Shown here: piece after piece, positions 1 to 64,000 of the stretch
Layout of the letters: every line of letters starts with the position of its first letter
Numbering within the stretch: position 1 is the stretch's first letter
From: Acidisarcina sp.
GTDB taxonomy: Bacteria > Acidobacteriota > Terriglobia > Terriglobales > Acidobacteriaceae
Length of the DNA: 64,000 bases
Direction: 5' to 3'
Assembly: GCA_035539175.1 (NCBI GenBank)
Contig: DATLIY010000007.1
Location: forward strand, 496,001-560,000
The notes under the pieces: generated by a model
The model's input: the letters and a program-made list of their open reading frames with translations, nothing else
What the model was told of the DNA's origin: nothing
Database searches by the model: none
Program-made: the position numbers and the translations under genes

Positions 1-102
1 GGAGAATCGCGATACCGCGGACTCCATCCAGTTGCGGGATATGAGTCTTCAATCGAGAAGCGACTGATTGAGGGGCAACCGTTGAAACTTCAGCGGAAGT
101 GA
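1..102 (+). CDS. C-terminal end of an unidentified protein (partial)
   Basis: Frame 1 is open from the window edge for 33 codons and ends at TGA 100-102, while the other two + frames stop early. The visible tail ends in a basic stretch, PLKLQRK. The gene lies upstream of, and in the same direction as, a glycosyltransferase, so it may belong to the same envelope locus. The family is not recognisable from this fragment. Bases 103-324 after it hold no gene I can support. Confidence 0.45.
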   Translation, partial: GESRYRGLHPVAGYESSIEKRLIEGQPLKLQRK

Positions 103-324
103 GGATCTGGCTCATACTTCATTGTAAATGGAGGAGACCTTCTGGAAGGCGGATTGGCGCTATCCGCTTCTCTCAAAAAATCCCGGGAGAATCTAGCAGA
201 GAGCTATCTCCAGAACCGTCGATGCTGGCAATATAAAAAGTGAGTTACAGCAGAATTGGTTGCATCAAGGATGCGGCTGCATGGCACGACCACTGCGCGA
301 AACGACAACGAGGAATGGCTCGTC

Positions 325-1467
325 ATGACAGGTGAAGGTACGAAGGTATATATCCAAACGCCGAAGTGGTTTCTGCGCCCGCGAAACACGGACTGGCGTT
401 ACACTCGCTTCTCCATTCCTCGCATCCACGAATTCGAGCCGGACTGCACCTTCTATCCTGCACAATCCAATGCGACGACCTTTCACGTGAACGCCAGATA
501 TGCGCGGCACGTTCTCTATCGGAAGCTGAGGCTTCCCTTCGCGGAAGATCCTCACTCTGTTCTCGACCAAAAGGAGTTTGCCCGGAGCGGAAGCCATGTG
601 GTCTTTTGCCACGACGATTTTCCCCGGAACGCCAGCGGTATTCCTGTGGTATGGCAGAACTCGATCCTCGATCCCGCGATGACATTGGCCCGAGGTGTCT
701 CGCAGAACGAACTCGATATTGAATATGAGGTGAAAAAGGGTGGCTTCCACGAAGCTGCCGCAGTACAGGTTTCCACGGAAGCAGAGCGGGAGAGGCTGGG
801 ACAGTGGTTTCCCGAGATAGCTGACAAATTTGTCGCCGTGCCATTCTTTCTACCAAATGTGAAAACCATTGACCCGAGTCGCATGCAGGAAAAGATAGAG
901 CGATCGGGGCCGCTGCGTTGCCTGTTCGTCGGGCATGAAGCACAGCGAAAAGGGTTAGGGCGAGTCTATGCTGCAATGGAAGGCCTGCCCCTTAGCATCC
1001 AGAAGCAGATTCACCTTACCGTAATCTCTGCGCAGACGGATGGAACGATTGCGGCACCCTCGCTCCCGAATTTGCACGTCGCTGGTGCGGTAACTCACGC
1101 GCAGGTTCTGGAGTTGATGCGCGATAGCGATGTATTCCTGATGCCATCCTATTTTGAGAGTTATGGACTGGTATACCTAGAAGCGATGGCTCAGGGTACG
1201 ATTCCCGTAGTGCCGGATTGGGAAGTTCAACGAGAGATCGTTGACTATGGCAGAGCGGGTATCGTCACCAGTGGAGATGCAGCAGACCTGGCCGCAAGCC
1301 TCGAGCACCTCTGCGATGACGCCACACTTAGAACCAGGTTAGCGGCAAGCGCACTGCAAAGGTTTGAGCAGCACCTTGCGCCGGCTGTCGTTGCAAAAAA
1401 ATATAGCTCGCTGTTCCATCGAACGGCGCTGCAGCGCGGCAATCCGGAATCGAGTATTCCCGCATAG
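325..1467 (+). CDS. GT4-type glycosyltransferase
   Basis: Predicted cytoplasmic GT-B glycosyltransferase, probably moving a sugar from a nucleotide-sugar donor onto a glycan or lipid carrier. The C-terminal Rossmann half carries LFVGHEAQRKG near residue 195 and the donor-binding ESYGLVYLEAM motif (EX7E type) near residue 277. ATG 325 is preferred because GAGGAA sits 9 bases upstream; an earlier TTG at 256 in the same frame lacks a good ribosome site. The product is about 380 residues, normal for GT4. It is followed by an acyltransferase on the same strand, which fits polysaccharide synthesis and decoration. Donor and acceptor cannot be read from sequence. Confidence 0.85.
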   Translation: MTGEGTKVYIQTPKWFLRPRNTDWRYTRFSIPRIHEFEPDCTFYPAQSNATTFHVNARYARHVLYRKLRLPFAEDPHSVLDQKEFARSGSHVVFCHDDFPRNASGIPVVWQNSILDPAMTLARGVSQNELDIEYEVKKGGFHEAAAVQVSTEAERERLGQWFPEIADKFVAVPFFLPNVKTIDPSRMQEKIERSGPLRCLFVGHEAQRKGLGRVYAAMEGLPLSIQKQIHLTVISAQTDGTIAAPSLPNLHVAGAVTHAQVLELMRDSDVFLMPSYFESYGLVYLEAMAQGTIPVVPDWEVQREIVDYGRAGIVTSGDAADLAASLEHLCDDATLRTRLAASALQRFEQHLAPAVVAKKYSSLFHRTALQRGNPESSIPA

Positions 1468-1522
1468 CGACGCGAGCCGATCGTAATAACTGCAATAACC
1501 GCTGAGGACACACTGACTGATT

Positions 1523-3544
1523 TTGAACTTAACAAAAGACAAGTCGCTCCTCGCTGACGATATCCATCCGCCACTCGTCCACCCTAGATATCGCCCAGAC
1601 ATCGACGGACTTCGCGGCTTTGCGGTTCTTGCAGTGGTAGGCTTCCACGCCTTCCCTGGACATATACAGGGAGGCTACATCGGTGTCGACGTCTTTTTTG
1701 TTATCTCCGGATTTCTGATTTCCAGCATTATTTTTGAAAGCCTTGCCAAGGATGCGTTTGATTTCAAGACCTTCTATGCACGCCGCATCAAGAGGATATT
1801 CCCCGCTCTGATTCTGTTGCTGGTGGGCTGCTATGCATTTGGCTGGTTCTCGTTGGCGGCACTTCCCTACTCGCAATTAGGCAAACATATTGCCGCCGGA
1901 GCAGGCTTCCTCTCTAACATCGCGCTCCTCAGCGAGGCTGGCTATTTCGATAGTTCTTCGGAGATGAAACCACTTCTCCACTTGTGGTCGCTGGGAATCG
2001 AAGAACAGTTTTACCTTGTGTGGCCGCTGCTGATCTATCTCGCCTGGAAATTGCGCGCCAACTTGCTGGTGCTTACCACAGCACTCACTCTTGTCTCGTT
2101 TGCGCTGAGCATCTACATCATGCGTTCCGATATTTCTGCTGCCTTCTATCTTCCCTTCACGCGCTTTTGGGAGCTGGGCCTGGGATGCATCTTGTCTTAT
2201 GTAGTTCTCTACAAGACATCTTCGCTTCACTCTATCGCTCAACGACTGTTTCCCCGCATAACAACGGAGAGACTTGCAAATATCCGCTCCTTTCTGGGAT
2301 TCGTTTTGCTCAGTCTTGCTATCGCGCTGTTAACCAGTACAAGCTTCTTCCCTGGATGGTGGGGCTTGCTGCCCACCATTGGCACCTGCCTGATCCTATC
2401 TGCGGGGCCAGAAGCATGGTTGAATCGCCGGCTACTTACAAACCCTGTTCTGGTGTGGTTTGGGTTGATTAGCTTTCCTCTATATCTGTGGCATTGGCCG
2501 TTGCTCTCCTTCGCGCAAATCGTCTCATTTGGTCCAGTCGCTACAAAGGTTCGCGTTGGGTTGCTTCTGATAGCCTGCCTGCTTTCCTGGCTCACCTATC
2601 GGTTCGTTGAGAAACCGATCCGCTTCGGCGGGCATAGCCGCGCAAAGGTTATAGGCTTAAGTGCCTGCATGATTCTCATCGCAGGTGCCGGGTTTCTATC
2701 CTACGGATTGAATGGTCTGCCGACGCGAGCGATCAACAGGAATCCCAAGCTCATCTTTCTCGCACACTATCAAAAGCTGCACGATCACGGGCTGGATGCG
2801 ATCTATCACTCCGAATGTGATTTCTATGACTGGGACAGGAAGACTCGGAAGCGAAGCATTGCAGCTTCCTGCACGGACGTTCCTGTACATCAATCTGCAT
2901 TTCTCTGGGGGGACTCGCACGCAGCAGCTCTCTCTGCAGGCCTGCGAAATCTCTTCGATGGAAACCCGCGGCTTGCGCAGGTAACTACCTCCGGGTGTAA
3001 CCCGAGCATCACAGGCGGGCAGAGCAACACTCCGGCAGATGCGTGCGACATCTCGAACCAATATGCTTTGCAGGAGGTTGCGCGACTGAAGCCACGGATC
3101 GTCATCCTTGCGCAGGCGGATGAGCAGGAGCACACGGATTGGGATAGTCTCGCCACTCGCCTGCATAGTCTGGGTGCCGGTTCCGTAGTGCTGATAGGAC
3201 CGGACGCACAGTGGCTTCCATCGTTGCCACTCGTCTTTGTACAAAACTTCTGGGGCAAAGATCCCGGCTATAACAACGCAGGTTTAGACACTCGAATCTT
3301 CACGACAGAGATGAAACTACAGTCTAGATATGGACGCTCCACAAATCTGATCTACGTTTCTCTTCTGAATGGACTCTGCAAGAATGGCGGCTGTCTGGAG
3401 CGCGTTCCCAATACGCAGGAATTGATGGTCGTAGATTATGGCCATCTATCTCCGCTGGCGTCGGTATTTGTTGCCCGGACCATAATCGGAGAGGCATTAC
3501 AAGAACATGGCGTATCGTTTGGACCGGACTTAGCCACGCGGTAA
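1523..3544 (+). CDS. OafA/YrhL-type acyltransferase with C-terminal SGNH domain
   Basis: Integral membrane O-acyltransferase, likely acetylating a surface polysaccharide. The N-terminal part (about residues 20-380) is an acyltransferase-3 domain: it opens with RPDIDGLRG, has the conserved GVDVFFVISGFLI segment and about ten hydrophobic helices. The C-terminal part (about 440-660) is an SGNH-type domain with WGDSHAA holding the nucleophile serine and a late DYGHLSP block providing the Asp/His pair. The 673-residue length suits the fused OafA class. Start is TTG 1523; GAGGA lies about 14 bases upstream, so the exact start is not certain. The gene converges on the glycosyltransferase at 3570. 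Confidence 0.9.
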   Translation: MNLTKDKSLLADDIHPPLVHPRYRPDIDGLRGFAVLAVVGFHAFPGHIQGGYIGVDVFFVISGFLISSIIFESLAKDAFDFKTFYARRIKRIFPALILLLVGCYAFGWFSLAALPYSQLGKHIAAGAGFLSNIALLSEAGYFDSSSEMKPLLHLWSLGIEEQFYLVWPLLIYLAWKLRANLLVLTTALTLVSFALSIYIMRSDISAAFYLPFTRFWELGLGCILSYVVLYKTSSLHSIAQRLFPRITTERLANIRSFLGFVLLSLAIALLTSTSFFPGWWGLLPTIGTCLILSAGPEAWLNRRLLTNPVLVWFGLISFPLYLWHWPLLSFAQIVSFGPVATKVRVGLLLIACLLSWLTYRFVEKPIRFGGHSRAKVIGLSACMILIAGAGFLSYGLNGLPTRAINRNPKLIFLAHYQKLHDHGLDAIYHSECDFYDWDRKTRKRSIAASCTDVPVHQSAFLWGDSHAAALSAGLRNLFDGNPRLAQVTTSGCNPSITGGQSNTPADACDISNQYALQEVARLKPRIVILAQADEQEHTDWDSLATRLHSLGAGSVVLIGPDAQWLPSLPLVFVQNFWGKDPGYNNAGLDTRIFTTEMKLQSRYGRSTNLIYVSLLNGLCKNGGCLERVPNTQELMVVDYGHLSPLASVFVARTIIGEALQEHGVSFGPDLATR

Positions 3545-3569
3545 GTCTGAGAGCACCTGCGAGATTCGC

Positions 3570-4760
3570 CTAAAACGTAAGAATCCGTTTCTCGCCATTT
3601 TGGCGTTGCTCATACGCGCTGCGGCACAAGTCAACCAGCGCGCGCGATGAGGTGTCCCAGTTCAGGCGGCTCTCATACTCGTGAAACGCGCTGGAGCAGA
3701 GCGCCTTGTATTCATCAGGGGTCTGCAGAATTCCGCGAATGGCAGATGCGAAGCCCTCGGCTGGAGTTCCTACTGGCAGGCATACTCCGTTAGCGCCTGT
3801 GCGCACATAATCGGGCACACCACCCGTCGCATACGAAAGCGCGGGAAGCCCAAAGGCGCTGGCCTCGCAGAAGACGATTCCAGTGGCCTCCGCCTGGGTG
3901 GGAAGAATAAAGAAGTCCGCCTCCCGCAAAAGCTGTGCGAGACGCGCTCGTCCCTCGGGAGTGGATTTGCTGATGAATCCCAGCGTCTCAACATAATCCG
4001 GTGTAGCTTCCGCCGGAGAAGTTCCCACAACAGTAAGCGTGGTGGGAAGCCCGGATTCATTCAATATCCGCGCTGTCTCCACGGCAATCGCACCACCCTT
4101 CCGCGACCAATCCACCCCGATAAAGAGGAGCCTGCAGCCATGAGGCCGCTCTCTTCTGCGAGCCTCTGCCCACTGCTTCACATCTTCGGCGGTGTGCTCG
4201 ATGGACAGGTTCGGTCCAAATGTTAATACCCGAACTTTCTCTGGATCGGTAAGCTTCCGCGCAGTCCTGGCCGCCCAATCACAGCCGTAGACAGCATAGG
4301 TTGCGTGCGCCAGTCCCGCCTCCTCCGTCCTCTTGGCCCGCTCCACGCCTGCGCTTGTCATATTGGCAAATGACTTTGCGTAGTACCCATACATATCGTG
4401 GAAAACGGCATCGGTCCAAAAGAGGATGGGTTGTTCACACTCCAGCGCGGAGATAGGCATGGAGCTACTCGCGACCAGAACATCCACCGGACGTTCGCGT
4501 AGGAGCCGATGTATCTGCCGGGCAAGCGATTTGGCAACCAGCGGATAATGCTCCAGCGTGCAGGTCTTCTTGCGCAGCCTTGCAAAAGCCTTCACGGGAG
4601 CGAGCAAATACTTGATCGATTGATCGAGCGGGCTGTAAACCTCCACAGTGACATCCTGCTGGCGAATGTGGGAGAGCATCTGAAAGGTGCTTCCCGAGAA
4701 GCCATTGATGTCCAGAGCGTCTTGCGCCGCTACAAAGCCGATTCTCAGTTTTCTCGCCAT
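3570..4760 (-). CDS. GT4-type glycosyltransferase
   Basis: GT-B fold glycosyltransferase. The N-terminal half starts with RKLRIGFVAAQ and the C-terminal half has LLFIGVDWSRKGG and an EATGIVFCEASAFGLP donor site of the EX7E type. ATG 4760 begins the conserved domain; a TTG at 4784 in frame would add eight residues and neither has a strong Shine-Dalgarno. The gene is last in a minus-strand run (8595 to 3570) with a WecG-type transferase, an HD protein, manA and another GT4, which suggests one exopolysaccharide or O-antigen-like unit. Substrate unknown. Confidence 0.85.
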   Translation of the reverse strand: MARKLRIGFVAAQDALDINGFSGSTFQMLSHIRQQDVTVEVYSPLDQSIKYLLAPVKAFARLRKKTCTLEHYPLVAKSLARQIHRLLRERPVDVLVASSSMPISALECEQPILFWTDAVFHDMYGYYAKSFANMTSAGVERAKRTEEAGLAHATYAVYGCDWAARTARKLTDPEKVRVLTFGPNLSIEHTAEDVKQWAEARRRERPHGCRLLFIGVDWSRKGGAIAVETARILNESGLPTTLTVVGTSPAEATPDYVETLGFISKSTPEGRARLAQLLREADFFILPTQAEATGIVFCEASAFGLPALSYATGGVPDYVRTGANGVCLPVGTPAEGFASAIRGILQTPDEYKALCSSAFHEYESRLNWDTSSRALVDLCRSAYEQRQNGEKRILTF

Positions 4761-4817
4761 GTGAAGGTAGGACCGTAGTTTCAAATGAATAAGTCGAAGA
4801 GCAAAAAGACAGCTCCG

Positions 4818-5597
4818 TCACGCGCTGGGCATACGGTGCCGCTCACGAAGCATTAATGGGACAAGTTTGCGGGCATCCCAGTAGCGCGGAACATACTGCT
4901 GCGGTTTCCACAAACAGCGCAGCAGCCAGCCCAGCGCCATACGATCCGCCCAGACGGGAATGTGGACCTGATCCCCGCTAAGGAAAGCAATAGCTGCACC
5001 AATGCAATGGATCGCAGGCAGGTAACTGAGATTCCGCTTGAGATAGTGACCAAGAATCTCCTGCACACCGCTGCCTACGGTCAGCATGACATGTCGAGGC
5101 CGCCGCTGATTCAGCAATTCCACAAGCACCGGATCTTCAATGGGTTTTCCATAGCGCGGCGCAATATAAACATCCTCAGGAGCTATCTCGATTCCCTGCC
5201 CACGCAGCCACGCCAGGTTTCTCTCCGAACTTTCCCGGCTCGGCATCACCCAGAAAGTGCCGTGCAGAGCGCGAAAATCCGGCTGCTCGACAAGGTCCCG
5301 CAGATACTCCAGGCCCGAGAGACGGCGCAAAGAATCCCGCTCCAGCATGTTCCACAACAGAACCATCAGCCCGCTGTCGGGAAGCACAAGGTCGGCATCC
5401 AGCAGCGATTCGCGATAGGGCTGGTCATAAGGAAGAGTCTTCAGCCCCGGTCCTGAAGGAACAAGGACCAATCCACCGTGCTCAATCTTGCGAATCGCCT
5501 GAGGTCCATCGCCATTGAAAAAACGAATCCCCAGGATGGTTCGGAATTGTGGATCACTTGCCAGCGCTTCGTGATCCTCAGCTACGTTCGTCTTCAT
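4818..5597 (-). CDS. WecG/TagA/CpsF family (GT26) glycosyltransferase
   Basis: Family members transfer an N-acetylmannosamine(-uronate) or similar sugar onto an undecaprenyl-diphosphate-linked acceptor at the inner membrane. The signature is clear: DADLVLPDSGLMVLL near residue 90, a following SGLEYLRDL block, the mid-domain HVMLTVGSGVQE, and the C-terminal GAAIAFLSGD plus PVWADRMALGWLLR stretch. At 259 residues it has the usual family length. It lies 57 bases upstream of the GT4 gene ending at 3570, in the same direction. The first glycosyl-phosphate transferase of the pathway is not in the window. Exact sugar specificity is inference. Confidence 0.88.
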   Translation of the reverse strand: MKTNVAEDHEALASDPQFRTILGIRFFNGDGPQAIRKIEHGGLVLVPSGPGLKTLPYDQPYRESLLDADLVLPDSGLMVLLWNMLERDSLRRLSGLEYLRDLVEQPDFRALHGTFWVMPSRESSERNLAWLRGQGIEIAPEDVYIAPRYGKPIEDPVLVELLNQRRPRHVMLTVGSGVQEILGHYLKRNLSYLPAIHCIGAAIAFLSGDQVHIPVWADRMALGWLLRCLWKPQQYVPRYWDARKLVPLMLRERHRMPSA

Positions 5598-5741
5598 CCT
5601 TCATGCCTTCCAGCAAATATGTAGTTGCCTGTGCCTTCCGTCTTCCTGCACATCGCGCGCTGCTCCACGGTTGTGCGCAGAATTCAGTCTCCGGGAGAAA
5701 CACACGCCAAGGTCAAGTGAAGCACGCTGCGCGCCCACAGC

Positions 5742-6347
5742 TCAAAAAAGTTCAGGCTTACCTTCCAGGTCAGCCGCCTCAAGAAACTGCCGCAGGATCC
5801 GCACTTTGGGCTCGGCCAGATTGCGCGCACTTTCCAGGCGCAGCCTGGCAGGCAGATCCTGCAAAGAGCGGCGCAGGTTTGCTACAGCGGAAGTGAAAGT
5901 CTTGTAACGGGTATCGCGTCCTATCTTGCTTACTCCACGAAGAATTCCGATGGCACCCAGTTGCTCGAGGATGTCTGCATCGCGAAGAATTGTGGCCTCG
6001 ATCGTCTTTGGATCATCCTCCGGTTGATGGGTACGAATGGCGTCAATCACCGCGGGAACCTTATCCGCGGGAAAACCCGCATCTTCAAGAATGCCCTGTA
6101 TCCTCTCGACCGTATAGGCAACGTGATCCCACTGAACAAGCTTCTGCGGATCCTCCGGACGGTGCCCTACAAAGACTCCCAGGTCATGGAGCCAGGCTGC
6201 CGCGTACACCACGTCATCGTCGTACTCCAGCCCCTCACCGATCAGCCGGGTAAGGGCGTAGACGCGTGGCTGATGCCCGTACTTCTCCTCCGGCATCGCC
6301 TCGCGCCTGATGTAGGCGGCAACCGCGCTACGAAAGTCTGGAGACAT
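5742..6347 (-). CDS. HD-domain metal-dependent phosphohydrolase
   Basis: Small HD-superfamily protein, 201 residues. It shows the expected metal-ligand pattern: an early His in KYGHQPRVYAL, the HD pair in AAAWLHDLGVFVG (near residue 53), a further His in the helix WDHVAYTVERI, a later His in AIRTHQPEDDP and an Asp in LRDADILEQLG. Related small HD hydrolases act on nucleotides or phosphorylated metabolites; the substrate here is unknown. It sits between manA and the WecG-type gene in the minus-strand run, which may be only positional. Confidence 0.8.
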   Translation of the reverse strand: MSPDFRSAVAAYIRREAMPEEKYGHQPRVYALTRLIGEGLEYDDDVVYAAAWLHDLGVFVGHRPEDPQKLVQWDHVAYTVERIQGILEDAGFPADKVPAVIDAIRTHQPEDDPKTIEATILRDADILEQLGAIGILRGVSKIGRDTRYKTFTSAVANLRRSLQDLPARLRLESARNLAEPKVRILRQFLEAADLEGKPELF

Positions 6348-6416
6348 TCCAGCACCTCTTCGAGCGCATGGGGAACGATGCCTTCTGGCGATGCCGAAAG
6401 CGAAGGATGGGACAGC

Positions 6417-7403
6417 TCATCGCGCGGAAACCTCATTCTGCGGAATCATGCGGATAAGTTCCAGCTTCCCTTTACTCTCCAGCTCCCACGCACCAGCCGA
6501 TGCCGGAATGACCGCCACCTGGCAACGGCTCAATGGGAACGAATCAAATCCTTCTCCGGAAACCGTTGCCGCGCCATCGGCGACAAATAGTATCTGCAAC
6601 TGTTTCTTGTGGTCCTGTGCCAGAGCGTCGGAGCTGATCGCGCCCTCAACCACAAAACGATCCACGCGGAAGTACCTTTCGTTGATCAGAAGGGTGTGAT
6701 TGCCCTCTTGCCGGGGAGCCACTCTTCCCGCGCGCGTGTCGCTGCGGATTGCCTCAAGCCCCTTCTCCAGATGCAGTTCGCGCGGCCGGCCATAGTCGTA
6801 AAGGCGATACGTTGTGTCGCTATTCTGCTGCGTTTCGAGCAGCACCGAACCAGGCAGAATCGCATGGACTGTGCCTGCGTCCACAAAGATCAAGTCGCCC
6901 TTGGTGACAGGAACATAGACCAAAAGATCCTCAAGCGTCGCATCCGCAATCGCGCTGCGAACCTGCTCCTTGGAGACACCCGGCTTGAGCCCAAGCGCAA
7001 CGCTCGCGCCGGGATCGGCCTGGAGCGTATACCAGCACTCCGTCTTCCCGCGGGGCTCGCCATACTTTTGCGCCATGGCATCGTCAGGATGCACCTGCAC
7101 GCTGAGTTTGTCCTTGGGGAAGAGCATCTTGATCAGCAGTGGAAAATCCTCACCGGCATGCTGCGCACCTAAGATCGCTGCACCATGGTCGGCGGTGGCC
7201 TGCTTTAGAGACCTTCCGGCGAGTGAGCCCGTATCCACGAGGCAGTTATCGCCCGTAAGCCAAACCTCGCCGATCGGATCGCCGGAGGTCTTGTAATCGA
7301 ACCATGGAGCCAGATCCTGAAAGCCCCAGATGCGTTTGTCAAAAAGTGGCGCAAGTCGGAAAGGAGGAAGTACCTGAACTCTGGCTGCTGCGGATGATTC
7401 CAA
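6417..7403 (-). CDS. manA: Type I mannose-6-phosphate isomerase
   Basis: Zinc-dependent cupin isomerase that interconverts fructose-6-phosphate and mannose-6-phosphate and so feeds GDP-mannose synthesis. Zinc-site motifs are intact: QVHPDD, GKTECWY and FVDAGTVHAI, with the active-site ETQQNSDTTYRLYDYGR further on. The length fits the shorter Bacillus-type class. I chose TTG 7403 because GAGGAG lies six bases upstream; an in-frame ATG at 7454 would add an unconserved tail. Its place among glycosyltransferase genes suggests mannose supply for the surface polysaccharide. Confidence 0.9.
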   Translation of the reverse strand: MESSAAARVQVLPPFRLAPLFDKRIWGFQDLAPWFDYKTSGDPIGEVWLTGDNCLVDTGSLAGRSLKQATADHGAAILGAQHAGEDFPLLIKMLFPKDKLSVQVHPDDAMAQKYGEPRGKTECWYTLQADPGASVALGLKPGVSKEQVRSAIADATLEDLLVYVPVTKGDLIFVDAGTVHAILPGSVLLETQQNSDTTYRLYDYGRPRELHLEKGLEAIRSDTRAGRVAPRQEGNHTLLINERYFRVDRFVVEGAISSDALAQDHKKQLQILFVADGAATVSGEGFDSFPLSRCQVAVIPASAGAWELESKGKLELIRMIPQNEVSAR

Positions 7404-7545
7404 AACACTCTCCTCGAAAGATGTGGCGCTGCATGATTCCCGCCTTCCGCACATCCCTGCTGAAAGACCCGCGACAAGAATGCACGATCCGGAAGTCGTT
7501 GTCTCTATAGTAACCGAGAGACTACCGGCAAAGTGTTCGCACGAT

Positions 7546-8595
7546 TCAGCGCGAGGAGCGCTCCAATTGCATCGCCGCGATCATGCGGTCCACCACTGGC
7601 TCTGCGGCGAAACGTTTGGCTGTCGCCTTCACGGACTCCGGAGAAGGCAACGCGTCCATATGGTCGATTACATGCTGCATGGCCGCGGCGAGCTGCGGAA
7701 CATCGCCCGGAGGTACAAGCCATCCGTTTTTGCCCTGAACAATGATGTCCTCGGGGCCTGACGGGCAGTCGCCGCTGATGCAAGGCAACCCTCTCGCAAT
7801 CGCCTCAGTCAGCACTGTCGGTAAGCCCTCCCAGGAGGAACACAGGACAAGCGCGGATGCATCCCCGGCGGCTGCCCACGGATCGGTCTTCCACCCCAGC
7901 CATTGCACCTTGTCTGCTATGCCCAGGTCGTTTGCCATCTCGCGCAGCGCTGGCTCGTCCTTTCCCGAACCTACAATGCGAAGCAGGAAATCCCCTTTCA
8001 GCATTGCCGCGGCTCGAAGCAGATCATCGGTGCACTTCTGCTGCTGAATCTGCAATCTCCCAACATTCAGAAAGACTGGTGTACTAGAGCGCCCCACCGG
8101 CGGAACCTCGATATCAATCGCGTTGAAGACGGTGTGGATGTGTCTTTCGTCCCCCGTCATCTTCGACAGCAACCTCGCATAGCCCGAACTTATGGCGAAG
8201 TGATAATCCGCCAGACGCATGTCCTCGGCCTCCGAAGGCCCCAATGGCCAATGAGGCCAGAAGATGATCTCGGCATGCAACCGAAGCAGCCGACGCAATT
8301 TGGAGATGAACGACACTCCGTTGGAGTTGACTGCGAAAATGACGTCAGGATTGAATGCTTTCAACAGGAAAGGAAGCCGGAACGCGTACTGCAGGTATCG
8401 GAGAATTCGCGGCGTACTGGGAGACCCCAGCTCAATTGCCGGAACGTCCTGAAGCCATGCGCGATCATCCGATCCGCCCAGCAGAACCAGCATGCATTCA
8501 TGGCCACGGCGGAGAAACTCCCGCCTGGTGCTCAGGATTACCGTCTCAGTGCCGCCTCGGCCCGTTAATCCAAAGACGACGAAACAGATCTTCAT
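7546..8595 (-). CDS. GT4-type glycosyltransferase
   Basis: GT-B glycosyltransferase with the classic glycine-rich N-terminus FGLTGRGGTETVI, a FLNVGRLQIQQQKCTDDLLRA hinge region and the donor-binding block SSWEGLPTVLTEAIARGLP (EX7E type), all typical of WaaG/PimB-like family 4 enzymes. ATG 8595 is preferred: AAGGAG lies just upstream, whereas the in-frame ATG at 8652 has none. It is the first gene of the minus-strand run that continues through manA to the GT4 at 3570, so it probably has its own promoter in the divergent gap 8596-8963. Confidence 0.88.
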   Translation of the reverse strand: MKICFVVFGLTGRGGTETVILSTRREFLRRGHECMLVLLGGSDDRAWLQDVPAIELGSPSTPRILRYLQYAFRLPFLLKAFNPDVIFAVNSNGVSFISKLRRLLRLHAEIIFWPHWPLGPSEAEDMRLADYHFAISSGYARLLSKMTGDERHIHTVFNAIDIEVPPVGRSSTPVFLNVGRLQIQQQKCTDDLLRAAAMLKGDFLLRIVGSGKDEPALREMANDLGIADKVQWLGWKTDPWAAAGDASALVLCSSWEGLPTVLTEAIARGLPCISGDCPSGPEDIIVQGKNGWLVPPGDVPQLAAAMQHVIDHMDALPSPESVKATAKRFAAEPVVDRMIAAMQLERSSR

Positions 8596-8963
8596 TACAA
8601 CTCCTTGGCCCCATTTTGGGTCCCATTTTCGTTTGCGCCTGACGGCAAACATTCCTGAGCCCCGGAGTGCCGGACGATTCCTGCAACCTCAACACGCTAT
8701 GAAGGGGACGAGCACGACCTTCGCGCTCCGAGCGAGATCTGGGAGCAGCGGAATTCCTCCTAAATATAACAAAGACAGCGCATCACGCTGCTACCGCTCC
8801 TCTCTCCGCGTGCATCACCAGTTACAGCGGCCCGCGAGGCGAAAAAAACAGCGGCCAAGTGACTGAAACATCAGGACAAACGGGAGACGAATCCGGCGGG
8901 CAAGGGGTTACCATGCTGGCCACTTTCATCTCCCGTTTCCACAATTTGGCTTAAATTAGGAGT
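8596..8963. other. Divergent intergenic region without a gene
   Basis: This 368-base gap separates the minus-strand glycosyltransferase start (8595) from the + strand exported protein start (8964). I see no convincing coding frame. It should contain the promoters of both transcripts. The right edge has AGGAGT before ATG 8964, and a long-range inverted repeat lies at 8878-8938. Confidence 0.6.
8878..8938. repeat. Inverted repeat, 10-base arms, 41-base spacer
   Basis: AAACGGGAGA at 8878-8887 is matched exactly by TCTCCCGTTT at 8929-8938. The arms are 51 bases apart and end 25 bases before the ATG of the exported protein gene. They could be paired operator half-sites or the base of an RNA hairpin in the leader. 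No function is established. Confidence 0.5.
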
Positions 8964-11516
8964 ATGGCCTTGAAGTTTCCCTTGCTGAGCTTGATGGCGA
9001 CAGTCCTGCTACTGCCGATCAGTTTTGCACACTGCCAGACGGCCGCGTTCGACCTCGCCGGGCCTGCGGTGGATGTGCGCGTCCAGCGTTCCGGCGAAAC
9101 CTTGCCGATCTCTCATGTGCCAAACCTCATGCCGGGCGACCGGCTGTGGATTCATCCCCAGTTGCCGGAGAGCCAATCTGCACATTACGTGATGATAGTC
9201 GCCTTTCTGCGCGGAGCCACCAATCCTCCACCGGCCAACTGGTTCACCAAGGTGGAGACCTGGACGAAATCAGTCCGCGAAGAAGGCGTTTTTATCACTA
9301 TTCCAGCTGAAGCCGAGCAGGCCGTTGTCTTTCTCGCCCCAGAAACGGGTGGCGACTTCAATACACTGCGCAATGCAGTGCGCGGCAAGCCCGGCGCCTT
9401 TGTCCGCTCTGCGCAGGATCTGCAGCAGGCGAGCCTGGATCGTATGCGGCTGGAAAAATATATGAACCTGCTGCGGGAGTTCTCCGAAGAACCCGCGGAG
9501 CTGAAACAACGCACCGTGCTGCTGGCCAGGAGCCTCAATATCAAGCTGGATCACGAGTGCTTTGACAAGCCGAGCGCACAACAGGTTCCCTGCCTGACGC
9601 AAAATACCGATGAGCTTGTCCTGGACGATGCGCACACCGAAACGATGGTGGCGAGAATCGCTTCAGGAAACACCGTCGATCTCGTCTCGCACATCGCCTA
9701 TATGCCGACAGCAGGCGCTGGAGCGCTGAGTCCTTATGTCGGCGCGGTGGTGGATACGGTGCGAATCCTCGCCTCCACCCACACGGCGCAATATCAATAC
9801 ATTCCGGCGCTTGCTCTTCCCACGGGCGACAAGTTGAATCTGCGACTGAACAACCCTCCATCGTTCCGCAATCCCAAGTCGGTGCTCGTCGTCGGATTGC
9901 CGCCGGTGGGCCCGTCGCCGCTTCCGCCGCTGCGCCCGGCTGAGCCCAAACAGGTCTTTTGCGCCGAGCAGCCCGATCTGGTTCTCCCCATTGATGGCGC
10001 GCCGCTGGTCTTTGCCAGCGAAATGGCGCATAACTTCACGCTTCATCTGAAGACAAGGACCGCGGGCGGAAACGGAATCGACCTCCCCGCCAAGGTAGAC
10101 CCGACGCGAGGCGGCCTTGTGGTGGATACCCGATCCATTCCGGCGAACTCGCTCAACGGCGATCTGACCGGAACGCTGCACGGCTTCTGGGGCTTCCAGC
10201 CCTTTGAAGGACCTACCTTTCAACTGCGCAGTTCTCAAGTCGGCGGCCGATGGATTGTGGCCTCAAAAGATGCCAGCGCATTGATCGTTGGACGGATGGA
10301 CGAACTTCACCTGCAGTCGGAACAGGCCGCCTGCGTGGAAAGCGTGGCGATTCGCGACGCCCAAGGGGGCAAAGTCGATGCCTCATGGAAGGTGACAAAA
10401 CCCGACGAACTCGAAGTCCAGGTGCCGCTGCAAAATGCTGTGCCCGGCTCCGTCGTCATGATGATCAAGAAGTACGGAAGGCAGAGTGTGAGCGATGAAA
10501 TTACGCTGCATACCTATGCCGAGGCAGGCAGCCTCGACACGCTGACGCTTCATGCGGGAGATACGGAAGGCACTCTGAAAGGAACCCGGCTGGATCAGGT
10601 GATGGACGTAGATCTGCAGGGCGTTCACTTTGCTCCGGGAGACCTGTCACGTGCGAATCAACAGGATGAGCTGAAGATTGCGACCAAGGATACAGCCGCC
10701 GCCGCTACGCTCAAGTCCGGCGATGCGATGCAGGCGAAGGTCACCCTGAAGGACGCGCGCGTGCTGGTACTCAGCACCAAAATTGCTCCGCCGCGCCCTC
10801 ACGTTAAATTGATCAGTAAAAGCGTGCAGGTCGATCCTTCGCCCACCGCTACAGCGCTGGTCAAGCTCAGCAGCCCCGATGAGGTGCCCCAGGAGTCACG
10901 CCTGAGCTTCTTCCTCAAAGCCGTGGTGCCGGAGACGTTTTCGCCGCAGCAGAAGGTGGAAGTGGCTACGCTCGACGAATCGTTTCGCGTGATGCTATCG
11001 GTCGCAAACCAGAACCTGACCCTGCAGGACTCCAGCACAGAGCTGGCCGTGCTCGATCCGATGCGGCATCTCGGACCTTCCGCCTTTGGACCACTGAAGA
11101 TGCGTCCGATCGCCGGCGACGGAACCACCGGGGATTGGCAGCCGCTCGCGAACCTGGTGCGCATCCCTACGCTGAAAGACATTCACTGTGTGGCGGCAGC
11201 CACCCGGCAATGCACCATCACCGGAGAGAAGTTGTTTCTTATCGATTCGGTAAGCACCAGTCCGGACTTTACCGATGCCGTTTCGGTTCCGGAAGGATTT
11301 GTCGCCCAGACGCTCGTCGTGCCCGCCTCGCACACGCGCACACTGTACCTCAAATTGCGCGATGATCCCTCGGCGGTAGATATCGTCACGTGGCCTGCAA
11401 CTCCGGCGACTTCGACTCCTGCTACCGCAACACCGCCTGCTTCAGCTCCGGCTGCTGCGCCTCCAGTGACTGCGTCGCCGGCTGCGGCCAGGGTGGCGAC
11501 ACCCGCCGCACAGTAG
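8964..11516 (+). CDS. Exported protein of unknown family with Pro/Ala/Thr-rich tail
   Basis: I do not recognise the family. The 850-residue product starts with a good signal peptide (hydrophobic residues 4-22, then AHCQTAA), so it should be exported. The body alternates beta-rich segments with short polar loops and has few cysteines; pairs at about residues 200/211 might form a disulfide. About 40 residues at the C-terminus are a low-complexity run of Ala, Pro and Thr, a likely flexible linker or wall/outer-membrane spacer. No catalytic motif is visible. AGGAGT precedes ATG 8964. It is monocistronic, ends at a hairpin and is convergent with the flavoprotein gene. A tandem Ig-like or cell-surface role is possible but unproven. 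Confidence 0.8.
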   Translation: MALKFPLLSLMATVLLLPISFAHCQTAAFDLAGPAVDVRVQRSGETLPISHVPNLMPGDRLWIHPQLPESQSAHYVMIVAFLRGATNPPPANWFTKVETWTKSVREEGVFITIPAEAEQAVVFLAPETGGDFNTLRNAVRGKPGAFVRSAQDLQQASLDRMRLEKYMNLLREFSEEPAELKQRTVLLARSLNIKLDHECFDKPSAQQVPCLTQNTDELVLDDAHTETMVARIASGNTVDLVSHIAYMPTAGAGALSPYVGAVVDTVRILASTHTAQYQYIPALALPTGDKLNLRLNNPPSFRNPKSVLVVGLPPVGPSPLPPLRPAEPKQVFCAEQPDLVLPIDGAPLVFASEMAHNFTLHLKTRTAGGNGIDLPAKVDPTRGGLVVDTRSIPANSLNGDLTGTLHGFWGFQPFEGPTFQLRSSQVGGRWIVASKDASALIVGRMDELHLQSEQAACVESVAIRDAQGGKVDASWKVTKPDELEVQVPLQNAVPGSVVMMIKKYGRQSVSDEITLHTYAEAGSLDTLTLHAGDTEGTLKGTRLDQVMDVDLQGVHFAPGDLSRANQQDELKIATKDTAAAATLKSGDAMQAKVTLKDARVLVLSTKIAPPRPHVKLISKSVQVDPSPTATALVKLSSPDEVPQESRLSFFLKAVVPETFSPQQKVEVATLDESFRVMLSVANQNLTLQDSSTELAVLDPMRHLGPSAFGPLKMRPIAGDGTTGDWQPLANLVRIPTLKDIHCVAAATRQCTITGEKLFLIDSVSTSPDFTDAVSVPEGFVAQTLVVPASHTRTLYLKLRDDPSAVDIVTWPATPATSTPATATPPASAPAAAPPVTASPAAARVATPAAQ

Positions 11517-11567
11517 CCCCCCGGGCCTCACCGCACAAGGCCTCGCCGAACACAAGCCTCACCACAC

Positions 11568-11595
11568 CTGGACCTGCCTCTCACGGCAGGTCCAG
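11568..11595. terminator. Hairpin between convergent genes
   Basis: CTGGACCTGCC and GGCAGGTCCAG form a perfect 11-base stem with a six-base loop, 52 bases after the exported protein gene and 50 before the stop of the flavoprotein gene. There is no long T run, so it may be a weak or two-way terminator. Confidence 0.55.
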
Positions 11596-11644
11596 ACGCT
11601 TACTCTGACCATGACAATGGCTCGATGCGGACCGCCGGGAGTCT

Positions 11645-13228
11645 CTACTTCTTCTCTTCGTGATACTCCTGCTCGGTGTTGATCTCCCAGACGTTGGATT
11701 TCTCCGTCACGCCCGCAAGAATGTTGTCCACCGCCGTCTTAGCCGTCAGCATGGAGTGATCCTGATTGTTGTATTTATGCATTCCGTTTCTGCCCACCAG
11801 GAACAGGTTCTTATACCCATCTATGTAGTCACGGATCACATCGAAACGGTCATAGGTTCCGAAGTACGCAGGATAGGTTTTGGGAACGCGGACCACATGC
11901 CCGTCCAGCACGTCCTCGCGGCGCACCATGCCGATCTTCTCGACTTCGCCGATTGCGAACTTTAGGATCTCGTCGTTCGGCATCCTCCACAGATCGTCCG
12001 TCTCATAGCAGAAATACTCCAGCCCGATCCAGGTTGTGGCGGGATCGGCAACCAGATAGGGGCTCCAGTTGTTGAAGATCTGCAACCGGCCCAGCAGAAC
12101 ATCCGGTTCCTGAATGTAGATCCACGTATCCTTCAGCGGAGATCCGTCCGGCTCGGTAACCGCCAGCTTTTTCACCAGCAATCCCACGGTAACGAAGTCG
12201 CGGTACATCAACCCATCGCTGACTTCGCGCACCTCATCGGGTACGGGCACATCGAGAGAATGGATGAGGTCGCGTATCGGCATGGTTGAAAAGAAATAAT
12301 CTCCATCAAACCTTCGCTGCTCCCCTTCCTTGCTGGTCGCCTCCACGGCGATCACCCGATCGCCCTCCGTCACGACCTTATCGACGCGCCAGCCCAGCAG
12401 GACAGACCCGCCCTTCTGCCGCACCAGAGAAGCCGCATACTCCCACAACTGGCCCGGGCCGTATTTCGGATAGAGGAACTGCTCTATCAGAGAAGTCTCC
12501 GTCCCCTTCTGCGAAATATCTTTCGGACTGCCTTCTCTTGCCGTGCCTTGCAGAGCCTTTTTCAGGAAATGCGCAATCGCGGTCGTCAGAGAAAGTCCTT
12601 TGATCCTCTGGGCTCCCCACTCCGCGCTGATCTGGTTGCACGCAATGCCCCACACCTTCTCCGTGTAGGACTTGAAAAATGTGAGATAGAGCTGACGACC
12701 GAAGCGGTTGATCAGGAAGTCCTCTAGACTCCGTTCCGGCTTGCGCTGGTGGAACTTGGCCAGTACATAGCTGGCTCCCACCTTCAGCGTGCGAGCCAGG
12801 CCAAGACCGCGCAGAGTAGCCGCCGTGAGCGTCACGGGATAATCGAAGAACTTCCGCAGAAAATAGATGCGGCTCTTGCGCGGCCTGACCAGCATCACAA
12901 GGTCTTCACTGCCCGCGGCATCTCCCTCCGGCTGTGCGGAGAGGCTGCGCTCCTTGTTCTGGTAATGGAGCATCGTATTCGAGGCTCCATTTGTCTGCAC
13001 TGGAAGCAGTTCCGCCCACCAGTTCATGACCCAGTCATTCTTGGAGAAGAACCTGTGGCCTCCGATGTCCATGCGGTTGCCCTTGAACTGCACGGTTCGG
13101 GAGATCCCCCCAATATCCTGGCTGGCTTCGAGCACAATCGGCTCAATCTCCGACCGCCGTAGAAACTCCAGTGCGGCCGTGAGCCCTGCCGGGCCCGCGC
13201 CAATAATGACAGCCTTCTTGCGTGCCAT
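11645..13228 (-). CDS. FAD-dependent oxidoreductase, UGM/amine-oxidase-like
   Basis: Flavoprotein of the amine oxidase/UDP-galactopyranose mutase-like superfamily. The N-terminus has a dinucleotide-binding fold, [14 protein letters not shown] followed by [14 protein letters not shown] and [10 protein letters not shown], which binds FAD. The middle carries [11 protein letters not shown], resembling the YTRKQW region of galactopyranose mutases, and the C-terminus ends the FAD site with [18 protein letters not shown] 13228 starts right at the Rossmann fold; an upstream in-frame ATG at 13354 would add 42 unconserved residues overlapping the divergent holB promoter. Such enzymes often accompany polysaccharide genes, but the substrate is unknown. 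About 527 residues. Confidence 0.82.
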
Positions 13229-13414
13229 ACCTAGTACGACCTGTCCGATCCCTGAGGGTCCAAATCCATGCGTCCTTGCGTGCGCAGATGCACGCCTTTC
13301 GAGGTGGTTCTGTGTATATATCTTAAACGGCAGGCGCTTCCGCCACCTCTTCAACGTCCAGCGACATGCCCGCTGCTGCCTGTTCTGCTAGTCTCATTTA
13401 CAGGAGATTCGAGC

Positions 13415-14512
13415 TTGGGTTTTAGCGATTTTTGGGGAAATGAACCAACGGTTCGACACCTGCGCGAAGGGATTCGTGCGGGACACATCCCCCCGGCCTT
13501 GATCCTCGCCGGCCCCAGGGGCTCAGGAAAATATACTCTCTCCCTGATGCTCGCGCAGGCCATCAACTGCCTGCGCCAGCCGGAATCGGATGGTCTGCCA
13601 GACTTCTGCGGGGAATGTGCGAACTGCCTGCGCATCGCGGAAGCACAACCGCTCGATACGCGGATCGAGGAAGCGGTCTCCGCTCGCGAAGAGATGCGCG
13701 ACGCCGACAAAAAAGAGACGCGCATCCTGATTCAGACACACCCCGACATCCTCGTGGTACCACCGGACCCGCCGCAATTGCTCATCAAGATGGGCCAGGT
13801 GCGGCGCGTGATCCACGGCATGTACCGCTTTCCCTCCGACGCCCGGCACGCGATCTACATTTTCACCAGCACAGCATTCATGAAGGAAGCCGCGAACTCC
13901 CTGCTGAAGGTTCTGGAGGAGCCCCCTGCGTATGCCAGCATCTTTCTGCTGGCGGAAAACCCCGGCGAGCTGCTGCCGACCATTCGCTCCCGTTCCATCG
14001 TCTACCGCCTGGGCGCCCTGCCAACCGAAACGATTGAGGCCCTGCTTGCGCAGCGGCATCCGGAGTGGAAGGCACCCCAGAGAGCGCTCATCGCGCGGCT
14101 TGCCGAGGGCGCGGTAGGGCGGGCCCTGGGCTTCGACCTGGCAGGCTACATGGCCAGCCGGCAGGATGCACTGGTCATCGTCAAGAATGCCCTCGCCGAA
14201 CCCGACCACTCGGCCCTCTTCCGCATGACCGAAACCTACCGCGCAGGTGCCGAGGGCCAGCAAAAGACCGCGGCGCTGCTCCGTGCCCTCGCCAGCCTGC
14301 TGGAGGATATGCTGTTGCTTCAGTCCGGCACTGCCGGGTTGGTTCGCAACATCGATCTGCTGCCAGAGCTCACCCGCCTCAGCGCCAGCGTCAGTGTCGG
14401 CTGGATCGACGCTGCGGCACGAGGGTTGAACCAGGTGGAGGCTGGAATGCGGCGGAACCTGCTGCGCTCGCTGTCGCTGGATGCCTTTGCGACGGAGCTC
14501 GCCTCCTCCTGA
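13415..14512 (+). CDS. holB: DNA polymerase III delta' subunit (HolB-like)
   Basis: Clamp-loader AAA+ subunit that helps load the beta clamp during replication. It has a P-loop, GPRGSGKYTL, near residue 34, a zinc module with CGECANC preceded by a further Cys, a linker with HPDILVVPPD, the helix ANSLLKVLEEPP shared by delta' and DnaX, and SRSIVYRLG corresponding to the SRC/sensor region. The intact GK in the P-loop leaves DnaX-like ATP binding possible; length (365) favours delta'. TTG 13415 is chosen since AGGAGA lies seven bases upstream; longer in-frame starts run into the divergent flavoprotein gene. Confidence 0.85.
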   Translation: MGFSDFWGNEPTVRHLREGIRAGHIPPALILAGPRGSGKYTLSLMLAQAINCLRQPESDGLPDFCGECANCLRIAEAQPLDTRIEEAVSAREEMRDADKKETRILIQTHPDILVVPPDPPQLLIKMGQVRRVIHGMYRFPSDARHAIYIFTSTAFMKEAANSLLKVLEEPPAYASIFLLAENPGELLPTIRSRSIVYRLGALPTETIEALLAQRHPEWKAPQRALIARLAEGAVGRALGFDLAGYMASRQDALVIVKNALAEPDHSALFRMTETYRAGAEGQQKTAALLRALASLLEDMLLLQSGTAGLVRNIDLLPELTRLSASVSVGWIDAAARGLNQVEAGMRRNLLRSLSLDAFATELASS

Positions 14513-14652
14513 CGCTGCGGCCCGCGCGGTTACTCCCACTTCGAATTTCCTTCGAGGACTCGCGATTTCTCTGGAGCGGCCGCCAGAGCCGGGATACCAT
14601 ACTCGCAGAAACTCAGAATTAGGAAAGGCAATCCTAGTTTGGAGGGAGAGTC

Positions 14653-14727
14653 ATGCCCGGCCCAGCCTGGCATGAACCCAAACTCGTTCGACTAAGGTGG
14701 CATCCAAACACCAGAGTCACAAACTGA
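14653..14727 (+). CDS. Possible 24-residue leader ORF upstream of hfq-like gene
   Basis: ATG 14653 has a strong GGAGGGAG ribosome site (14641-14648) and opens a 24-codon frame ending at TGA 14725-14727. It is in the same frame as the Hfq-like gene, whose ATG 14734 follows two codons after the stop and has no clear ribosome site of its own. Translation of the mini-ORF could therefore couple to the downstream gene, or TGA readthrough could join them. The peptide is rich in Arg, Trp and Pro. Expression is not proven. Confidence 0.35.
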   Translation: MPGPAWHEPKLVRLRWHPNTRVTN

Positions 14728-14733
14728 TTCATT

Positions 14734-15177
14734 ATGCGGAATCCGGCCCCACTCACGTCTCCAGCCGCAAAGGAAATCCGCCCCCTTGTTACCAGCCCGG
14801 CTCCTGAGGAGCCGAAAGCCACCTCGCCCGCATCCACGTCTGGAGCCGGGCCACGCAGACTGGTTCGCCCCACCCTGCCGGAGCGCGCTGCCGGCGGCAG
14901 ACGATTCGTGCGGCGGGAGGAGTCGCCCATGCTGACCCACCAGATGGCGCACGATAACCCCGGCTGGCACGATGCTTCGCACGCAGAAGCCTTTTATTTT
15001 CAGAAGCAAATGCAGTCGCAGACGCCGATGGTCTTTGTCCTGGAAGACGGTGAGCGGATTGAGGGCTGCATTGAGTGGTATGACCGCAACGCCATTAAAA
15101 TACGCAACGCGGGCCGTACGCTCATTTACAAATCCAGTGTGAAGTATCTCTACAAGGCGAGTGAAGCTCAACCCTGA
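14734..15177 (+). CDS. hfq: Hfq/Sm-like RNA-binding protein
   Basis: The last 65 residues have the Sm fold of Hfq: a helix EAFYFQKQMQ, Sm1-like PMVFVLEDGERIEGCIEWYD, and Sm2-like TLIYKSSVKYLYK where classical Hfq has YKHAIS. Hfq forms a ring that pairs small RNAs with messages. Two starts are possible. ATG 14734 gives 147 residues with a Pro/Ala/Arg-rich extension and no ribosome site. ATG 14929 has GGGAGGAG six bases upstream and gives 82 residues, the classical Hfq length. The RPTLPERA stretch before it looks protein-like, so both forms may exist. It lies between holB and sua5. Confidence 0.78.
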   Translation: MRNPAPLTSPAAKEIRPLVTSPAPEEPKATSPASTSGAGPRRLVRPTLPERAAGGRRFVRREESPMLTHQMAHDNPGWHDASHAEAFYFQKQMQSQTPMVFVLEDGERIEGCIEWYDRNAIKIRNAGRTLIYKSSVKYLYKASEAQP

Positions 15178-15191
15178 GGCAGTCTACTCGC

Positions 15192-16235
15192 CTATTTAGC
15201 GGCCTTTTGCAATCGGTCGCGGATGGCAACCCCGATGCCTGTCGCCTCCGGCAACGGGCACAGAATCACCGTCACCCCTGCTTCATCCAACTGGCGAAGT
15301 CCGGCGAACAAGCGGCGAGCCAACTCCTCTTCGTTCGTCCACTGCCCCCAGCGGTAGACCGCCATCTTCCCCGCATCGACGGAAAAGCCTTCCGGCAGCA
15401 TAAGACCGATGCGCTCCCCTCTCCAATCGGCGTCGGCTACGGCTGCCGCGAAGTCCTGCCTCTGCTGCTGTCCGGTGCCGCCGACCAGCACCAGCCGGGC
15501 ATGTGGCGCGTAGTGTCGCAACCCCACCCCGGGAGAGGGCAGAGATTCGGGTTCGCCAGCAGCCGCTACGGGTTCAAAGAGCGTTGTTCCCGGGCATAGC
15601 TCGCGGATCTGCTCCAGCGTAACCACTCCTGGCCGATAGATGACCGGGGGATCCTCGCATACATCGATCACCGTGGACTCCAGGCCATGAATCGCCTCCC
15701 CCGAGTCCAGCACAGCGTCGATGCGGCCCTCCAGGTCGTCCAGAACATGCTGCGCCGTAGTGGGACTGGTATGTCCAAAGGAGTTTGCGCTCGGCGCGGC
15801 GATGGGTACACCGGCGAGGCGGATCAACTCCAGCGCAACGGGATGAGAAGGCATGCGCACGCCAACCCGCTCCCGCCCAGCCGTCACCAGCGCGGGAATC
15901 TCCCCGGCGCGCGGCACCAGCAGCGTGAGCGGCCCGGGCCAGAAGGAGCGCCGCAGACGATCGGCCGCATCCGGGAGGCTACCCGCCACACGTCGCAGCA
16001 TAGCCTCATCGCAGACATGGACAATCAGTGGATCCCACCGGGGGCGCTGCTTGGCGACAAAGATCGCGGTGACTGCCGAGGCGTCCAATGCGTTGCCGCC
16101 CAACCCGTAGACTGTCTCCGTGGGAAACGCGACAGTTCCACCACCACGCAGGATGGAGGCAGCCTTCTGCAAGGATGATTGTGACAATTCCGAATGCAGG
16201 TCGCTGGCATCGACCGCCAATCGCAGAGTTTTCAT
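15192..16235 (-). CDS. tsaC: L-threonylcarbamoyladenylate synthase (Sua5/TsaC2)
   Basis: Makes threonylcarbamoyl-AMP from threonine, bicarbonate and ATP, the first step of the universal t6A37 tRNA modification. The YrdC domain (residues about 15-210) is clear: GGGTVAFPTETVYGLGG, KQRPRWDPL (in place of the usual KxRP..PL), FWPGPLTLL, VGVRMPSHP and APSANSFGHTSPT. A PGVGLRHYAPH linker and a C-terminal Sua5 domain complete the long Sua5 form of 347 residues, rather than the short TsaC. It is convergent with the hfq-like gene (14-base gap) and divergent from the CYTH gene across a small duplicated promoter region. Confidence 0.93.
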   Translation of the reverse strand: MKTLRLAVDASDLHSELSQSSLQKAASILRGGGTVAFPTETVYGLGGNALDASAVTAIFVAKQRPRWDPLIVHVCDEAMLRRVAGSLPDAADRLRRSFWPGPLTLLVPRAGEIPALVTAGRERVGVRMPSHPVALELIRLAGVPIAAPSANSFGHTSPTTAQHVLDDLEGRIDAVLDSGEAIHGLESTVIDVCEDPPVIYRPGVVTLEQIRELCPGTTLFEPVAAAGEPESLPSPGVGLRHYAPHARLVLVGGTGQQQRQDFAAAVADADWRGERIGLMLPEGFSVDAGKMAVYRWGQWTNEEELARRLFAGLRQLDEAGVTVILCPLPEATGIGVAIRDRLQKAAK

Positions 16236-16269
16236 CTATTCTGGCTTTCGCGCGTTCAAAGTCGTTCTA

Positions 16270-16305
16270 TCTATTATGCCCCGGCGCTCTATCATGCCCC
16301 CGCGC
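16270..16305. repeat. Tandem 18-base duplication in divergent promoter region
   Basis: Two adjacent 18-base copies (16270-16287 and 16288-16305) match at 16 positions. On the minus strand each contains a -10-like hexamer, CATAAT and CATGAT, about 40-55 bases upstream of the sua5 ATG at 16235. It may have duplicated a promoter element. Confidence 0.6.
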
Positions 16306-16367
16306 CGCTGTTCCGGATTGGCCCGGTGACATTCCCCTGCCGCTCTTCCTGACATATACTCGCCCCT

Positions 16368-16964
16368 ATGCAATCGATTGAAACAGAGGTCAAGTTCCGG
16401 GTCGCAGACAGCGAGGCCCTTGAAGCAAAGCTGGCGGCGCTGGAATTCCACAAGGTGACGGCACGCACCTTTGAGCGCAACGTGCTCTATGACACGCCCG
16501 ATCGCAAATTGCGGTCCAATGGCGAAATCCTCAGAATCCGCGAGTATGGACCCAAGTGGGTCGTGACCAATAAACGCTTGCCGCCAAACAACTCTCCCGA
16601 AGCTCGCCACAAGCAGCGCATCGAAATCGAAACCGAGGTGGAGGATGGCGAAGCTATTGCCGCAATCCTGGAGCACCTGGGCCTGCAGGCAGCCTTCACC
16701 TACGAAAAATGGCGGGCAGAGTGGGCCGATGACAGGGGACACTGCGTGCTCGACGAGACGCCCATCGGCGTCTTTGCCGAGTTGGAAGGCCCAGCCGACT
16801 GGATCGACGCCACAGCAACAAAATTGGGGATCGACCTGAGCCAACTGCTGACGCTGAGCTACGGACGCCTCTTCGACGTGTGGAAGGAGCAGACTGGCAG
16901 CAAGGCCAACGACCTGACCTTCGCTGCGATACAAGGTAAAGACGTGCACAAAGACGCGCGCTAG
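16368..16964 (+). CDS. CYTH-domain protein (class IV adenylate cyclase / CyaB-like)
   Basis: The N-terminal ETEVKFRV supplies the ExExK triphosphate-binding signature at residues 5-9. Downstream, basic and acidic strands alternate as in the CYTH tunnel (LYDTPDRKLRSNGEILRIRE, then a KQRIEIETEVEDGE strand and a C-terminal FAELEGP strand). CYTH enzymes bind organic or inorganic triphosphates through divalent metal; members include class IV adenylate cyclases and thiamine triphosphatases. Length, 198 residues, fits a stand-alone CyaB-like protein. No CHAD domain is attached. Whether it makes cAMP or hydrolyses a triphosphate cannot be told from sequence. Confidence 0.85.
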   Translation: MQSIETEVKFRVADSEALEAKLAALEFHKVTARTFERNVLYDTPDRKLRSNGEILRIREYGPKWVVTNKRLPPNNSPEARHKQRIEIETEVEDGEAIAAILEHLGLQAAFTYEKWRAEWADDRGHCVLDETPIGVFAELEGPADWIDATATKLGIDLSQLLTLSYGRLFDVWKEQTGSKANDLTFAAIQGKDVHKDAR

Positions 16965-16971
16965 CCAAAAA

Positions 16972-17007
16972 CAGAGGGCCTGTCAGCGATTGCTGGCAGG
17001 CCCTCTG
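16972..17007 (-). terminator. Rho-independent terminator of secA
   Basis: CAGAGGGCCTGTCAGC and GCTGGCAGGCCCTCTG pair over 16 bases with one wobble and a four-base loop. Read on the minus strand, the stem is followed by TTTTTGG, the expected T tract, so it ends secA transcription; it may also stop the convergent CYTH gene. Confidence 0.85.
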
Positions 17008-17029
17008 CAGTCTTAGGGTACCAGGGAGA

Positions 17030-19990
<2,961 letters not shown>

Positions 19991-20197
19991 TGGATGAGTC
20001 CTTTGCGATGGCGTCTCTTGCTACTTGCGCCCAGGTCCAAGGTCGGGCGCACGCTCTGCTGACGCTATACCTAATCTAGTTTAGTGCACCGGGCCATTTG
20101 CTGCTGCCTCCGGACAGCAGTTGGCTACCGCGCCCGGCTCAAACCTGCAGAAACTCCCCTATTTTCAGCATTCCCCGTGAGTTAGCCCAAGTCCCCC

Positions 20198-21121
20198 CTA
20201 CTTGGCTCGGGGGTGGGTGCGGTCATAAACCGCGGTGATCTGGTTGGTGGTGAGCTGCGTGTAGCGCTGCGTGGTGGAAAGCCGCGCGTGGCCCATCAAT
20301 TCCTGAATGGCCCGCAGATCCGCCCCCTCCTCCAGCATGTGGGTGCCAAAGGCGTGGCGCAGGGTATGGGGATGGACCTCGGCAGGCAACCCCTGGGCGA
20401 TCGCCAACCGCTTGACAATGCGCTGCACGCTCCTCGTGGTCAAGCGTCCGCTGCCGCGCAGGTCAATTCCCAGCAGCAGCGCATCCGTCGTCTTTTTGGC
20501 CGCATCAAGCCTCGCCTCCCGCAACGGTAGATAGGCGCGCACGGCCTCCGCGGCCACATCGCCCAACGGCACGTAGCGCTCCTTTCGCCCCTTGCCCCGA
20601 ACCAGGATCGCGTCATTAGCCCAGTGGACATCGCTGAGATTGATGCCTACAAGTTCTGCATTTCGGATGCCGCAGCCGTATAGAAGCTCGAAGATCACGC
20701 GGTCGCGCTCGGGCCAGGCGGCCGCCTCGGCTCCGATGTGGTCGGCAGCGCGGTTCATCTGCTCAATGTTCGGCACACGGGGCAGATGCCGCGGCAACTT
20801 CGGCGTGGCAACCAGCGCGGCGGGATTCTGCTCCACCAATCCTCGCTTTGCTAGCCAGCGAAACCATGCGCGAACCGCCGCCAGCGCCCGCGCCACCGAA
20901 GCCTTCGACAAACCACGGTCGTAGAGCGTGCCCAGATAGGCGCGAATTTGCGGATGCTCGACGTTGCGCATCTCTCGCGCACCATGCTCCTGCAGATAAT
21001 CCGCGAAGGAATGGAGCTCCCGTCCGTATGCGCGCAGCGTGTGTGCGGATACGTTACGCTCGTACGCCAACGCGGAGAGAAACTCGCCCACCAGCGAGGA
21101 TGCTTTGGAATCCGTGGTCAT
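20198..21121 (-). CDS. xerC: Site-specific tyrosine recombinase, XerC-like
   Basis: Cytoplasmic recombinase that, with XerD, resolves chromosome dimers at dif. The SAM-like DNA-binding domain spans residues 1-95. The catalytic domain shows the Arg in GIRNAELVG, the Lys in [20 protein letters not shown] with His-x-x-Arg and the second His in [14 protein letters not shown] with the nucleophile Tyr. The ending [13 protein letters not shown] matches XerC rather than XerD. Its ATG overlaps the stop of the upstream xerD-like gene by four bases, so the two are translationally coupled. Confidence 0.9.
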
Positions 21122-22074
21122 TGCGTTGTCCCATCAGAGGGAGGGAGTCGCCGCGCCCGGGGGTGGTGCTCACGATGAACCGCCTTCAGGCGACTGAGCG
21201 CCACGTGCGTGTACACCTGCGTGGTGGCGATGTCGGCGTGGCCCAGCAAGGTCTGCACCGTGCGAAGGTCGGCTCCGTGCTCCACCATGTGCGTGGCGCA
21301 GCTATGACGCAGCATGTGCGGACTGGCATGCGAATCGGCAGCCTTCACCATGTGCCAGATCCATTGCCGCGTCAGCCCCTGCCCGCGTACGGAGAGAAAA
21401 AGACGCGTAGCATCCGGCTTGCGGCTGCCACGCACCAATTCCGGGCGCCCCTGTTCGAGATACACCTTCAGCGCCCGGACGGCTGCGACTCCTATGGGCA
21501 CCACGCGCTCCTTGTCTCCTTTGCCCCGCACCAGAACCCGTCCCTCTTCCAGCGACACATCCTCCACCCGCAGATCGGTCAGCTCCGAAACGCGGAGGCC
21601 GGCGGCATACAGGAGTTCGAGAATCGCGTCGTCGCGCAGCGCCACGCCGTCCCTTTGTGGATGGGCCGCGGCCAGCGCAGCATGGTCCAGCATGGTGCTG
21701 ATCTCCGACTCGGCAAGCGATTTTGGCAGCACCTTCCAGGTGGAGGGCGACTCCAGGTTCACCGTCGGATCGTGGCTGATTCGCTTATCGAGCAACATCC
21801 ATCGATAGAAGCCACGCAGGCAGGAGAGCTTACGCGCCGCGGAACGCGATTCCACGCCGTGCTTTTTCAGGTGTTCGAGGAACCCCATGACATCGCCCTG
21901 CCGGGCCGCTGCCAGCGTCGCGTTCGAGGACTCGAGAAACTCGCAAAACATCGTCAAATCCCGCTCATAGGCCTCGCAGGTGAGCGGCCGCAGTCCTTTG
22001 TCCACGCGCAGAAAGTTAAGGTACTCGCGAAGGAGCACGGGATTGCGCGCGTCCGGATTGCTTCCGCTGGCCAC
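21118..22074 (-). CDS. xerD: Site-specific tyrosine recombinase, XerD-like
   Basis: Partner recombinase for chromosome dimer resolution, activated by FtsK in known systems. The catalytic Arg lies in [16 protein letters not shown], the Lys in [12 protein letters not shown], and the His-x-x-Arg/His/Tyr set in [17 protein letters not shown] and [14 protein letters not shown]. The tail [14 protein letters not shown] is the XerD form. First gene of a two-gene unit with xerC (ATGA overlap at 21118-21121). Having xerC and xerD as adjacent overlapping genes is unusual compared with the dispersed arrangement of enterobacteria. Divergent from the 4,6-dehydratase gene. Confidence 0.9.
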
Positions 22075-22201
22075 AACGTCATTATCTCTGCGGCGTGGTT
22101 GCCGTGCGGCAGGACCACGCTGATGGAACCAAGTTACTCAATGCAGGCGCGCTCTCTGCCCCGCCGCCGGCGATCGCTGCACGTGGAGGTGCCGCAACTC
22201 C

Positions 22202-22207
22202 TATAAT
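22202..22207 (+). promoter_or_regulatory. Perfect -10 box, near-leaderless start
   Basis: TATAAT occurs 14 bases before ATG 22222. A -35 candidate is poor (CTGCAC with a 19-base spacer). If used, transcription would start about seven to eight bases before the ATG, giving an almost leaderless message; no Shine-Dalgarno precedes that ATG, in agreement. Confidence 0.5.
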
Positions 22208-22221
22208 CAGAAACATTCCAG

Positions 22222-23322
22222 ATGATGGACAGAACGCAACACGGCCCCCACTTCGAGCAACTCCTCGGCAGCAGCCGCAGCGCGATGGACTGGGAACGGA
22301 TCCGCGAAGAGACCGAAGGCAAAACGATCCTCATTACCGGGGCAGGCGGCTCTATCGGCTCAGAGCTGTGCGAGGCGATACTGCAACTTCGGCCTCGGCG
22401 CCTGCTGCTGCTGGAGCTCTCCGAGCATGCGCTATACCGCGTCACCATGCGCCTTTCGCAACTGGCGGAGTCACAACGACGGCCGCCCGAGTTCGTTCCC
22501 ATCCTTGGCAGCATCGGCGATTCGCGGCTGCTCTACCATCACTTCGCGCATTTTCGGCCAGACGTCCTCTATCACGCGGCGGCTTTCAAGCACGTCCCTT
22601 TAATGGAGCAGAATCGCTTTGCAGCGGTCGCGAACAATGCCGTGGGCACGCATGCGCTGGCGGCTGCTGCGGCGCGCTGCGGCGTGGAAAAACTAATCCT
22701 TATCTCCACCGATAAGGCGGTCAATCCAATCTCGGTGATGGGCGCGTCGAAGCGCGTGGCAGAGCTTGTCCTGCTCAACAGGAATACGCCCCGCACCCAC
22801 ATGATCTCCATTCGTCTTGGAAACGTGCTGGGCTCGCAGGGCAGCGTTGCGCCGCTCTTTGAAAAACAGATCGAGCGCGGAGGCCCAATTACCGTAACCC
22901 ATCCCGAGGTGCGCCGCTACTTCGTCACGCTGCCGCAGGCAGTGAACAGGATTCTCGAAGCAGCTGTTCTCGATCGAGCCGGAAAGATCCTTGTACCGGA
23001 GATGGGCGAGCCGATACGGATTCTCGACCTGGCGCAAACAATGATCGAACGCGCAGGCAAGACGGGCATCCGCATTCTCTATACCGGTCTGCGTCCCGGC
23101 GATAAGATGGTCGAGGAACTGATGACTGCCGAGGAACATTCGACCGCTCTCAAAGAGGGAGAATTCAGCGTCCTCAGCGGACCGGCTCTCTCGCAGGAAC
23201 TGCTGGCTGACACCATCCACGAACTGCAACGCGCCACGGAAGACTACGACGAAGACCGGCTGATAGCGGCTCTTCGCCAATTGGTTCCCGAATATAACTC
23301 CACCGTGGAAGCACTTCGATAA
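22222..23322 (+). CDS. Nucleotide-sugar 4,6-dehydratase (CapD/PseB/LegB-like)
   Basis: Short-chain dehydrogenase-type enzyme that converts UDP-HexNAc (likely UDP-GlcNAc) to a 4-keto-6-deoxy sugar. NAD(P) binding is shown by TGAGGSIGSELCE near residue 36. The catalytic region reads STDKAVNPISVMGASKRVAE, with Met replacing the usual SDR Tyr before the conserved Lys, as in the soluble FlaA1/PseB/CapD class. LGNVLGSQGSVAPLF and GEPIRILDLA are also typical. It is soluble, without the membrane half of long CapD proteins. First gene of a tight operon with the 2-epimerase (7-base gap) and DegT aminotransferase. C5 inversion cannot be decided by eye. Confidence 0.87.
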   Translation: MMDRTQHGPHFEQLLGSSRSAMDWERIREETEGKTILITGAGGSIGSELCEAILQLRPRRLLLLELSEHALYRVTMRLSQLAESQRRPPEFVPILGSIGDSRLLYHHFAHFRPDVLYHAAAFKHVPLMEQNRFAAVANNAVGTHALAAAAARCGVEKLILISTDKAVNPISVMGASKRVAELVLLNRNTPRTHMISIRLGNVLGSQGSVAPLFEKQIERGGPITVTHPEVRRYFVTLPQAVNRILEAAVLDRAGKILVPEMGEPIRILDLAQTMIERAGKTGIRILYTGLRPGDKMVEELMTAEEHSTALKEGEFSVLSGPALSQELLADTIHELQRATEDYDEDRLIAALRQLVPEYNSTVEALR

Positions 23323-23329
23323 CTTCCCT

Positions 23330-24487
23330 ATGAAACGAACGATTGCGGTAGTAACGACTTCGCGTGCCGACTATAGCCATCTGTACTGGCCGATGCACGA
23401 CCTGCGCGCGCACCCGGATGTTGACCTCAAGGTCATCGCGCTGGGGTCGCACCTCTCTCCCGAGTTTGGTATGACTATCCGCGAGATCGAGAGGGATGGC
23501 TTCCCCATCGCAGGACGCATTGAGTGCCTGCTTAGCTCGGATACCGATGTAGGCATGGCGAAGACGATTGGCCTGGCGACACTGAGCCTGGCCGACCTGC
23601 TGGGTACGATGCGGCCCGACCTGCTTCTTCTTATTGCGGATCGCTACGAGATGCTTGCTCCCGCCGCCGTTGCTCTTGCACTACGAATTCCTGTCGCGCA
23701 CATCGAGGGTGGAGAGATCAGTGAAGGCGCTATCGATGATGCGGTGCGCAACGCCCTCACCAAGATGAGCCATATCCACTTCACATCCACCTATGGAGCG
23801 CGTGCCCGCGTTCTTTCCATGGGAGAGGAAGAGTGGCGCGTGCAGCGTGCAGGAGCGCCTTCGCTCGACCACCTCACACGCCAGAAGCTCTATTCGCGCC
23901 AGGCGCTGGAGCAGCGGCTGGAGGTGAATCTGGCGCAGCCGACGCTGCTCGTCGCCTATCATCCGGTAACGATCCTGCGCGATACCACGGTAGAAGCGGA
24001 TGCGCTGTTCGAAGCACTGGCGTCGATCGAGGGGCAGATTCTGTTCTGCTATCCCAATGCGGACGCTGGCAGCCGCCTTCTCATTGAGCGCACTCATGAC
24101 TTCCTTCGCCATCGTGGACAGGGAAAGGTCTTCACCAACATGGATGCCCTTACCTACTGGAGCCTGTTACGCCACGTGGATGCGCTGGTGGGCAACTCGA
24201 GCAGCGGCATCATGGAGACTGCCTCCTTTGCTCTTCCTACGGTCAATGTGGGGATGAGGCAACAGGGACGCGAGCGTGCGCGCAACGTGATCGATGCCGC
24301 ACCGGACGCTGGCTCCATTCGAGAGGCAATCCTCCAGGCACGCAGCCTGGCCTTTCGTAACTCTCTCGATGGCATGACGAATCCGTATGGCGAAGGAACA
24401 GCCTCGCGCAGGATTGTCGAGGTGCTCACTACTGTGCCACTAGGCCCCACCTTGCTGGTGAAGCATGCGCCGGAACGAGCGCTATGA
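23330..24487 (+). CDS. Hydrolysing UDP-HexNAc 2-epimerase (NeuC/LegG-like)
   Basis: GT-B fold enzyme that epimerises C2 and releases the sugar from UDP, as NeuC (ManNAc) or LegG (2,4-diacetamido-mannose) do. The class is shown by TTSRADYSHLYWPM at the N-terminus, a central HIEGGEISEGAIDDAVRNAL with ITKLSHIHF-like continuation, and VGNSSSGIMET near residue 305. This subgroup differs from non-hydrolysing WecB. At 385 residues it is complete. It overlaps the downstream aminotransferase gene by four bases (ATGA). The neighbours suggest a 4-amino-6-deoxy substrate, but no NeuB-type synthase is present nearby. Confidence 0.88.
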   Translation: MKRTIAVVTTSRADYSHLYWPMHDLRAHPDVDLKVIALGSHLSPEFGMTIREIERDGFPIAGRIECLLSSDTDVGMAKTIGLATLSLADLLGTMRPDLLLLIADRYEMLAPAAVALALRIPVAHIEGGEISEGAIDDAVRNALTKMSHIHFTSTYGARARVLSMGEEEWRVQRAGAPSLDHLTRQKLYSRQALEQRLEVNLAQPTLLVAYHPVTILRDTTVEADALFEALASIEGQILFCYPNADAGSRLLIERTHDFLRHRGQGKVFTNMDALTYWSLLRHVDALVGNSSSGIMETASFALPTVNVGMRQQGRERARNVIDAAPDAGSIREAILQARSLAFRNSLDGMTNPYGEGTASRRIVEVLTTVPLGPTLLVKHAPERAL

Positions 24488-25644
24488 GGGAGATTCCTCT
24501 TTCTGCGCCGGACATCACCGAAGCGGAGATCGATGCGGTGGTGAAAGTGCTTCGCAGCCCGCGCCTGAGCCTGGGTCCTGTGCTGGCCGAGTTTGAGCGC
24601 AGCACCGCGGAGTATGTCGATGCGGCCTATGCGGTAGCGGTAAACTCCGGCACCAGCGCATTGCACCTGGCCATGCTTGCGCTTGGGATTGCCCCGGAAG
24701 ATGAAGTCATCGTTCCGTCGTTCAGCTTTGTCGCGGTGGCCAACGTAGTTCGCTATGTCGGCGCCAAGCCGGTCTTTGCCGACATCGATCCCATAACCCT
24801 CAATCTCGATCCTGCAAAGGTGGAAGCGGCGATCACCCCTCGAACCCGGGCGATTCTTGTGGTGCATACCTTCGGCGTGCCCGCCGAGATGACGGCCATC
24901 CTCGATATTGCCCGACGCCATCACCTCCGCGTCATCGAAGATGCATGCGAGGCCCTGGGTGCGGAGTACGGCGGCAAGAAGGTCGGTCCACTGGGCGATG
25001 CCGGCGTCTTTGCCTTCTATCCCAACAAGCAGATCACGACGGGCGAAGGCGGAATGCTGGTGACGAACAACGGCGAGATTGCGACAGCGGCACGGGCGTT
25101 GCGCAACCAGGGGCGGCGCGACTCCGACGACTGGTTCCAACATAGCGAGGTCGGCTACAACTACCGCATCTCCGAGATGAACTGTGCGCTCGGAGTGGAA
25201 CAGATGAAGCGGATCGAGACGATCCTTGCGCGGCGCGAGCAGGTTGCGTCGCAGTATCGGCAGCGCCTTGCGGCAGACTCCCGGTTGATTCTGCCTGCTG
25301 CTGCACCAGCAAACCAACGGGCAAACCGAGCGGCAAACCAAAGGATCAGTTGGTTCGTCTATGTACTGCGCCTCAGTCCGCAGTTTACCCACGCGGACCG
25401 CGATGGAGTCATGAAAGATCTGGCCGCGGATGGCATTGCGTCCGGGCGCTACTTCGCTCCGATCCACCTCCAGCCGGCCTACCGATCCTTTCGCAATTGC
25501 AGCGCCAGCCTCGCGGTCACAGAGTCGGAGTCAGCCCGCTGCATCGCGCTTCCCTTCTACAACCGGATTACTGAAGATGACGTGGAGCGCGTATGCGACA
25601 GCCTGTTGCGCTCCCTGGATCGACGGCCCCAGCTCTCCCGCTAG
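24484..25644 (+). CDS. DegT/DnrJ/EryC1-type sugar aminotransferase
   Basis: PLP enzyme that aminates a keto-sugar nucleotide, here probably the 4-keto product of the upstream dehydratase. Evidence: AVAVNSGTSALHLAM for phosphate binding, VIEDACEALGAEYGGKKVG, and FYPNKQITTGEGGML containing the PLP lysine. Later, GYNYRISEMNCALGVEQ is standard. An unusual in-frame triple repeat encodes an Asn/Arg/Ala-rich insert (about residues 276-287) before SWFVYVLRL. Third gene of the operon; its stop overlaps the stop of the convergent exported-protein gene by a few bases, so there is no room for a terminator. Confidence 0.92.
   Translation: MREIPLSAPDITEAEIDAVVKVLRSPRLSLGPVLAEFERSTAEYVDAAYAVAVNSGTSALHLAMLALGIAPEDEVIVPSFSFVAVANVVRYVGAKPVFADIDPITLNLDPAKVEAAITPRTRAILVVHTFGVPAEMTAILDIARRHHLRVIEDACEALGAEYGGKKVGPLGDAGVFAFYPNKQITTGEGGMLVTNNGEIATAARALRNQGRRDSDDWFQHSEVGYNYRISEMNCALGVEQMKRIETILARREQVASQYRQRLAADSRLILPAAAPANQRANRAANQRISWFVYVLRLSPQFTHADRDGVMKDLAADGIASGRYFAPIHLQPAYRSFRNCSASLAVTESESARCIALPFYNRITEDDVERVCDSLLRSLDRRPQLSR
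25309..25344 (+). repeat. Three in-frame 12-base tandem repeats inside aminotransferase gene
   Basis: GCAAACCAACGG, GCAAACCGAGCG and GCAAACCAAAGG follow one another without gap and keep frame, coding for ANQR-ANRA-ANQR. The third copy is not identical, so it is not a base-calling artefact of exact repeats. It looks like slippage-driven expansion in a surface loop. Confidence 0.85.
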
Positions 25645-26486
25645 CTTGCTGCCTCCGCGTGATCCAGCATCGCCCGTGCCTGCTCCAGGTCAGTCTCCTC
25701 GGGAATCGGCTTGAAGTCTGAACGGATCTCGGTCTGACTCTTGCTGACGGTCTTGAAGAAAATGACGCGGCCCGTCACATGGACATCGATCAAGGCGCTC
25801 TTCCAGTGGGTCTCGCTCACCTGCTGCCGTTTCAACTCAAAGGTTCCGCCCTTCTCCACGTGGCCAAGCAACCCGTAGCCAAAATCGACGCGATCGAGAA
25901 TTGAGCCCTTTAGATGCACCAATCGCTTCTGTTGCGTGTCGATCCAGAGCGTTCCGCCAAGAGCGTGGAAGATGCGTGCCTCATACGTTGGAGGATTAAA
26001 GGCGGGGTTTGGCCGGAACTTCAACCGCTCGAGACCGCCGTCCATACCGTCGAACTCGAAGAGAAAGGCATCAGGCATTAACTTCATCAGGCGCTCGAGC
26101 CGATCTTCGTCCTCCTGATAGTGCTGCTTGACGCGTGCCCGCTCGACGCGATCCTTCAGAAGGCGTGTGAGCCGCTCTTCCTCCAGCCGCTGCTCGTCGG
26201 CAGTGAGGGGCTTGCCATTTCTCTTCAGAATGCGGCTGATAGGGCCATCCTTGGTATCTATCTGGACCGCCGAGAAGCTCTCTGCCGCTACTTGTTTTTC
26301 GACGTGGTACTGCCAAAATGTCTCTCTCTGGCGATCCTGCAGTTCGTTGTAGACCACGTCTTTTATCAGGTCGTGTGGGGATTGGACAAGGACCGCATCC
26401 GAGGCAAAAGCCGTCAGGGTTGCAACGAGCAACACGCAAACAGCGAGACAGGAAAACAAGAGCCGCGATTTCATCCCTATTAGCAT
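25641..26486 (-). CDS. Exported protein of unknown function
   Basis: Signal peptide at the N-terminus (KSRLLFSCLAVCVLLVATLTAFASDA), then a basic, acidic-residue-rich helical segment (residues about 45-140, with many EERLTRLLKDR-type charges) and a beta-rich C-terminal half with LKGSILDRVDFGYG and TGRVIFFKTVSKSQTEIRSDFK. No enzyme motif is seen. The second half resembles lipoprotein-carrier-like or outer-membrane-associated folds in pattern only. ATG 26474 (KSRLLF start) is an alternative to 26486. It is divergent from cyaY and convergent with the amino-sugar operon. Confidence 0.78.
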   Translation of the reverse strand: MLIGMKSRLLFSCLAVCVLLVATLTAFASDAVLVQSPHDLIKDVVYNELQDRQRETFWQYHVEKQVAAESFSAVQIDTKDGPISRILKRNGKPLTADEQRLEEERLTRLLKDRVERARVKQHYQEDEDRLERLMKLMPDAFLFEFDGMDGGLERLKFRPNPAFNPPTYEARIFHALGGTLWIDTQQKRLVHLKGSILDRVDFGYGLLGHVEKGGTFELKRQQVSETHWKSALIDVHVTGRVIFFKTVSKSQTEIRSDFKPIPEETDLEQARAMLDHAEAAS

Positions 26487-26575
26487 CTCATCTCTTTAAG
26501 ATGCACATCATGTACAACGCGAGAATCCATAATCTAACCTGTTGAAACCAGCCGCATAAACCCGCTTGCTAGAAT

Positions 26576-26917
26576 ATGCAGATGATCGAAGAGCTGGAAT
26601 TCCGGCGCCACGCCGATAAGGCCATTGAATCCCTGACGAAGAGCCTCTTCGCCGCCGAAGAACAGGTTGGCTTTGAAGTCGATGAGCAAAACGGCGTCCT
26701 GAACATCGTCTTCGAGGATCCTGCCGGAAAGTTCGTAATCACGCCCAACGCACCCGTCCAGCAGATTTGGATCTCGGCCCTTTCGACCAGCTTCAAGCTG
26801 GATTGGAATGGAGCCAGCGGTACATTCATCCTGCCCAAGACGGGCGAGGCGCTGAAACCACTGATTGCCCGGTTGATCAGCGAACACATGGGAATCGAAC
26901 CCGTTTCCTTGCCCTGA
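26576..26917 (+). CDS. cyaY: Frataxin-like iron protein CyaY
   Basis: Small acidic iron-binding protein that modulates Fe-S cluster assembly on IscS/IscU. The frataxin core is visible: an acidic first helix (EELEFRRHADKAIESLTKSL), strands GFEVDEQNGVLNIVF and KFVITPNAPVQQIWISAL, then SFKLDWNGASGTFIL. 113 residues is right for the bacterial form. ATG 26582 is an alternative start two codons later. The gene sits seven bases before a GT2 gene, so they may share a transcript although the functions look unrelated. No isc/suf gene is nearby. Confidence 0.85.
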   Translation: MQMIEELEFRRHADKAIESLTKSLFAAEEQVGFEVDEQNGVLNIVFEDPAGKFVITPNAPVQQIWISALSTSFKLDWNGASGTFILPKTGEALKPLIARLISEHMGIEPVSLP

Positions 26918-26923
26918 TACGCG

Positions 26924-27718
26924 ATGCGCAAGACAATCTCGGTCGCGATCATCACGAAAAACGAAGAGGCCAATCTCGCACGAACCCTCGAAAGCGTGCG
27001 ATGGGCAGATGAGCGGATCGTCGTCGACTCCGGCTCGACCGACCACACGGTGGAGATTGCCCGCGACCACGGTGCAAAGGTTTTTCTGGAAGAGTGGAAG
27101 GGATTTGCCGGACAGAAAAATTCGGCAATCGCAAAGTGTACCGGCGAGTTGGTGCTTTCGCTGGATGCGGACGAAGAAGTAAGCGCGGAGCTGGCGACTG
27201 AGATTCAAGCGATGCTCTCGGGCGATGCACCCGGCCGGGCGTACTCTGTTCCACGCCGCAATCACTTCCTTGGCCGCTGGATCCGGTATGGCGGCTATTT
27301 CCCGGACCGCAAGCTGCGCCTCTTTCCACGCGGTGCCTGCGTCTTTGAAGAGCGCACCGTGCATGAATCCATGCAATTGGCCGGCAATATCGCGCTCGAC
27401 GCCTCCTCGCTGCAGGGGAGCCTCTACCACCATAGCTATCCCACGCTCGAGGACTACATCGAGCACATGAACCGCTACAGCAGTTTGGGCGCCGAGATGG
27501 CCAGCTCTGCGGGAAAAGCCAGCCGGAGCCTGCCCGCCTTTGTGAACCATGTGCTGCTGAACCCGGCGGCCACGTTCGCCTACAACTACCTCTTTCGCCT
27601 GGGCTTTCTGGATGGCCGCGAGGGCCTCCTGTTGCACCTCTATCACTCCGCCTACATCAGTTGGAAGTACGCCAAGGCCTGGCAAATCTCCCGAAAGTCC
27701 GGTAGTGACTCAGCTTGA
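26924..27718 (+). CDS. GT2 glycosyltransferase, WaaE/KdtX-like
   Basis: GT-A glycosyltransferase with an N-terminal SVAIITKNEEANLARTL, the sugar-nucleotide block VVDSGSTDHTVEIA, and metal-binding region LSLDADEEVS (DXD-like). KGFAGQKNSAI, the substrate-loop PDRKLRLFPRG and FEERTVHESM match the lipopolysaccharide core glucosyltransferase WaaE group, which adds a glucose to inner-core heptose in enterobacteria. The C-terminal third is hydrophobic/aromatic and may touch the membrane. 264 residues, normal. Acceptor in this organism is unknown. Confidence 0.88.
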   Translation: MRKTISVAIITKNEEANLARTLESVRWADERIVVDSGSTDHTVEIARDHGAKVFLEEWKGFAGQKNSAIAKCTGELVLSLDADEEVSAELATEIQAMLSGDAPGRAYSVPRRNHFLGRWIRYGGYFPDRKLRLFPRGACVFEERTVHESMQLAGNIALDASSLQGSLYHHSYPTLEDYIEHMNRYSSLGAEMASSAGKASRSLPAFVNHVLLNPAATFAYNYLFRLGFLDGREGLLLHLYHSAYISWKYAKAWQISRKSGSDSA

Positions 27719-27719
27719 A

Positions 27720-27781
27720 CCGAAAATCCTGGGCGCTTGCCGTATCTGTGTGTTGCGGCCTATGCTGAGGTGGATTTTCGG
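27720..27781 (+). promoter_or_regulatory. Promoter bracketed by a 10-base inverted repeat, upstream of the mutase gene
   Basis: CCGAAAATCC (27720-27729) and GGATTTTCGG (27772-27781) are exact inverted copies 52 bases apart, about five helical turns. Between them lie TTGCCG (27737-27742), an 18-base spacer and TATGCT (27761-27766), a plausible -35/-10 pair directed at the mutase gene. This could be a looping operator pair or, if transcribed through, a long hairpin. A cobalamin riboswitch motif is not seen. Confidence 0.5.
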
Positions 27782-27831
27782 CAGGCGGTCTGCTCCTTTC
27801 GCGAATTGGCCAAATGCAGACGAGGAATACC

Positions 27832-29631
27832 ATGGCGCATGGCACATCGGATCGGTCGCGCGGCAAACAGGCTGCCGAGAATGTATCCGTTGCGCCTGAC
27901 CACTCCCCCGGCGTGAAAGAGTGGACTGCGAACACGCTGGATCCTGCTCTCGCGCGGTCTCCAGAGCGGCCCATTGGGGCGGCAACCGGCATCAACGTGG
28001 ACGCGCAGGGCCATGCGCGATTCACCACCATCTCCGGGCAGCCGGTGCAACGCCTCTACACGGAAGCAGACCTGCCGGCAGATTGGTCCAGTGCGCAATC
28101 CAAATATCTGGGGCTGCCGGGAGAACCGCCGTATACCCGAGGCATTCATCCTGCGGGCTATCGGGGCAAGCTGTGGACGATGCGACAGTTTTCCGGCTTC
28201 GCATCTCCGGAAGAGACCAATCTCCGTTACAAATATCTGCTGGAGAATGGGGGCAGCGGGCTCTCCGTGGCCTTCGACCTGCCAACGCTGATGGGCCGCG
28301 ACTCCGACGATCCGCAGAGCGAGGGCGAGGTAGGTAAATGCGGAGTCGCCATCGATTCGCTGGAAGACATGGAGATCCTCTTCGACGGCATCGATCTTGA
28401 AAAGATCACGGTTTCGATGACCATCAACTCGCCCGCCAGCGTCCTATGGGCGATGTACCTGGTGGTTGCGGAGAAGCAGGGTGCGGACTGGGACAACATC
28501 TCCGGGACACTGCAGAACGATATTTTGAAGGAGTACATCGCGCAGAAGGAGTACATCTTTCCGCCGGCGCCATCGATGCGGCTGGTGGTGGATACGCTGG
28601 AGTTTGGCGCGCGCTTCACGCCGCGATTCAATCCCATCTCGATCTCCGGATACCACATTCGCGAGGCCGGCTCGACGGCGCTGCAGGAGCTTGCCTTTAC
28701 GCTGTATGACGGCGTGGAGTACGTGGAATGGGCGCTGCGCCGCGGCCTCCTGGTTGACGATTTTGCGCCCCGGCTCAGCTTCTTCTTCAATTCGCACAAC
28801 GACTTCTTCGAGGAAATAGCCAAGTTCCGGGCGGCCCGCAAGCTCTGGCACAGGTTGATGACGGAGCGCTTCCATGCGAAGAATCCGCGCTCCTGGTGGA
28901 TGCGCTTCCATACCCAGACGGCCGGAGTCTCGCTGACGGCGCAGCAGCCCAAGAACAATATCGCGAGGGTTGCTCTGCAAGCACTGGCAGCGGTGCTCGG
29001 CGGCACGCAGTCACTGCACACGGATGCCTTTGACGAAGCGCTCGCCCTGCCCACAGAAAACGCGGCGCGCATCGCGCTGCGTACGCAGCAGATTCTTGCC
29101 TACGAATCCGGTGTGGCGGCCACCGCTGATCCGCTGGGGGGCTCGTATTTTCTGGAGAGGCTGACGCTGGATATGGAGAAGGGGGCGCTCGACCTCTTCG
29201 ACAGGCTGGACGAGATGGGCGGCATGGTGAAGGCTATCGAACAGGGGTTCCCGCAGAAGGAAATTGCCGAGGCCAGCTACCAGTACCAGCGCGCGGTTGA
29301 GGCAGGAGAAAAGATCATCGTCGGAGTGAACGATTACCTGGTGGACGAGCCGCCGCAGCCGATCCTGTATATCGGCGAGGAGGTGCGCGAGGCGCAGACC
29401 GCGAAGCTGAAGAATCTGCGAATGAAGCGCTCCAATGAATCCGTGGAGCGCACCCTGGATGCGCTTTGCCGCACGCTGGAGGAGCAGCCACAATCCGCAC
29501 GAGAAACAATCTCCGCGGCCAACACCATGCCTGCCATACTTGAATGCGTGCGCGCCTACGCTACTGTAGGCGAAATATGTAGCGCGATGCGCAAAGTTTT
29601 AGGGACTTATGAAGAGGTCTCGATCGCCTAA
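27832..29631 (+). CDS. B12-dependent acyl-CoA mutase, large (catalytic) subunit, ICM-like
   Basis: TIM-barrel catalytic subunit of the methylmalonyl-CoA mutase family, rearranging carbon skeletons of acyl-CoAs with adenosylcobalamin. Highly conserved blocks include [38 protein letters not shown] and [19 protein letters not shown]. It ends without the B12-binding domain, which must be a separate gene outside the window. The residues that in methylmalonyl-CoA mutase are Tyr and Arg are Phe120 (TMRQFSGF) and Gln238 (KEYIAQKEY), the isobutyryl-CoA mutase pair. ATG 27832 has GAGGAA just upstream; ATG 27814 is possible. LacI-type regulator follows. Confidence 0.9.
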
Positions 29632-29691
29632 GGTTTTCAAGCGGGCAACGGAACAGTAAGATACCCTATCCATTGACCGGAAAGATCGTCC

Positions 29692-30804
29692 ATGGCTAAG
29701 AAAAGCGATTCTCTTAAAACAAAGCGTTCCCCCAGGAAAACATCCGCGAAACAGAAGCCCGCAGCAGAGAAGAAGACTGGGCACGTCAACCTGCGCACAT
29801 TGGCGGCCTACCTTGATCTGTCGCAAACAACTGTATCCCTGGTCCTGAACGACTCGCCCGCGGCAAAGTCCATTCCCCAGGAGACGCAGCAGCGGGTGAT
29901 GGATGCGGCGCGGGAGCTGAAGTATCGGCCCAACTATTTTGCCCGGTCCCTGCGCAAGAGCCGCAGCATGTCGGTGGGCGTTATCGCCCCGGATCTGAGC
30001 GAAGGCTACTTTACCCTGGTGATGAGCGGGGTGGAGCAATATCTGATCCGCTCCCACTATTTCTACTTCACGGCCAGCCACTACTGGCATCCAGATCTGA
30101 TCGCGGAGTATCCACGGATGCTGCTGGAGCGGGCGGTGGATGGCTTTCTTCTACTCAACACGCCGGTGGAATTCGAGCAATCGTCCGTGCCCGTGGTTGC
30201 CATCTCCGCGCACCGCAAGGTAGCTGGCGTTACCAATATCGTGCTGGATCACAACCGTGCGGCTGCCCTTGCGCTACGGTATCTTTACGAACTGGGCCAT
30301 CGCAGGATTGCGTTCATGCGCGGACCGGAGTGCATTGTTGACTCGGACTTTCGCTGGAGCGGCATCATTGCGGTTAGCCGCGAGCTTGGGCTCCCAGTGC
30401 TGCCCGAGTTGACCACACGCCTCTCGATGAGCAGTTTTTCGCCAGAGCTTGGCTATCTGCCAATGAAGGAGATGCTGAGCCGCAACCTCGACTTCACCGC
30501 CGTGTTTTGCTTCAACGATATTGCGGCGATTGGCGCAATACGCGCCATTCAGGATGCGGGACTGCGAGTGCCGGAGGATATCTCAGTGATTGGCTTCGAC
30601 GATATCGTGAGCGCGGCATATTACCGTCCCAGCCTGACGACCGTACGCCAGCCCCTGCGCGAGATGGGAACCACCGGCGCCGAACTGCTGCTGGAACGCA
30701 TCGCCCATCCTGAGAAGCCCTATCCGAGCGAGATCGTCATGCAGCCAGAGCTGATTGTGCGCGAATCCACTGGGCCAGCCGCGGAGAACGCCAGGCGCAG
30801 CTAG
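29692..30804 (+). CDS. LacI-family transcriptional regulator
   Basis: DNA-binding repressor/activator sensing a small molecule. After a Lys-rich tail of about 30 residues comes a LacI helix-turn-helix (NLRTLAAYLDLSQTTVSLVLN) and hinge helix (YRPNYFARSLRKSRS), then a periplasmic-binding-like sensor domain with VGVIAPDL, HRRIAFMRGPE, CFNDIAAIGAIRAIQDAG and SVIGFDDI. Three Shine-Dalgarno-like bases (GGAAAG) precede ATG 29692. It lies 60 bases after the mutase gene, same strand, so it might regulate it, although LacI proteins usually control sugar genes. The basic N-terminal extension is longer than usual. Effector unknown. Confidence 0.92.
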   Translation: MAKKSDSLKTKRSPRKTSAKQKPAAEKKTGHVNLRTLAAYLDLSQTTVSLVLNDSPAAKSIPQETQQRVMDAARELKYRPNYFARSLRKSRSMSVGVIAPDLSEGYFTLVMSGVEQYLIRSHYFYFTASHYWHPDLIAEYPRMLLERAVDGFLLLNTPVEFEQSSVPVVAISAHRKVAGVTNIVLDHNRAAALALRYLYELGHRRIAFMRGPECIVDSDFRWSGIIAVSRELGLPVLPELTTRLSMSSFSPELGYLPMKEMLSRNLDFTAVFCFNDIAAIGAIRAIQDAGLRVPEDISVIGFDDIVSAAYYRPSLTTVRQPLREMGTTGAELLLERIAHPEKPYPSEIVMQPELIVRESTGPAAENARRS

Positions 30805-30824
30805 CAGGTTGCGTTCAAGAGAAA

Positions 30825-30850
30825 AGGCTGCAGGAGTAGTCCTGCAGCCT
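30825..30850. terminator. Bidirectional hairpin between lacI-type gene and hom
   Basis: AGGCTGCAGGA and TCCTGCAGCCT form a perfect 11-base stem with a four-base loop (GTAG). An A-rich GAAA lies before it, giving TTTC on the minus strand. It is placed between convergent stops at 30804 and 30873. Confidence 0.75.
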
Positions 30851-30872
30851 GGAATGCGCGCGCGAGGAAATT

Positions 30873-32195
30873 TCAGCTCTCGAGAATCTGCAGGTCCAGA
30901 GGAACTTCTCGCAGGCAATCCATCTTCGCAATGCGGGCAAAAGCCTTCTTGAGGGCGGAGCTACCGCATGGCTCCACCGTAACGACAAATGGAAGATTGT
31001 GCTTGGGATGGCCCGGCTTCTGCAGAATTGCGTCGATGTTCACTTCGAACTCGGCGAGGCTCGCTGCAATCTCCGAGATGATGCCGGGACGGTCATCCAC
31101 CACAAAGCGGATGTAATGCGGCACCACGAATTCTCCTCCCACTGTAGCCTTACGGCTGGGCAGGTCCACCAGGCTCGATCCGTGAACAATCGACAGCAGA
31201 TCCGATACAACGGCCACAGCGGTCGGGTGCCCGCCAGCGCCATGGCCGGAGAAGACGACATCCCCACCAAACTGTCCGCTGGCAATCACCATGTTCTCGG
31301 TTCCGCGCGACCATGCCAGAGGCGAACTGCGCGGCACCAGCATGGGACCAACCGTAGCCACTACACCCTCCTCGTGCAACTGCCCGCGGGAGATCTGGCG
31401 AATGGTGCAGCCCAGGTCTCGGGCATAAGTGAAATCAATCGCGGAGACATCGGTAATCGAGCGGCATGGCACCTCTTCCGGGTGCACATCGGCCCGCATC
31501 GCAAGCCGCATCAGGATCACCAGCTTGGCCCGTGCATCGTAGCCAGCAACATCCTCGGTGGGATTGGCCTCCGCATACCCCAGCGCCTGCGCCTCGGAGA
31601 GTACGGGGTGGAACTCCGCCCCTTCCTCCATCTTGCTGAGGATGAAGTTGCAGGTGCCGTTCAAGATGCCCTGCAATTGCGTAAGACGATCGCCCGCGAG
31701 TCCATACTGCAGGCCGGGAATGACCGGAATACCTCCTGCAACTGCCGCGCCATAGAGCAGATGACAGCCGCGTGCGCTGGCCAGCTTCTCCAATGCTACG
31801 CCATGGTGCGCGATGAGCTGCTTATTCGCCGTGACTACGGATTTGCCTGCCGTCAGCGCCTTGCGCACCCACTCCCCTGCAGGATCGAGGCCACCAGCCA
31901 GCTCGACGACCACATCCGCACCGGAGGCCAGCACATCCTGGAAATCCTCGGTCCACTGCACCGAATGCGGCACCCACGGCACGCGTTTCCGCGCTACGCC
32001 GCGGTTGAAGATGTGCGTTAGCTCCAGGCCCTTGGGCTTCAATTCGCATAGAATCTTCGCCACGGAAGCGCCAACTGTGCCAAAGCCGAGAATCGCGATT
32101 TTGAGGCTGCCGGAGCTGCGCGTGTGGCCGGTTGGCAGGTGCGTGATCTTCTTCTCTGCGGGCGGATTCTTTTCTATGGGCGGATTCTTCGTCAT
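30873..32195 (-). CDS. hom: Homoserine dehydrogenase with C-terminal ACT domain
   Basis: Reduces aspartate semialdehyde to homoserine in the threonine/methionine branch. N-terminal NAD(P) fold: KIAILGFGTVGASVAKIL near residue 33, then VVELAGGLDPAGEW and VVTANKQLIA. The catalytic domain has GGIPVIPGL, GILNGTCNFIL and GYAEANPTEDVAGYDARAKL. The C-terminal ACT domain (YIRFVVDDRPGIISEIA) allows threonine feedback. Length 440, the classical monofunctional form. A lysine/proline-rich 30-residue N-terminal tail includes a small tandem repeat; the conserved enzyme starts around SLKIAILG. No thrB/thrC is adjacent. Confidence 0.95.
   Translation of the reverse strand: MTKNPPIEKNPPAEKKITHLPTGHTRSSGSLKIAILGFGTVGASVAKILCELKPKGLELTHIFNRGVARKRVPWVPHSVQWTEDFQDVLASGADVVVELAGGLDPAGEWVRKALTAGKSVVTANKQLIAHHGVALEKLASARGCHLLYGAAVAGGIPVIPGLQYGLAGDRLTQLQGILNGTCNFILSKMEEGAEFHPVLSEAQALGYAEANPTEDVAGYDARAKLVILMRLAMRADVHPEEVPCRSITDVSAIDFTYARDLGCTIRQISRGQLHEEGVVATVGPMLVPRSSPLAWSRGTENMVIASGQFGGDVVFSGHGAGGHPTAVAVVSDLLSIVHGSSLVDLPSRKATVGGEFVVPHYIRFVVDDRPGIISEIAASLAEFEVNIDAILQKPGHPKHNLPFVVTVEPCGSSALKKAFARIAKMDCLREVPLDLQILES
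32154..32189 (-). repeat. Tandem 18-base duplication in the hom N-terminal tail
   Basis: Two 18-base units (32154-32171, 32172-32189) match at 15 positions and encode KNPPIE-KNPPAE at residues 3-14 of homoserine dehydrogenase. The duplication keeps frame and lies in the poorly conserved tail before the Rossmann fold. Confidence 0.8.
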
Positions 32196-32277
32196 GCCGG
32201 CTAAGGGTCTCCTGGGAACAGTCTGCTAGTGTGATGATACCTGCCGAGAGCTAAATCGCAGAATCTCACTGTGATGT

Positions 32278-33033
32278 TTACAGAACCCGGAAGAGCCCAG
32301 GCATCTTCTCCCCTGCCTTGCCCAGCAGGATTTGCGTGAATGCCTTTGCATTCATTGGCTCCTCCGGGCCGACATAATACGTGCGGACCGGGTCTCCGGA
32401 GCGCATGTTCGCCCAATGGACAAAGCTCGCCGCGGGATATACCGCACCGGACGTACCGACGACCAGCAAAATGGAGCAGCGGTCAATCTCCTGCTGAATG
32501 CGCGCCATCTCCAGCGGAATCTCTCCAAACCAGACGATGTGAGGCCGCAGCCGGGCACCGCACGCGCACCGGGGAATCTCGCCTAGCGATTCGTAACAAT
32601 TATGGTCTGCAATAACTGGGGCACCACACTCCGCCTCGCATCGCGACTGGAAGAGCTCACCGTGCATGTGCACCATATTCTGCGAACCGGCGCGTTCATG
32701 CAGGTCGTCCACATTCTGAGTACAGAGAAAGAGGCGGTCGCCGATCTTCTCTTCCAATTCGGCCAGGGCATGGTGTGCAGCATTGGGCTGACTTGCCTGC
32801 GCTTCCTTCCGGCGCTCCGAATAGAACTGCCAGACCAGTTCGGGATTGGCCTCCCAGCCTTCCGGAGTGGCCACCGTCTCCACTCGATACCCGGCCCACA
32901 ACCCGTTGCCATCGCGGAAGGTCTTCAATCCGCTCTCTGCGCTGATCCCGGCTCCCGTCAGGACAAAGACGCGGTCTGTGGGACGGACCTCGATCGCGTC
33001 TGGCGCAACTCCTCTTGCCAATTGCTGATTCAT
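32278..33033 (-). CDS. cobB: Sir2-family NAD-dependent protein deacylase (CobB/SIRT5-like)
   Basis: Removes acyl groups from protein lysines using NAD. NAD-binding GAGISAESGLKTFRDG, catalytic TQNVDDLHERAG and HMHGELFQ with the catalytic His, and GTSGAVYPAA are all present. The Tyr71-x-x-Arg74 pair in QFYSERRKE is the class III signature seen in SIRT5 and E. coli CobB, which favours succinyl/malonyl removal besides acetyl. Zinc cysteines appear as CEAEC and CAC, spaced irregularly. AAGAAG precedes ATG 33033. 251 residues. It is 82 bases upstream of hom in the same direction; no functional link is implied. Confidence 0.92.
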   Translation of the reverse strand: MNQQLARGVAPDAIEVRPTDRVFVLTGAGISAESGLKTFRDGNGLWAGYRVETVATPEGWEANPELVWQFYSERRKEAQASQPNAAHHALAELEEKIGDRLFLCTQNVDDLHERAGSQNMVHMHGELFQSRCEAECGAPVIADHNCYESLGEIPRCACGARLRPHIVWFGEIPLEMARIQQEIDRCSILLVVGTSGAVYPAASFVHWANMRSGDPVRTYYVGPEEPMNAKAFTQILLGKAGEKMPGLFRVL

Positions 33034-33224
33034 ATCTTCTTGTAAGTCTACGCCGGCCGGATGCTCTGTAAGTCCGTTCCTCTGGCCGCGCGGGCTGCGA
33101 GGCTCGCAAACGAATTTTTAATCGCAAATGAATTTATGCTTCTTAACTTTTCTATTTCTTAACGCAGATCAGTCATACTGGAGGGTTGCGTCCTGACTGA
33201 AAGAATCCCTCTCCGGAGATATGT

Positions 33225-34688
33225 TTGACTCGATTTCTGCTGCTCGCGCTGTTTCTCTGCCTCGTGCCTGTCGCCGCGCGTCCGCAAACCGACGCCCCGC
33301 CGACGCATGGGAGCAACGCGTACGTCACAGACTCCCTGGCACCGGCGAGCGACCCCGGCAGAGAGTCCGTGCCGAAAGGAAAACCGAAGGCTGCCGAGCA
33401 GGATGACCACGAAGAAACGGCGATGTTTCCTCACCTGATTGCCGACCGGATATGGATCTCGGGACAGGCGAACTTTATTCTTCAGGCGCATGGCCCTTTC
33501 CACTCTCCCTACCAGGGAACGAACAGCCTTATCGGGCAAGGCGAGACGGCCGGCTCGCGAGTGCTATCGCTCTATACCGGCGTTCGCCTGCCGCACTCCA
33601 CTGAGGTGATCTTCGATCTGGAAGAGACGGGCGGTGGTGGACTAAGCCAGGCTTTAGGGCTGGCCGGATTCACCAATCTGGACGTGGTCCGAAATCCGGC
33701 GCTGGGGCAAGGGATTTATATGTCGCGGGTGATGGTGCATCAGACCATCCACCTCAGCAGCGAGCGCACCGAGGTGGAGCCTACACCCCTTTCCCTCGCA
33801 CGCTCCGTACCCTCCCGCCGCCTGGAATTTCGCGCGGGCAAGATGGGCATGGTGGACTTCTTCGACACGAACGCGGTGGGCAGCGACAGCCACCTGCAGT
33901 TCACCAACTGGGCAATCGACAATAACGGCGCCTACGATTACGCGGCGGATACGCGCGGATATACCTACGCCGCGATTCTGGAGTACCAGAGCCGCAGGTT
34001 TGGCGTGCGATTCGGCGAGGCTCTGATGCCCAAGGTTGCCAACGGCATTGACCTGGAGTGGAACCTGACCGTCGCGCGTGGAGAAAATCTGGAGATTGAA
34101 TTTCGTCCGGAATGGCGCAAGGGATGGGCAACCACGATTCGGCCCATTGCCTACCTGAACCATGCGAACATGGGCAGCTACGTCGAGGCAATCAACGCAT
34201 GGAAAGCAGGCGCGACCCCGCTGCCGGACGTCACCCGCTCGCGCCACCAGGGAACCCTGAAACAGGGCTTTGGCCTGAACATCGAACAGGAACTGCCCGC
34301 GCACCTGCGCGCCTTTCTCCGTACCGGCTGGAACGAGGGTCGCCACGAGTCTTTTGCTTATACCGAGATCAATAACACGATCGCGATTGGCATGGACCTC
34401 ACTGGAGATAGCTGGAATAGGAAGTACGACAGGATAGGTTCGGCGATCGTCAGCAACGGACTGAGCAAGGACCACCGCGAATACCTGGCGGATGGAGGAC
34501 TTGGCTTTCTACTCGGCGACGGACGCCTCAATTACGGCCGCGAATTCATCAGCGAAAGCTATTACAACGTACATGTCTGGCGAGGCCTGTATGCGGCAGC
34601 ACAGCTCTCCATTATTGCGAACCCGGGCTACAATCGCGACCGCGGCCCCGCAGTGATTCCCGGACTGCGCGGCCATATCGACTTCTAG
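33225..34688 (+). CDS. OprB-family carbohydrate-selective porin
   Basis: Predicted outer-membrane beta barrel for sugar uptake. Signal peptide at residues 1-20 (LLLALFLCLVPVAARPQ), a polar linker to about 65, then an OprB-like barrel with alternating strands and aromatic girdles, such as SGQANFILQ, FRAGKMGMVDFFDTN, TLKQGFGLNIEQEL and the closing GLRGHIDF with the terminal Phe needed for outer-membrane insertion. TTG 33225 is chosen: CGGAG is six bases upstream. The position just before a rhamnose locus suggests sugar transport, but the ligand is unknown. Possible terminator at 34725-34747. Confidence 0.85.
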   Translation: MTRFLLLALFLCLVPVAARPQTDAPPTHGSNAYVTDSLAPASDPGRESVPKGKPKAAEQDDHEETAMFPHLIADRIWISGQANFILQAHGPFHSPYQGTNSLIGQGETAGSRVLSLYTGVRLPHSTEVIFDLEETGGGGLSQALGLAGFTNLDVVRNPALGQGIYMSRVMVHQTIHLSSERTEVEPTPLSLARSVPSRRLEFRAGKMGMVDFFDTNAVGSDSHLQFTNWAIDNNGAYDYAADTRGYTYAAILEYQSRRFGVRFGEALMPKVANGIDLEWNLTVARGENLEIEFRPEWRKGWATTIRPIAYLNHANMGSYVEAINAWKAGATPLPDVTRSRHQGTLKQGFGLNIEQELPAHLRAFLRTGWNEGRHESFAYTEINNTIAIGMDLTGDSWNRKYDRIGSAIVSNGLSKDHREYLADGGLGFLLGDGRLNYGREFISESYYNVHVWRGLYAAAQLSIIANPGYNRDRGPAVIPGLRGHIDF

Positions 34689-34724
34689 ACGCGATCCAAT
34701 CCAATCCAGTACATACAAAACCAG

Positions 34725-34747
34725 TCTCCGGTACGGGAGATGTTTTT
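34725..34747 (+). terminator. Possible terminator after porin gene
   Basis: TCTCC and GGAGA form a short five-base stem around GGTACG, followed by TGTTTTT. The stem is weak but the T run is good, so it may end porin transcription before the rhamnose regulator. Confidence 0.4.
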
Positions 34748-34750
34748 CTA

Positions 34751-34780
34751 TTGAATTTCCGCTCGCGGCAAGTCTATGCT
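34751..34780 (+). promoter_or_regulatory. Promoter of the rhamnose regulator gene
   Basis: TTGAAT (34751-34756) and TATGCT (34775-34780) are separated by 18 bases. The same -10 hexamer and spacer occur upstream of the mutase gene. A GTC...GAC inverted pair surrounds the -10 and might be an operator. Confidence 0.5.
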
Positions 34781-34841
34781 GAGACGTGATTTGCGAGATC
34801 GCGCTTGTTGATCCCGCACAGATTCACTGCGCGGATCGCGC

Positions 34842-35954
34842 ATGCAAGGCGGAAGAATCTTGGTAAAGAAAGCACCCAAGCGGCTGTATCTTGTACCCAT
34901 CCTATCCAAAGCGCTCGACATCCTCGAGCTTATGCAAGGGGAGAAGGAGCCGATTTCGCTTGAGGCTATCTATCAGCAAACCCGGATCTCCAAGACAACC
35001 GTCTACCGCATTCTGAAGACCTTTGTGCATCGTGGATATCTTGCGCAGACGCAGAATGGGCTCTATCGTCTGGTCTCCCGCCCCAAGAAGATTCTGTTCG
35101 GCTTTGCTGCGCAGTCCTCCGAAATGCCGTTCTCCGAGGCGGTGCGAGCGAGCCTGCAGTCTGCTGCCTCTGCCGCAGGTGTAGATCTGCTGGTGCTGGA
35201 CAACCGCTACGATACGGAGACGGCTCTGCGCAATGCGGATGAACTCGTGGGCCAGCATGTGGATCTGGCGATCGAGTTCCAGACCGATCAACAAGTGGCG
35301 CCGATCCTCGCCGACAAGATTTCAGGCGCCGGCATTCCGCTCATTGCGGTTGAAATGCCGCATCCCCACTCTACTTACTTTGGTGTGGATAACTACCGCG
35401 TCGGTTTTGAGGCAGGAGAAATTCTGGCGCAGCATGCCATCACGCAATGGAAATCTCAGGTGGATTGGGTGATCGGTCTCGAACTCGAGGAAGCTGGCCC
35501 ACTGGTTCAGAGCCGCATCACAGGCGCGTTTGAGGCAGTTCGCAAGCAGCTTCCGGAGATCCCCGTGGAGTGCTTTGTCCGCCTGGATGCACGTGGGCTC
35601 CGCGAAAAGAGCTACAAGATTGTGCTGGATTTTCTGCGCCGGCACCCGAAGGACCGGCACATCCTGGTAGCCTCGACCAACGATACGGTTGCCCTCGGCG
35701 CCTTGCAGGCAGCCAGAGAGCTGAAGCGCGAGAAGGACCTTGCCATCGTGGGTCAGGACTGCATCCCCGAGGCTCTGAGCGAAATTGCAGCGCCGCGAAG
35801 CTGCTTCATTGGCTCCATCTCCCACGAAGTCGAAAAGTATGGGCCAGAATTGATTTCGCTCGGACTTGCGATCCTGCGAGGGCAGACGGTCGCGCCGTAT
35901 AACTACGCCTATCACCGCAGCGTCACGCGGGAATCCTTGCAACAGGAAGGCTGA
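34842..35954 (+). CDS. Hybrid regulator: IclR-type HTH plus sugar-binding (RbsB-like) domain
   Basis: The N-terminal 90 residues form an IclR-like winged helix: ILSKALDILELM, a recognition region RISKTTVYRILKTFVHRGYL and wing NGLYRLV. From about residue 100 on, instead of the IclR effector domain, there is a type 1 periplasmic-binding-fold domain as in LacI and RbsB: VDLAIEFQTDQQVAPI, NYRVGFEAGEILAQHA, STNDTVALGALQAA and LAIVGQDCIPEAL. The effector is probably a sugar, and adjacency to rhamnulokinase and rhamnose isomerase points to rhamnose or a derivative. A possible internal TTG start lies six codons in. No signal peptide, so it is cytoplasmic. Confidence 0.87.
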   Translation: MQGGRILVKKAPKRLYLVPILSKALDILELMQGEKEPISLEAIYQQTRISKTTVYRILKTFVHRGYLAQTQNGLYRLVSRPKKILFGFAAQSSEMPFSEAVRASLQSAASAAGVDLLVLDNRYDTETALRNADELVGQHVDLAIEFQTDQQVAPILADKISGAGIPLIAVEMPHPHSTYFGVDNYRVGFEAGEILAQHAITQWKSQVDWVIGLELEEAGPLVQSRITGAFEAVRKQLPEIPVECFVRLDARGLREKSYKIVLDFLRRHPKDRHILVASTNDTVALGALQAARELKREKDLAIVGQDCIPEALSEIAAPRSCFIGSISHEVEKYGPELISLGLAILRGQTVAPYNYAYHRSVTRESLQQEG

Positions 35955-35988
35955 GCATGCAGTCGGGTCTTTGGGAATCGGCTGAGAT

Positions 35989-37476
35989 TTGGGGTCTAAC
36001 TTGACCAGCCAATGCGCTCAAAAGGAACCTGCGCTGCCAGAGGCTATCGACGGCCGGGCAATCGTCGCAATCGACCTGGGAGCCGAAAGCTGCCGCGTCA
36101 GCCTGCTTCGCCACCGCAAGGGCTGCTCCAGCGTGGAGTTGGTGCACCGCTTCTCCAACTCTGCCGAGGATAGGCATGGCAGCCTGCGATGGGATCTGGA
36201 TTCCATCTGGGGCGGACTACAGGAGGGCCTGCGTAAATGCGCCACAATCGCAACCGAAGGGATCGCCTCGATTGGCGTAGATGGCTGGGCGGTAGACTAC
36301 GTGCGGCTGGGAACCGACGGACGTCCCCTCTTCAAGCCCTACTGCTATCGCGATCCGCGAACCTTCGCAACTGAGGATTGGGTTCGCACGCGGCTCGACG
36401 GCGAAGACCTGTACCGACTTACCGGCGTCCAGCCTCTGCGTATCAACACCCTCTTCCAACTGCTGGCGGATAATGACGCGGGTATCCCCACAAACGCACC
36501 GTGGCTGAATCTGCCGGAGTACATCCTCTACCTGCTCTCCGGGGTGCGGGTAGCGGAGTATAGCAACGCAACGCACACGCAACTCGTCGAGTGTGGCTCA
36601 GCAAAATGGTCCGCGGAGCTGTTCCACTTGCTCGGGCTGTCGCTGGAGGCGGCTCCGCCGATCGTTCCATCGGGCACGATCCTCGGGCCACTCCGCGGGC
36701 CGCTGTCAGAGCTGCCTGCATTCGCACACACTCAGATCATTGCGCCTGCATGCCACGACACAGCCTCGGCAATCGCTGGAATCTCCGCCGAGGGCGAGGA
36801 CTGGGCCTACATCAGTTCAGGAACGTGGTCTCTCGTTGGCGCTCTGCTGCCCGCTCCCTGCACAACACCGGCAGCGTTCACCGCAAAGTTCACGAACCTG
36901 GGCGCGACAGGCGGAGAGATCTGCTTCCACCGCAATGTCAACGGCATGTGGCTGCTGCGCCAGTGCATCGAGACATGGAAGGCCGCTGGAAAGGAGTGGA
37001 AGGTCGAAGACCTGGTGGCAGCCGCTCGACTCCTTCCCCCATCCGCTCTCCGCTTCGACATCGATGAGCCCAGCCTGCTGCTGCCCGGCGACGTACTATC
37101 CCGCATCAATCTGCAGTTGACAGCGGTTGGCTTTGAAACCCTGCCTGCCGATCCGGACCATGCTCCCGAGGTGACCAGCGTGCTGTTGCAGAATATGGCG
37201 GCAACCTATGCGCAGGTTCTTGCAGAAATCCCTGCGCTGACCGGGAAGCAGATTCACCGCATCTATGTTGTGGGAGGCGGTAGCCGCAACGCGCTTTTGA
37301 ATGACCTGACGGAAAGGGCCAGCGGGCTTCCTGTAGCAACCGGATTCGCCGAAAGCTCCACGATGGGCAACCTGGCGATTCAACAGGCTGCGCTGCGGGC
37401 CAAGGGCTCGCCGGCAGGAGTGAGCGCAGTGGAGGTGAAAGCTCATGTGCGGCAACTGGAAAGTGCCTGCCGCTGA
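35989..37476 (+). CDS. rhaB: Rhamnulokinase (FGGY family)
   Basis: Phosphorylates L-rhamnulose at C1 with ATP. FGGY hallmarks are present: AIVAIDLGAESCRVSLL (actin-like phosphate 1), GVDGWAVDYVRLG, SGTWSLVG (phosphate 2) and VVGGGSRNALLNDLTERASG with the adenine-binding region. LGAESCR and RTLYQLT-like YRLTGVQPLRINTLFQL are rhamnulokinase-specific. Start TTG 35989 has weak signals; TTG 36001 is an alternative. 495 residues. It follows the hybrid regulator by 34 bases and precedes rhamnose isomerase, so it belongs to the rhamnose-use unit; no rhamnulose-1-phosphate aldolase is in the window. Confidence 0.9.
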   Translation: MGSNLTSQCAQKEPALPEAIDGRAIVAIDLGAESCRVSLLRHRKGCSSVELVHRFSNSAEDRHGSLRWDLDSIWGGLQEGLRKCATIATEGIASIGVDGWAVDYVRLGTDGRPLFKPYCYRDPRTFATEDWVRTRLDGEDLYRLTGVQPLRINTLFQLLADNDAGIPTNAPWLNLPEYILYLLSGVRVAEYSNATHTQLVECGSAKWSAELFHLLGLSLEAAPPIVPSGTILGPLRGPLSELPAFAHTQIIAPACHDTASAIAGISAEGEDWAYISSGTWSLVGALLPAPCTTPAAFTAKFTNLGATGGEICFHRNVNGMWLLRQCIETWKAAGKEWKVEDLVAAARLLPPSALRFDIDEPSLLLPGDVLSRINLQLTAVGFETLPADPDHAPEVTSVLLQNMAATYAQVLAEIPALTGKQIHRIYVVGGGSRNALLNDLTERASGLPVATGFAESSTMGNLAIQQAALRAKGSPAGVSAVEVKAHVRQLESACR

Positions 37477-37493
37477 TTTACATTTGAACTTAT

Positions 37494-37523
37494 TTCACAT
37501 TTGCTACGCAGGGTTGCTATAGT
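37494..37523 (+). promoter_or_regulatory. Promoter upstream of rhamnose isomerase gene
   Basis: TTCACA (37494-37499), an 18-base spacer and TATAGT (37518-37523) give a good sigma-70-type match. ACATTTG occurs twice in direct orientation, at 37480-37486 and 37497-37503, the second overlapping the -35; this is a candidate binding site for the upstream hybrid regulator. Confidence 0.45.
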
Positions 37524-37585
37524 TAGGCGCAATCTTAGAGCGCGCAACCTTGGCTAAGCGCAGCAAGAAGATAAAAGGGGAAGTC

Positions 37586-38767
37586 ATGACGGAATACTCC
37601 GACGCCCTCGAACTGGCGATGAATCAATTTGCAATCGAAGTGCCTTCATGGGGTTTTGCAAACACCGGCACGCGATTTGGAAAATACCTGCAGACTACGG
37701 CTGCTACCACTCTCGAAGAGAAGTTCGCAGATGCCAGTCAGGTCCACATCTTTACCGGCAAGTGCCCTACCATGGCGCTGCATGTGGAGTGGGATCTTCC
37801 TCAAGGCACCTCGATCTCTTCGGTACTGGAGTTGAGCGCCAAATACGACGTCGGTCCGGGCTCGATCAATCCCAATCTGTTTCAGCGTCAGGCGTATAAG
37901 CATGGATCCCTGTGCAACGAACGGCCGGAGATTCGCGCCGAGGCGCTGGAGCACATTCTCTATTCCATTGACCTCGCCGCGGCGCTTGCCAGCCGGGATA
38001 TCTCCTTGTGGTTTGCGGATGGATCGAACTATCCAGGCATGTCCAATATCCGCAAGCGAAAGCAGTGGATGGAGGAGGGCCTGCGGCAGGCGCATGAGCA
38101 TCTGCATCCGGGGCAGCGCATGCTGGTGGAGTACAAGCCCTTTGAACCTGCCTTTTATCACACCGACATTGCCGACTGGGGGATGTCTCTGTTGCACGCT
38201 CGCCACGCGGGCCCTCAGGCGAAGGTGCTGGTAGACGTGGGGCATCATTACCTTTCGCAGAACATCGAGCAGATTGTGGCATGGCTGCTGAGCGAGAACA
38301 TGCTCGGCGGATTCCACTTCAACGACCGGCGCTATGCTGATGACGATCTAACGCTCGGCTCGATTGATCCCTATCAAGTCTTCCGCATCTTTGCGGAGAT
38401 TGCACACTTCGAATGGGAGACGAACACCAGGGCGGACATCGCCTACATGATCGACCAGAGCCACAATGTAAAGAACAAGATTGAGGCAATGATCCAGACC
38501 GTGACAACGGCGCAGGAACTCTATGCGAAGGCTGCACTGCTGAACCACGAGGCGCTGGAATACCATCGCGAGCATCAGGAGATCATCGATGCGGAGAACG
38601 TCTACAAAGACGCCTTTGCAACCGATGTTCGTCCCTTCCTGAAAGACTGGCGCAGAGCCCGCGGCCTTCCGGAAGATCCGTTGAAAGCCTTCCGGGCCAG
38701 CGGATATCTGCAGGAAGTGGCGCGGCAGCGTCAAGGCAGGCAGGGGGAAACTGCTGCCTATGCATGA
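37586..38767 (+). CDS. rhaI: L-rhamnose isomerase, Pseudomonas stutzeri type
   Basis: Converts L-rhamnose to L-rhamnulose. TIM-barrel sugar isomerase resembling xylose isomerase, with metal ligands suggested by MLVEYKPFEPAFYHTDI, VLVDVGHHY and GGFHFNDRRYADDDLTLG. Substrate-site features include the N-terminal FAIEVPSWGFANTGTRFG and WFADGSNYPG. It differs from the E. coli RhaA family. ATG 37586 has AAGGGGAA just upstream; an in-frame TTG at 37550 would add a basic tail and lies nearer the predicted promoter. 393 residues. It continues the rhamnose locus after rhaB, with its own promoter in between. Confidence 0.88.
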   Translation: MTEYSDALELAMNQFAIEVPSWGFANTGTRFGKYLQTTAATTLEEKFADASQVHIFTGKCPTMALHVEWDLPQGTSISSVLELSAKYDVGPGSINPNLFQRQAYKHGSLCNERPEIRAEALEHILYSIDLAAALASRDISLWFADGSNYPGMSNIRKRKQWMEEGLRQAHEHLHPGQRMLVEYKPFEPAFYHTDIADWGMSLLHARHAGPQAKVLVDVGHHYLSQNIEQIVAWLLSENMLGGFHFNDRRYADDDLTLGSIDPYQVFRIFAEIAHFEWETNTRADIAYMIDQSHNVKNKIEAMIQTVTTAQELYAKAALLNHEALEYHREHQEIIDAENVYKDAFATDVRPFLKDWRRARGLPEDPLKAFRASGYLQEVARQRQGRQGETAAYA

Positions 38768-38930
38768 GGCCTGCAGATGCCTTCCCTCTCTGCGCGAAAG
38801 CTGCGCTTCCCGCAATGAGACTTCGCCGCTTTGACCGGAGGCGAGGTCTCCACTTCACTCCGCCCTTCCTGTACGATGGCTATCAACCTTCGCTTCAGCG
38901 AATTGGAATGCAGGAAGTTCTGGAGGAATT

Positions 38931-40211
38931 GTGAGTCGTATCTCGTCGTTGTGTTCCGCCGTAGCACTCATCGCAGCATCTTCACTGGCAGCCATCGCGC
39001 AGGCACCGTCTGCGGCCAGCACCGCATCAAGCTTCTCAGTTCGCGATGGCGATCGTGTGGTTTTTTACGGTGATAGCATCACCGAACAGCGGAGATACAC
39101 AGAGTACGTTGAAGAGTATCTTCTGACGCGCTTCCCGCACTGGAAAGTTACCTTCTGGAATGCCGGCGTAGGCGGGGACAAAGTCAGCGGTGGCTGGGCT
39201 GGACCAGTTGATCTGCGGCTCGAACGCGATGTGTTTGCGGAGCGGCCCGACGTGGTGACGATCATGCTCGGCATGAACGACGGCTATTATCGTCCGTCTC
39301 AGCCCGGCATCGCATCCACCTTCAGCGCAGGCTACCGGCACATCGTCGACTCCATTCAGAAGACGCTGCCCCAGGCACGCATCACGCTCATCCAGCCCAG
39401 CCCCTATGACGATGTAACGCGAGACCCCATGTTTCCCGGCGGCTACAACGGCGCATTGCTCAAGTTCAGCGACTCCATCGCACAGCTTGGGCAGGAAAAG
39501 AATCTTGCAGTCGCAGACTTGAATGCTCCCGTCACCTCCTTCCTGAAGACGCTGAACCAAAACTCCCCCGATCTCGCTACGCTGCTGCTGCCGGATCGCG
39601 TGCACCCCTCCGAAGGCGGCCACTGGCTTATGGCTGAGGCGCTGTTGAAGAGATGGAGCGCACCGTCGCTGGTAAGTTCCGTTACCCTCGCCGCAGTTTC
39701 CAAGTCCGGAGCCGAAGCGCAGAATGCAAGCGTGACGGATCTGCGACGCCTAAAAGGAAGGCTTAGCTGGACACAGTTGGATGAAGCTCTGCCGTTGCCC
39801 TTCCCGCCCGCAGAGGTTGACCCCGTGCTTGCCCTCACCGTGAAGCTCTCCGACCTGGTTTCTACCCTAGACCGGCAGATGCTGCAAGTGCGCGGGCTGC
39901 CCACGGGAAACTACGATTTGCTGATCGACGATCGAAAGATTGCGTCCTTCTCTTCAGAGGAGTTGAGCGCAGGCGTCAACCTGGCGACGCTGGAAACACC
40001 GATGCTGGAACAGGCGCGCCTGGTGGCTGTCGATACCGAAAAGAAAAATGAGATAGAAGCATCGCGCTTCAAGATCATCAACGTTTCGGCAACAGCCGAG
40101 GCATCCAAGACGGCTGAAGCTCTGCGTCTCGCTCTGCCCACCGCGGAGGCACGTCAGCGTGCGGATGCGCAACCGCGTCCTCATCGCTTTGAAATTGTTC
40201 CGCACGCATAA
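38931..40211 (+). CDS. Secreted SGNH/GDSL-type hydrolase
   Basis: Exported esterase/deacetylase. Signal peptide (SSLCSAVALIAASSLAAIAQAP), then an SGNH domain in residues about 38-245: block I VVFYGDSITEQ with the nucleophile Ser, block II NAGVGGDKVSGG with its Gly, block III LGMNDGYY with Asn, and block V PDRVHPSEGGH with the Asp/His pair. Members of this group remove acetyl groups from glycans. A C-terminal region (about 260-426) of unknown fold, partly Ala/Glu-rich and basic, follows. GTG 38931 has GGAGGAATT directly upstream, a very strong ribosome site. Close to the rhamnose genes, it may act on rhamnose-rich pectin. Confidence 0.87.
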   Translation: MSRISSLCSAVALIAASSLAAIAQAPSAASTASSFSVRDGDRVVFYGDSITEQRRYTEYVEEYLLTRFPHWKVTFWNAGVGGDKVSGGWAGPVDLRLERDVFAERPDVVTIMLGMNDGYYRPSQPGIASTFSAGYRHIVDSIQKTLPQARITLIQPSPYDDVTRDPMFPGGYNGALLKFSDSIAQLGQEKNLAVADLNAPVTSFLKTLNQNSPDLATLLLPDRVHPSEGGHWLMAEALLKRWSAPSLVSSVTLAAVSKSGAEAQNASVTDLRRLKGRLSWTQLDEALPLPFPPAEVDPVLALTVKLSDLVSTLDRQMLQVRGLPTGNYDLLIDDRKIASFSSEELSAGVNLATLETPMLEQARLVAVDTEKKNEIEASRFKIINVSATAEASKTAEALRLALPTAEARQRADAQPRPHRFEIVPHA

Positions 40212-40245
40212 AACGCCAGGACTCCACGCCTGAAGGTTCCCCATT

Positions 40246-41286
40246 ATGCAATGGAAGTTTGGATTCTACACGGCGGCCGCGGTTCTTCTCGCGGTCGCCG
40301 TAGCTCATTATCGGCCTGCAATTACGCAGAGCGGACAGAAGACAGCGGTTCCGCCAGATAACGCCGCAACCAACAGCCTGCGCAGTGCGTCGGGCTCCAC
40401 ATTTCGCGTACCAAGCGATCCGATCGCGAAACACTGGTCGCTGATTGCATATGGAGATATGCGCTTCACCGATCCCAGCAACACCGAAGCCACCAACCCC
40501 AAGGTACGGCGCTGGCTTGTGGATCAGATTGCCAGGGAGCATCCCGATGCACTGCTGCTCTCCGGCGATGTTCCTTACAACGGCAACGTTGCGAATGACT
40601 ACGATGTGTACCGCGAAGAAGCAGCTCCATGGCGAGAAGCCGGGATCCGCGTCTACCCTGCGCTGGGCAACCATGAACTGCGTGGACCGGAGGCGCTGGA
40701 ACCGCAGAACTGGTGGCACGCCTTCCCCGAGCTGAAGGGACGCCGCTGGTACTCGGTAGAAATGGCGAATGCCTACATCCTCACTCTCGACTCGAATCTA
40801 TCGCTGGATGAGGGAAGCCGCCAACGAAGCTGGTTGGAGGATCAACTCGGCCATCTTCCGCGGGAGACGAAGTTTGTCTTTGTATCGCTGCATCACCCGC
40901 CGGTAGCCGACTCCATCCAGGGCGACTCCTCGCACGATGTTCGCGCCAACGAGCGGCAACTTGCGACGCTGCTGGAAAAGACCGCCGCAGGGTCCTCTGC
41001 CAAGTTTCTGGTGATCGCCGGGCACATTCATAACTATCAGCGCTTCCTGCAAAACGGCGTCGTCTATCTCGTCTCCGGGGGAGGCGGCGCAAAGCCGTAT
41101 CCCATCGCCCGCACAGCGGCAGATCTTTATCGCGATCCGGCTTTTCCGAATTACCACTATGTAAAGTTCGTCTATGACGGAAAGCAACTGAACGCGACGA
41201 TGTACCGCGTACGGTATCCCGAAGGCGCGACCGCAGAGTGGGAGGCAAAGGACACCTTTACGGTCACTCTCAACGCCGAGAAGTAG
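40246..41286 (+). CDS. Exported calcineurin-like metallophosphoesterase
   Basis: Phosphatase/phosphodiesterase with a two-metal centre. The N-terminal 20 residues are a hydrophobic anchor or signal (FGFYTAAAVLLAVAVAH). Metal-ligand motifs in order: LIAYGDMRF, LLLSGDVPYNG, PALGNHELRGP, VSLHHPPVADS and AGHIHNYQR, matching purple acid phosphatase/calcineurin superfamily. GGGGAKPYP near the end is typical of this group. 346 residues. It lies 34 bases after the SGNH gene on the same strand and probably shares its transcript. It ends before a strong two-way terminator. Substrate is unknown. Confidence 0.88.
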   Translation: MQWKFGFYTAAAVLLAVAVAHYRPAITQSGQKTAVPPDNAATNSLRSASGSTFRVPSDPIAKHWSLIAYGDMRFTDPSNTEATNPKVRRWLVDQIAREHPDALLLSGDVPYNGNVANDYDVYREEAAPWREAGIRVYPALGNHELRGPEALEPQNWWHAFPELKGRRWYSVEMANAYILTLDSNLSLDEGSRQRSWLEDQLGHLPRETKFVFVSLHHPPVADSIQGDSSHDVRANERQLATLLEKTAAGSSAKFLVIAGHIHNYQRFLQNGVVYLVSGGGGAKPYPIARTAADLYRDPAFPNYHYVKFVYDGKQLNATMYRVRYPEGATAEWEAKDTFTVTLNAEK

Positions 41287-41320
41287 GCCAGGCTTTCCGG
41301 AAACGGCGTCGCAGTAATCC

Positions 41321-41362
41321 AATAAGTAGAGCCCCGCATACCATCGCGGGGCTCTACTTATT
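41321..41362. terminator. Strong bidirectional terminator
   Basis: A perfect 17-base stem (41321-41337 with 41346-41362, loop of eight) has AATAAGTAGAGC at its base, so each strand ends in an A/T-rich run (TTATTTTC on +). It separates the convergent metallophosphoesterase and lemA genes. Confidence 0.9.
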
Positions 41363-41383
41363 TTCGGATTGTGAGATAGCCGG

Positions 41384-41968
41384 TTACTGGTTGAACTTAA
41401 CGGTTGGTACGGCTCGCGAGCCTTCGCTGGCCTGGAAGTAGGCCGGGTTACGATGGAAGCCTGCAATACCCGCCCATATGCTGTTGGGAAACTGCTGGAT
41501 GAAGGTGTTGTAGTCCTGCAGTGCCTCGTTGTACCTGCGACGTTCTACCGAGATGCGGTTTTCCGTTCCGGCCAGTTCATCCTGCAGCCGCATAAAGTTC
41601 TGGTTCGACTTCAGTTCGGGATAGTTCTCCGACAAGGCAAGCAGCCGCCCGAAGGCCGAATCCAGGCGCCCGTTTGCTTCGATCTTGGATTGTGGATCGC
41701 GGGCATTCAGCAAGCCGGCGCGCGCATTGGCGATATCGCCGAAGACGGTCTGCTCCTGCTTAGCGTAGCCCTTCACCGTTTCGACAAGGTTCGGAATAAG
41801 GTCTGCGCGGCGTTGCAGCACAATGTCCACCTGCGACCAGGCGCTCTTGACGGCCTCATCCTTGGCCACCATCTGGTTTTTCGCGCTGATATAGCTGCCG
41901 GCAATCAGCAGCAACACGATAAAGATGACACCTACTACGGCTAAACCGATCCAAAGCCCGCGCTTCAT
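41384..41968 (-). CDS. lemA: LemA-family membrane protein
   Basis: Single N-terminal membrane anchor (residues 5-25, GLWIGLAVVGVIFIVLLLIA) followed by an all-helical domain outside the membrane. LemA hallmarks: NQMVAKDEAVKSAWSQVDI, RRADLIPNLVETVKGYA, and the later ENYPELKSNQNF with RRRYNEAVQDYN-like region. ATG 41968 is chosen as AAGGAGAA is eight bases upstream; the in-frame ATG 41995 is weaker. It follows the TPM-domain gene in the same direction with a gap of about 90 bases; the two are found together in many bacteria. Molecular role is not established. Confidence 0.92.
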   Translation of the reverse strand: MKRGLWIGLAVVGVIFIVLLLIAGSYISAKNQMVAKDEAVKSAWSQVDIVLQRRADLIPNLVETVKGYAKQEQTVFGDIANARAGLLNARDPQSKIEANGRLDSAFGRLLALSENYPELKSNQNFMRLQDELAGTENRISVERRRYNEALQDYNTFIQQFPNSIWAGIAGFHRNPAYFQASEGSRAVPTVKFNQ

Positions 41969-42061
41969 AGCTACATTCTCCTTGCTCCAAATCATCCGAT
42001 CTGGAGAACCGGGTTACCAACACTGTGGGGAATCAAAAAACAAAAGCCAAGCTTGAATAGC

Positions 42062-42847
42062 TTACCAGTCTCCGCTGGCACCTCCGCCCCCGGAGCTGCC
42101 GCCGCCAAACCCGCCGAAACCTCCACCCCCGCCATCGCCACCGCCGCCCCAGCGACCACCGCCACCTCTGCCTCCACCGCCAAGCAACATGCCGAGCAGG
42201 AAGCCAAGCAGTCCTCCCCCACCCAATCGGGAGAGCAGGGCAAGAACAAAGAAGATGACAATTGCGAAGAGAAGGATTTGCCCCAGGCTCAGCGGCTTGC
42301 CTATAGGCTGCGGCGGCCCTCGACGAGGTGCGCCCTGAATGGTGACGCCTGCGTCCGCAGCGATCACCTGCGCAACCTGCTGCACCGCAAGAGTAACGGC
42401 GGAATCGAAGTCATTGGCGCGCAGATAAGGAACCATCTGCCTGCCGATATCTCCCACCTTGCCATCGGGCAGGATGCCTTCGAGTCCATAGCCCGTCGTG
42501 ATGCGGCGCTTGTGGTCCTCGGTGGCGAGCAAGATCATAATGCCGCGATCCGTACTCTTGCCGCCAATCTTCCATTTGTCCCAGAGGCGAATCGCGTAAT
42601 CGTCGATATCCCCGCCGTCAAGGTTCTTAACGGTGACTACAGCAATCTGGGCATGCGCCTGCTGATCCACCTGAAGGCAGTACCGATCGAGAGCCTGCAC
42701 CGTCGCGGGAGACAGGACGTGGGCAAAATCGCTGACGTAATCGGTGGGTTGAGGCAGATCTTCAATTCGCTCTGCGGATGCCACTAGTCCGGCAGAGCAA
42801 AGAAATAGCAATAAGAACAGAGTCGTGCTGATTCGGCACCGCATCAT
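42062..42847 (-). CDS. TPM-domain protein with Gly-rich tail (YgcG family)
   Basis: Signal peptide (TLFLLLFLCSAGLVASA) and a TPM domain in residues about 30-155 (PQPTDYVSDFAHVLSPATVQALDRY, IAVVTVKNLDGGDIDDYAIRLWDKW, GIMILLATEDHKRRITTGYGLEG). A second hydrophobic segment (about 188-205) gives a membrane anchor, followed by a remarkable run of Gly with Arg, Trp, Phe and Ser up to the end. Such tails are common in YgcG-type proteins. First gene of a two-gene unit with lemA. The TPM fold has phosphatase-like or photosystem-repair members; the function here is unknown. Confidence 0.88.
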   Translation of the reverse strand: MMRCRISTTLFLLLFLCSAGLVASAERIEDLPQPTDYVSDFAHVLSPATVQALDRYCLQVDQQAHAQIAVVTVKNLDGGDIDDYAIRLWDKWKIGGKSTDRGIMILLATEDHKRRITTGYGLEGILPDGKVGDIGRQMVPYLRANDFDSAVTLAVQQVAQVIAADAGVTIQGAPRRGPPQPIGKPLSLGQILLFAIVIFFVLALLSRLGGGGLLGFLLGMLLGGGGRGGGGRWGGGGDGGGGGFGGFGGGSSGGGGASGDW

Positions 42848-42953
42848 GTGCCGTTATTGTACCCAGAAATCCGGACCACCACCTATTGGCGGCGGCTCGC
42901 ATCCGGGGAATCGCTATACATTATCAAGCGTCTTCCTGGTTATTATCGAGCGC

Positions 42954-43601
42954 CTACTTCCTGGTCACGCCCGAAGATGCCGCATTCGATTTGGCCAGTT
43001 GCTGCACCTCATCGAGGTGAGATTTGATTACCGGAGCGCCCTTCTGTGCTGCGTCCTTCACTGCCGGAATCACCGCAGACTCCGACTCACGTTGGAACTC
43101 GGCATAATCCTTCTTGTGGTCCTTCACCATCGCCTGGAGATAAGCCGCATCGAAGTCACTGCCGGAGAGTCCCTGCAGCTTGGTCAGCAATTCATTGTCC
43201 TGCTTGGCGAGAGTCGTCGGAATCTTGACACCGATCTGTTGCGCGACTGGTTTCATCTGCTCACCAAGCCGCGTATGGTCATCGACCATACGCTGACCGA
43301 ATTTCTTCACGTCGTCATTGCTGCCCTTCTCCGCTGCGAGCTTGCCGAGAGCTACTTCAGCCATTCCGCCCTGCAGCGCATCATGGACAAACTTCTGATC
43401 CATCTGCTGCTGCGAGAAGCTTTCTGTCTCGGTGGAGGGCCGACTCTCATCCATGCCGGGTCTTTGACCGATTCCGGGAGAGGCGCTGTTCGGCGGTCCC
43501 TGCGTCGGGGGTCCCTGCATCTGGCCGAGCGCTATCCCTGCCGATAGAAGGGACGACGCGGCAAACCACAGCAGGCCACGCGGAATCCAGTTATAGCTCA
43601 T
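42954..43601 (-). CDS. Exported DUF4142 (ferritin-like helical) protein
   Basis: Signal peptide (GLLWFAASSLLSAGIALG) followed by a Pro/Gln/Ser-rich spacer, then a four-helix domain of the DUF4142 type (residues about 68-205). Family features are FVHDALQGGMAEVALGKLAAEKG, VKKFGQRMVDDHTRLGEQ and FDAAYLQAMVKDHKKDYAEF. DUF4142 proteins are exported and often linked to stress; no metal-binding set is evident beyond His in the DDHT and KDHKKD helices. 215 residues, complete. Divergent from fetA, upstream of the TPM gene with about 100 bases between. Confidence 0.87.
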   Translation of the reverse strand: MSYNWIPRGLLWFAASSLLSAGIALGQMQGPPTQGPPNSASPGIGQRPGMDESRPSTETESFSQQQMDQKFVHDALQGGMAEVALGKLAAEKGSNDDVKKFGQRMVDDHTRLGEQMKPVAQQIGVKIPTTLAKQDNELLTKLQGLSGSDFDAAYLQAMVKDHKKDYAEFQRESESAVIPAVKDAAQKGAPVIKSHLDEVQQLAKSNAASSGVTRK

Positions 43602-43723
43602 CCTTCACCACCTGTCCTATCGAGGTGAGATACAGAAAATCACCGCGACGATGCCCGCTGTTCTCTCCGCTATCCGATGGGAAACCTGGCAGGCTGCGCT
43701 CCGTGTAGACTGACCTTGCGCCT

Positions 43724-44425
43724 ATGAGTTCCTCTCCCAATGTGCTGGAGTGTATTGACTTAAGCCGTGTGTTACCCGCGACGGCAGAGAAGCCTGCCAA
43801 AATTCTGCTCAGTGGAGTGAGCTTTCCTGTAACGCGCGGCGAAGTGCTGGCTGTCGTGGGACCGAGCGGCGCGGGCAAGAGCACGCTTCTTCGTTTGCTC
43901 AATCGCCTGGACGAGCCCACCGGCGGTTCCGTTCTATTCCATGGAAAGGATTATCGGGAAATTCCTCCGCGCGAGTTACGGCGGCAGGTTGGAATGGTGA
44001 TGCAGAGAGCCTTCCTCTTTCCCGGTACGATCGCGGACAACGTACGGTTTGGGCCGAAGCAGCAAGGCATCGACCTTCCGGATGCGACGGTTGCGGACCT
44101 GCTGGTGCAGGTGGGTCTGGCGGGCTTTGCGGATCATGACGCCTTGACGCTCTCTGGAGGAGAGGCGCAGCGAGTTGCCATCACTCGTGCGCTGGCGAAC
44201 AAGCCAGAGGTGCTCCTGCTCGACGAGCCGACGTCAGCCCTGGATGACGCTTCGAAACTTGCGGTGGAGAGTCTGCTGGAGTCGCTCATCCGGCAGCGCC
44301 ACCTCACCTGCGTATGGGTAACACACGATGCGGCGCAGGCCCGGCGAATGGCAGATATGGTCCTGATGCTGGAGGCTGGCCGCGTGACCGCGCACGGCAA
44401 TGCAAAGGAGCTGCTCCATGCTTAG
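43724..44425 (+). CDS. fetA: ABC transporter ATPase, FetA/YbbL-like
   Basis: Nucleotide-binding subunit of an iron-exporter-type ABC system. Walker A GPSGAGKST, Q-loop QRAFLFPGTI, signature LSGGEAQRVAITRAL, Walker B LLLDEPTSALDD and the H-loop VTHDAAQARRMAD are all intact. 233 residues, normal. The partner membrane subunit gene begins inside the last codons (ATG 44418), so they are translationally coupled. In E. coli the FetAB pair exports iron and protects from oxidative stress; whether the substrate is the same here is inference from the pairing with the UPF0014 permease. Confidence 0.9.
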   Translation: MSSSPNVLECIDLSRVLPATAEKPAKILLSGVSFPVTRGEVLAVVGPSGAGKSTLLRLLNRLDEPTGGSVLFHGKDYREIPPRELRRQVGMVMQRAFLFPGTIADNVRFGPKQQGIDLPDATVADLLVQVGLAGFADHDALTLSGGEAQRVAITRALANKPEVLLLDEPTSALDDASKLAVESLLESLIRQRHLTCVWVTHDAAQARRMADMVLMLEAGRVTAHGNAKELLHA

Positions 44426-45200
44426 TCACTTTTTCCATAGCCAGTTGGGCCTGGGCGCCGCCGAGTGCATCGCCGCTGCGGTGATCGCGCTGCTGGCCAT
44501 GGTGCTGGCCCGGCGGCGCGGCGTGGATATGCTCGGCGATCTGCCGCTGGCGTTGTTGCGCGGCATTGCGCAAGTCGTCGCCGTGGGCGCGATTCTTGCC
44601 GCCCTGCTGCATGGACCGCAGTGGACCTCCCTGATCGTTCTGAGCATCATGATGATCGCGGCTGCGACCATCGTGCGCCGCAGGGCGAAGAGCATCCCTC
44701 GGGCATTTACGCTCGCGCTGATTTCCATCTTTGTCGGTGCGGGCAGCGTAATCGCGATCATGGTCGCCCTCGGCGTCATTCCGCTGCGCATCACCATATT
44801 GATCCCGGTCGGCAGCATGATCATCGCCAACACTATGAATACCCAGGCACTCTTTCTGGATCGATTTCGCGGGGAACTAAAGAGCCATGTTGGCGAGATC
44901 GAATCGGCCCTGGCTCTTGGAGCGACACCTGATGCGGCGTCGATTCGCTACCTGCAGGCGGCGTACAAGGCGAGCCTGATCCCCTCTATCGACAACGTGC
45001 GCTCGCTGGGCATTGTGTGGATCCCGGGCCTCATGGCCGGAATGATTCTCTCCGGCTCATCGCCTGTCTATGCTGCGCTTTACCAGTTTGTGGTCATCAC
45101 GACGATCTTCTCTGCCGCCGCTATTACCTGCCTCACGGCAAGCTACCTGATCACCGGCAGGGTCTTCACGGAGCATCAGCAGTTGTTGATCCGCGGCTAA
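44418..45200 (+). CDS. fetB: ABC transporter permease, FetB/YbbM-like (UPF0014)
   Basis: Membrane partner of FetA. About seven hydrophobic helices are visible. UPF0014 features: VVAVGAILAALLH, MIAAATIVRRRAKSIP, MIIANTMNTQALFLDRF, EIESALALGATPDAASI and the conserved VRSLGIVWIPGLMAGMILSGSSP near residue 195. ATG 44418 has AAGGAG eight bases upstream and overlaps the fetA stop by eight bases. An in-frame ATG at 44400 is less likely. 260 residues. Predicted role, with FetA, is efflux of iron or another cation across the inner membrane. Confidence 0.9.
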   Translation: MLSHFFHSQLGLGAAECIAAAVIALLAMVLARRRGVDMLGDLPLALLRGIAQVVAVGAILAALLHGPQWTSLIVLSIMMIAAATIVRRRAKSIPRAFTLALISIFVGAGSVIAIMVALGVIPLRITILIPVGSMIIANTMNTQALFLDRFRGELKSHVGEIESALALGATPDAASIRYLQAAYKASLIPSIDNVRSLGIVWIPGLMAGMILSGSSPVYAALYQFVVITTIFSAAAITCLTASYLITGRVFTEHQQLLIRG

Positions 45201-45262
45201 GCTCCCTTTTCTGCGCGGACCACTACACGGCAAGCGCCGGGCGGGGTATGCTTGCCTCAGCT

Positions 45263-47365
45263 ATGAGCACACCCGAGACCGCTACTTCCCAAGCAAACGC
45301 TAAAGCAGACGCTGCACCGGTTGCCCGCCGCGAACCGAAGCAAACCACTCTCCATGGCCACACGCTGGTCGATGACTATGCCTGGCTGCGCGAGAAATCG
45401 AGCCCTGAAGTCGTCGCCTATCTGGAGGCGGAGAATGCCTACTCCAACGCCATCATGCAAGGGACGGAGAATCTGCAGAAGGAGCTCTACGACGAGATGG
45501 TGGGGCACATCAAGGAGACCGATGTATCGGTTCCCTTCCCGGAGCGCGGCTACCTCTACTACACGCGCACGGAGCAGGGGCTCCAGTACCCCATCTATTG
45601 CCGCAAGTCGCGCCAGGAGGGAGACAAGGCGCCGGAGCAGGTACTGCTCGACGTCAACGAGCTGGCAAAGAATGAAGACTTTATGGCGGTGGATGTCTTT
45701 ACCGTATCCGATGACGGCAACCTGCTTGCCTACTCCACCGACACGACAGGCTTCCGCCAGTACACGCTCCATGTGAAGGACCTGCGCACGGGTGAGACGC
45801 TCGCCGATCGCGTGGAGCGCGTTGGCTCCATCGTCTGGGCGAACGACAATCGAACCCTCTTCTACTCGGTGGAGGATGAGGAGCAGAAACGCCAATACCA
45901 GTTCTACCGGCATGTTGTGGGCGCTCCCCACGAGCAGGATGTGCTGGTGTACGAAGAAAAGGATGAACGATTCAACATCGGTGCCGGCCGCACCTGCGAT
46001 GGCCAGTACATCATCCTCGCCTCTGGCAGCCACACCACGACGGAAGAGCAGTTTCTTCCCGCCGGAACACCCGAGGGCGCATGGACGCTCATCCACCCGA
46101 GAGAAGATGACCTGGAGTACTACGCCGATCATCGCAATGGCATCTTCTACATCCGCACCAACGACGCTGGCAGAAATTTCCGGCTGGTTACCACGCCCGT
46201 TGACAAGCCGGGACGCGAACATTGGACAGAGATGCTGCCGCACCGCCCCGATGTGATGCTGGAAGAGGTTGAGGTATTCGCGTCTTTCTACGCAGCGTGG
46301 GAGCGCAGCAACGGCCTGCCGACGCTCCGCGTCTTTCGCTTCGCTGATGCGGGCCTGTCCACTGGACCAGCGGCGGAAGTCTCCTTCCCGGAACCGGTAT
46401 ATAGCGTAGACCCATACATCAATCGCGAGTTCGACACGACGAAATACCGCTATAACTACCAGTCGCTGGTAACGCCCGCGTCGGTCTACGAGTATGACGT
46501 CCTCAGCGGAACCTCGGCCCTCCTCAAGCAGCAGGAGGTTCCCGGCGGCTTCGACCGGTCGCTGTACCAATCCGAGCGCATCTTTGCCAAGGCCGCCGAC
46601 GGAGTCGATATTCCCGTCTCCATCGTCTATCGCAAAGATAAAAAGGGCAACGGCGCCAATCCGCTGTGGGTCTATGGCTATGGCTCGTATGGATATGCGC
46701 TGCCGATTCGCTTCAGTTCGAACCGCCTGATCTTGTTGGATCGCGGATTTGTGCTTGCCTTTGCGCATATTCGCGGCGGCGGAGACATGGGGAAGCCATG
46801 GCATGACGCCGGACGGCTGATGCAGAAGCGAAACACCTTCACCGACTTCATTACGGTGACGGAAGCGTTAACCGCGAAGGGCTATGGCGACCCGAATCGA
46901 GTTGCGATCGAAGGCGGCAGCGCCGGTGGATTACTGATGGGTGCCGTCGCCAACATGCGGCCCGAACTCTTCCGCGCCGTCGTCTCGCATGTCCCCTTTG
47001 TCGACGTGATGAACACGATGCTGGATGCTTCCCTCCCGCTGACGGTGCCGGAGTACGAGGAGTGGGGCAATCCCAATGAGCAGCCTGCGTTCGAGTACAT
47101 GCTCAGCTACTCCCCTTATGACAACCTGCGGCAGGCCGCCTATCCCGCAATGCTGGTCAAAACCTCTCTGAACGATAGTCAGGTCATGTATTGGGAGCCG
47201 GCGAAATATGTGGCGAAGCTGCGCACGCTCGACACCGGCGGCCACGCTCTGCTGCTCTACACCAACATGAGCGCAGGCCATGGCGGCGCCAGCGGCCGCT
47301 ATGACTACCTGAAGGAGATCGCCTTCGATTACGCATTCCTCATGCGCGAATTAGGAGTGGCGTAG
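45263..47365 (+). CDS. ptrB: Oligopeptidase B (S9A serine peptidase)
   Basis: Cleaves after basic residues in short peptides. N-terminal part is a seven-blade beta propeller with the usual entry HTLVDDYAWLRE and GNLLAYSTDTTG. The C-terminal alpha/beta hydrolase (residues about 430-700) holds GGSAGGLLMGAVANMRP with the catalytic Ser, NDSQVMYWEPAKY with the Asp and NMSAGHGGASGR with the His. VPFVDVMNTMLDASLPLTVPEYEEWGNP is characteristic of oligopeptidase B. 700 residues from ATG 45263; an upstream open frame reaches back to 45017 inside fetB but is not conserved-looking, and no signal peptide exists, so the enzyme is probably cytoplasmic. Confidence 0.92.
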   Translation: MSTPETATSQANAKADAAPVARREPKQTTLHGHTLVDDYAWLREKSSPEVVAYLEAENAYSNAIMQGTENLQKELYDEMVGHIKETDVSVPFPERGYLYYTRTEQGLQYPIYCRKSRQEGDKAPEQVLLDVNELAKNEDFMAVDVFTVSDDGNLLAYSTDTTGFRQYTLHVKDLRTGETLADRVERVGSIVWANDNRTLFYSVEDEEQKRQYQFYRHVVGAPHEQDVLVYEEKDERFNIGAGRTCDGQYIILASGSHTTTEEQFLPAGTPEGAWTLIHPREDDLEYYADHRNGIFYIRTNDAGRNFRLVTTPVDKPGREHWTEMLPHRPDVMLEEVEVFASFYAAWERSNGLPTLRVFRFADAGLSTGPAAEVSFPEPVYSVDPYINREFDTTKYRYNYQSLVTPASVYEYDVLSGTSALLKQQEVPGGFDRSLYQSERIFAKAADGVDIPVSIVYRKDKKGNGANPLWVYGYGSYGYALPIRFSSNRLILLDRGFVLAFAHIRGGGDMGKPWHDAGRLMQKRNTFTDFITVTEALTAKGYGDPNRVAIEGGSAGGLLMGAVANMRPELFRAVVSHVPFVDVMNTMLDASLPLTVPEYEEWGNPNEQPAFEYMLSYSPYDNLRQAAYPAMLVKTSLNDSQVMYWEPAKYVAKLRTLDTGGHALLLYTNMSAGHGGASGRYDYLKEIAFDYAFLMRELGVA

Positions 47366-47401
47366 CTGGGGTGAGAACGCGCAGTGCCGCGAGAGCAGGA
47401 G

Positions 47402-49288
47402 CTACTTCGTCTCTTCCGGCACTGCATCTCCCTCACCAGGAGCGAGGAAGAGATTCGTCTCCAACCCATGCTGCCGGGTGTAGAGGTCGTAGTAGCGTCC
47501 ACCGAGCGCATACAGGCTCTCATGGGTTCCGCGCTCCACAATCCTCCCCGCCTCGACCACCAGGATCTGATCGGCGCGGCGGATCGTCGAGAGCCTGTGC
47601 GCAATTACGAAGGTGGTGCGCCCCCGCATCAGGTAGCTCAACCCCTCCTGGATCATCGCCTCGGATTCCGAGTCGAGCGACGAGGTAGCCTCATCGAGTA
47701 TAAGAATGCGCGGATCGGCAAGGATGGCGCGCGCAATGGACAGCCGCTGACGCTGTCCTCCCGAGAGCTTGACGCCGCGCTCCCCGACAATTGTGTCGTA
47801 GTTCTCCGGAAAACGCTCTGCGAATTCGTCGACGCGCGCGATGCGGCAGGCGGATAGAAACTCTTCTTCCGTCGCATCGGGACGCGAGAAAAGTATGTTG
47901 TCGCGGATCGATCCATCGAACAGGAAGGAATCCTGCAGCACTACCCCAAGCTGGCTGCGGTAGCTATCCAGCTTCACCGTGGAGAGGTCCACTCCATCGA
48001 TCAGCACCGCTCCGGCATTGGGTGTGTGGAACGCGCAGATGAGGCTGATGATCGTGGACTTGCCCGAGCCGGACGAGCCGACCAGCGCAGTCACCGTACC
48101 CGGGTTCGAGAGAAAGGAGACCTCATGCAGGACCGGCTTCTCCGGATCGTAGGCAAAGCTCACATTGTCAAACGCAACCTCGCCATGGATCGTTGGCAGA
48201 ACAACCGTCCGTGCCGGATCGGCGTCCTCCTGGCGTTCGTTCAGAATTTCGATGGTGCGGTCGAGCCCTGCGATTGCTTCCGTGATCTGCGTGCCCACAT
48301 TCACGATCTGAAAGACCGGAGCGATCATAAACGCCAGCAGCATCGTGTATTGGAAGTATCCGCCGGTCGTCAGTTGATGATTGAGAACCTGGTGTCCGCC
48401 GAGCAGCATCACCAGGCCGCCAACTATCCCCAGCACCGTAGTCGAGACAAAACCCAGGGCGCTGGTAGCAGTCAGTGACTTCATCACGTTATCCAGCAGG
48501 CGCTGCACACCTTGCGCAAAGACGCCGGCTTCGCGATCCTCTGCGTGATAGCCCTTGATCACGCGCACACCACCCAGCGATTCTGTCAGGCGGCCAGTAA
48601 CCTCGGCGTTGATCCTGCTGCGCTCGCGGAAGATAGGACGAATAATCTTGAATGCCTTTTGCAGCACGAAGACAAAGAGCAGGATCACGGAGAAAACAAT
48701 AAGCGTGATGCGCTGGCTCTTATACAGCAGGATGCCGAAGACGATGAGCGCGGTGAGCAGGCCGCCGACGAAATCCACCAGGCCCGTGCCAATCAGATTC
48801 CGCACGCCTTCAACGTCCGTCATAATGCGGGAGACCAGCGTGCCGGTACGGTTGGCATCGTAGAAGCTCACGGGTAGCCGCCCGATGTGCTGCTGCACCT
48901 GCTTGCGAAGATCGGCAATCATCCGCTGCCCGGCCTTGGACAGCAATTGCGTCAGCGAGAACGAGGTCATCGCCTGCACAGCCGTGGCGGAAAAGACCGC
49001 GGCAACCAGCCAGGGCAGTTTGCCTGCTCCGCTGCCATCGCTCTTGAGCACGGTATCGATCAGGTACTTTGTGGAGAGCGGAAGCACCAGCCCTGTAACG
49101 CTCTTCAACCCGGTGAGCATCAAGCCCAGCAGCAGGATCCAGCGGCGCGATCGAACCAGCTTCCATATCTCCGGCACGACCTTGCGCAGGTTGGGTTTGT
49201 GCTTCTTTTCGGGCGAGTCCCCTCCACCATGTGACCCACGACCGCTGATACTGCGCTCGGCCCGCATCGACATGGTGGAAGGACGCAT
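47402..49288 (-). CDS. ABC exporter with fused permease and ATPase (MsbA-like)
   Basis: Half-transporter that should act as a homodimer exporting a lipid or drug-like molecule. Residues about 40-330 form a six-helix type IV exporter domain (ILLLGLMLTGLKSVTGLVLPL first). The ATPase domain has Walker A GSSGSGKST, Q-loop LQDSFLFDGSI, signature LSGGQRQRLSIARAIL, Walker B ILILDEATSSLD and AHRLSTIRRAD. ATG 49288 sits just after the upstream small-protein stop (49293), suggesting coupling; it has no strong ribosome site. The closest named group is MsbA/MdlB lipid flippase type, but substrate is unknown. Convergent with oligopeptidase B (36-base gap). Confidence 0.88.
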   Translation of the reverse strand: MRPSTMSMRAERSISGRGSHGGGDSPEKKHKPNLRKVVPEIWKLVRSRRWILLLGLMLTGLKSVTGLVLPLSTKYLIDTVLKSDGSGAGKLPWLVAAVFSATAVQAMTSFSLTQLLSKAGQRMIADLRKQVQQHIGRLPVSFYDANRTGTLVSRIMTDVEGVRNLIGTGLVDFVGGLLTALIVFGILLYKSQRITLIVFSVILLFVFVLQKAFKIIRPIFRERSRINAEVTGRLTESLGGVRVIKGYHAEDREAGVFAQGVQRLLDNVMKSLTATSALGFVSTTVLGIVGGLVMLLGGHQVLNHQLTTGGYFQYTMLLAFMIAPVFQIVNVGTQITEAIAGLDRTIEILNERQEDADPARTVVLPTIHGEVAFDNVSFAYDPEKPVLHEVSFLSNPGTVTALVGSSGSGKSTIISLICAFHTPNAGAVLIDGVDLSTVKLDSYRSQLGVVLQDSFLFDGSIRDNILFSRPDATEEEFLSACRIARVDEFAERFPENYDTIVGERGVKLSGGQRQRLSIARAILADPRILILDEATSSLDSESEAMIQEGLSYLMRGRTTFVIAHRLSTIRRADQILVVEAGRIVERGTHESLYALGGRYYDLYTRQHGLETNLFLAPGEGDAVPEETK

Positions 49289-49292
49289 ATTT

Positions 49293-49670
49293 TTAGACAA
49301 CCCCCGTGCGGCGCGCCGCGATAAACGAGCGCACACATAGCACAACATAGACGAATGTGAGAGCGGCCATGGCAGCCTTGGCCTCAACTGCCGCCGGATA
49401 GGGGAAGGGCTGTCCCTGCATCATCTGGAAGAAGTTCACAACCGATTTGACCGTACCCAGAAACCCAAGCAGTCCCACCGTCACCGCGATATGCATGAAC
49501 AACTTGCGCCGGGAAGCATCGGGGGTTTTGGCCAGCAATCCAAAGATTGCCAGAAGGACGCCGAACGCACATGGAATCAGGGCGGTGTAGTGAGTGCTTC
49601 CTGTGCCAACAAAACCTATAACGCCAAGCAGTATGAGCAGAATGCCGAAAACCACCGTAACCTTTGCCAT
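49293..49670 (-). CDS. Small four-helix membrane protein of unknown function
   Basis: 125 residues with four predicted membrane helices (about 4-23, 26-46, 59-80 and 95-118) and short loops; a QGQPFPYPAA segment joins helices three and four. No cysteine/histidine motif suggests catalysis. It ends four bases before the ABC exporter ATG, on the same strand, so it may assist that transporter. The region before its ATG carries a 26-base tandem duplication that copies its ribosome site (GGAGG). I do not recognise a named family. Confidence 0.75.
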   Translation of the reverse strand: MAKVTVVFGILLILLGVIGFVGTGSTHYTALIPCAFGVLLAIFGLLAKTPDASRRKLFMHIAVTVGLLGFLGTVKSVVNFFQMMQGQPFPYPAAVEAKAAMAALTFVYVVLCVRSFIAARRTGVV

Positions 49671-49720
49671 GAAGAAACTTGCCTCCAGACCATTATGAAG
49701 AAAACTTGCCTCCGGACCAT
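49669..49720 (-). repeat. 26-base tandem duplication of a translation start region
   Basis: Copies at 49669-49694 and 49695-49720 match at all but a few positions. Read on the minus strand, each holds GGAGG followed about 10-11 bases later by an ATG or ATA. The inner copy contains the real start of the small membrane protein gene. The outer copy is a decoy or second initiation region. Confidence 0.85.
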
Positions 49721-49877
49721 CAGCGAAACCCGCGATGATCCTCTACAAACTGAGTACCGATAGAGATGCACGAACGTCTTAAGTCGATTCAGTGTTTCAG
49801 CGTAACAGGACCGGGCGCAAGGGTGGAAGAATTGGCCTGCTGCTTCGGGCACGCTACGGCGCCTGGCAATGCGCCTG

Positions 49878-50789
49878 TTAGCTATGCGCCTGCAGGGATT
49901 GCCGGATGTCTTTGATTACGTCCTCCGGCTTCCAATCGTTGCCGGGATACCATTGCGCCACCTTGCCATCCGGTCCAATCAGCACGGTAGAAAGCGAGTG
50001 TGTAATGGTCTTGTTTGCCTCGGGCGCCACGCCAACATCAAAAAACTTCGTAATCTCCGGCTGTTCGGCCTTCGCTGGAGCGGCAAAGTCCCAGTGACTG
50101 AACGTCTCGTTGGTGTACTTGCCCGTGTAGGCGCCGCCGTAACTGCGTAGAACCTGCGGCGTATCGTAGTCCGGATCAAAGCTCACACTCAGCAGGTGGG
50201 TCTTCGCATAGAGCGCCTGATCCCCCGCAAGAGCCTTATCGATCGTCGCGAAATTCCGGCTCATGCGTGGGCAAAAGTCTGCCAGCGGACACCGCGTATA
50301 GATGAAGGTGACCAGCAGGGCTTTGCCGTGAAACTCTGCCAGATGAATCTGACGGTTACTCTGGTTGAGAAACTTAAAGTCGGGCACCTCATCGCCGGGC
50401 TTGGGAATGTGATACATGGCTGCCGGCTTGTAATCCGGCTTTGCCTGCCCAACGATGACGACGTGGTCCAGCAGCACGTCCTGATCGGATACCAGAATGT
50501 CTGCCGTTATCGTGTCCCCGGGATGGAACTCGCTCAGGATCGTGGGATCCTTTAACTTATAGGGCATCGTCATCGCCGACATGAAGCCGGGAATCGCCTC
50601 ATGGTCGAGCGTCACCTCGCTCCGGGCAGCATCGATAGATACCACCTTGCCGCGCAGCTTGTAAGTCTTGAACGGTGCTCCCGAAGACGCGGACGAGCTA
50701 GCCGCCGGCTGCCCCTTGCGACAGCCGGAGCTGAAAACGCCAAGCGACAGAACAGCCAGACATAAAACCAGTATGGGAAAGCGATTCAC
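49878..50789 (-). CDS. CusF-like/SCO1 fusion lipoprotein
   Basis: Periplasmic copper-handling protein. It begins with a hydrophobic export segment (FPILVLCLAVLSLGVFSSGC) ending in a lipobox-like Cys, so it is probably a lipoprotein. Residues about 45-115 resemble the CusF copper chaperone family (DHEAIPGFMSAMTMPY). Residues about 130-300 form an SCO1/SenC thioredoxin-like domain with TFIYTRCPLADFCPRMS, here Cys-x5-Cys rather than the usual Cys-x3-Cys, and the late His in ITHSLSTVLIGPDG. SCO proteins insert copper in cytochrome oxidase. GTG 50789 is chosen because it starts the signal sequence; ATG codons further up lie in the divergent nuclease gene. Confidence 0.88.
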   Translation of the reverse strand: MNRFPILVLCLAVLSLGVFSSGCRKGQPAASSSASSGAPFKTYKLRGKVVSIDAARSEVTLDHEAIPGFMSAMTMPYKLKDPTILSEFHPGDTITADILVSDQDVLLDHVVIVGQAKPDYKPAAMYHIPKPGDEVPDFKFLNQSNRQIHLAEFHGKALLVTFIYTRCPLADFCPRMSRNFATIDKALAGDQALYAKTHLLSVSFDPDYDTPQVLRSYGGAYTGKYTNETFSHWDFAAPAKAEQPEITKFFDVGVAPEANKTITHSLSTVLIGPDGKVAQWYPGNDWKPEDVIKDIRQSLQAHS

Positions 50790-50850
50790 GCTACAGTTTA
50801 CACTGCCACATGCTGCAAATTTCCAGAACCTGCGAGAGTATAAAGCAGAC

Positions 50851-53625
50851 ATGGATCCTGCTGTCGAAGTTCTGGAGTATCTGGCCGGTGGAGGGCTGGT
50901 CGTCACCGCAAATCCGCGCGCCGCTCGCACCTTGCGGCGCGCCTATGCGGATTGGCAGAGGCTCCGGGGTGCCCAGGCATGGGCCTCGCCAACCGTGGCC
51001 GATTGGTCAGGCTGGCTGGGCGAGCTCTGGGCGGAATACGCGTTCTCAATTAAGGATGCGCCTCTCCTGCTCTCTTCCCTGCAGGAGCGCTGGCTCTGGA
51101 AGCGCGTGGTGCAGTCGCAGGAGGAAGCGAAGCTGGTGGTTTCCGTGGATCCCCTAACGGCTCTCGCGCAACAGGCATACTCGCTTCTATCGGATTACGA
51201 TGCGCAGGGACGGCGGCAGTTTCCCTGGTCGACCCGCGGAGAGGACTCCCTGAGCGACCCTGAGGCATTCCGCCGCTGGGCCTTCGCCTTTGATGGAGAG
51301 TGCCGCAGACGTCGCGCCATCAGCCACAGCCAACTCACCGCCACGCTGGCCGAGCAGATCCATAAGGGGAGCATCGCCGTGCCCCCGGAGATACGTCTCC
51401 TCGGCTTTGACAGGCTCACGCCCGGACAACAGAAGCTGCTGGATGCGCTCCAGGAGATGGGCTCCGTAATTACGAGGCTCGTGTCGCCTGAAGCTGCTGC
51501 ACCTCCCCGCCTGATACTGGCGCAGAACCGCCGCGACGAAATTGCCACCTGCGCAGCATGGCTGCGAAAGCTGCTCCTCAAAGATCCCTCACTTCGGATA
51601 GCCGTAATTGTCCCTGACCTTGAAGCTGCTCGGGGAGAGATCGAGCGCACCTTTCGCCGCATGCTTGCCCCGGAATCGATGAACATCTTGGCGAAACCAA
51701 CATCCCTGCCCTTTGAGTTTTCGCTCGGCGTGCCGCTGGCAACGCTTCCTGTAGTACGCGCGGCGCTCCTCCTGCTGCGCTGGATCGACTCTCCGCTGAT
51801 GGCCGAGGAGCTATCCTGGTTGCTGTTATCTGGATTTGTCGCAGTTACGGATACAGACCCCCTTCTGCTCTCTGAAATCGATTTCCGCCTGCGAGGATCG
51901 GGCCTGATGCAGCAGGAGATCAGCCTTTCCAACTTCGCAAAGCAACGCCAGCAGCAAGCGAACGATGCGGGAAAGAAGCTGGTGCAGCGCCTCAGCAACA
52001 TGTCGCGGATTGCTCGCGTAGATCGCCCCCGCGAGGCCCTGGAGTGGACGGAACTGGCACAGGCCATGCTTTCCACCGCCGGATGGCCGGGGCCTGCGGA
52101 ACCCGACAGTATCGAATTTCAGGCGCGCAAGAAATGGGCACGACTGCTGGAGAGCATGGCCACTCTTGGCTTTGACGACTATCGCCTTTCCTACAGGGAA
52201 TTCCTGTCGTTTCTGGAAAGACACGCAACCGAAGCCATCTTTTCACCCGAATCACAGGATGCGCAGGTACAGGTGATGGGACCAGCAGAGTCCTCAGGCC
52301 AGAGCTTTGACGCGGTCTGGTTCCTTGGCGCGGAGGAAGGCACCTGGCCGCGAAGTGGGAGGCCGCATCCCCTGCTTCCGCTTGCAGTCCAGCGCGCTGC
52401 TGGAATGCCGCACTCCACCGCCGCAACGGATTGGGATCTCGCACGGACCACAACTCTGCGCGTAGCTTCGAGCGCGCCTGTCTCGATCTTCAGCTACTCC
52501 GGGCAGAATGAAGACGGGGCTCTGCGGCCCTCTACGCTGCTGCGTGAGCTGCCAGAATGCCCCGAGGCTCTGCCTTCGGATGAACTTCGCGCGGAACTCG
52601 CGCTCGAATCAGAACCTCCGCCTCTGGATCGTACGGAGAAGGTCCCGGACAGCGCCGGAATTCCCTGGCCGAGCGACAGAACGGTTGGCGGCTTCGCTGT
52701 TCTCAAGCGTCAGTCCGCGTGTCCCTTCCAGTCCTTCGCAGCAGCCAGGCTTTTTGCCAGCGAACTGGAAGAGGTGCAATGGGGCTTATCCGCGTTGCAG
52801 CGAGGGGACCTGCTTCACTCCGTGCTGGAGCGGCTTTGGTCTCAAGCACCGGCAGAAGGCCGGCTCCACTCGCTGAGCGATCTGCACTCTGCAATCCACG
52901 GCAACACGCTGGACGCAATGCTGACAACGCATATCGAGGAGGTCTTCAAACGGTATCCCGCCACGCAGGAAGCAGACGCCTGGACCACGACCTACCTTCA
53001 GGCGGAAAAAGAGCGGCTGCATATGGTCCTTACCTCCTGGCTTATGTATGAGGCCGATCGCCAACCCTTCACCGTGGAGGCGTGCGAAAAGGCCATGAAG
53101 GATGTTTACGTGGGAGATCTGCGCCTCGATCTGCGCATGGATCGCGTTGATCTGCTGAGCGATGCGACTCGCCTGCTGATCGACTATAAAACCGGCGAAG
53201 TCTCCACCTCACAGTGGACTGTGCCCCGGCTGGAGGAGCCACAACTCCCCCTCTATGCCACGTATGGCGGACTGGAAGATGTTCAGGGCCTTGTCTTCGC
53301 CCAGATTCGCGCTGGAAAGATGAAGTTCGTCGGACACGTACAGAATCCGAAGGAGCAACTGTTCGCTCATCTCGGCGGTACAGCAGCGCTGGTGAAGAAG
53401 CCTCTCGACGAGACGATGAGAAATGCCTGGAAGGAAGACCTTCTCGAATTGGCGAATGGCTTCGTGCGCGGCGAAGCCTCTGTAGATCCCAAGCGCTATC
53501 CGCAGACCTGTAAGCACTGTGCGTTTCCCGCACTCTGTCGAGTGGCGGAGACCGCCGTGCCGCACCTCGCAGTGGACACCACATATTCCGGGAACAGCAA
53601 CGGGGAGGATGAGAGGAATGATTGA
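50851..53625 (+). CDS. AddB-like PD-(D/E)XK nuclease subunit
   Basis: Nuclease partner of a RecBCD/AddAB-type recombination complex. The N-terminal 600 residues resemble a degenerate helicase with no clean Walker A (GGGLVVTANPRAAR). C-terminal PD-(D/E)XK domain: LRLDLRMDRVDLL, LLIDYKTGEV and QLPLYATYGG. Cysteines in RQSACPFQSFAAARL and CKHCAFPALCR match the iron-sulfur staple of AddB nucleases. ATG 50851 begins the conserved part (about 924 residues); the frame extends back to 50668, overlapping the SCO gene. It overlaps the next gene by eight bases and the two likely form a complex. Confidence 0.85.
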   Translation: MDPAVEVLEYLAGGGLVVTANPRAARTLRRAYADWQRLRGAQAWASPTVADWSGWLGELWAEYAFSIKDAPLLLSSLQERWLWKRVVQSQEEAKLVVSVDPLTALAQQAYSLLSDYDAQGRRQFPWSTRGEDSLSDPEAFRRWAFAFDGECRRRRAISHSQLTATLAEQIHKGSIAVPPEIRLLGFDRLTPGQQKLLDALQEMGSVITRLVSPEAAAPPRLILAQNRRDEIATCAAWLRKLLLKDPSLRIAVIVPDLEAARGEIERTFRRMLAPESMNILAKPTSLPFEFSLGVPLATLPVVRAALLLLRWIDSPLMAEELSWLLLSGFVAVTDTDPLLLSEIDFRLRGSGLMQQEISLSNFAKQRQQQANDAGKKLVQRLSNMSRIARVDRPREALEWTELAQAMLSTAGWPGPAEPDSIEFQARKKWARLLESMATLGFDDYRLSYREFLSFLERHATEAIFSPESQDAQVQVMGPAESSGQSFDAVWFLGAEEGTWPRSGRPHPLLPLAVQRAAGMPHSTAATDWDLARTTTLRVASSAPVSIFSYSGQNEDGALRPSTLLRELPECPEALPSDELRAELALESEPPPLDRTEKVPDSAGIPWPSDRTVGGFAVLKRQSACPFQSFAAARLFASELEEVQWGLSALQRGDLLHSVLERLWSQAPAEGRLHSLSDLHSAIHGNTLDAMLTTHIEEVFKRYPATQEADAWTTTYLQAEKERLHMVLTSWLMYEADRQPFTVEACEKAMKDVYVGDLRLDLRMDRVDLLSDATRLLIDYKTGEVSTSQWTVPRLEEPQLPLYATYGGLEDVQGLVFAQIRAGKMKFVGHVQNPKEQLFAHLGGTAALVKKPLDETMRNAWKEDLLELANGFVRGEASVDPKRYPQTCKHCAFPALCRVAETAVPHLAVDTTYSGNSNGEDERND

Positions 53626-56600
53626 GTCGGAAGCTACGCGCTACGTGGACTCCGCGGCGCGCGCTGAGGCCCTCGATACAAGCGACTCCTGCATCGTCCA
53701 GGCCCCTGCCGGATCGGGCAAGACCGAACTGCTGACGCAACGCTTTCTGCAATTGCTGAGCGAAGTCGATTCACCGGATCAGATCCTCGCGATCACCTTC
53801 ACGCGCGCGGCCACTGCGGAGATGCGGCGGCGCATCCTGGAAAGCATGGAACACGCAATGAGCGATGAGAGCGATCCTGCGCTGGAACCAGCGCGGCGGG
53901 CGCTGCGCCATGCTGAAAGACAGGGATGGGATCTGCTCCGCAATCCGCAACTGCTCAAAATTGAGACCATCGATTCCTTCTGCCTTTCGCTCGCGCATCG
54001 AACGCCACTGCTTGCCCGGCTTGGTGGAACTTTTCAGCCTACCGAGGCCGCGGGAGCGCTGTATTCGCTTGCGGCACGGCGTACCCTGCAGAGACTTGGC
54101 GGATCGAACAGGCAGTTAACCGAGGCCATCCAGACCCTGCTCGAACTGCGCGATAACGGACTCGCAGAGTGCGAACAGTTGATCGCGAATATGCTGGCTC
54201 GTCGCGATCAATGGCGGCACGCATTCGTCTTCAACGAGGACGAGGATTGGCAGAGCACCGTGCGTCAGGAGCTGGAGAAGCCCATGGCCCGCGCAATTCG
54301 ACGCGTGCTGGAGAGGCTCACCGGCATGCTCGAGGCAGCGGGTGAGAATGGCCAAGACTTAGCAGAACTCGCCGCATTTTCCTGCCGAAACCTGCAATCG
54401 CCGGAATGTATCAGACACAAGCACAATTTCAAGAGGATCGCCGCTCTTGCTGCCCTTGACGGCTTCCCTTCTCACGCGCAAACAGATGTAGATGCCTGGA
54501 AGGCGGTCTCTGCTTTTCTGTTGACGGGCGGCCAAAGCTGGCGTCAAAGACTTTCTATCGCTGAAGGATTCCTCGCCGATTCCGCGTCGGAAAAGAACAG
54601 ATTCCACGCACTCGTGCACCGGCTGGAGGCTATCCCCGGCTTCCATGAGGCACTCTGCGAGGTCGATAGCCTTCCGCCCGCGCATTACACCGAGGAGCAG
54701 TGGGTGCGGCTCTCCCGGCTCTTCCTCACGCTGCGGCAGGCCACCGCGGAGCTGCGTGTCATCTTCGCCGAACAGAACACTGTGGATTTTGTCGAGATTA
54801 GCTTCGCAGCCGCGCAGGTTCTGCGGTATCGCGACGAGGTGCTGGGCGAAACTCCGACTGAATTCGGGCTGGCTGCCAGCGATCAAGTGCGGCACCTGCT
54901 GGTGGATGAATTTCAGGACACCTCTCGCAGCCAGCAGGAGCTGTTGCAGATGCTGGTGAGCGGGTGGCTGCCGGGTGAGGGCCGCACCTGCTTCCTGGTT
55001 GGGGATCCGATGCAGTCGATCTATTTATTTCGTCAGGCAGAGGTCGAACTCTTTCACCATGCCCGCCTGCACGGATTAGGCTCCGGTCCGGATGCACTGC
55101 CACTGAAAAACCTGCAACTCACAACCAACTTTCGCTCGCACCGTGGCGTGGTGGATCGCCTCAACGAACTTCTCGAACCCATCTTCGCGCAAGGCTCCAA
55201 CCCGGATGCGGCTTCGGTGGAGTTCACCCCGTCGGAAGCCAGCGATCCCGCCTTCGTTCCCGACAGCGTACACATCCTGCCGAATCTTATCGCACCACCG
55301 GCCTCGGGCCGTGTCTCCATCGAAGCCCGGCAGCAGGCACAGGAAGACGAAGCCAGCCAGATCCTCACCATTGTCGAAGCGCATCTTGCACAAATCGACG
55401 AAGCGAAACGTAACAATAAGAGTTACACAATTGCCATCCTATCTCGCGCGCGCAATCACCTTCTGCCAGTGGCGGAGAAGTTGCGCCAATCCGGCGTCCG
55501 CTTTCGTGCCGTCGAGATGGAAAACCTCGGTGACCGGCAGGAGGTGCTTGACCTCACCTCACTGCTGAAGGCCCTGCTGCACCCGATGGACAGGGTGGCG
55601 TGGCTCGCAGTGCTGCGCGCGCCATGGTGCGGGCTTACGCTCGCAGATCTGCATCAGCTCTGCGGCGCGGACGACAAGCTCCTGGCGAAGATTCCAGTGC
55701 TCCAGTTGCTGCGAACGCGCATTGGCTTGTTGAGTGCGGATGGACAGCAGCGAGCCCGCCGAACCCACATGGTTCTTGAAGCGGCTCTAGAGCAGCGCTA
55801 TCGCCAATCGTCTTCGCAGCCTCTTGCCGTGTGGCTGGAACGCGTATGGCACAGCCTTGGCGGGCATGAGTGTGTGGACGCCATCGCGTATGAGAATGCA
55901 CAGGTCTTCTTCAGCATGCTGGAAAAGATGGATGCCGACGGCATCGGATGCCTGGGGGAAGAGCTGAGAGACCGGCTTACGCGGCTCTTTGCTCAGCCTG
56001 ATCCGGAGTCGAGCGAATCGGCAGGCATCCAGTTAATGACCATCCACAAGGCAAAGGGACTTGGATTCGACATCGTGATCGTGCCAGGCCTGGACCGCCA
56101 GCCCAATGGAGACAAGGCAAAGTTGCTATTGTGGCTGGAGCGCTCGATTCCGGCGTCTGACGAAACATACGCGGAAGAGGGAGACAGCGAGATTCTGGTG
56201 GCGCCCATCGGAGAAAAGGGGAAGGAGGCGGACTCGCTCTACTCCTGGGTAAAGAAGCAGGAGAAGATGCGCCTCGACGAAGAACAGAAGCGGCTCTTCT
56301 ATGTAGCTTGCACACGCGCCCGGCGCGAGTTACACCTGCTGGGAACCGCGCTCATTCAGGCGAAAACCGATAAGAAGACGCAGGAAGTCACCTATTCGCT
56401 TACTGCTGGAAGCCCCAACAGCTTGTTGCGAACTGCATGGCCGAGTCTGGAAGCACCTTTTCTTCAAGCTCTACAAGCATGGCAAGAGAAGCAGTCTGCA
56501 ACACCCGCGCCCGACAACCTGCTTCCCTTCCCGCCTCTTTCAGAGTCTCCGCTGCCTGGCGTTTACGACCTGGCAGCCGCTGAGGAGCAGCCCGCTACTC

Positions 56601-57277
56601 TTCGGCGGTTGCCGGAAAGCTTTGTTCCGGAAGATTTCCGAACTAATGTACCTGTCATTGCGACATATTCTTCCGATAGTTCCCCGGAGACTCTCTTTGA
56701 GCGTCCGGCAGGCTCCATCCGGGCACGAGCGTTCGGTGTCGCCGTGCATGCACTCCTTGAAAAAATCGCACGAACCCTCGCCGAAGGCACAGCCATTCTT
56801 CGCTGTCAGCAGAGCCTTGCTGAATGGCGGCCTGCGATTGAGAATAAGCTTCGGTCAGAGGGAGTCTCGAGCGCGCAGGCGTCCTCCCTCGCAAGCGAAG
56901 TCATCCGCGCAGCCTCTGAGGCGCTGGACGACGAGGTGGGAAGGTGGATACTCTCTCCCCACCTGGAAGCGCGGAATGAAGTTTCATGGAGCGGATGGGT
57001 GAAGGGCTCCCTGCGCAATGTGCGCATTGACCGCGTCTTTCGCGCTGGAGAAGACGTTGCCGCCCCAGGCGCGGACGTCTATTGGATCATGGATTATAAA
57101 ACCGCCAGCCACAGCGCCAGTGGCCTGGCCGAGTTTCTTGCGAAAGAGAAGCAGGAGTACGAGCCGCAGCTTGCGGCCTACGCGGAAGTGTTGCGTCTGT
57201 TGAATGGGCCAACGACGCGGATCAAACTGGGCCTCTATTACCCCTTGCTTCGCAAGCTCGTGTCCTGGTCTGCCTGA
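53618..57277 (+). CDS. AddA-like UvrD-family helicase-nuclease
   Basis: SF1A helicase of double-strand break repair. Motifs in order: QAPAGSGKTELLTQR (Walker A), ITFTRAATAEM, LLVDEFQDTSRSQ (Walker B), VGDPMQSIYLFRQ, LTTNFRSHRG, QLMTIHKAKGLGFDIVIVPG and RLFYVACTRARREL. The C-terminus has a PD-(D/E)XK nuclease: VRIDRVFRAG, IMDYKTAS and YEPQLAAYAE. So both subunits of this pair carry a nuclease domain, as in AddAB. 1,219 residues from ATG 53618, which has AGAGGA just upstream and overlaps the AddB-like stop (ATGATTGA). It ends close to the convergent phoU stop. Confidence 0.9.
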   Translation: MIESEATRYVDSAARAEALDTSDSCIVQAPAGSGKTELLTQRFLQLLSEVDSPDQILAITFTRAATAEMRRRILESMEHAMSDESDPALEPARRALRHAERQGWDLLRNPQLLKIETIDSFCLSLAHRTPLLARLGGTFQPTEAAGALYSLAARRTLQRLGGSNRQLTEAIQTLLELRDNGLAECEQLIANMLARRDQWRHAFVFNEDEDWQSTVRQELEKPMARAIRRVLERLTGMLEAAGENGQDLAELAAFSCRNLQSPECIRHKHNFKRIAALAALDGFPSHAQTDVDAWKAVSAFLLTGGQSWRQRLSIAEGFLADSASEKNRFHALVHRLEAIPGFHEALCEVDSLPPAHYTEEQWVRLSRLFLTLRQATAELRVIFAEQNTVDFVEISFAAAQVLRYRDEVLGETPTEFGLAASDQVRHLLVDEFQDTSRSQQELLQMLVSGWLPGEGRTCFLVGDPMQSIYLFRQAEVELFHHARLHGLGSGPDALPLKNLQLTTNFRSHRGVVDRLNELLEPIFAQGSNPDAASVEFTPSEASDPAFVPDSVHILPNLIAPPASGRVSIEARQQAQEDEASQILTIVEAHLAQIDEAKRNNKSYTIAILSRARNHLLPVAEKLRQSGVRFRAVEMENLGDRQEVLDLTSLLKALLHPMDRVAWLAVLRAPWCGLTLADLHQLCGADDKLLAKIPVLQLLRTRIGLLSADGQQRARRTHMVLEAALEQRYRQSSSQPLAVWLERVWHSLGGHECVDAIAYENAQVFFSMLEKMDADGIGCLGEELRDRLTRLFAQPDPESSESAGIQLMTIHKAKGLGFDIVIVPGLDRQPNGDKAKLLLWLERSIPASDETYAEEGDSEILVAPIGEKGKEADSLYSWVKKQEKMRLDEEQKRLFYVACTRARRELHLLGTALIQAKTDKKTQEVTYSLTAGSPNSLLRTAWPSLEAPFLQALQAWQEKQSATPAPDNLLPFPPLSESPLPGVYDLAAAEEQPATLRRLPESFVPEDFRTNVPVIATYSSDSSPETLFERPAGSIRARAFGVAVHALLEKIARTLAEGTAILRCQQSLAEWRPAIENKLRSEGVSSAQASSLASEVIRAASEALDDEVGRWILSPHLEARNEVSWSGWVKGSLRNVRIDRVFRAGEDVAAPGADVYWIMDYKTASHSASGLAEFLAKEKQEYEPQLAAYAEVLRLLNGPTTRIKLGLYYPLLRKLVSWSA

Positions 57278-57307
57278 TGCCGGGAACACTGTCCAGCCGG
57301 AACTCTT

Positions 57308-58012
57308 CTAGGCTGGCTCCGTTCCTTCATCCTTCTCTCGCGGGCGCTCACTCGTACTGAGGTAGTGGCGCACATCCGCGCCTCGCACCCAGAAGATCAC
57401 GTCTTCCGCAATATTCGTGGCGTGATCGGCAACGCGCTCCAGGCTGCGTGAAATCATGAGCGCGTTCAGCGCCTGCGGAGCCAGCGAGGACTTCTCCTTC
57501 ATCACGTTGGAGAGCGCAAAGAACGCATTTTCGTTGAGCTTGTCTACGCTGTCATCCATCGTCAGCACGGTCTGCGCCAGCTCAGCGTCCGCCTCAATAA
57601 AGGCTTGCAGCGCTTTGCGGATCATTCCCGCGGCCAGCGAGGCCATGCGCTGGATATCCACCGGCAGCTCCACAGGAGGAAACGCCTGCAAGTCGCGGAC
57701 ACGCTCGGTGATCGTCACCGCAGCATCGCCTACCCGTTCCAGATCCGCGTTAATCTTGATTACCGACAGGATGAATCGAAGGTCGATGGCAGTAGGTTGT
57801 TCCATCGCAAGAAGGTCGATGGCCATCTGGTCGATGGAGCGCTCCAGGCGATTGATTGCCATTTCACTGCGCACCACGAGGTCGCAGATCGAGATGTCGC
57901 GAGTGCGATATGCCTCAATGGCACGCTGGATTGCCTGCTCGGACATCCCCGCCATCACCAGCAGCTTTTCCTTCAAGTCGTCAAGGCTTTGTTGAAACCT
58001 GAGCCGTATCAT
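57308..58012 (-). CDS. phoU: Phosphate signalling protein PhoU
   Basis: Negative regulator that links PstSCAB transport state to PhoR. Two PhoU three-helix bundles are recognisable: residues about 15-105 with the [22 protein letters not shown] region and [22 protein letters not shown], and about 120-215 with [22 protein letters not shown], including the ExxxD-type metal-binding motif. 234 residues. The ATG at 58012 overlaps the pstB stop by four bases (ATGA). It is the last gene of the minus-strand PHO operon. Its stop is 30 bases from the AddA-like stop; a weak CCAGCC/GGCTGG stem spans the gap. Confidence 0.96.
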
Positions 58013-58767
58013 CCAAACCTGCCTGTGATGTAATCCTCGGTGCGCTTGTCGGATGGATTGGTAAAAATCTTGTGCGTCGAATCGAACTCCACGAGCTTGC
58101 CCAGCAGAAAGAAGCCGGTCGTTTCCGCAACACGCGCTGCCTGCTGCATGTTGTGCGTGACGATGACGATCGTATATTGCGTCTTCAACTGAAAGATCAG
58201 GTCTTCAATCTTTGCGGTGGATACGGGATCGAGCGCCGAGGCCGGCTCATCCATCAACAGCACCTCGGGATCGACCGCCAGAGCACGCGCAATACAAAGC
58301 CGTTGCTGCTGGCCGCCGGAGAGGCTGGCGCCAGACTTCTTGTGCAGATCGTCCTTCACCTCATCCCACAACGCCGAACTCTGCAGCGAGCGCTCCACGA
58401 CTTCATCCAGCACGCGCTTGTTGCGGAAGCCGTTCAGCCGCAGTCCGGATGCAACGTTGTCGTAGATTGACATGGTGGGGAAAGGATTGGGGCGCTGGAA
58501 GACCATGCCGACACGACGCCGGATTTCAACCGGAGATGCCTCGGAGTAAATCTCAATGTCGCCGATGCGCACTTCTCCGGTAGCGCGTGCCGATGGATTC
58601 GTTTCATGCATGCGGTTCAAGCAGCGAACAAACGTCGATTTGCCGCATCCCGATGGGCCAATCAGCGCTGTCGCGTGATTGGCAGGAATGTTCATGTTGA
58701 TCGAGAGAAGTGCATGATTCGATCCATACCATGCATTCAAATCGGTGACTTGAATCCCGACACCCAC
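58009..58767 (-). CDS. pstB: Phosphate ABC transporter ATPase PstB
   Basis: Energy subunit of high-affinity phosphate uptake. Walker [11 protein letters not shown]-loop [24 protein letters not shown], signature [16 protein letters not shown], Walker [16 protein letters not shown] and [13 protein letters not shown] are all in place, in the typical PstB wording. The start is GTG 58767: AAGGGG lies eight bases upstream, and its G is also the last base of the pstA stop codon (TAGTG). An in-frame ATG at 58878 inside pstA would add an unlikely Gly/Arg-rich tail. 252 residues. Fully coupled to pstA and phoU. Confidence 0.96.
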
Positions 58768-59642
58768 TAGTTCGCCCCTTTCAATATGCCGCGCGACGCC
58801 ACGTAACGCACGAGCGAGACCGCAACCACAATCAGTGCGATCAGTACCAGCGCTCCGGCCCATGCCAATCGGTGCCATTCGTCATAGGGAGAGATGGCAT
58901 ATACAAAGATCTGCAGGGGTAGCGCGGCGATCGGCTCGTTAAGATTGGTGCTCCAGAACTGGTTGCCAAATGCGGTGAAAAGCAGAGGAGCCGTCTCTCC
59001 CGCCACGCGCGCAAAGGCCAACATGCATCCGGTAATGACTCCTGCAGATGCGGTCTTCAAGGTAATCGACAGCACGGAACGCCAGTTGGGAACGCCCAGG
59101 CCAAGCGCGGCCTCACGAATCGCGTGCGGCACCATCAGCAGCATCTCCTCCGTGGTACGTGTGATCGTCGGAATCATCATGATGCCGAGCGCCACGCCTC
59201 CCGAGAGGGCAGAAAAATGCTTCTGCGGCAACACTATCAGCGAATAGACCGCTATGCCCATCACAATCGAGGGCACTCCGTTCAGGACGTCCGCGGTAAA
59301 ACGAACTGTGTTCGCCAGTCGTCCCCCTCGGCCAAACTCCGCAAGAAAGATGCCCGCGCCGATGCCGATAGGGACACCGACAACGCTGCCGACGCCAAGC
59401 AGAATGGCCGAACCAAGAATCGAATTCGCCATGCCGCCGCCCGCCTCGCCAACCGGCTTGGGTGCCTGCGTGAAGAAAGCGAAATTGAGCGAGTGAGCGC
59501 CCTTGTAAAGTAGATAGACGAAAATAGCCACCAGCGGAGTAACCACAAGAATCGTGCTTACAACGGCCAGTACCGTGGCAATGTTATTCACCGCATCGCG
59601 CCATAGCCGGTTCGCGGCGCTCGGATTGGACCTTTGAGCCAT
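58767..59642 (-). CDS. pstA: Phosphate ABC transporter permease PstA
   Basis: Second membrane subunit of phosphate uptake. Six helices, with the conserved binding-protein-dependent transport domain (residues about 85-280): [36 protein letters not shown] and the EAA loop [19 protein letters not shown], then [19 protein letters not shown] 59642 is given; an in-frame GTG at 59663 would overlap the end of pstC and adds seven residues. pstB follows with a one-base overlap. Order pstC-pstA-pstB-phoU is the usual one. Confidence 0.95.
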
Positions 59643-59652
59643 AGGTTTCTCG

Positions 59653-60714
59653 CTAGCTGACACGCGCAGGCGCGCCCCGGGTAACTGCCCATACCAGCAG
59701 GCGGGCCAGGGCGTTGACGATGATCGTCACTATGAACAGCGCCAGGCCAATCTCCATCAGGGCACTCAGATACAAATCGTCCGTTGCCTCAGTGAACTCG
59801 CTGGCGATCACTGCGGCCATGGAGTAGGCGGGTGCAAAGAGAGACTTGGCGATATCGGGCCGATTGCCGATCACCATGGTGACAGCCATTGTTTCGCCGA
59901 GAGCGCGGCCAAGCCCCAGAATGATCGATCCCACAATTCCGATGCGCGCATTCCGCAGGACGCTCATGCGAATCATCTCCCAGCGGGTCGCACCCAGCGC
60001 CAACGCCGCCTCGCGCTGGCTTTGCGGAACAGCGGTCATCACCTCCCGCGTGAGCGAGGAGATGATGGGCAGAATCATAATCGCGAGAATTACCCCGGCG
60101 GCCAGCATGCCGATGCCAAAATTTGGACCGCTGAAAAACCCCGTCCAGCCGAGGGTCTTGGCGAGCACCGGATTTACGTGCTCCCGCAGAATTGGAACCA
60201 GGACGAAGATAGCCCACAGTCCATAGACCACGCTGGGAATCGCGGCCAGCAGCTCAGTGATAAATGCGAGCGGCGCGCGCAGGAACCGTGGACACATCTC
60301 GGTGAGAAAGATTGCCAGACCGATCGCCAGAGGTACGGCCAGCAGGAGCGCTACAAACGAGGAAACCAGCGTCCCATAAACAAACGGTAAAGCCCCGAAG
60401 TCACCGCTTACGGGGTCCCATGCCTGGCGGATAAAAAATGCCATCCCGAACTTGGTGATCGATAACTTGGATCGCATTACCAGTTCGACGGCAATCAAAG
60501 CGACGATCCCAAAAATGCTGCAGGCACATAGCAGCATGAGCCAGCGAAATGAGCCGTCCGCGAAAGCCGAATTCCCGCGGCCGAGCAAAAATTTCCTCAC
60601 TGCAGATGGCGATGGCCGCGAGTCCGACGATGACGCGGTCAGGTCCGCTCGGTGAGGTGTTTCCGGTTGACCGGCCACAGGAACTTCCTGAAATCTAATT
60701 TTCACCACTATCAA
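59653..60714 (-). CDS. pstC: Phosphate ABC transporter permease PstC
   Basis: First membrane subunit. A polar N-terminal tail of about 60 residues is followed by six helices and the permease domain: FGALPFVYGTLVSSFVALLLAVPLAIGLAIF, SVVYGLWAIFVLVPILR and the EAA loop VPQSQREAALALGATRWEM, then GRALGETMAVTMVIGN. Start is uncertain: TTG 60714 or GTG codons two or three triplets later. The N-terminal cytoplasmic tail is somewhat long. About 150 bases separate it from the pstS stop, and a hairpin there (60819-60846) may limit read-through from pstS. Confidence 0.95.
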   Translation of the reverse strand: MIVVKIRFQEVPVAGQPETPHRADLTASSSDSRPSPSAVRKFLLGRGNSAFADGSFRWLMLLCACSIFGIVALIAVELVMRSKLSITKFGMAFFIRQAWDPVSGDFGALPFVYGTLVSSFVALLLAVPLAIGLAIFLTEMCPRFLRAPLAFITELLAAIPSVVYGLWAIFVLVPILREHVNPVLAKTLGWTGFFSGPNFGIGMLAAGVILAIMILPIISSLTREVMTAVPQSQREAALALGATRWEMIRMSVLRNARIGIVGSIILGLGRALGETMAVTMVIGNRPDIAKSLFAPAYSMAAVIASEFTEATDDLYLSALMEIGLALFIVTIIVNALARLLVWAVTRGAPARVS

Positions 60715-60818
60715 AGCTACCTGTTTCAGGTAAACAGGAGGTTAAACGCACTGAGAAATCAGCCAATTGGAGGCACAATCGAACTTCGAGCAGGCTCGCC
60801 TGATCCTACAACAAAATA

Positions 60819-60846
60819 CGGGGCATCCGCACGGGCGGATGCCCCG
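60819..60846 (-). terminator. Hairpin between pstS and pstC
   Basis: A perfect 12-base stem (CGGGGCATCCGC with GCGGATGCCCCG, four-base loop) follows pstS by 20 bases and precedes pstC. On the minus strand TATTTTGTTG follows. It likely terminates part of the transcripts or protects the pstS message 3' end, giving more PstS than PstCAB. Confidence 0.75.
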
Positions 60847-60865
60847 TAACCAGTTCTCAGCGTTT

Positions 60866-61873
60866 TTACTGCAGTCCGTTGATGGTTCCGCGAACCTTGT
60901 CCGCGACAGACTTGGGAAGCGGTGCATAGTAAAGGCCAGCTGCTTCCGACTGCCCATGATCGAGCATCCACTGCAGGAAGTCCTTGATTACCTTACCCTT
61001 AGCTGCATCCTGGGCCTTGACCGGAATCAAGAGCCAGGTGAAGCTTGAGATGGGATAAGCTTCCTTGCCAGGAGCATTGGTGATCGATACACGATAGTCT
61101 GCCGGCATCGTCTTGACGCTGGCCGCAGCCTCGGTCACGCCAGCAATGCTGCCGCTGACCCAGTTCCCAGCCGCATTGCGAATCGCGCCATAAGGAATCT
61201 TGTTCTGCAGCGCATAGATGAGCTCAACATAGCCCACCGCACCTGGCATCTGCCGAACCATACCGGCGATCGCCTCGTTCCCCTTGCCGCCGATACCCTT
61301 CGGCCAGTTCACAGCGGTGCCTTTACCCGGGCCGCTCTTCCAGTCGTTGCTCACCTTGGAGAGGTAATCCGTGAAGATATACGTCGTGCCGCTGCCGTCC
61401 GAACGGTGAACCACAAAGATTTCCTGGTTCGGCAGCTTCACTCCAGGATTATCCTTCGCAATCCGAGAGTCGTTCCAGTTGGTGATCTTTCCCAGGTAGA
61501 TCTCCGCCAGAACATCAGGAGCAAACTTCAACCCCTGTCCAACACCGGGCAGGTTGTAGATGGGAACAACGGCACCCAGCACGGTTGGGATATGGAGCAG
61601 CTTCACTTTGGACTCAGCCAACTGAGCATCGGACATTGGGCCGTCACTGGCGCCAAAGTCGACAGTGCCCACGGTAACCTGGCGGATACCGCCGCCGCTG
61701 CCGATGGACTGATAGTTGATCTGGACGCCCTGATGCGACGCGCTGTATTCGCTAAACCATTTAGAATAAATCGGATATGGGAACGTAGCCCCGGCTCCGT
61801 TAATCTTTTGCGCAAAACTGGAAGTCGCTGCAAACACTGTAAGTGCCGCAACAAGAAAAAATTTCTTGCTCAC
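60866..61873 (-). CDS. pstS: Phosphate-binding protein PstS
   Basis: Periplasmic high-affinity phosphate receptor. Signal peptide (KKFFLVAALTVFAATSSFAQ) then the mature protein with NGAGATFPYPIYSKWF, YQSIGSGGGIRQV and VDFGASDGPMSDAQ (phosphate-binding loops), and VVHRSDGSGTTYIFTDYL. 335 residues from GTG 61873, which has AGGGGGGAA four bases upstream. An in-frame ATG at 61903 would lie upstream of the predicted transcription start (-10 at 61893-61898), so it is rejected. First pst gene, after phoR. A Pho box candidate is at 61917-61944. Confidence 0.96.
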   Translation of the reverse strand: MSKKFFLVAALTVFAATSSFAQKINGAGATFPYPIYSKWFSEYSASHQGVQINYQSIGSGGGIRQVTVGTVDFGASDGPMSDAQLAESKVKLLHIPTVLGAVVPIYNLPGVGQGLKFAPDVLAEIYLGKITNWNDSRIAKDNPGVKLPNQEIFVVHRSDGSGTTYIFTDYLSKVSNDWKSGPGKGTAVNWPKGIGGKGNEAIAGMVRQMPGAVGYVELIYALQNKIPYGAIRNAAGNWVSGSIAGVTEAAASVKTMPADYRVSITNAPGKEAYPISSFTWLLIPVKAQDAAKGKVIKDFLQWMLDHGQSEAAGLYYAPLPKSVADKVRGTINGLQ

Positions 61874-61892
61874 TGATTCCCCCCTATAGGAA

Positions 61893-61944
61893 GTCATATT
61901 CATTCTTGGATCGAATTGTTAACAGCGATTTACATTCACGTGAA
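61893..61944 (-). promoter_or_regulatory. Pho-box-like repeats and promoter of pstS
   Basis: On the minus strand TTCACG, GTAAAT and TTAACA recur at exactly 11-base steps (61939-61944, 61928-61933, 61917-61922), the spacing of PhoB/PhoP boxes. The last hexamer also works as a -35, with an 18-base spacer to TATGAC (61893-61898). The hexamers deviate from each other, so this is a candidate, not a proof. Confidence 0.5.
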
Positions 61945-61994
61945 AAAGCAAGGAAAAGCCTTACCTTGTTGCCGCCAAGATAAAGAAAATAAAC

Positions 61995-63782
61995 CTACTT
62001 CTCCCCTTCCATCTCCACGCCTGGCTGTGTGGAGCGCGGTGTTGCGAGTGGCAGGGTGAAGATGAAAGTCGCGCCCGAACCCAGTTCACTCTCGACCCAG
62101 ATGGTCCCCCCATGCGCCAGAACAATATGCTTGGAGATCGCCAACCCAAGTCCGGTCCCTCCCGACTCTCGCGATCGCGCTTTATCCACCCGGTAAAAGC
62201 GCTCAAAGATACGATTGAGATGCTCGGAAGCGATTCCAGGGCCAAAGTCCTGCACTAGAAACTCCACAACATCTTCCCGCAGGCGCGCTCCGACGACAAC
62301 ACGGCCGCCCGACTTGCCATACTTCATCGCGTTCTCAATCAGATTGCCGAAAACCTGATTCAGGGCATCCGCATCTGCCAGCACCAGGGCTTCTGTACTT
62401 TCCCCCTCCACCATCATCACTTCGGAATCGATCACCATCCCGGCCAGTGATTCAATGGCATCCTCCACCAGCGCTGACGCCTTCACCGGAAGCGGGCGAA
62501 CCTTGTAGTCGCCCGACTCCACGCTGGCAAGCGCCAGCAGGTCCTCGGTAAGGCGATTCATCCGCGTTGCATTCTTCAGGATGATGGTCATAAACTCGCG
62601 CGCCTGGTCTTCGCGGATCCTGGGCTCCTCGAGCAGCGTCTCCACATAGCCGGAAATCGAGGTCAGCGGGGTCCGCAACTCATGGGAAACATTGGCGATA
62701 AAATCCCGGCGGGTCTTCTCGGCGCGTTCAATTTCGGTCACATCGTGCAACACGGCAACGGCACCGCCGCCCGGTGTGGGTGCAGCGCTGATCTCGAAGA
62801 TCCTGCCTGGGGCAACGGAGGTGGCGCGTCCCCTCGTGACCGCCCGATTGCGCAGAGCGCCTTCCACGCAGATAAGCACTTCGGGGTCGCGAATGGTGTG
62901 CACCAGGGATTCTCCCTCCCTGACCGCGTGGGGAGCGATACGCCGCATTACGGCATTCGACCAGCTCACCTGCCCCTGAAATGTAACGGCGATAACCGCC
63001 TCCTGCATGCTGTCCATCAGGGCGGTCAGCTCCCTGCGGCTGCTTTGCAGGTCGTTGAAGCTCTTCTCCAGGCGCGCCGCGGTTGCATCCAGCGCATGCG
63101 CTACCTCGGAAATCTCATCGAGGCTGCCCTCTTCTACGCGCGCCGTCAGGTCCCCAGAGTCAATGCGATGTGCAAAGGTAACAATTCGCCGAAGCCTGTG
63201 CGAGATACGCTGCGCCAGCAGTGCGGAAAGCAGTATGGCGAAGGCAAGGGATAGCAGGGAGGCCAGCAGGATATCGCGACGCAACACTCCCAGGACGCTA
63301 TAAACCTCGCCCAGAGAATACGCAAGATCCACGATCCGATCGCCGTCTGCCCCAGACCTGCCGCTATCCCTGCCACGATCCAGGACAGCAACGTACAGCA
63401 TTCCATCGCGTTCCGACCGGCCCGTCTGCCGCTTGCGTTCGATTACGTCTCGGATTTCCGCCGATGTGACGCTGACCTGCGCCGGGCTCGACTCCCGGGA
63501 TGGCACCGACTGGGCCAGCAGATGCCCCTGACCATCGAGCAGGGTGACTGCCGCGCCGGCGACTCCGGCCTGCTGGCGAACCCTTTCCTCCAGGCTGGCG
63601 GATGGATCTTCCGCGCGAAGCTCGCTGGCGACAAGCCTCGCCTTAGTGACCAGCGAACGCTCAGCCTGCTCGTGGAGCGAATGCTCCACAATGCGGCGCA
63701 GAGAGAAATCGAGAATAGCCGTCCCCAGCAAGAGAACGAGGACGAACAGAAATAGCAGCTTGGTAAAGACCCTTCCACTCAC
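61995..63782 (-). CDS. phoR: Phosphate-regulon sensor histidine kinase PhoR
   Basis: Membrane sensor kinase, 595 residues. TM helices near residues 9-30 and about 170-190 enclose an extracytoplasmic domain of roughly 140 residues, longer than in E. coli PhoR. HAMP domain (about 190-245), PAS domain (about 255-355, AVIAVTFQGQVSWSNAV), HisKA with FIANVSHELRTPLTSISGY containing the phospho-acceptor His, and HATPase with NLIENAMKYG, DFGPGIASEHLNRIFERFYR and GGTGLGLAISKHI. It is divided from pstS by about 120 bases with the Pho box. The response regulator lies just upstream (tail at 63961-64000). Confidence 0.95.
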   Translation of the reverse strand: MSGRVFTKLLFLFVLVLLLGTAILDFSLRRIVEHSLHEQAERSLVTKARLVASELRAEDPSASLEERVRQQAGVAGAAVTLLDGQGHLLAQSVPSRESSPAQVSVTSAEIRDVIERKRQTGRSERDGMLYVAVLDRGRDSGRSGADGDRIVDLAYSLGEVYSVLGVLRRDILLASLLSLAFAILLSALLAQRISHRLRRIVTFAHRIDSGDLTARVEEGSLDEISEVAHALDATAARLEKSFNDLQSSRRELTALMDSMQEAVIAVTFQGQVSWSNAVMRRIAPHAVREGESLVHTIRDPEVLICVEGALRNRAVTRGRATSVAPGRIFEISAAPTPGGGAVAVLHDVTEIERAEKTRRDFIANVSHELRTPLTSISGYVETLLEEPRIREDQAREFMTIILKNATRMNRLTEDLLALASVESGDYKVRPLPVKASALVEDAIESLAGMVIDSEVMMVEGESTEALVLADADALNQVFGNLIENAMKYGKSGGRVVVGARLREDVVEFLVQDFGPGIASEHLNRIFERFYRVDKARSRESGGTGLGLAISKHIVLAHGGTIWVESELGSGATFIFTLPLATPRSTQPGVEMEGEK

Positions 63783-63960
63783 GACGGTGTTCCCCGCCCA
63801 TCCCGGAGCCTGCGATCAGGCCCTCATGTACCGCATGATCCAACCTGGAGCGTTTTCACAGACAGTGTAAGCCTGCGACCGCCCGAAGCACCTGCGTTTT
63901 CTGCAAGCAGCGGCGCACGATCGGCGGATGCCGCCACGCTGCCACCCTCAAAAACGCCGA

Positions 63961-64000
63961 TCAAGCGAGGCGAGGAACCTCGAAGCGATATCCGGCACCG
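63961..64000 (-). CDS. phoB: C-terminal tail of an OmpR/PhoB-type response regulator (partial)
   Basis: Reading in from the right edge on the minus strand gives GAGYRFEVPRLA then TGA at 63961-63963. GxGYRFE is the near-invariant end of winged-helix OmpR-family regulators. With PhoR 178 bases downstream in the same direction, this is most likely PhoB. Only 12 codons are in the window. The 63783-63960 gap shows no gene. Confidence 0.75.
   Translation of the reverse strand, partial: GAGYRFEVPRLA

Follow-up and report, generated by a model that had tools for sequence, protein, structure and literature searches.

A divergent Hfq-like gene of Acidisarcina with a long N-terminal tail, from a probable third Hfq-like lineage in Acidobacteriota

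Background

The window, a stretch of 64,000 nucleotides from the genome of Acidisarcina sp. (Acidobacteriota, Acidobacteriaceae), carries a gene for an Hfq-like protein, called hfqL in this analysis, which raises the question of where its translation starts and how many proteins it yields. Two start codons lie in the same frame, and a short open reading frame ends just ahead of the first. The preliminary description saw in this arrangement a possible regulated double product or coupled translation. To judge from the sequences of relatives, neither is backed, and the locus points instead to an Hfq-like lineage that is divergent and widespread and whose N-terminal tail is unusual. Our preferred reading, which we consider likely, is that the gene has a single main product of 147 aa, started at ATG 14734, with a divergent Sm/Hfq fold and a long, probably disordered N-terminal tail, and that it represents a third Hfq-like lineage widespread in Acidobacteriota.

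Acidobacteriota are abundant soil bacteria. A literature search for Hfq together with Acidobacteriota listed no paper whose title or abstract dealt with Hfq in this phylum, and in the wider literature no title among the matches listed concerned a third Hfq of Acidobacteriota. The available part of PMC7074383 mentions Acidobacteria a single time, where the legend of an Hfq tree names them as a group.

The locus and its neighbors

The features of the locus are collected in Table 1. The letters bear out what had been noticed about its layout: the mini-ORF opens with ATG 14653 behind a strong Shine-Dalgarno (SD) match, GGAGG, has 24 codons, shares its frame with ATG 14734 and closes with a TGA 6 nt ahead of it; translation from ATG 14734 yields 147 aa and that from ATG 14929, with GGGAGGAG 6 nt ahead, 82 aa; and the Sm2 segment reads YKSSVK. 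The upstream neighbor, which we take to be holB-like (DNA polymerase III delta-prime), and the downstream neighbor, presumably Sua5/TsaC-like, have counterparts at the loci of relatives. A holB-like protein is encoded upstream on the same strand at 122 of the 144 loci examined and a sua5-like protein downstream on the other strand at 102, the 144 counting the same gene repeatedly in places and having many truncated flanks. These neighbors were found at none of the 13 loci L161-L173, 12 of which lie outside Acidobacteriaceae.

Table 1. Features of the hfqL locus, with positions counted from the first letter of the window
Feature	Position	Strand	Basis
hfqL, Hfq-like coding sequence, 147 aa	14734..15177	+	profile matches and alignment of relatives
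Mini-ORF, 24 codons and TGA 14725-14727, in frame with hfqL, not conserved	14653..14727	+	sequence
GGAGG, SD match of the mini-ORF	14641..14645	+	sequence; ends 7 nt before ATG 14653
Promoter -10-like TACCAT, at -139 from ATG 14734	14595..14600	+	consensus match only
GCATC leader box, 34 nt before ATG 14734	14700..14704	+	conserved in related leaders
Tail peptide RRLVRPTL, residues 41-48	14854..14877	+	family motif counts
Internal ATG (Met66), GGGAGGAG at 14915-14922, start signal not conserved	14929..14931	+	sequence; 139 distinct family sequences
Predicted Sm/Hfq-fold domain, residues 84-145	14983..15168	+	AlphaFold2 model, Foldseek
Presumed holB-like gene, upstream neighbor	13415..14512	+	ORF; similar protein in relatives' loci
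Presumed Sua5/TsaC-like gene, downstream neighbor, opposite strand	15192..16235	-	ORF; similar protein in relatives' loci

A predicted Sm fold with weak family scores

The structure of the 147-aa protein was modeled with AlphaFold2 from a 53-row alignment, made of 53 of the 74 listed sequences; seven loci (L022, L023, L045, L048, L055, L070 and L073) had no usable start. The model gives low confidence to the first 80 residues, with block means of 54-69 pLDDT, and values of 77-95 (blocks of ten) to residues 81-147, where a well-predicted helix and five strands follow from residue 84. An N-terminal helix and five strands are also what the protein has in common with canonical Hfq (PF17209, TIGR02383; Caulobacter Hfq 6gwk). 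When the model was compared with the PDB by Foldseek, all of the 50 matches listed, out of 155 at E <= 0.001, were entries named Hfq or Hfq complexes, with E values of 2.8e-5 to 1.1e-4 and TM-scores by target length of 0.62-0.77. According to the model, the gene product has the Sm/Hfq fold.

Profile scores place it at the edge of the named families. Its best Pfam match is PF21979 (Hfq_1, 'Hfq related') with 25.5 bits, just under the cut-off of 27, and from the proteins of this family it differs by its N-terminal tail with R[K/R]L[I/V]RPxL. PF17209 (Hfq) gives 25 against a cut-off of 27, or 26.6 in the genome search, and the TIGR02383 equivalog model gives 21.7, far below its cut-off of 61.7. 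These sub-threshold scores count against the preferred reading. Two relatives from other families reach 35.4 and 35.8 bits with PF21979, above the cut-off, and 29.7 and 31.3 with NF047718 (Hfq_rel_Cyano, cut-off 52), to which the 147-aa protein scores 19.9; this named cyanobacterial relative is among the nearest named families.

Three kinds of Hfq in one genome

The genome holds two further genes of the Hfq family, a canonical hfq that scores 100 bits with PF17209 and 102.1 with TIGR02383 (cut-off 61.7), and a second, weaker paralogue with 40.3 bits and 36.2, respectively. The proximal RNA site of Hfq comprises Gln8, Phe42, Lys56 and His57 in E. coli numbering. Relative to the genome's canonical Hfq, the 147-aa protein keeps only the lysine of this site, with Glu in place of Gln, Ser in place of His and Asn in place of the aromatic residue after FDK, and the rim residues RKDK align with MQSQ, leaving no basic rim patch. 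The canonical protein has both the basic rim and the Sm2 histidine. Several members of the hfqL family outside Acidobacteriaceae also keep this histidine, as in NKHTIKYMYK (L163) and YKHSIKYLFK (L168), and its loss in YKSSVK is therefore probably derived.

The Sm fold and the Hfq matches would suit an ordinary Hfq that serves as a general sRNA chaperone. We regard this as most improbable, given that a canonical hfq is encoded elsewhere in the genome, that hfqL misses the equivalog cut-offs, and that both the rim and the histidine of the KHA motif are replaced. The term Hfq-like, as used in the preliminary description, is thus apt for the fold and the family matches but not for a role as the cell's hfq, since the gene is a divergent third paralogue beside the canonical one.

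In a tree of 38 Sm segments, the three kinds of Hfq form separate groups with supports of 100/99, 86/75 and 90/95, although the tree has few columns and long branches, and the support for two of the three kinds is moderate. Three of the 26 paralogue loci (L214, L218 and L220) were left out of it, as were 12 of the 13 loci L161-L173 (all but L164), the 13 having been read separately; the segments of L010 and L109 were shortened owing to an insert. An insert between the two Sm motifs is seen in the MSQ-type proteins (L007, L009, L010, L012 and their kin). The second paralogue of the genome (L002, G000:C7:595444-595614) reads YKHQIRTI and forms its own lineage within the family, with an intermediate score.

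Among 60 Acidobacteriaceae genomes of at least 95% completeness, 52 have at least three Hfq-family matches and 8 have fewer. A match of the hfqL type (E <= 1e-3) was found in 110 of 120 sampled Acidobacteriaceae genomes and not in the other 10. In 149 genomes drawn from Acidobacteriota the 53-row profile found matches in 103, 8 of these being Acidobacteriaceae, and none in 46. The genomes without a match, in both samples, count against the preferred reading. The plasmid search with the protein of one relative gave no match. By its tail peptide, its homologous core and, as in Acidobacteriaceae, its holB and sua5 neighbors, hfqL is assigned on sequence grounds to a lineage that we define here as the Acidobacteriota RKLIRP-Hfq lineage.

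Two observations concern other genomes of the family. In G038, G060 and G078, which are 95-100% complete, the top Hfq match is weak, with E values of 1.8e-5 to 3.6e-8, and the canonical hfq may be absent. In genus g34, the profile of the window's type had no match in the nine listed genomes (G034, G097, G129, G149, G167, G181, G195, G208 and G220), which possibly reflects loss of the hfqL-type gene.

The long start and its conserved tail peptide

The close relatives start level with ATG 14734, with MANPS-, MADP- or MSQLP-like residues, the start codons having been chosen by this analysis. Conservation of RPTLPERA, which had been proposed as a check on the two forms, favors the long one, the conserved core being RKLIRPxL. 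Of 139 distinct family sequences, 87 contain R[KR]L[IV][RS]P, in every case 38-47 residues ahead of the AE.FY motif. It is missing in 52, which by eye are mostly short-tailed, and this counts against the preferred reading, as does the altered peptide RRLVSPIM of L085, a locus of the same genus. A comparison with L085 indicates that the tail is under constraint at the protein level: dN/dS is about 0.45 for residues 1-40 and about 0.11 for residues 41-65, and the Sm part has a dN of 0.07 with dS saturated.

Another 33 loci were read, of which all except L162 belong to other families; L244 among them repeats L164. The strict motif [NDHSGQ]R[KR]L[IV]R[PT]xL was found in 24 of them, in 22 cases following the nearest start codon at a distance of one or two residues (M-x-NRKLIRPNL, for example). 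A relaxed motif was seen by eye in six others (L235, L240, L242, L250, L251 and L252), and none in the remaining three (L162, L166 and L234). Because the strict motif lies mostly at the very N-terminus in the other families, the peptide looks like an old N-terminus, and we infer that the tail of Acidobacteriaceae was extended in front of this ancestral N-terminal peptide.

The 82-aa form from ATG 14929 would lose the R[K/R]L[I/V]RPxL peptide. Two products of 147 and 82 aa, with different tails and different roles, are suggested by the better SD of the internal start (GGGAGGAG, spacing 6, where ATG 14734 has none), by L085, which keeps the methionine and PMLTHQM, and by the occurrence of some ATG, GTG or TTG in the internal-start stretch of 96 of the 139 sequences, 18 of them with an SD of at least 4 letters. 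The start signal itself does not recur: an ATG with an SD of at least 5 letters, 6-30 codons before the Sm motif, is found in one of the 139 distinct sequences, the window's own, and in L085 the internal ATG has no SD of at least 4 letters ahead of it. The letters of GGGAGGAG double as Arg-Glu-Glu codons. We accordingly rejected a dual-start gene with a conserved internal start and SD, and two products seem very unlikely; the proposed regulated double product finds no counterpart in the relatives, and its short form would be without the conserved tail peptide. What does count against the preferred single 147-aa product is that ATG 14734 lacks an SD, in contrast to both rival ATGs.

A possible docking function

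Other Hfq proteins are the more active in annealing the more arginines their rim carries (PMC6561178). Since the basic rim is missing, weak annealing is to be expected, and the 147-aa protein is by its sequence probably a poor annealer of sRNA and mRNA. In the mechanism that we propose, the protein would form a ring that touches RNA through the retained Sm2 lysine, this ring would anneal sRNA and mRNA poorly for want of the basic rim, and the tail peptide would dock it to a partner protein or RNA. With its working tail N-terminal, such a protein would have the layout opposite to classical Hfq with a long C-terminal tail. Hfq N-terminal extensions are usually of four residues only and the longer variable tail is C-terminal (PMC6561178).

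A precedent for docking is offered by Synechocystis, whose divergent Hfq works via a protein partner, the pilus ATPase PilB1, to which it binds at the base of the pilus (PMC4390875). There, the docking part is the C-terminal domain of the partner, whereas for hfqL we propose docking by its own N-terminal tail. By analogy, this precedent and the nearby cyanobacterial Hfq-related model make a protein-docked Hfq plausible. The Hfq2 of Burkholderia is likewise an extra Hfq-like protein beside a canonical one (PMC7074383); it has 175-216 residues and belongs to another phylum.

For the search for its partner and RNAs, a third Hfq-like protein that is widespread and has a conserved peptide near its N-terminus is a concrete starting point. 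We would caution against labeling the gene hfq or shortening it to classical Hfq size, because the shortening would remove the conserved peptide.

The leader: a short upstream frame and a GCATC box

No SD of at least 5 letters stands at the main ATG in any of 24 leaders of the MAN type, and one of 4 letters does so in 3 of the 24. A start without its own SD could be served by coupling: ribosomes recruited to the mini-ORF by its SD would terminate at TGA 14725-14727 and initiate anew at ATG 14734. The strength of that SD, the 6-nt gap and the bare main ATG would suit this scheme, and in 4 of 20 leaders (those of the window, L085, L091 and L013) an upstream frame preceded by an SD-like match of at least 4 letters ends within 20 nt of the main ATG. 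These four frames, however, begin at unrelated places, two of them at TTG, and only that of the window is in frame. In L004/L085, of the same genus, the homologous ATG is kept but by eye opens 7 codons (ATG CCC GGC CGA GCG CTG GAA TGA); this short frame ends about 57 nt ahead of the main ATG, and its own ATG has no detected SD in front. By codon score the mini-ORF looks non-coding, at -0.23 per codon where the Sm part has +0.19.

We obtained a background from 400 kb of the same contig together with the window, taking starts with no other predicted gene in the 150 nt upstream. Among 163 such starts, 3 had a frame of at least 10 codons that was preceded by an SD of at least 5 matching bases and ended at -20 to +10, none of the 3 in frame. 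This background is rough, since the simple gene finder did not call the hfqL gene itself. On these counts, the in-frame leader ORF appears uncommon but not beyond chance. With unlike frames in L004/L085 and upstream frames beginning at unrelated places, the leader ORF was rejected as a conserved feature, and the coupled translation that had been suggested is not backed by conservation. Coupling in the window's organism alone we consider unlikely, though conceivable in view of the bare main ATG. The mini-ORF and the internal start are, as far as the comparison reaches, features of this genome without detectable conservation.

The leaders of relatives have another element in common. GCATC is present in 23 of the 24 MAN-type leaders at -29 to -43, with 19 of the 23 at -32 to -36 (0.46 expected by shuffling), and in 10 of 10 MSQ-type leaders at -40 to -43 (0.22 expected), so that the box lies about 34 nt (MAN type) or about 42 nt (MSQ type) before the start codon. 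The further MSQ-type leaders L174 and L176 agree with this placement. The leader around the box has diverged among relatives and the box has not. A -10-like TA[ACG]NAT occurs in 20 of 24 MAN-type leaders at -87 to -162 and in 9 of 10 MSQ-type leaders at -102 to -109; among the MAN-type leaders it is the spacing to the start codon, and not that to this promoter-like element, which the box maintains. GCATC is not a general feature of the genome, an explanation that we rejected on finding it at 14 of 325 predicted genes (1.3-fold), and by eye it is missing in the 120-nt leaders of the canonical hfq and of the second paralogue. In the window's lineage, the alignments thus describe an SD-less leader with a conserved GCATC box.

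The box could mark initiation at ATG 14734 that is independent of an SD and controlled by an RNA-binding protein, perhaps hfqL's own product or another Hfq-like protein, or by a small RNA. The counts, the constant distance to the start codon and the lack of genome-wide enrichment argue for such control. Shared ancestry, on the other hand, inflates the counts, the MSQ-type leaders carry both the box and an SD, and a role at the DNA level is possible. The rest of the family is mostly without the box: in 109 other sequences, 20 have GCATC at -48 to -25 of some candidate start, where 6.0 are expected, and 5 of the 20 (L174-L177 and L188, three of them repeats) are of the MAN or MSQ kinds. The consensus of the 24 leaders contains no conserved pairing, and an Rfam search gave no match; with single folds of the 24 that differ, a conserved structured RNA was rejected. 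Control through the box is possible on this evidence, though we would sooner expect it to be wrong than right. The box may reach a little beyond the MAN and MSQ types, GCATC being found at -32 and -33 of an ATG in L103 and L110 and at -39 to -47 in L058, L060, L064, L065 and L080.

Joining these parts, we tentatively propose a third widespread Sm ring of Acidobacteriota, whose N-terminal peptide RKLIRPxL would dock to some partner and whose mRNA, in the window's lineage, would be SD-less, under a GCAUC box about 34 nt before the start, and possibly self-regulated; as a whole this picture is rather improbable.

The ten MSQ-type leaders (L007, L009, L010, L012, L015, L018, L020, L097, L101 and L102) also have GCGACG in common at -61 to -64, and several MSQ-type leaders carry a second GCATC, which looks like a longer conserved leader element.
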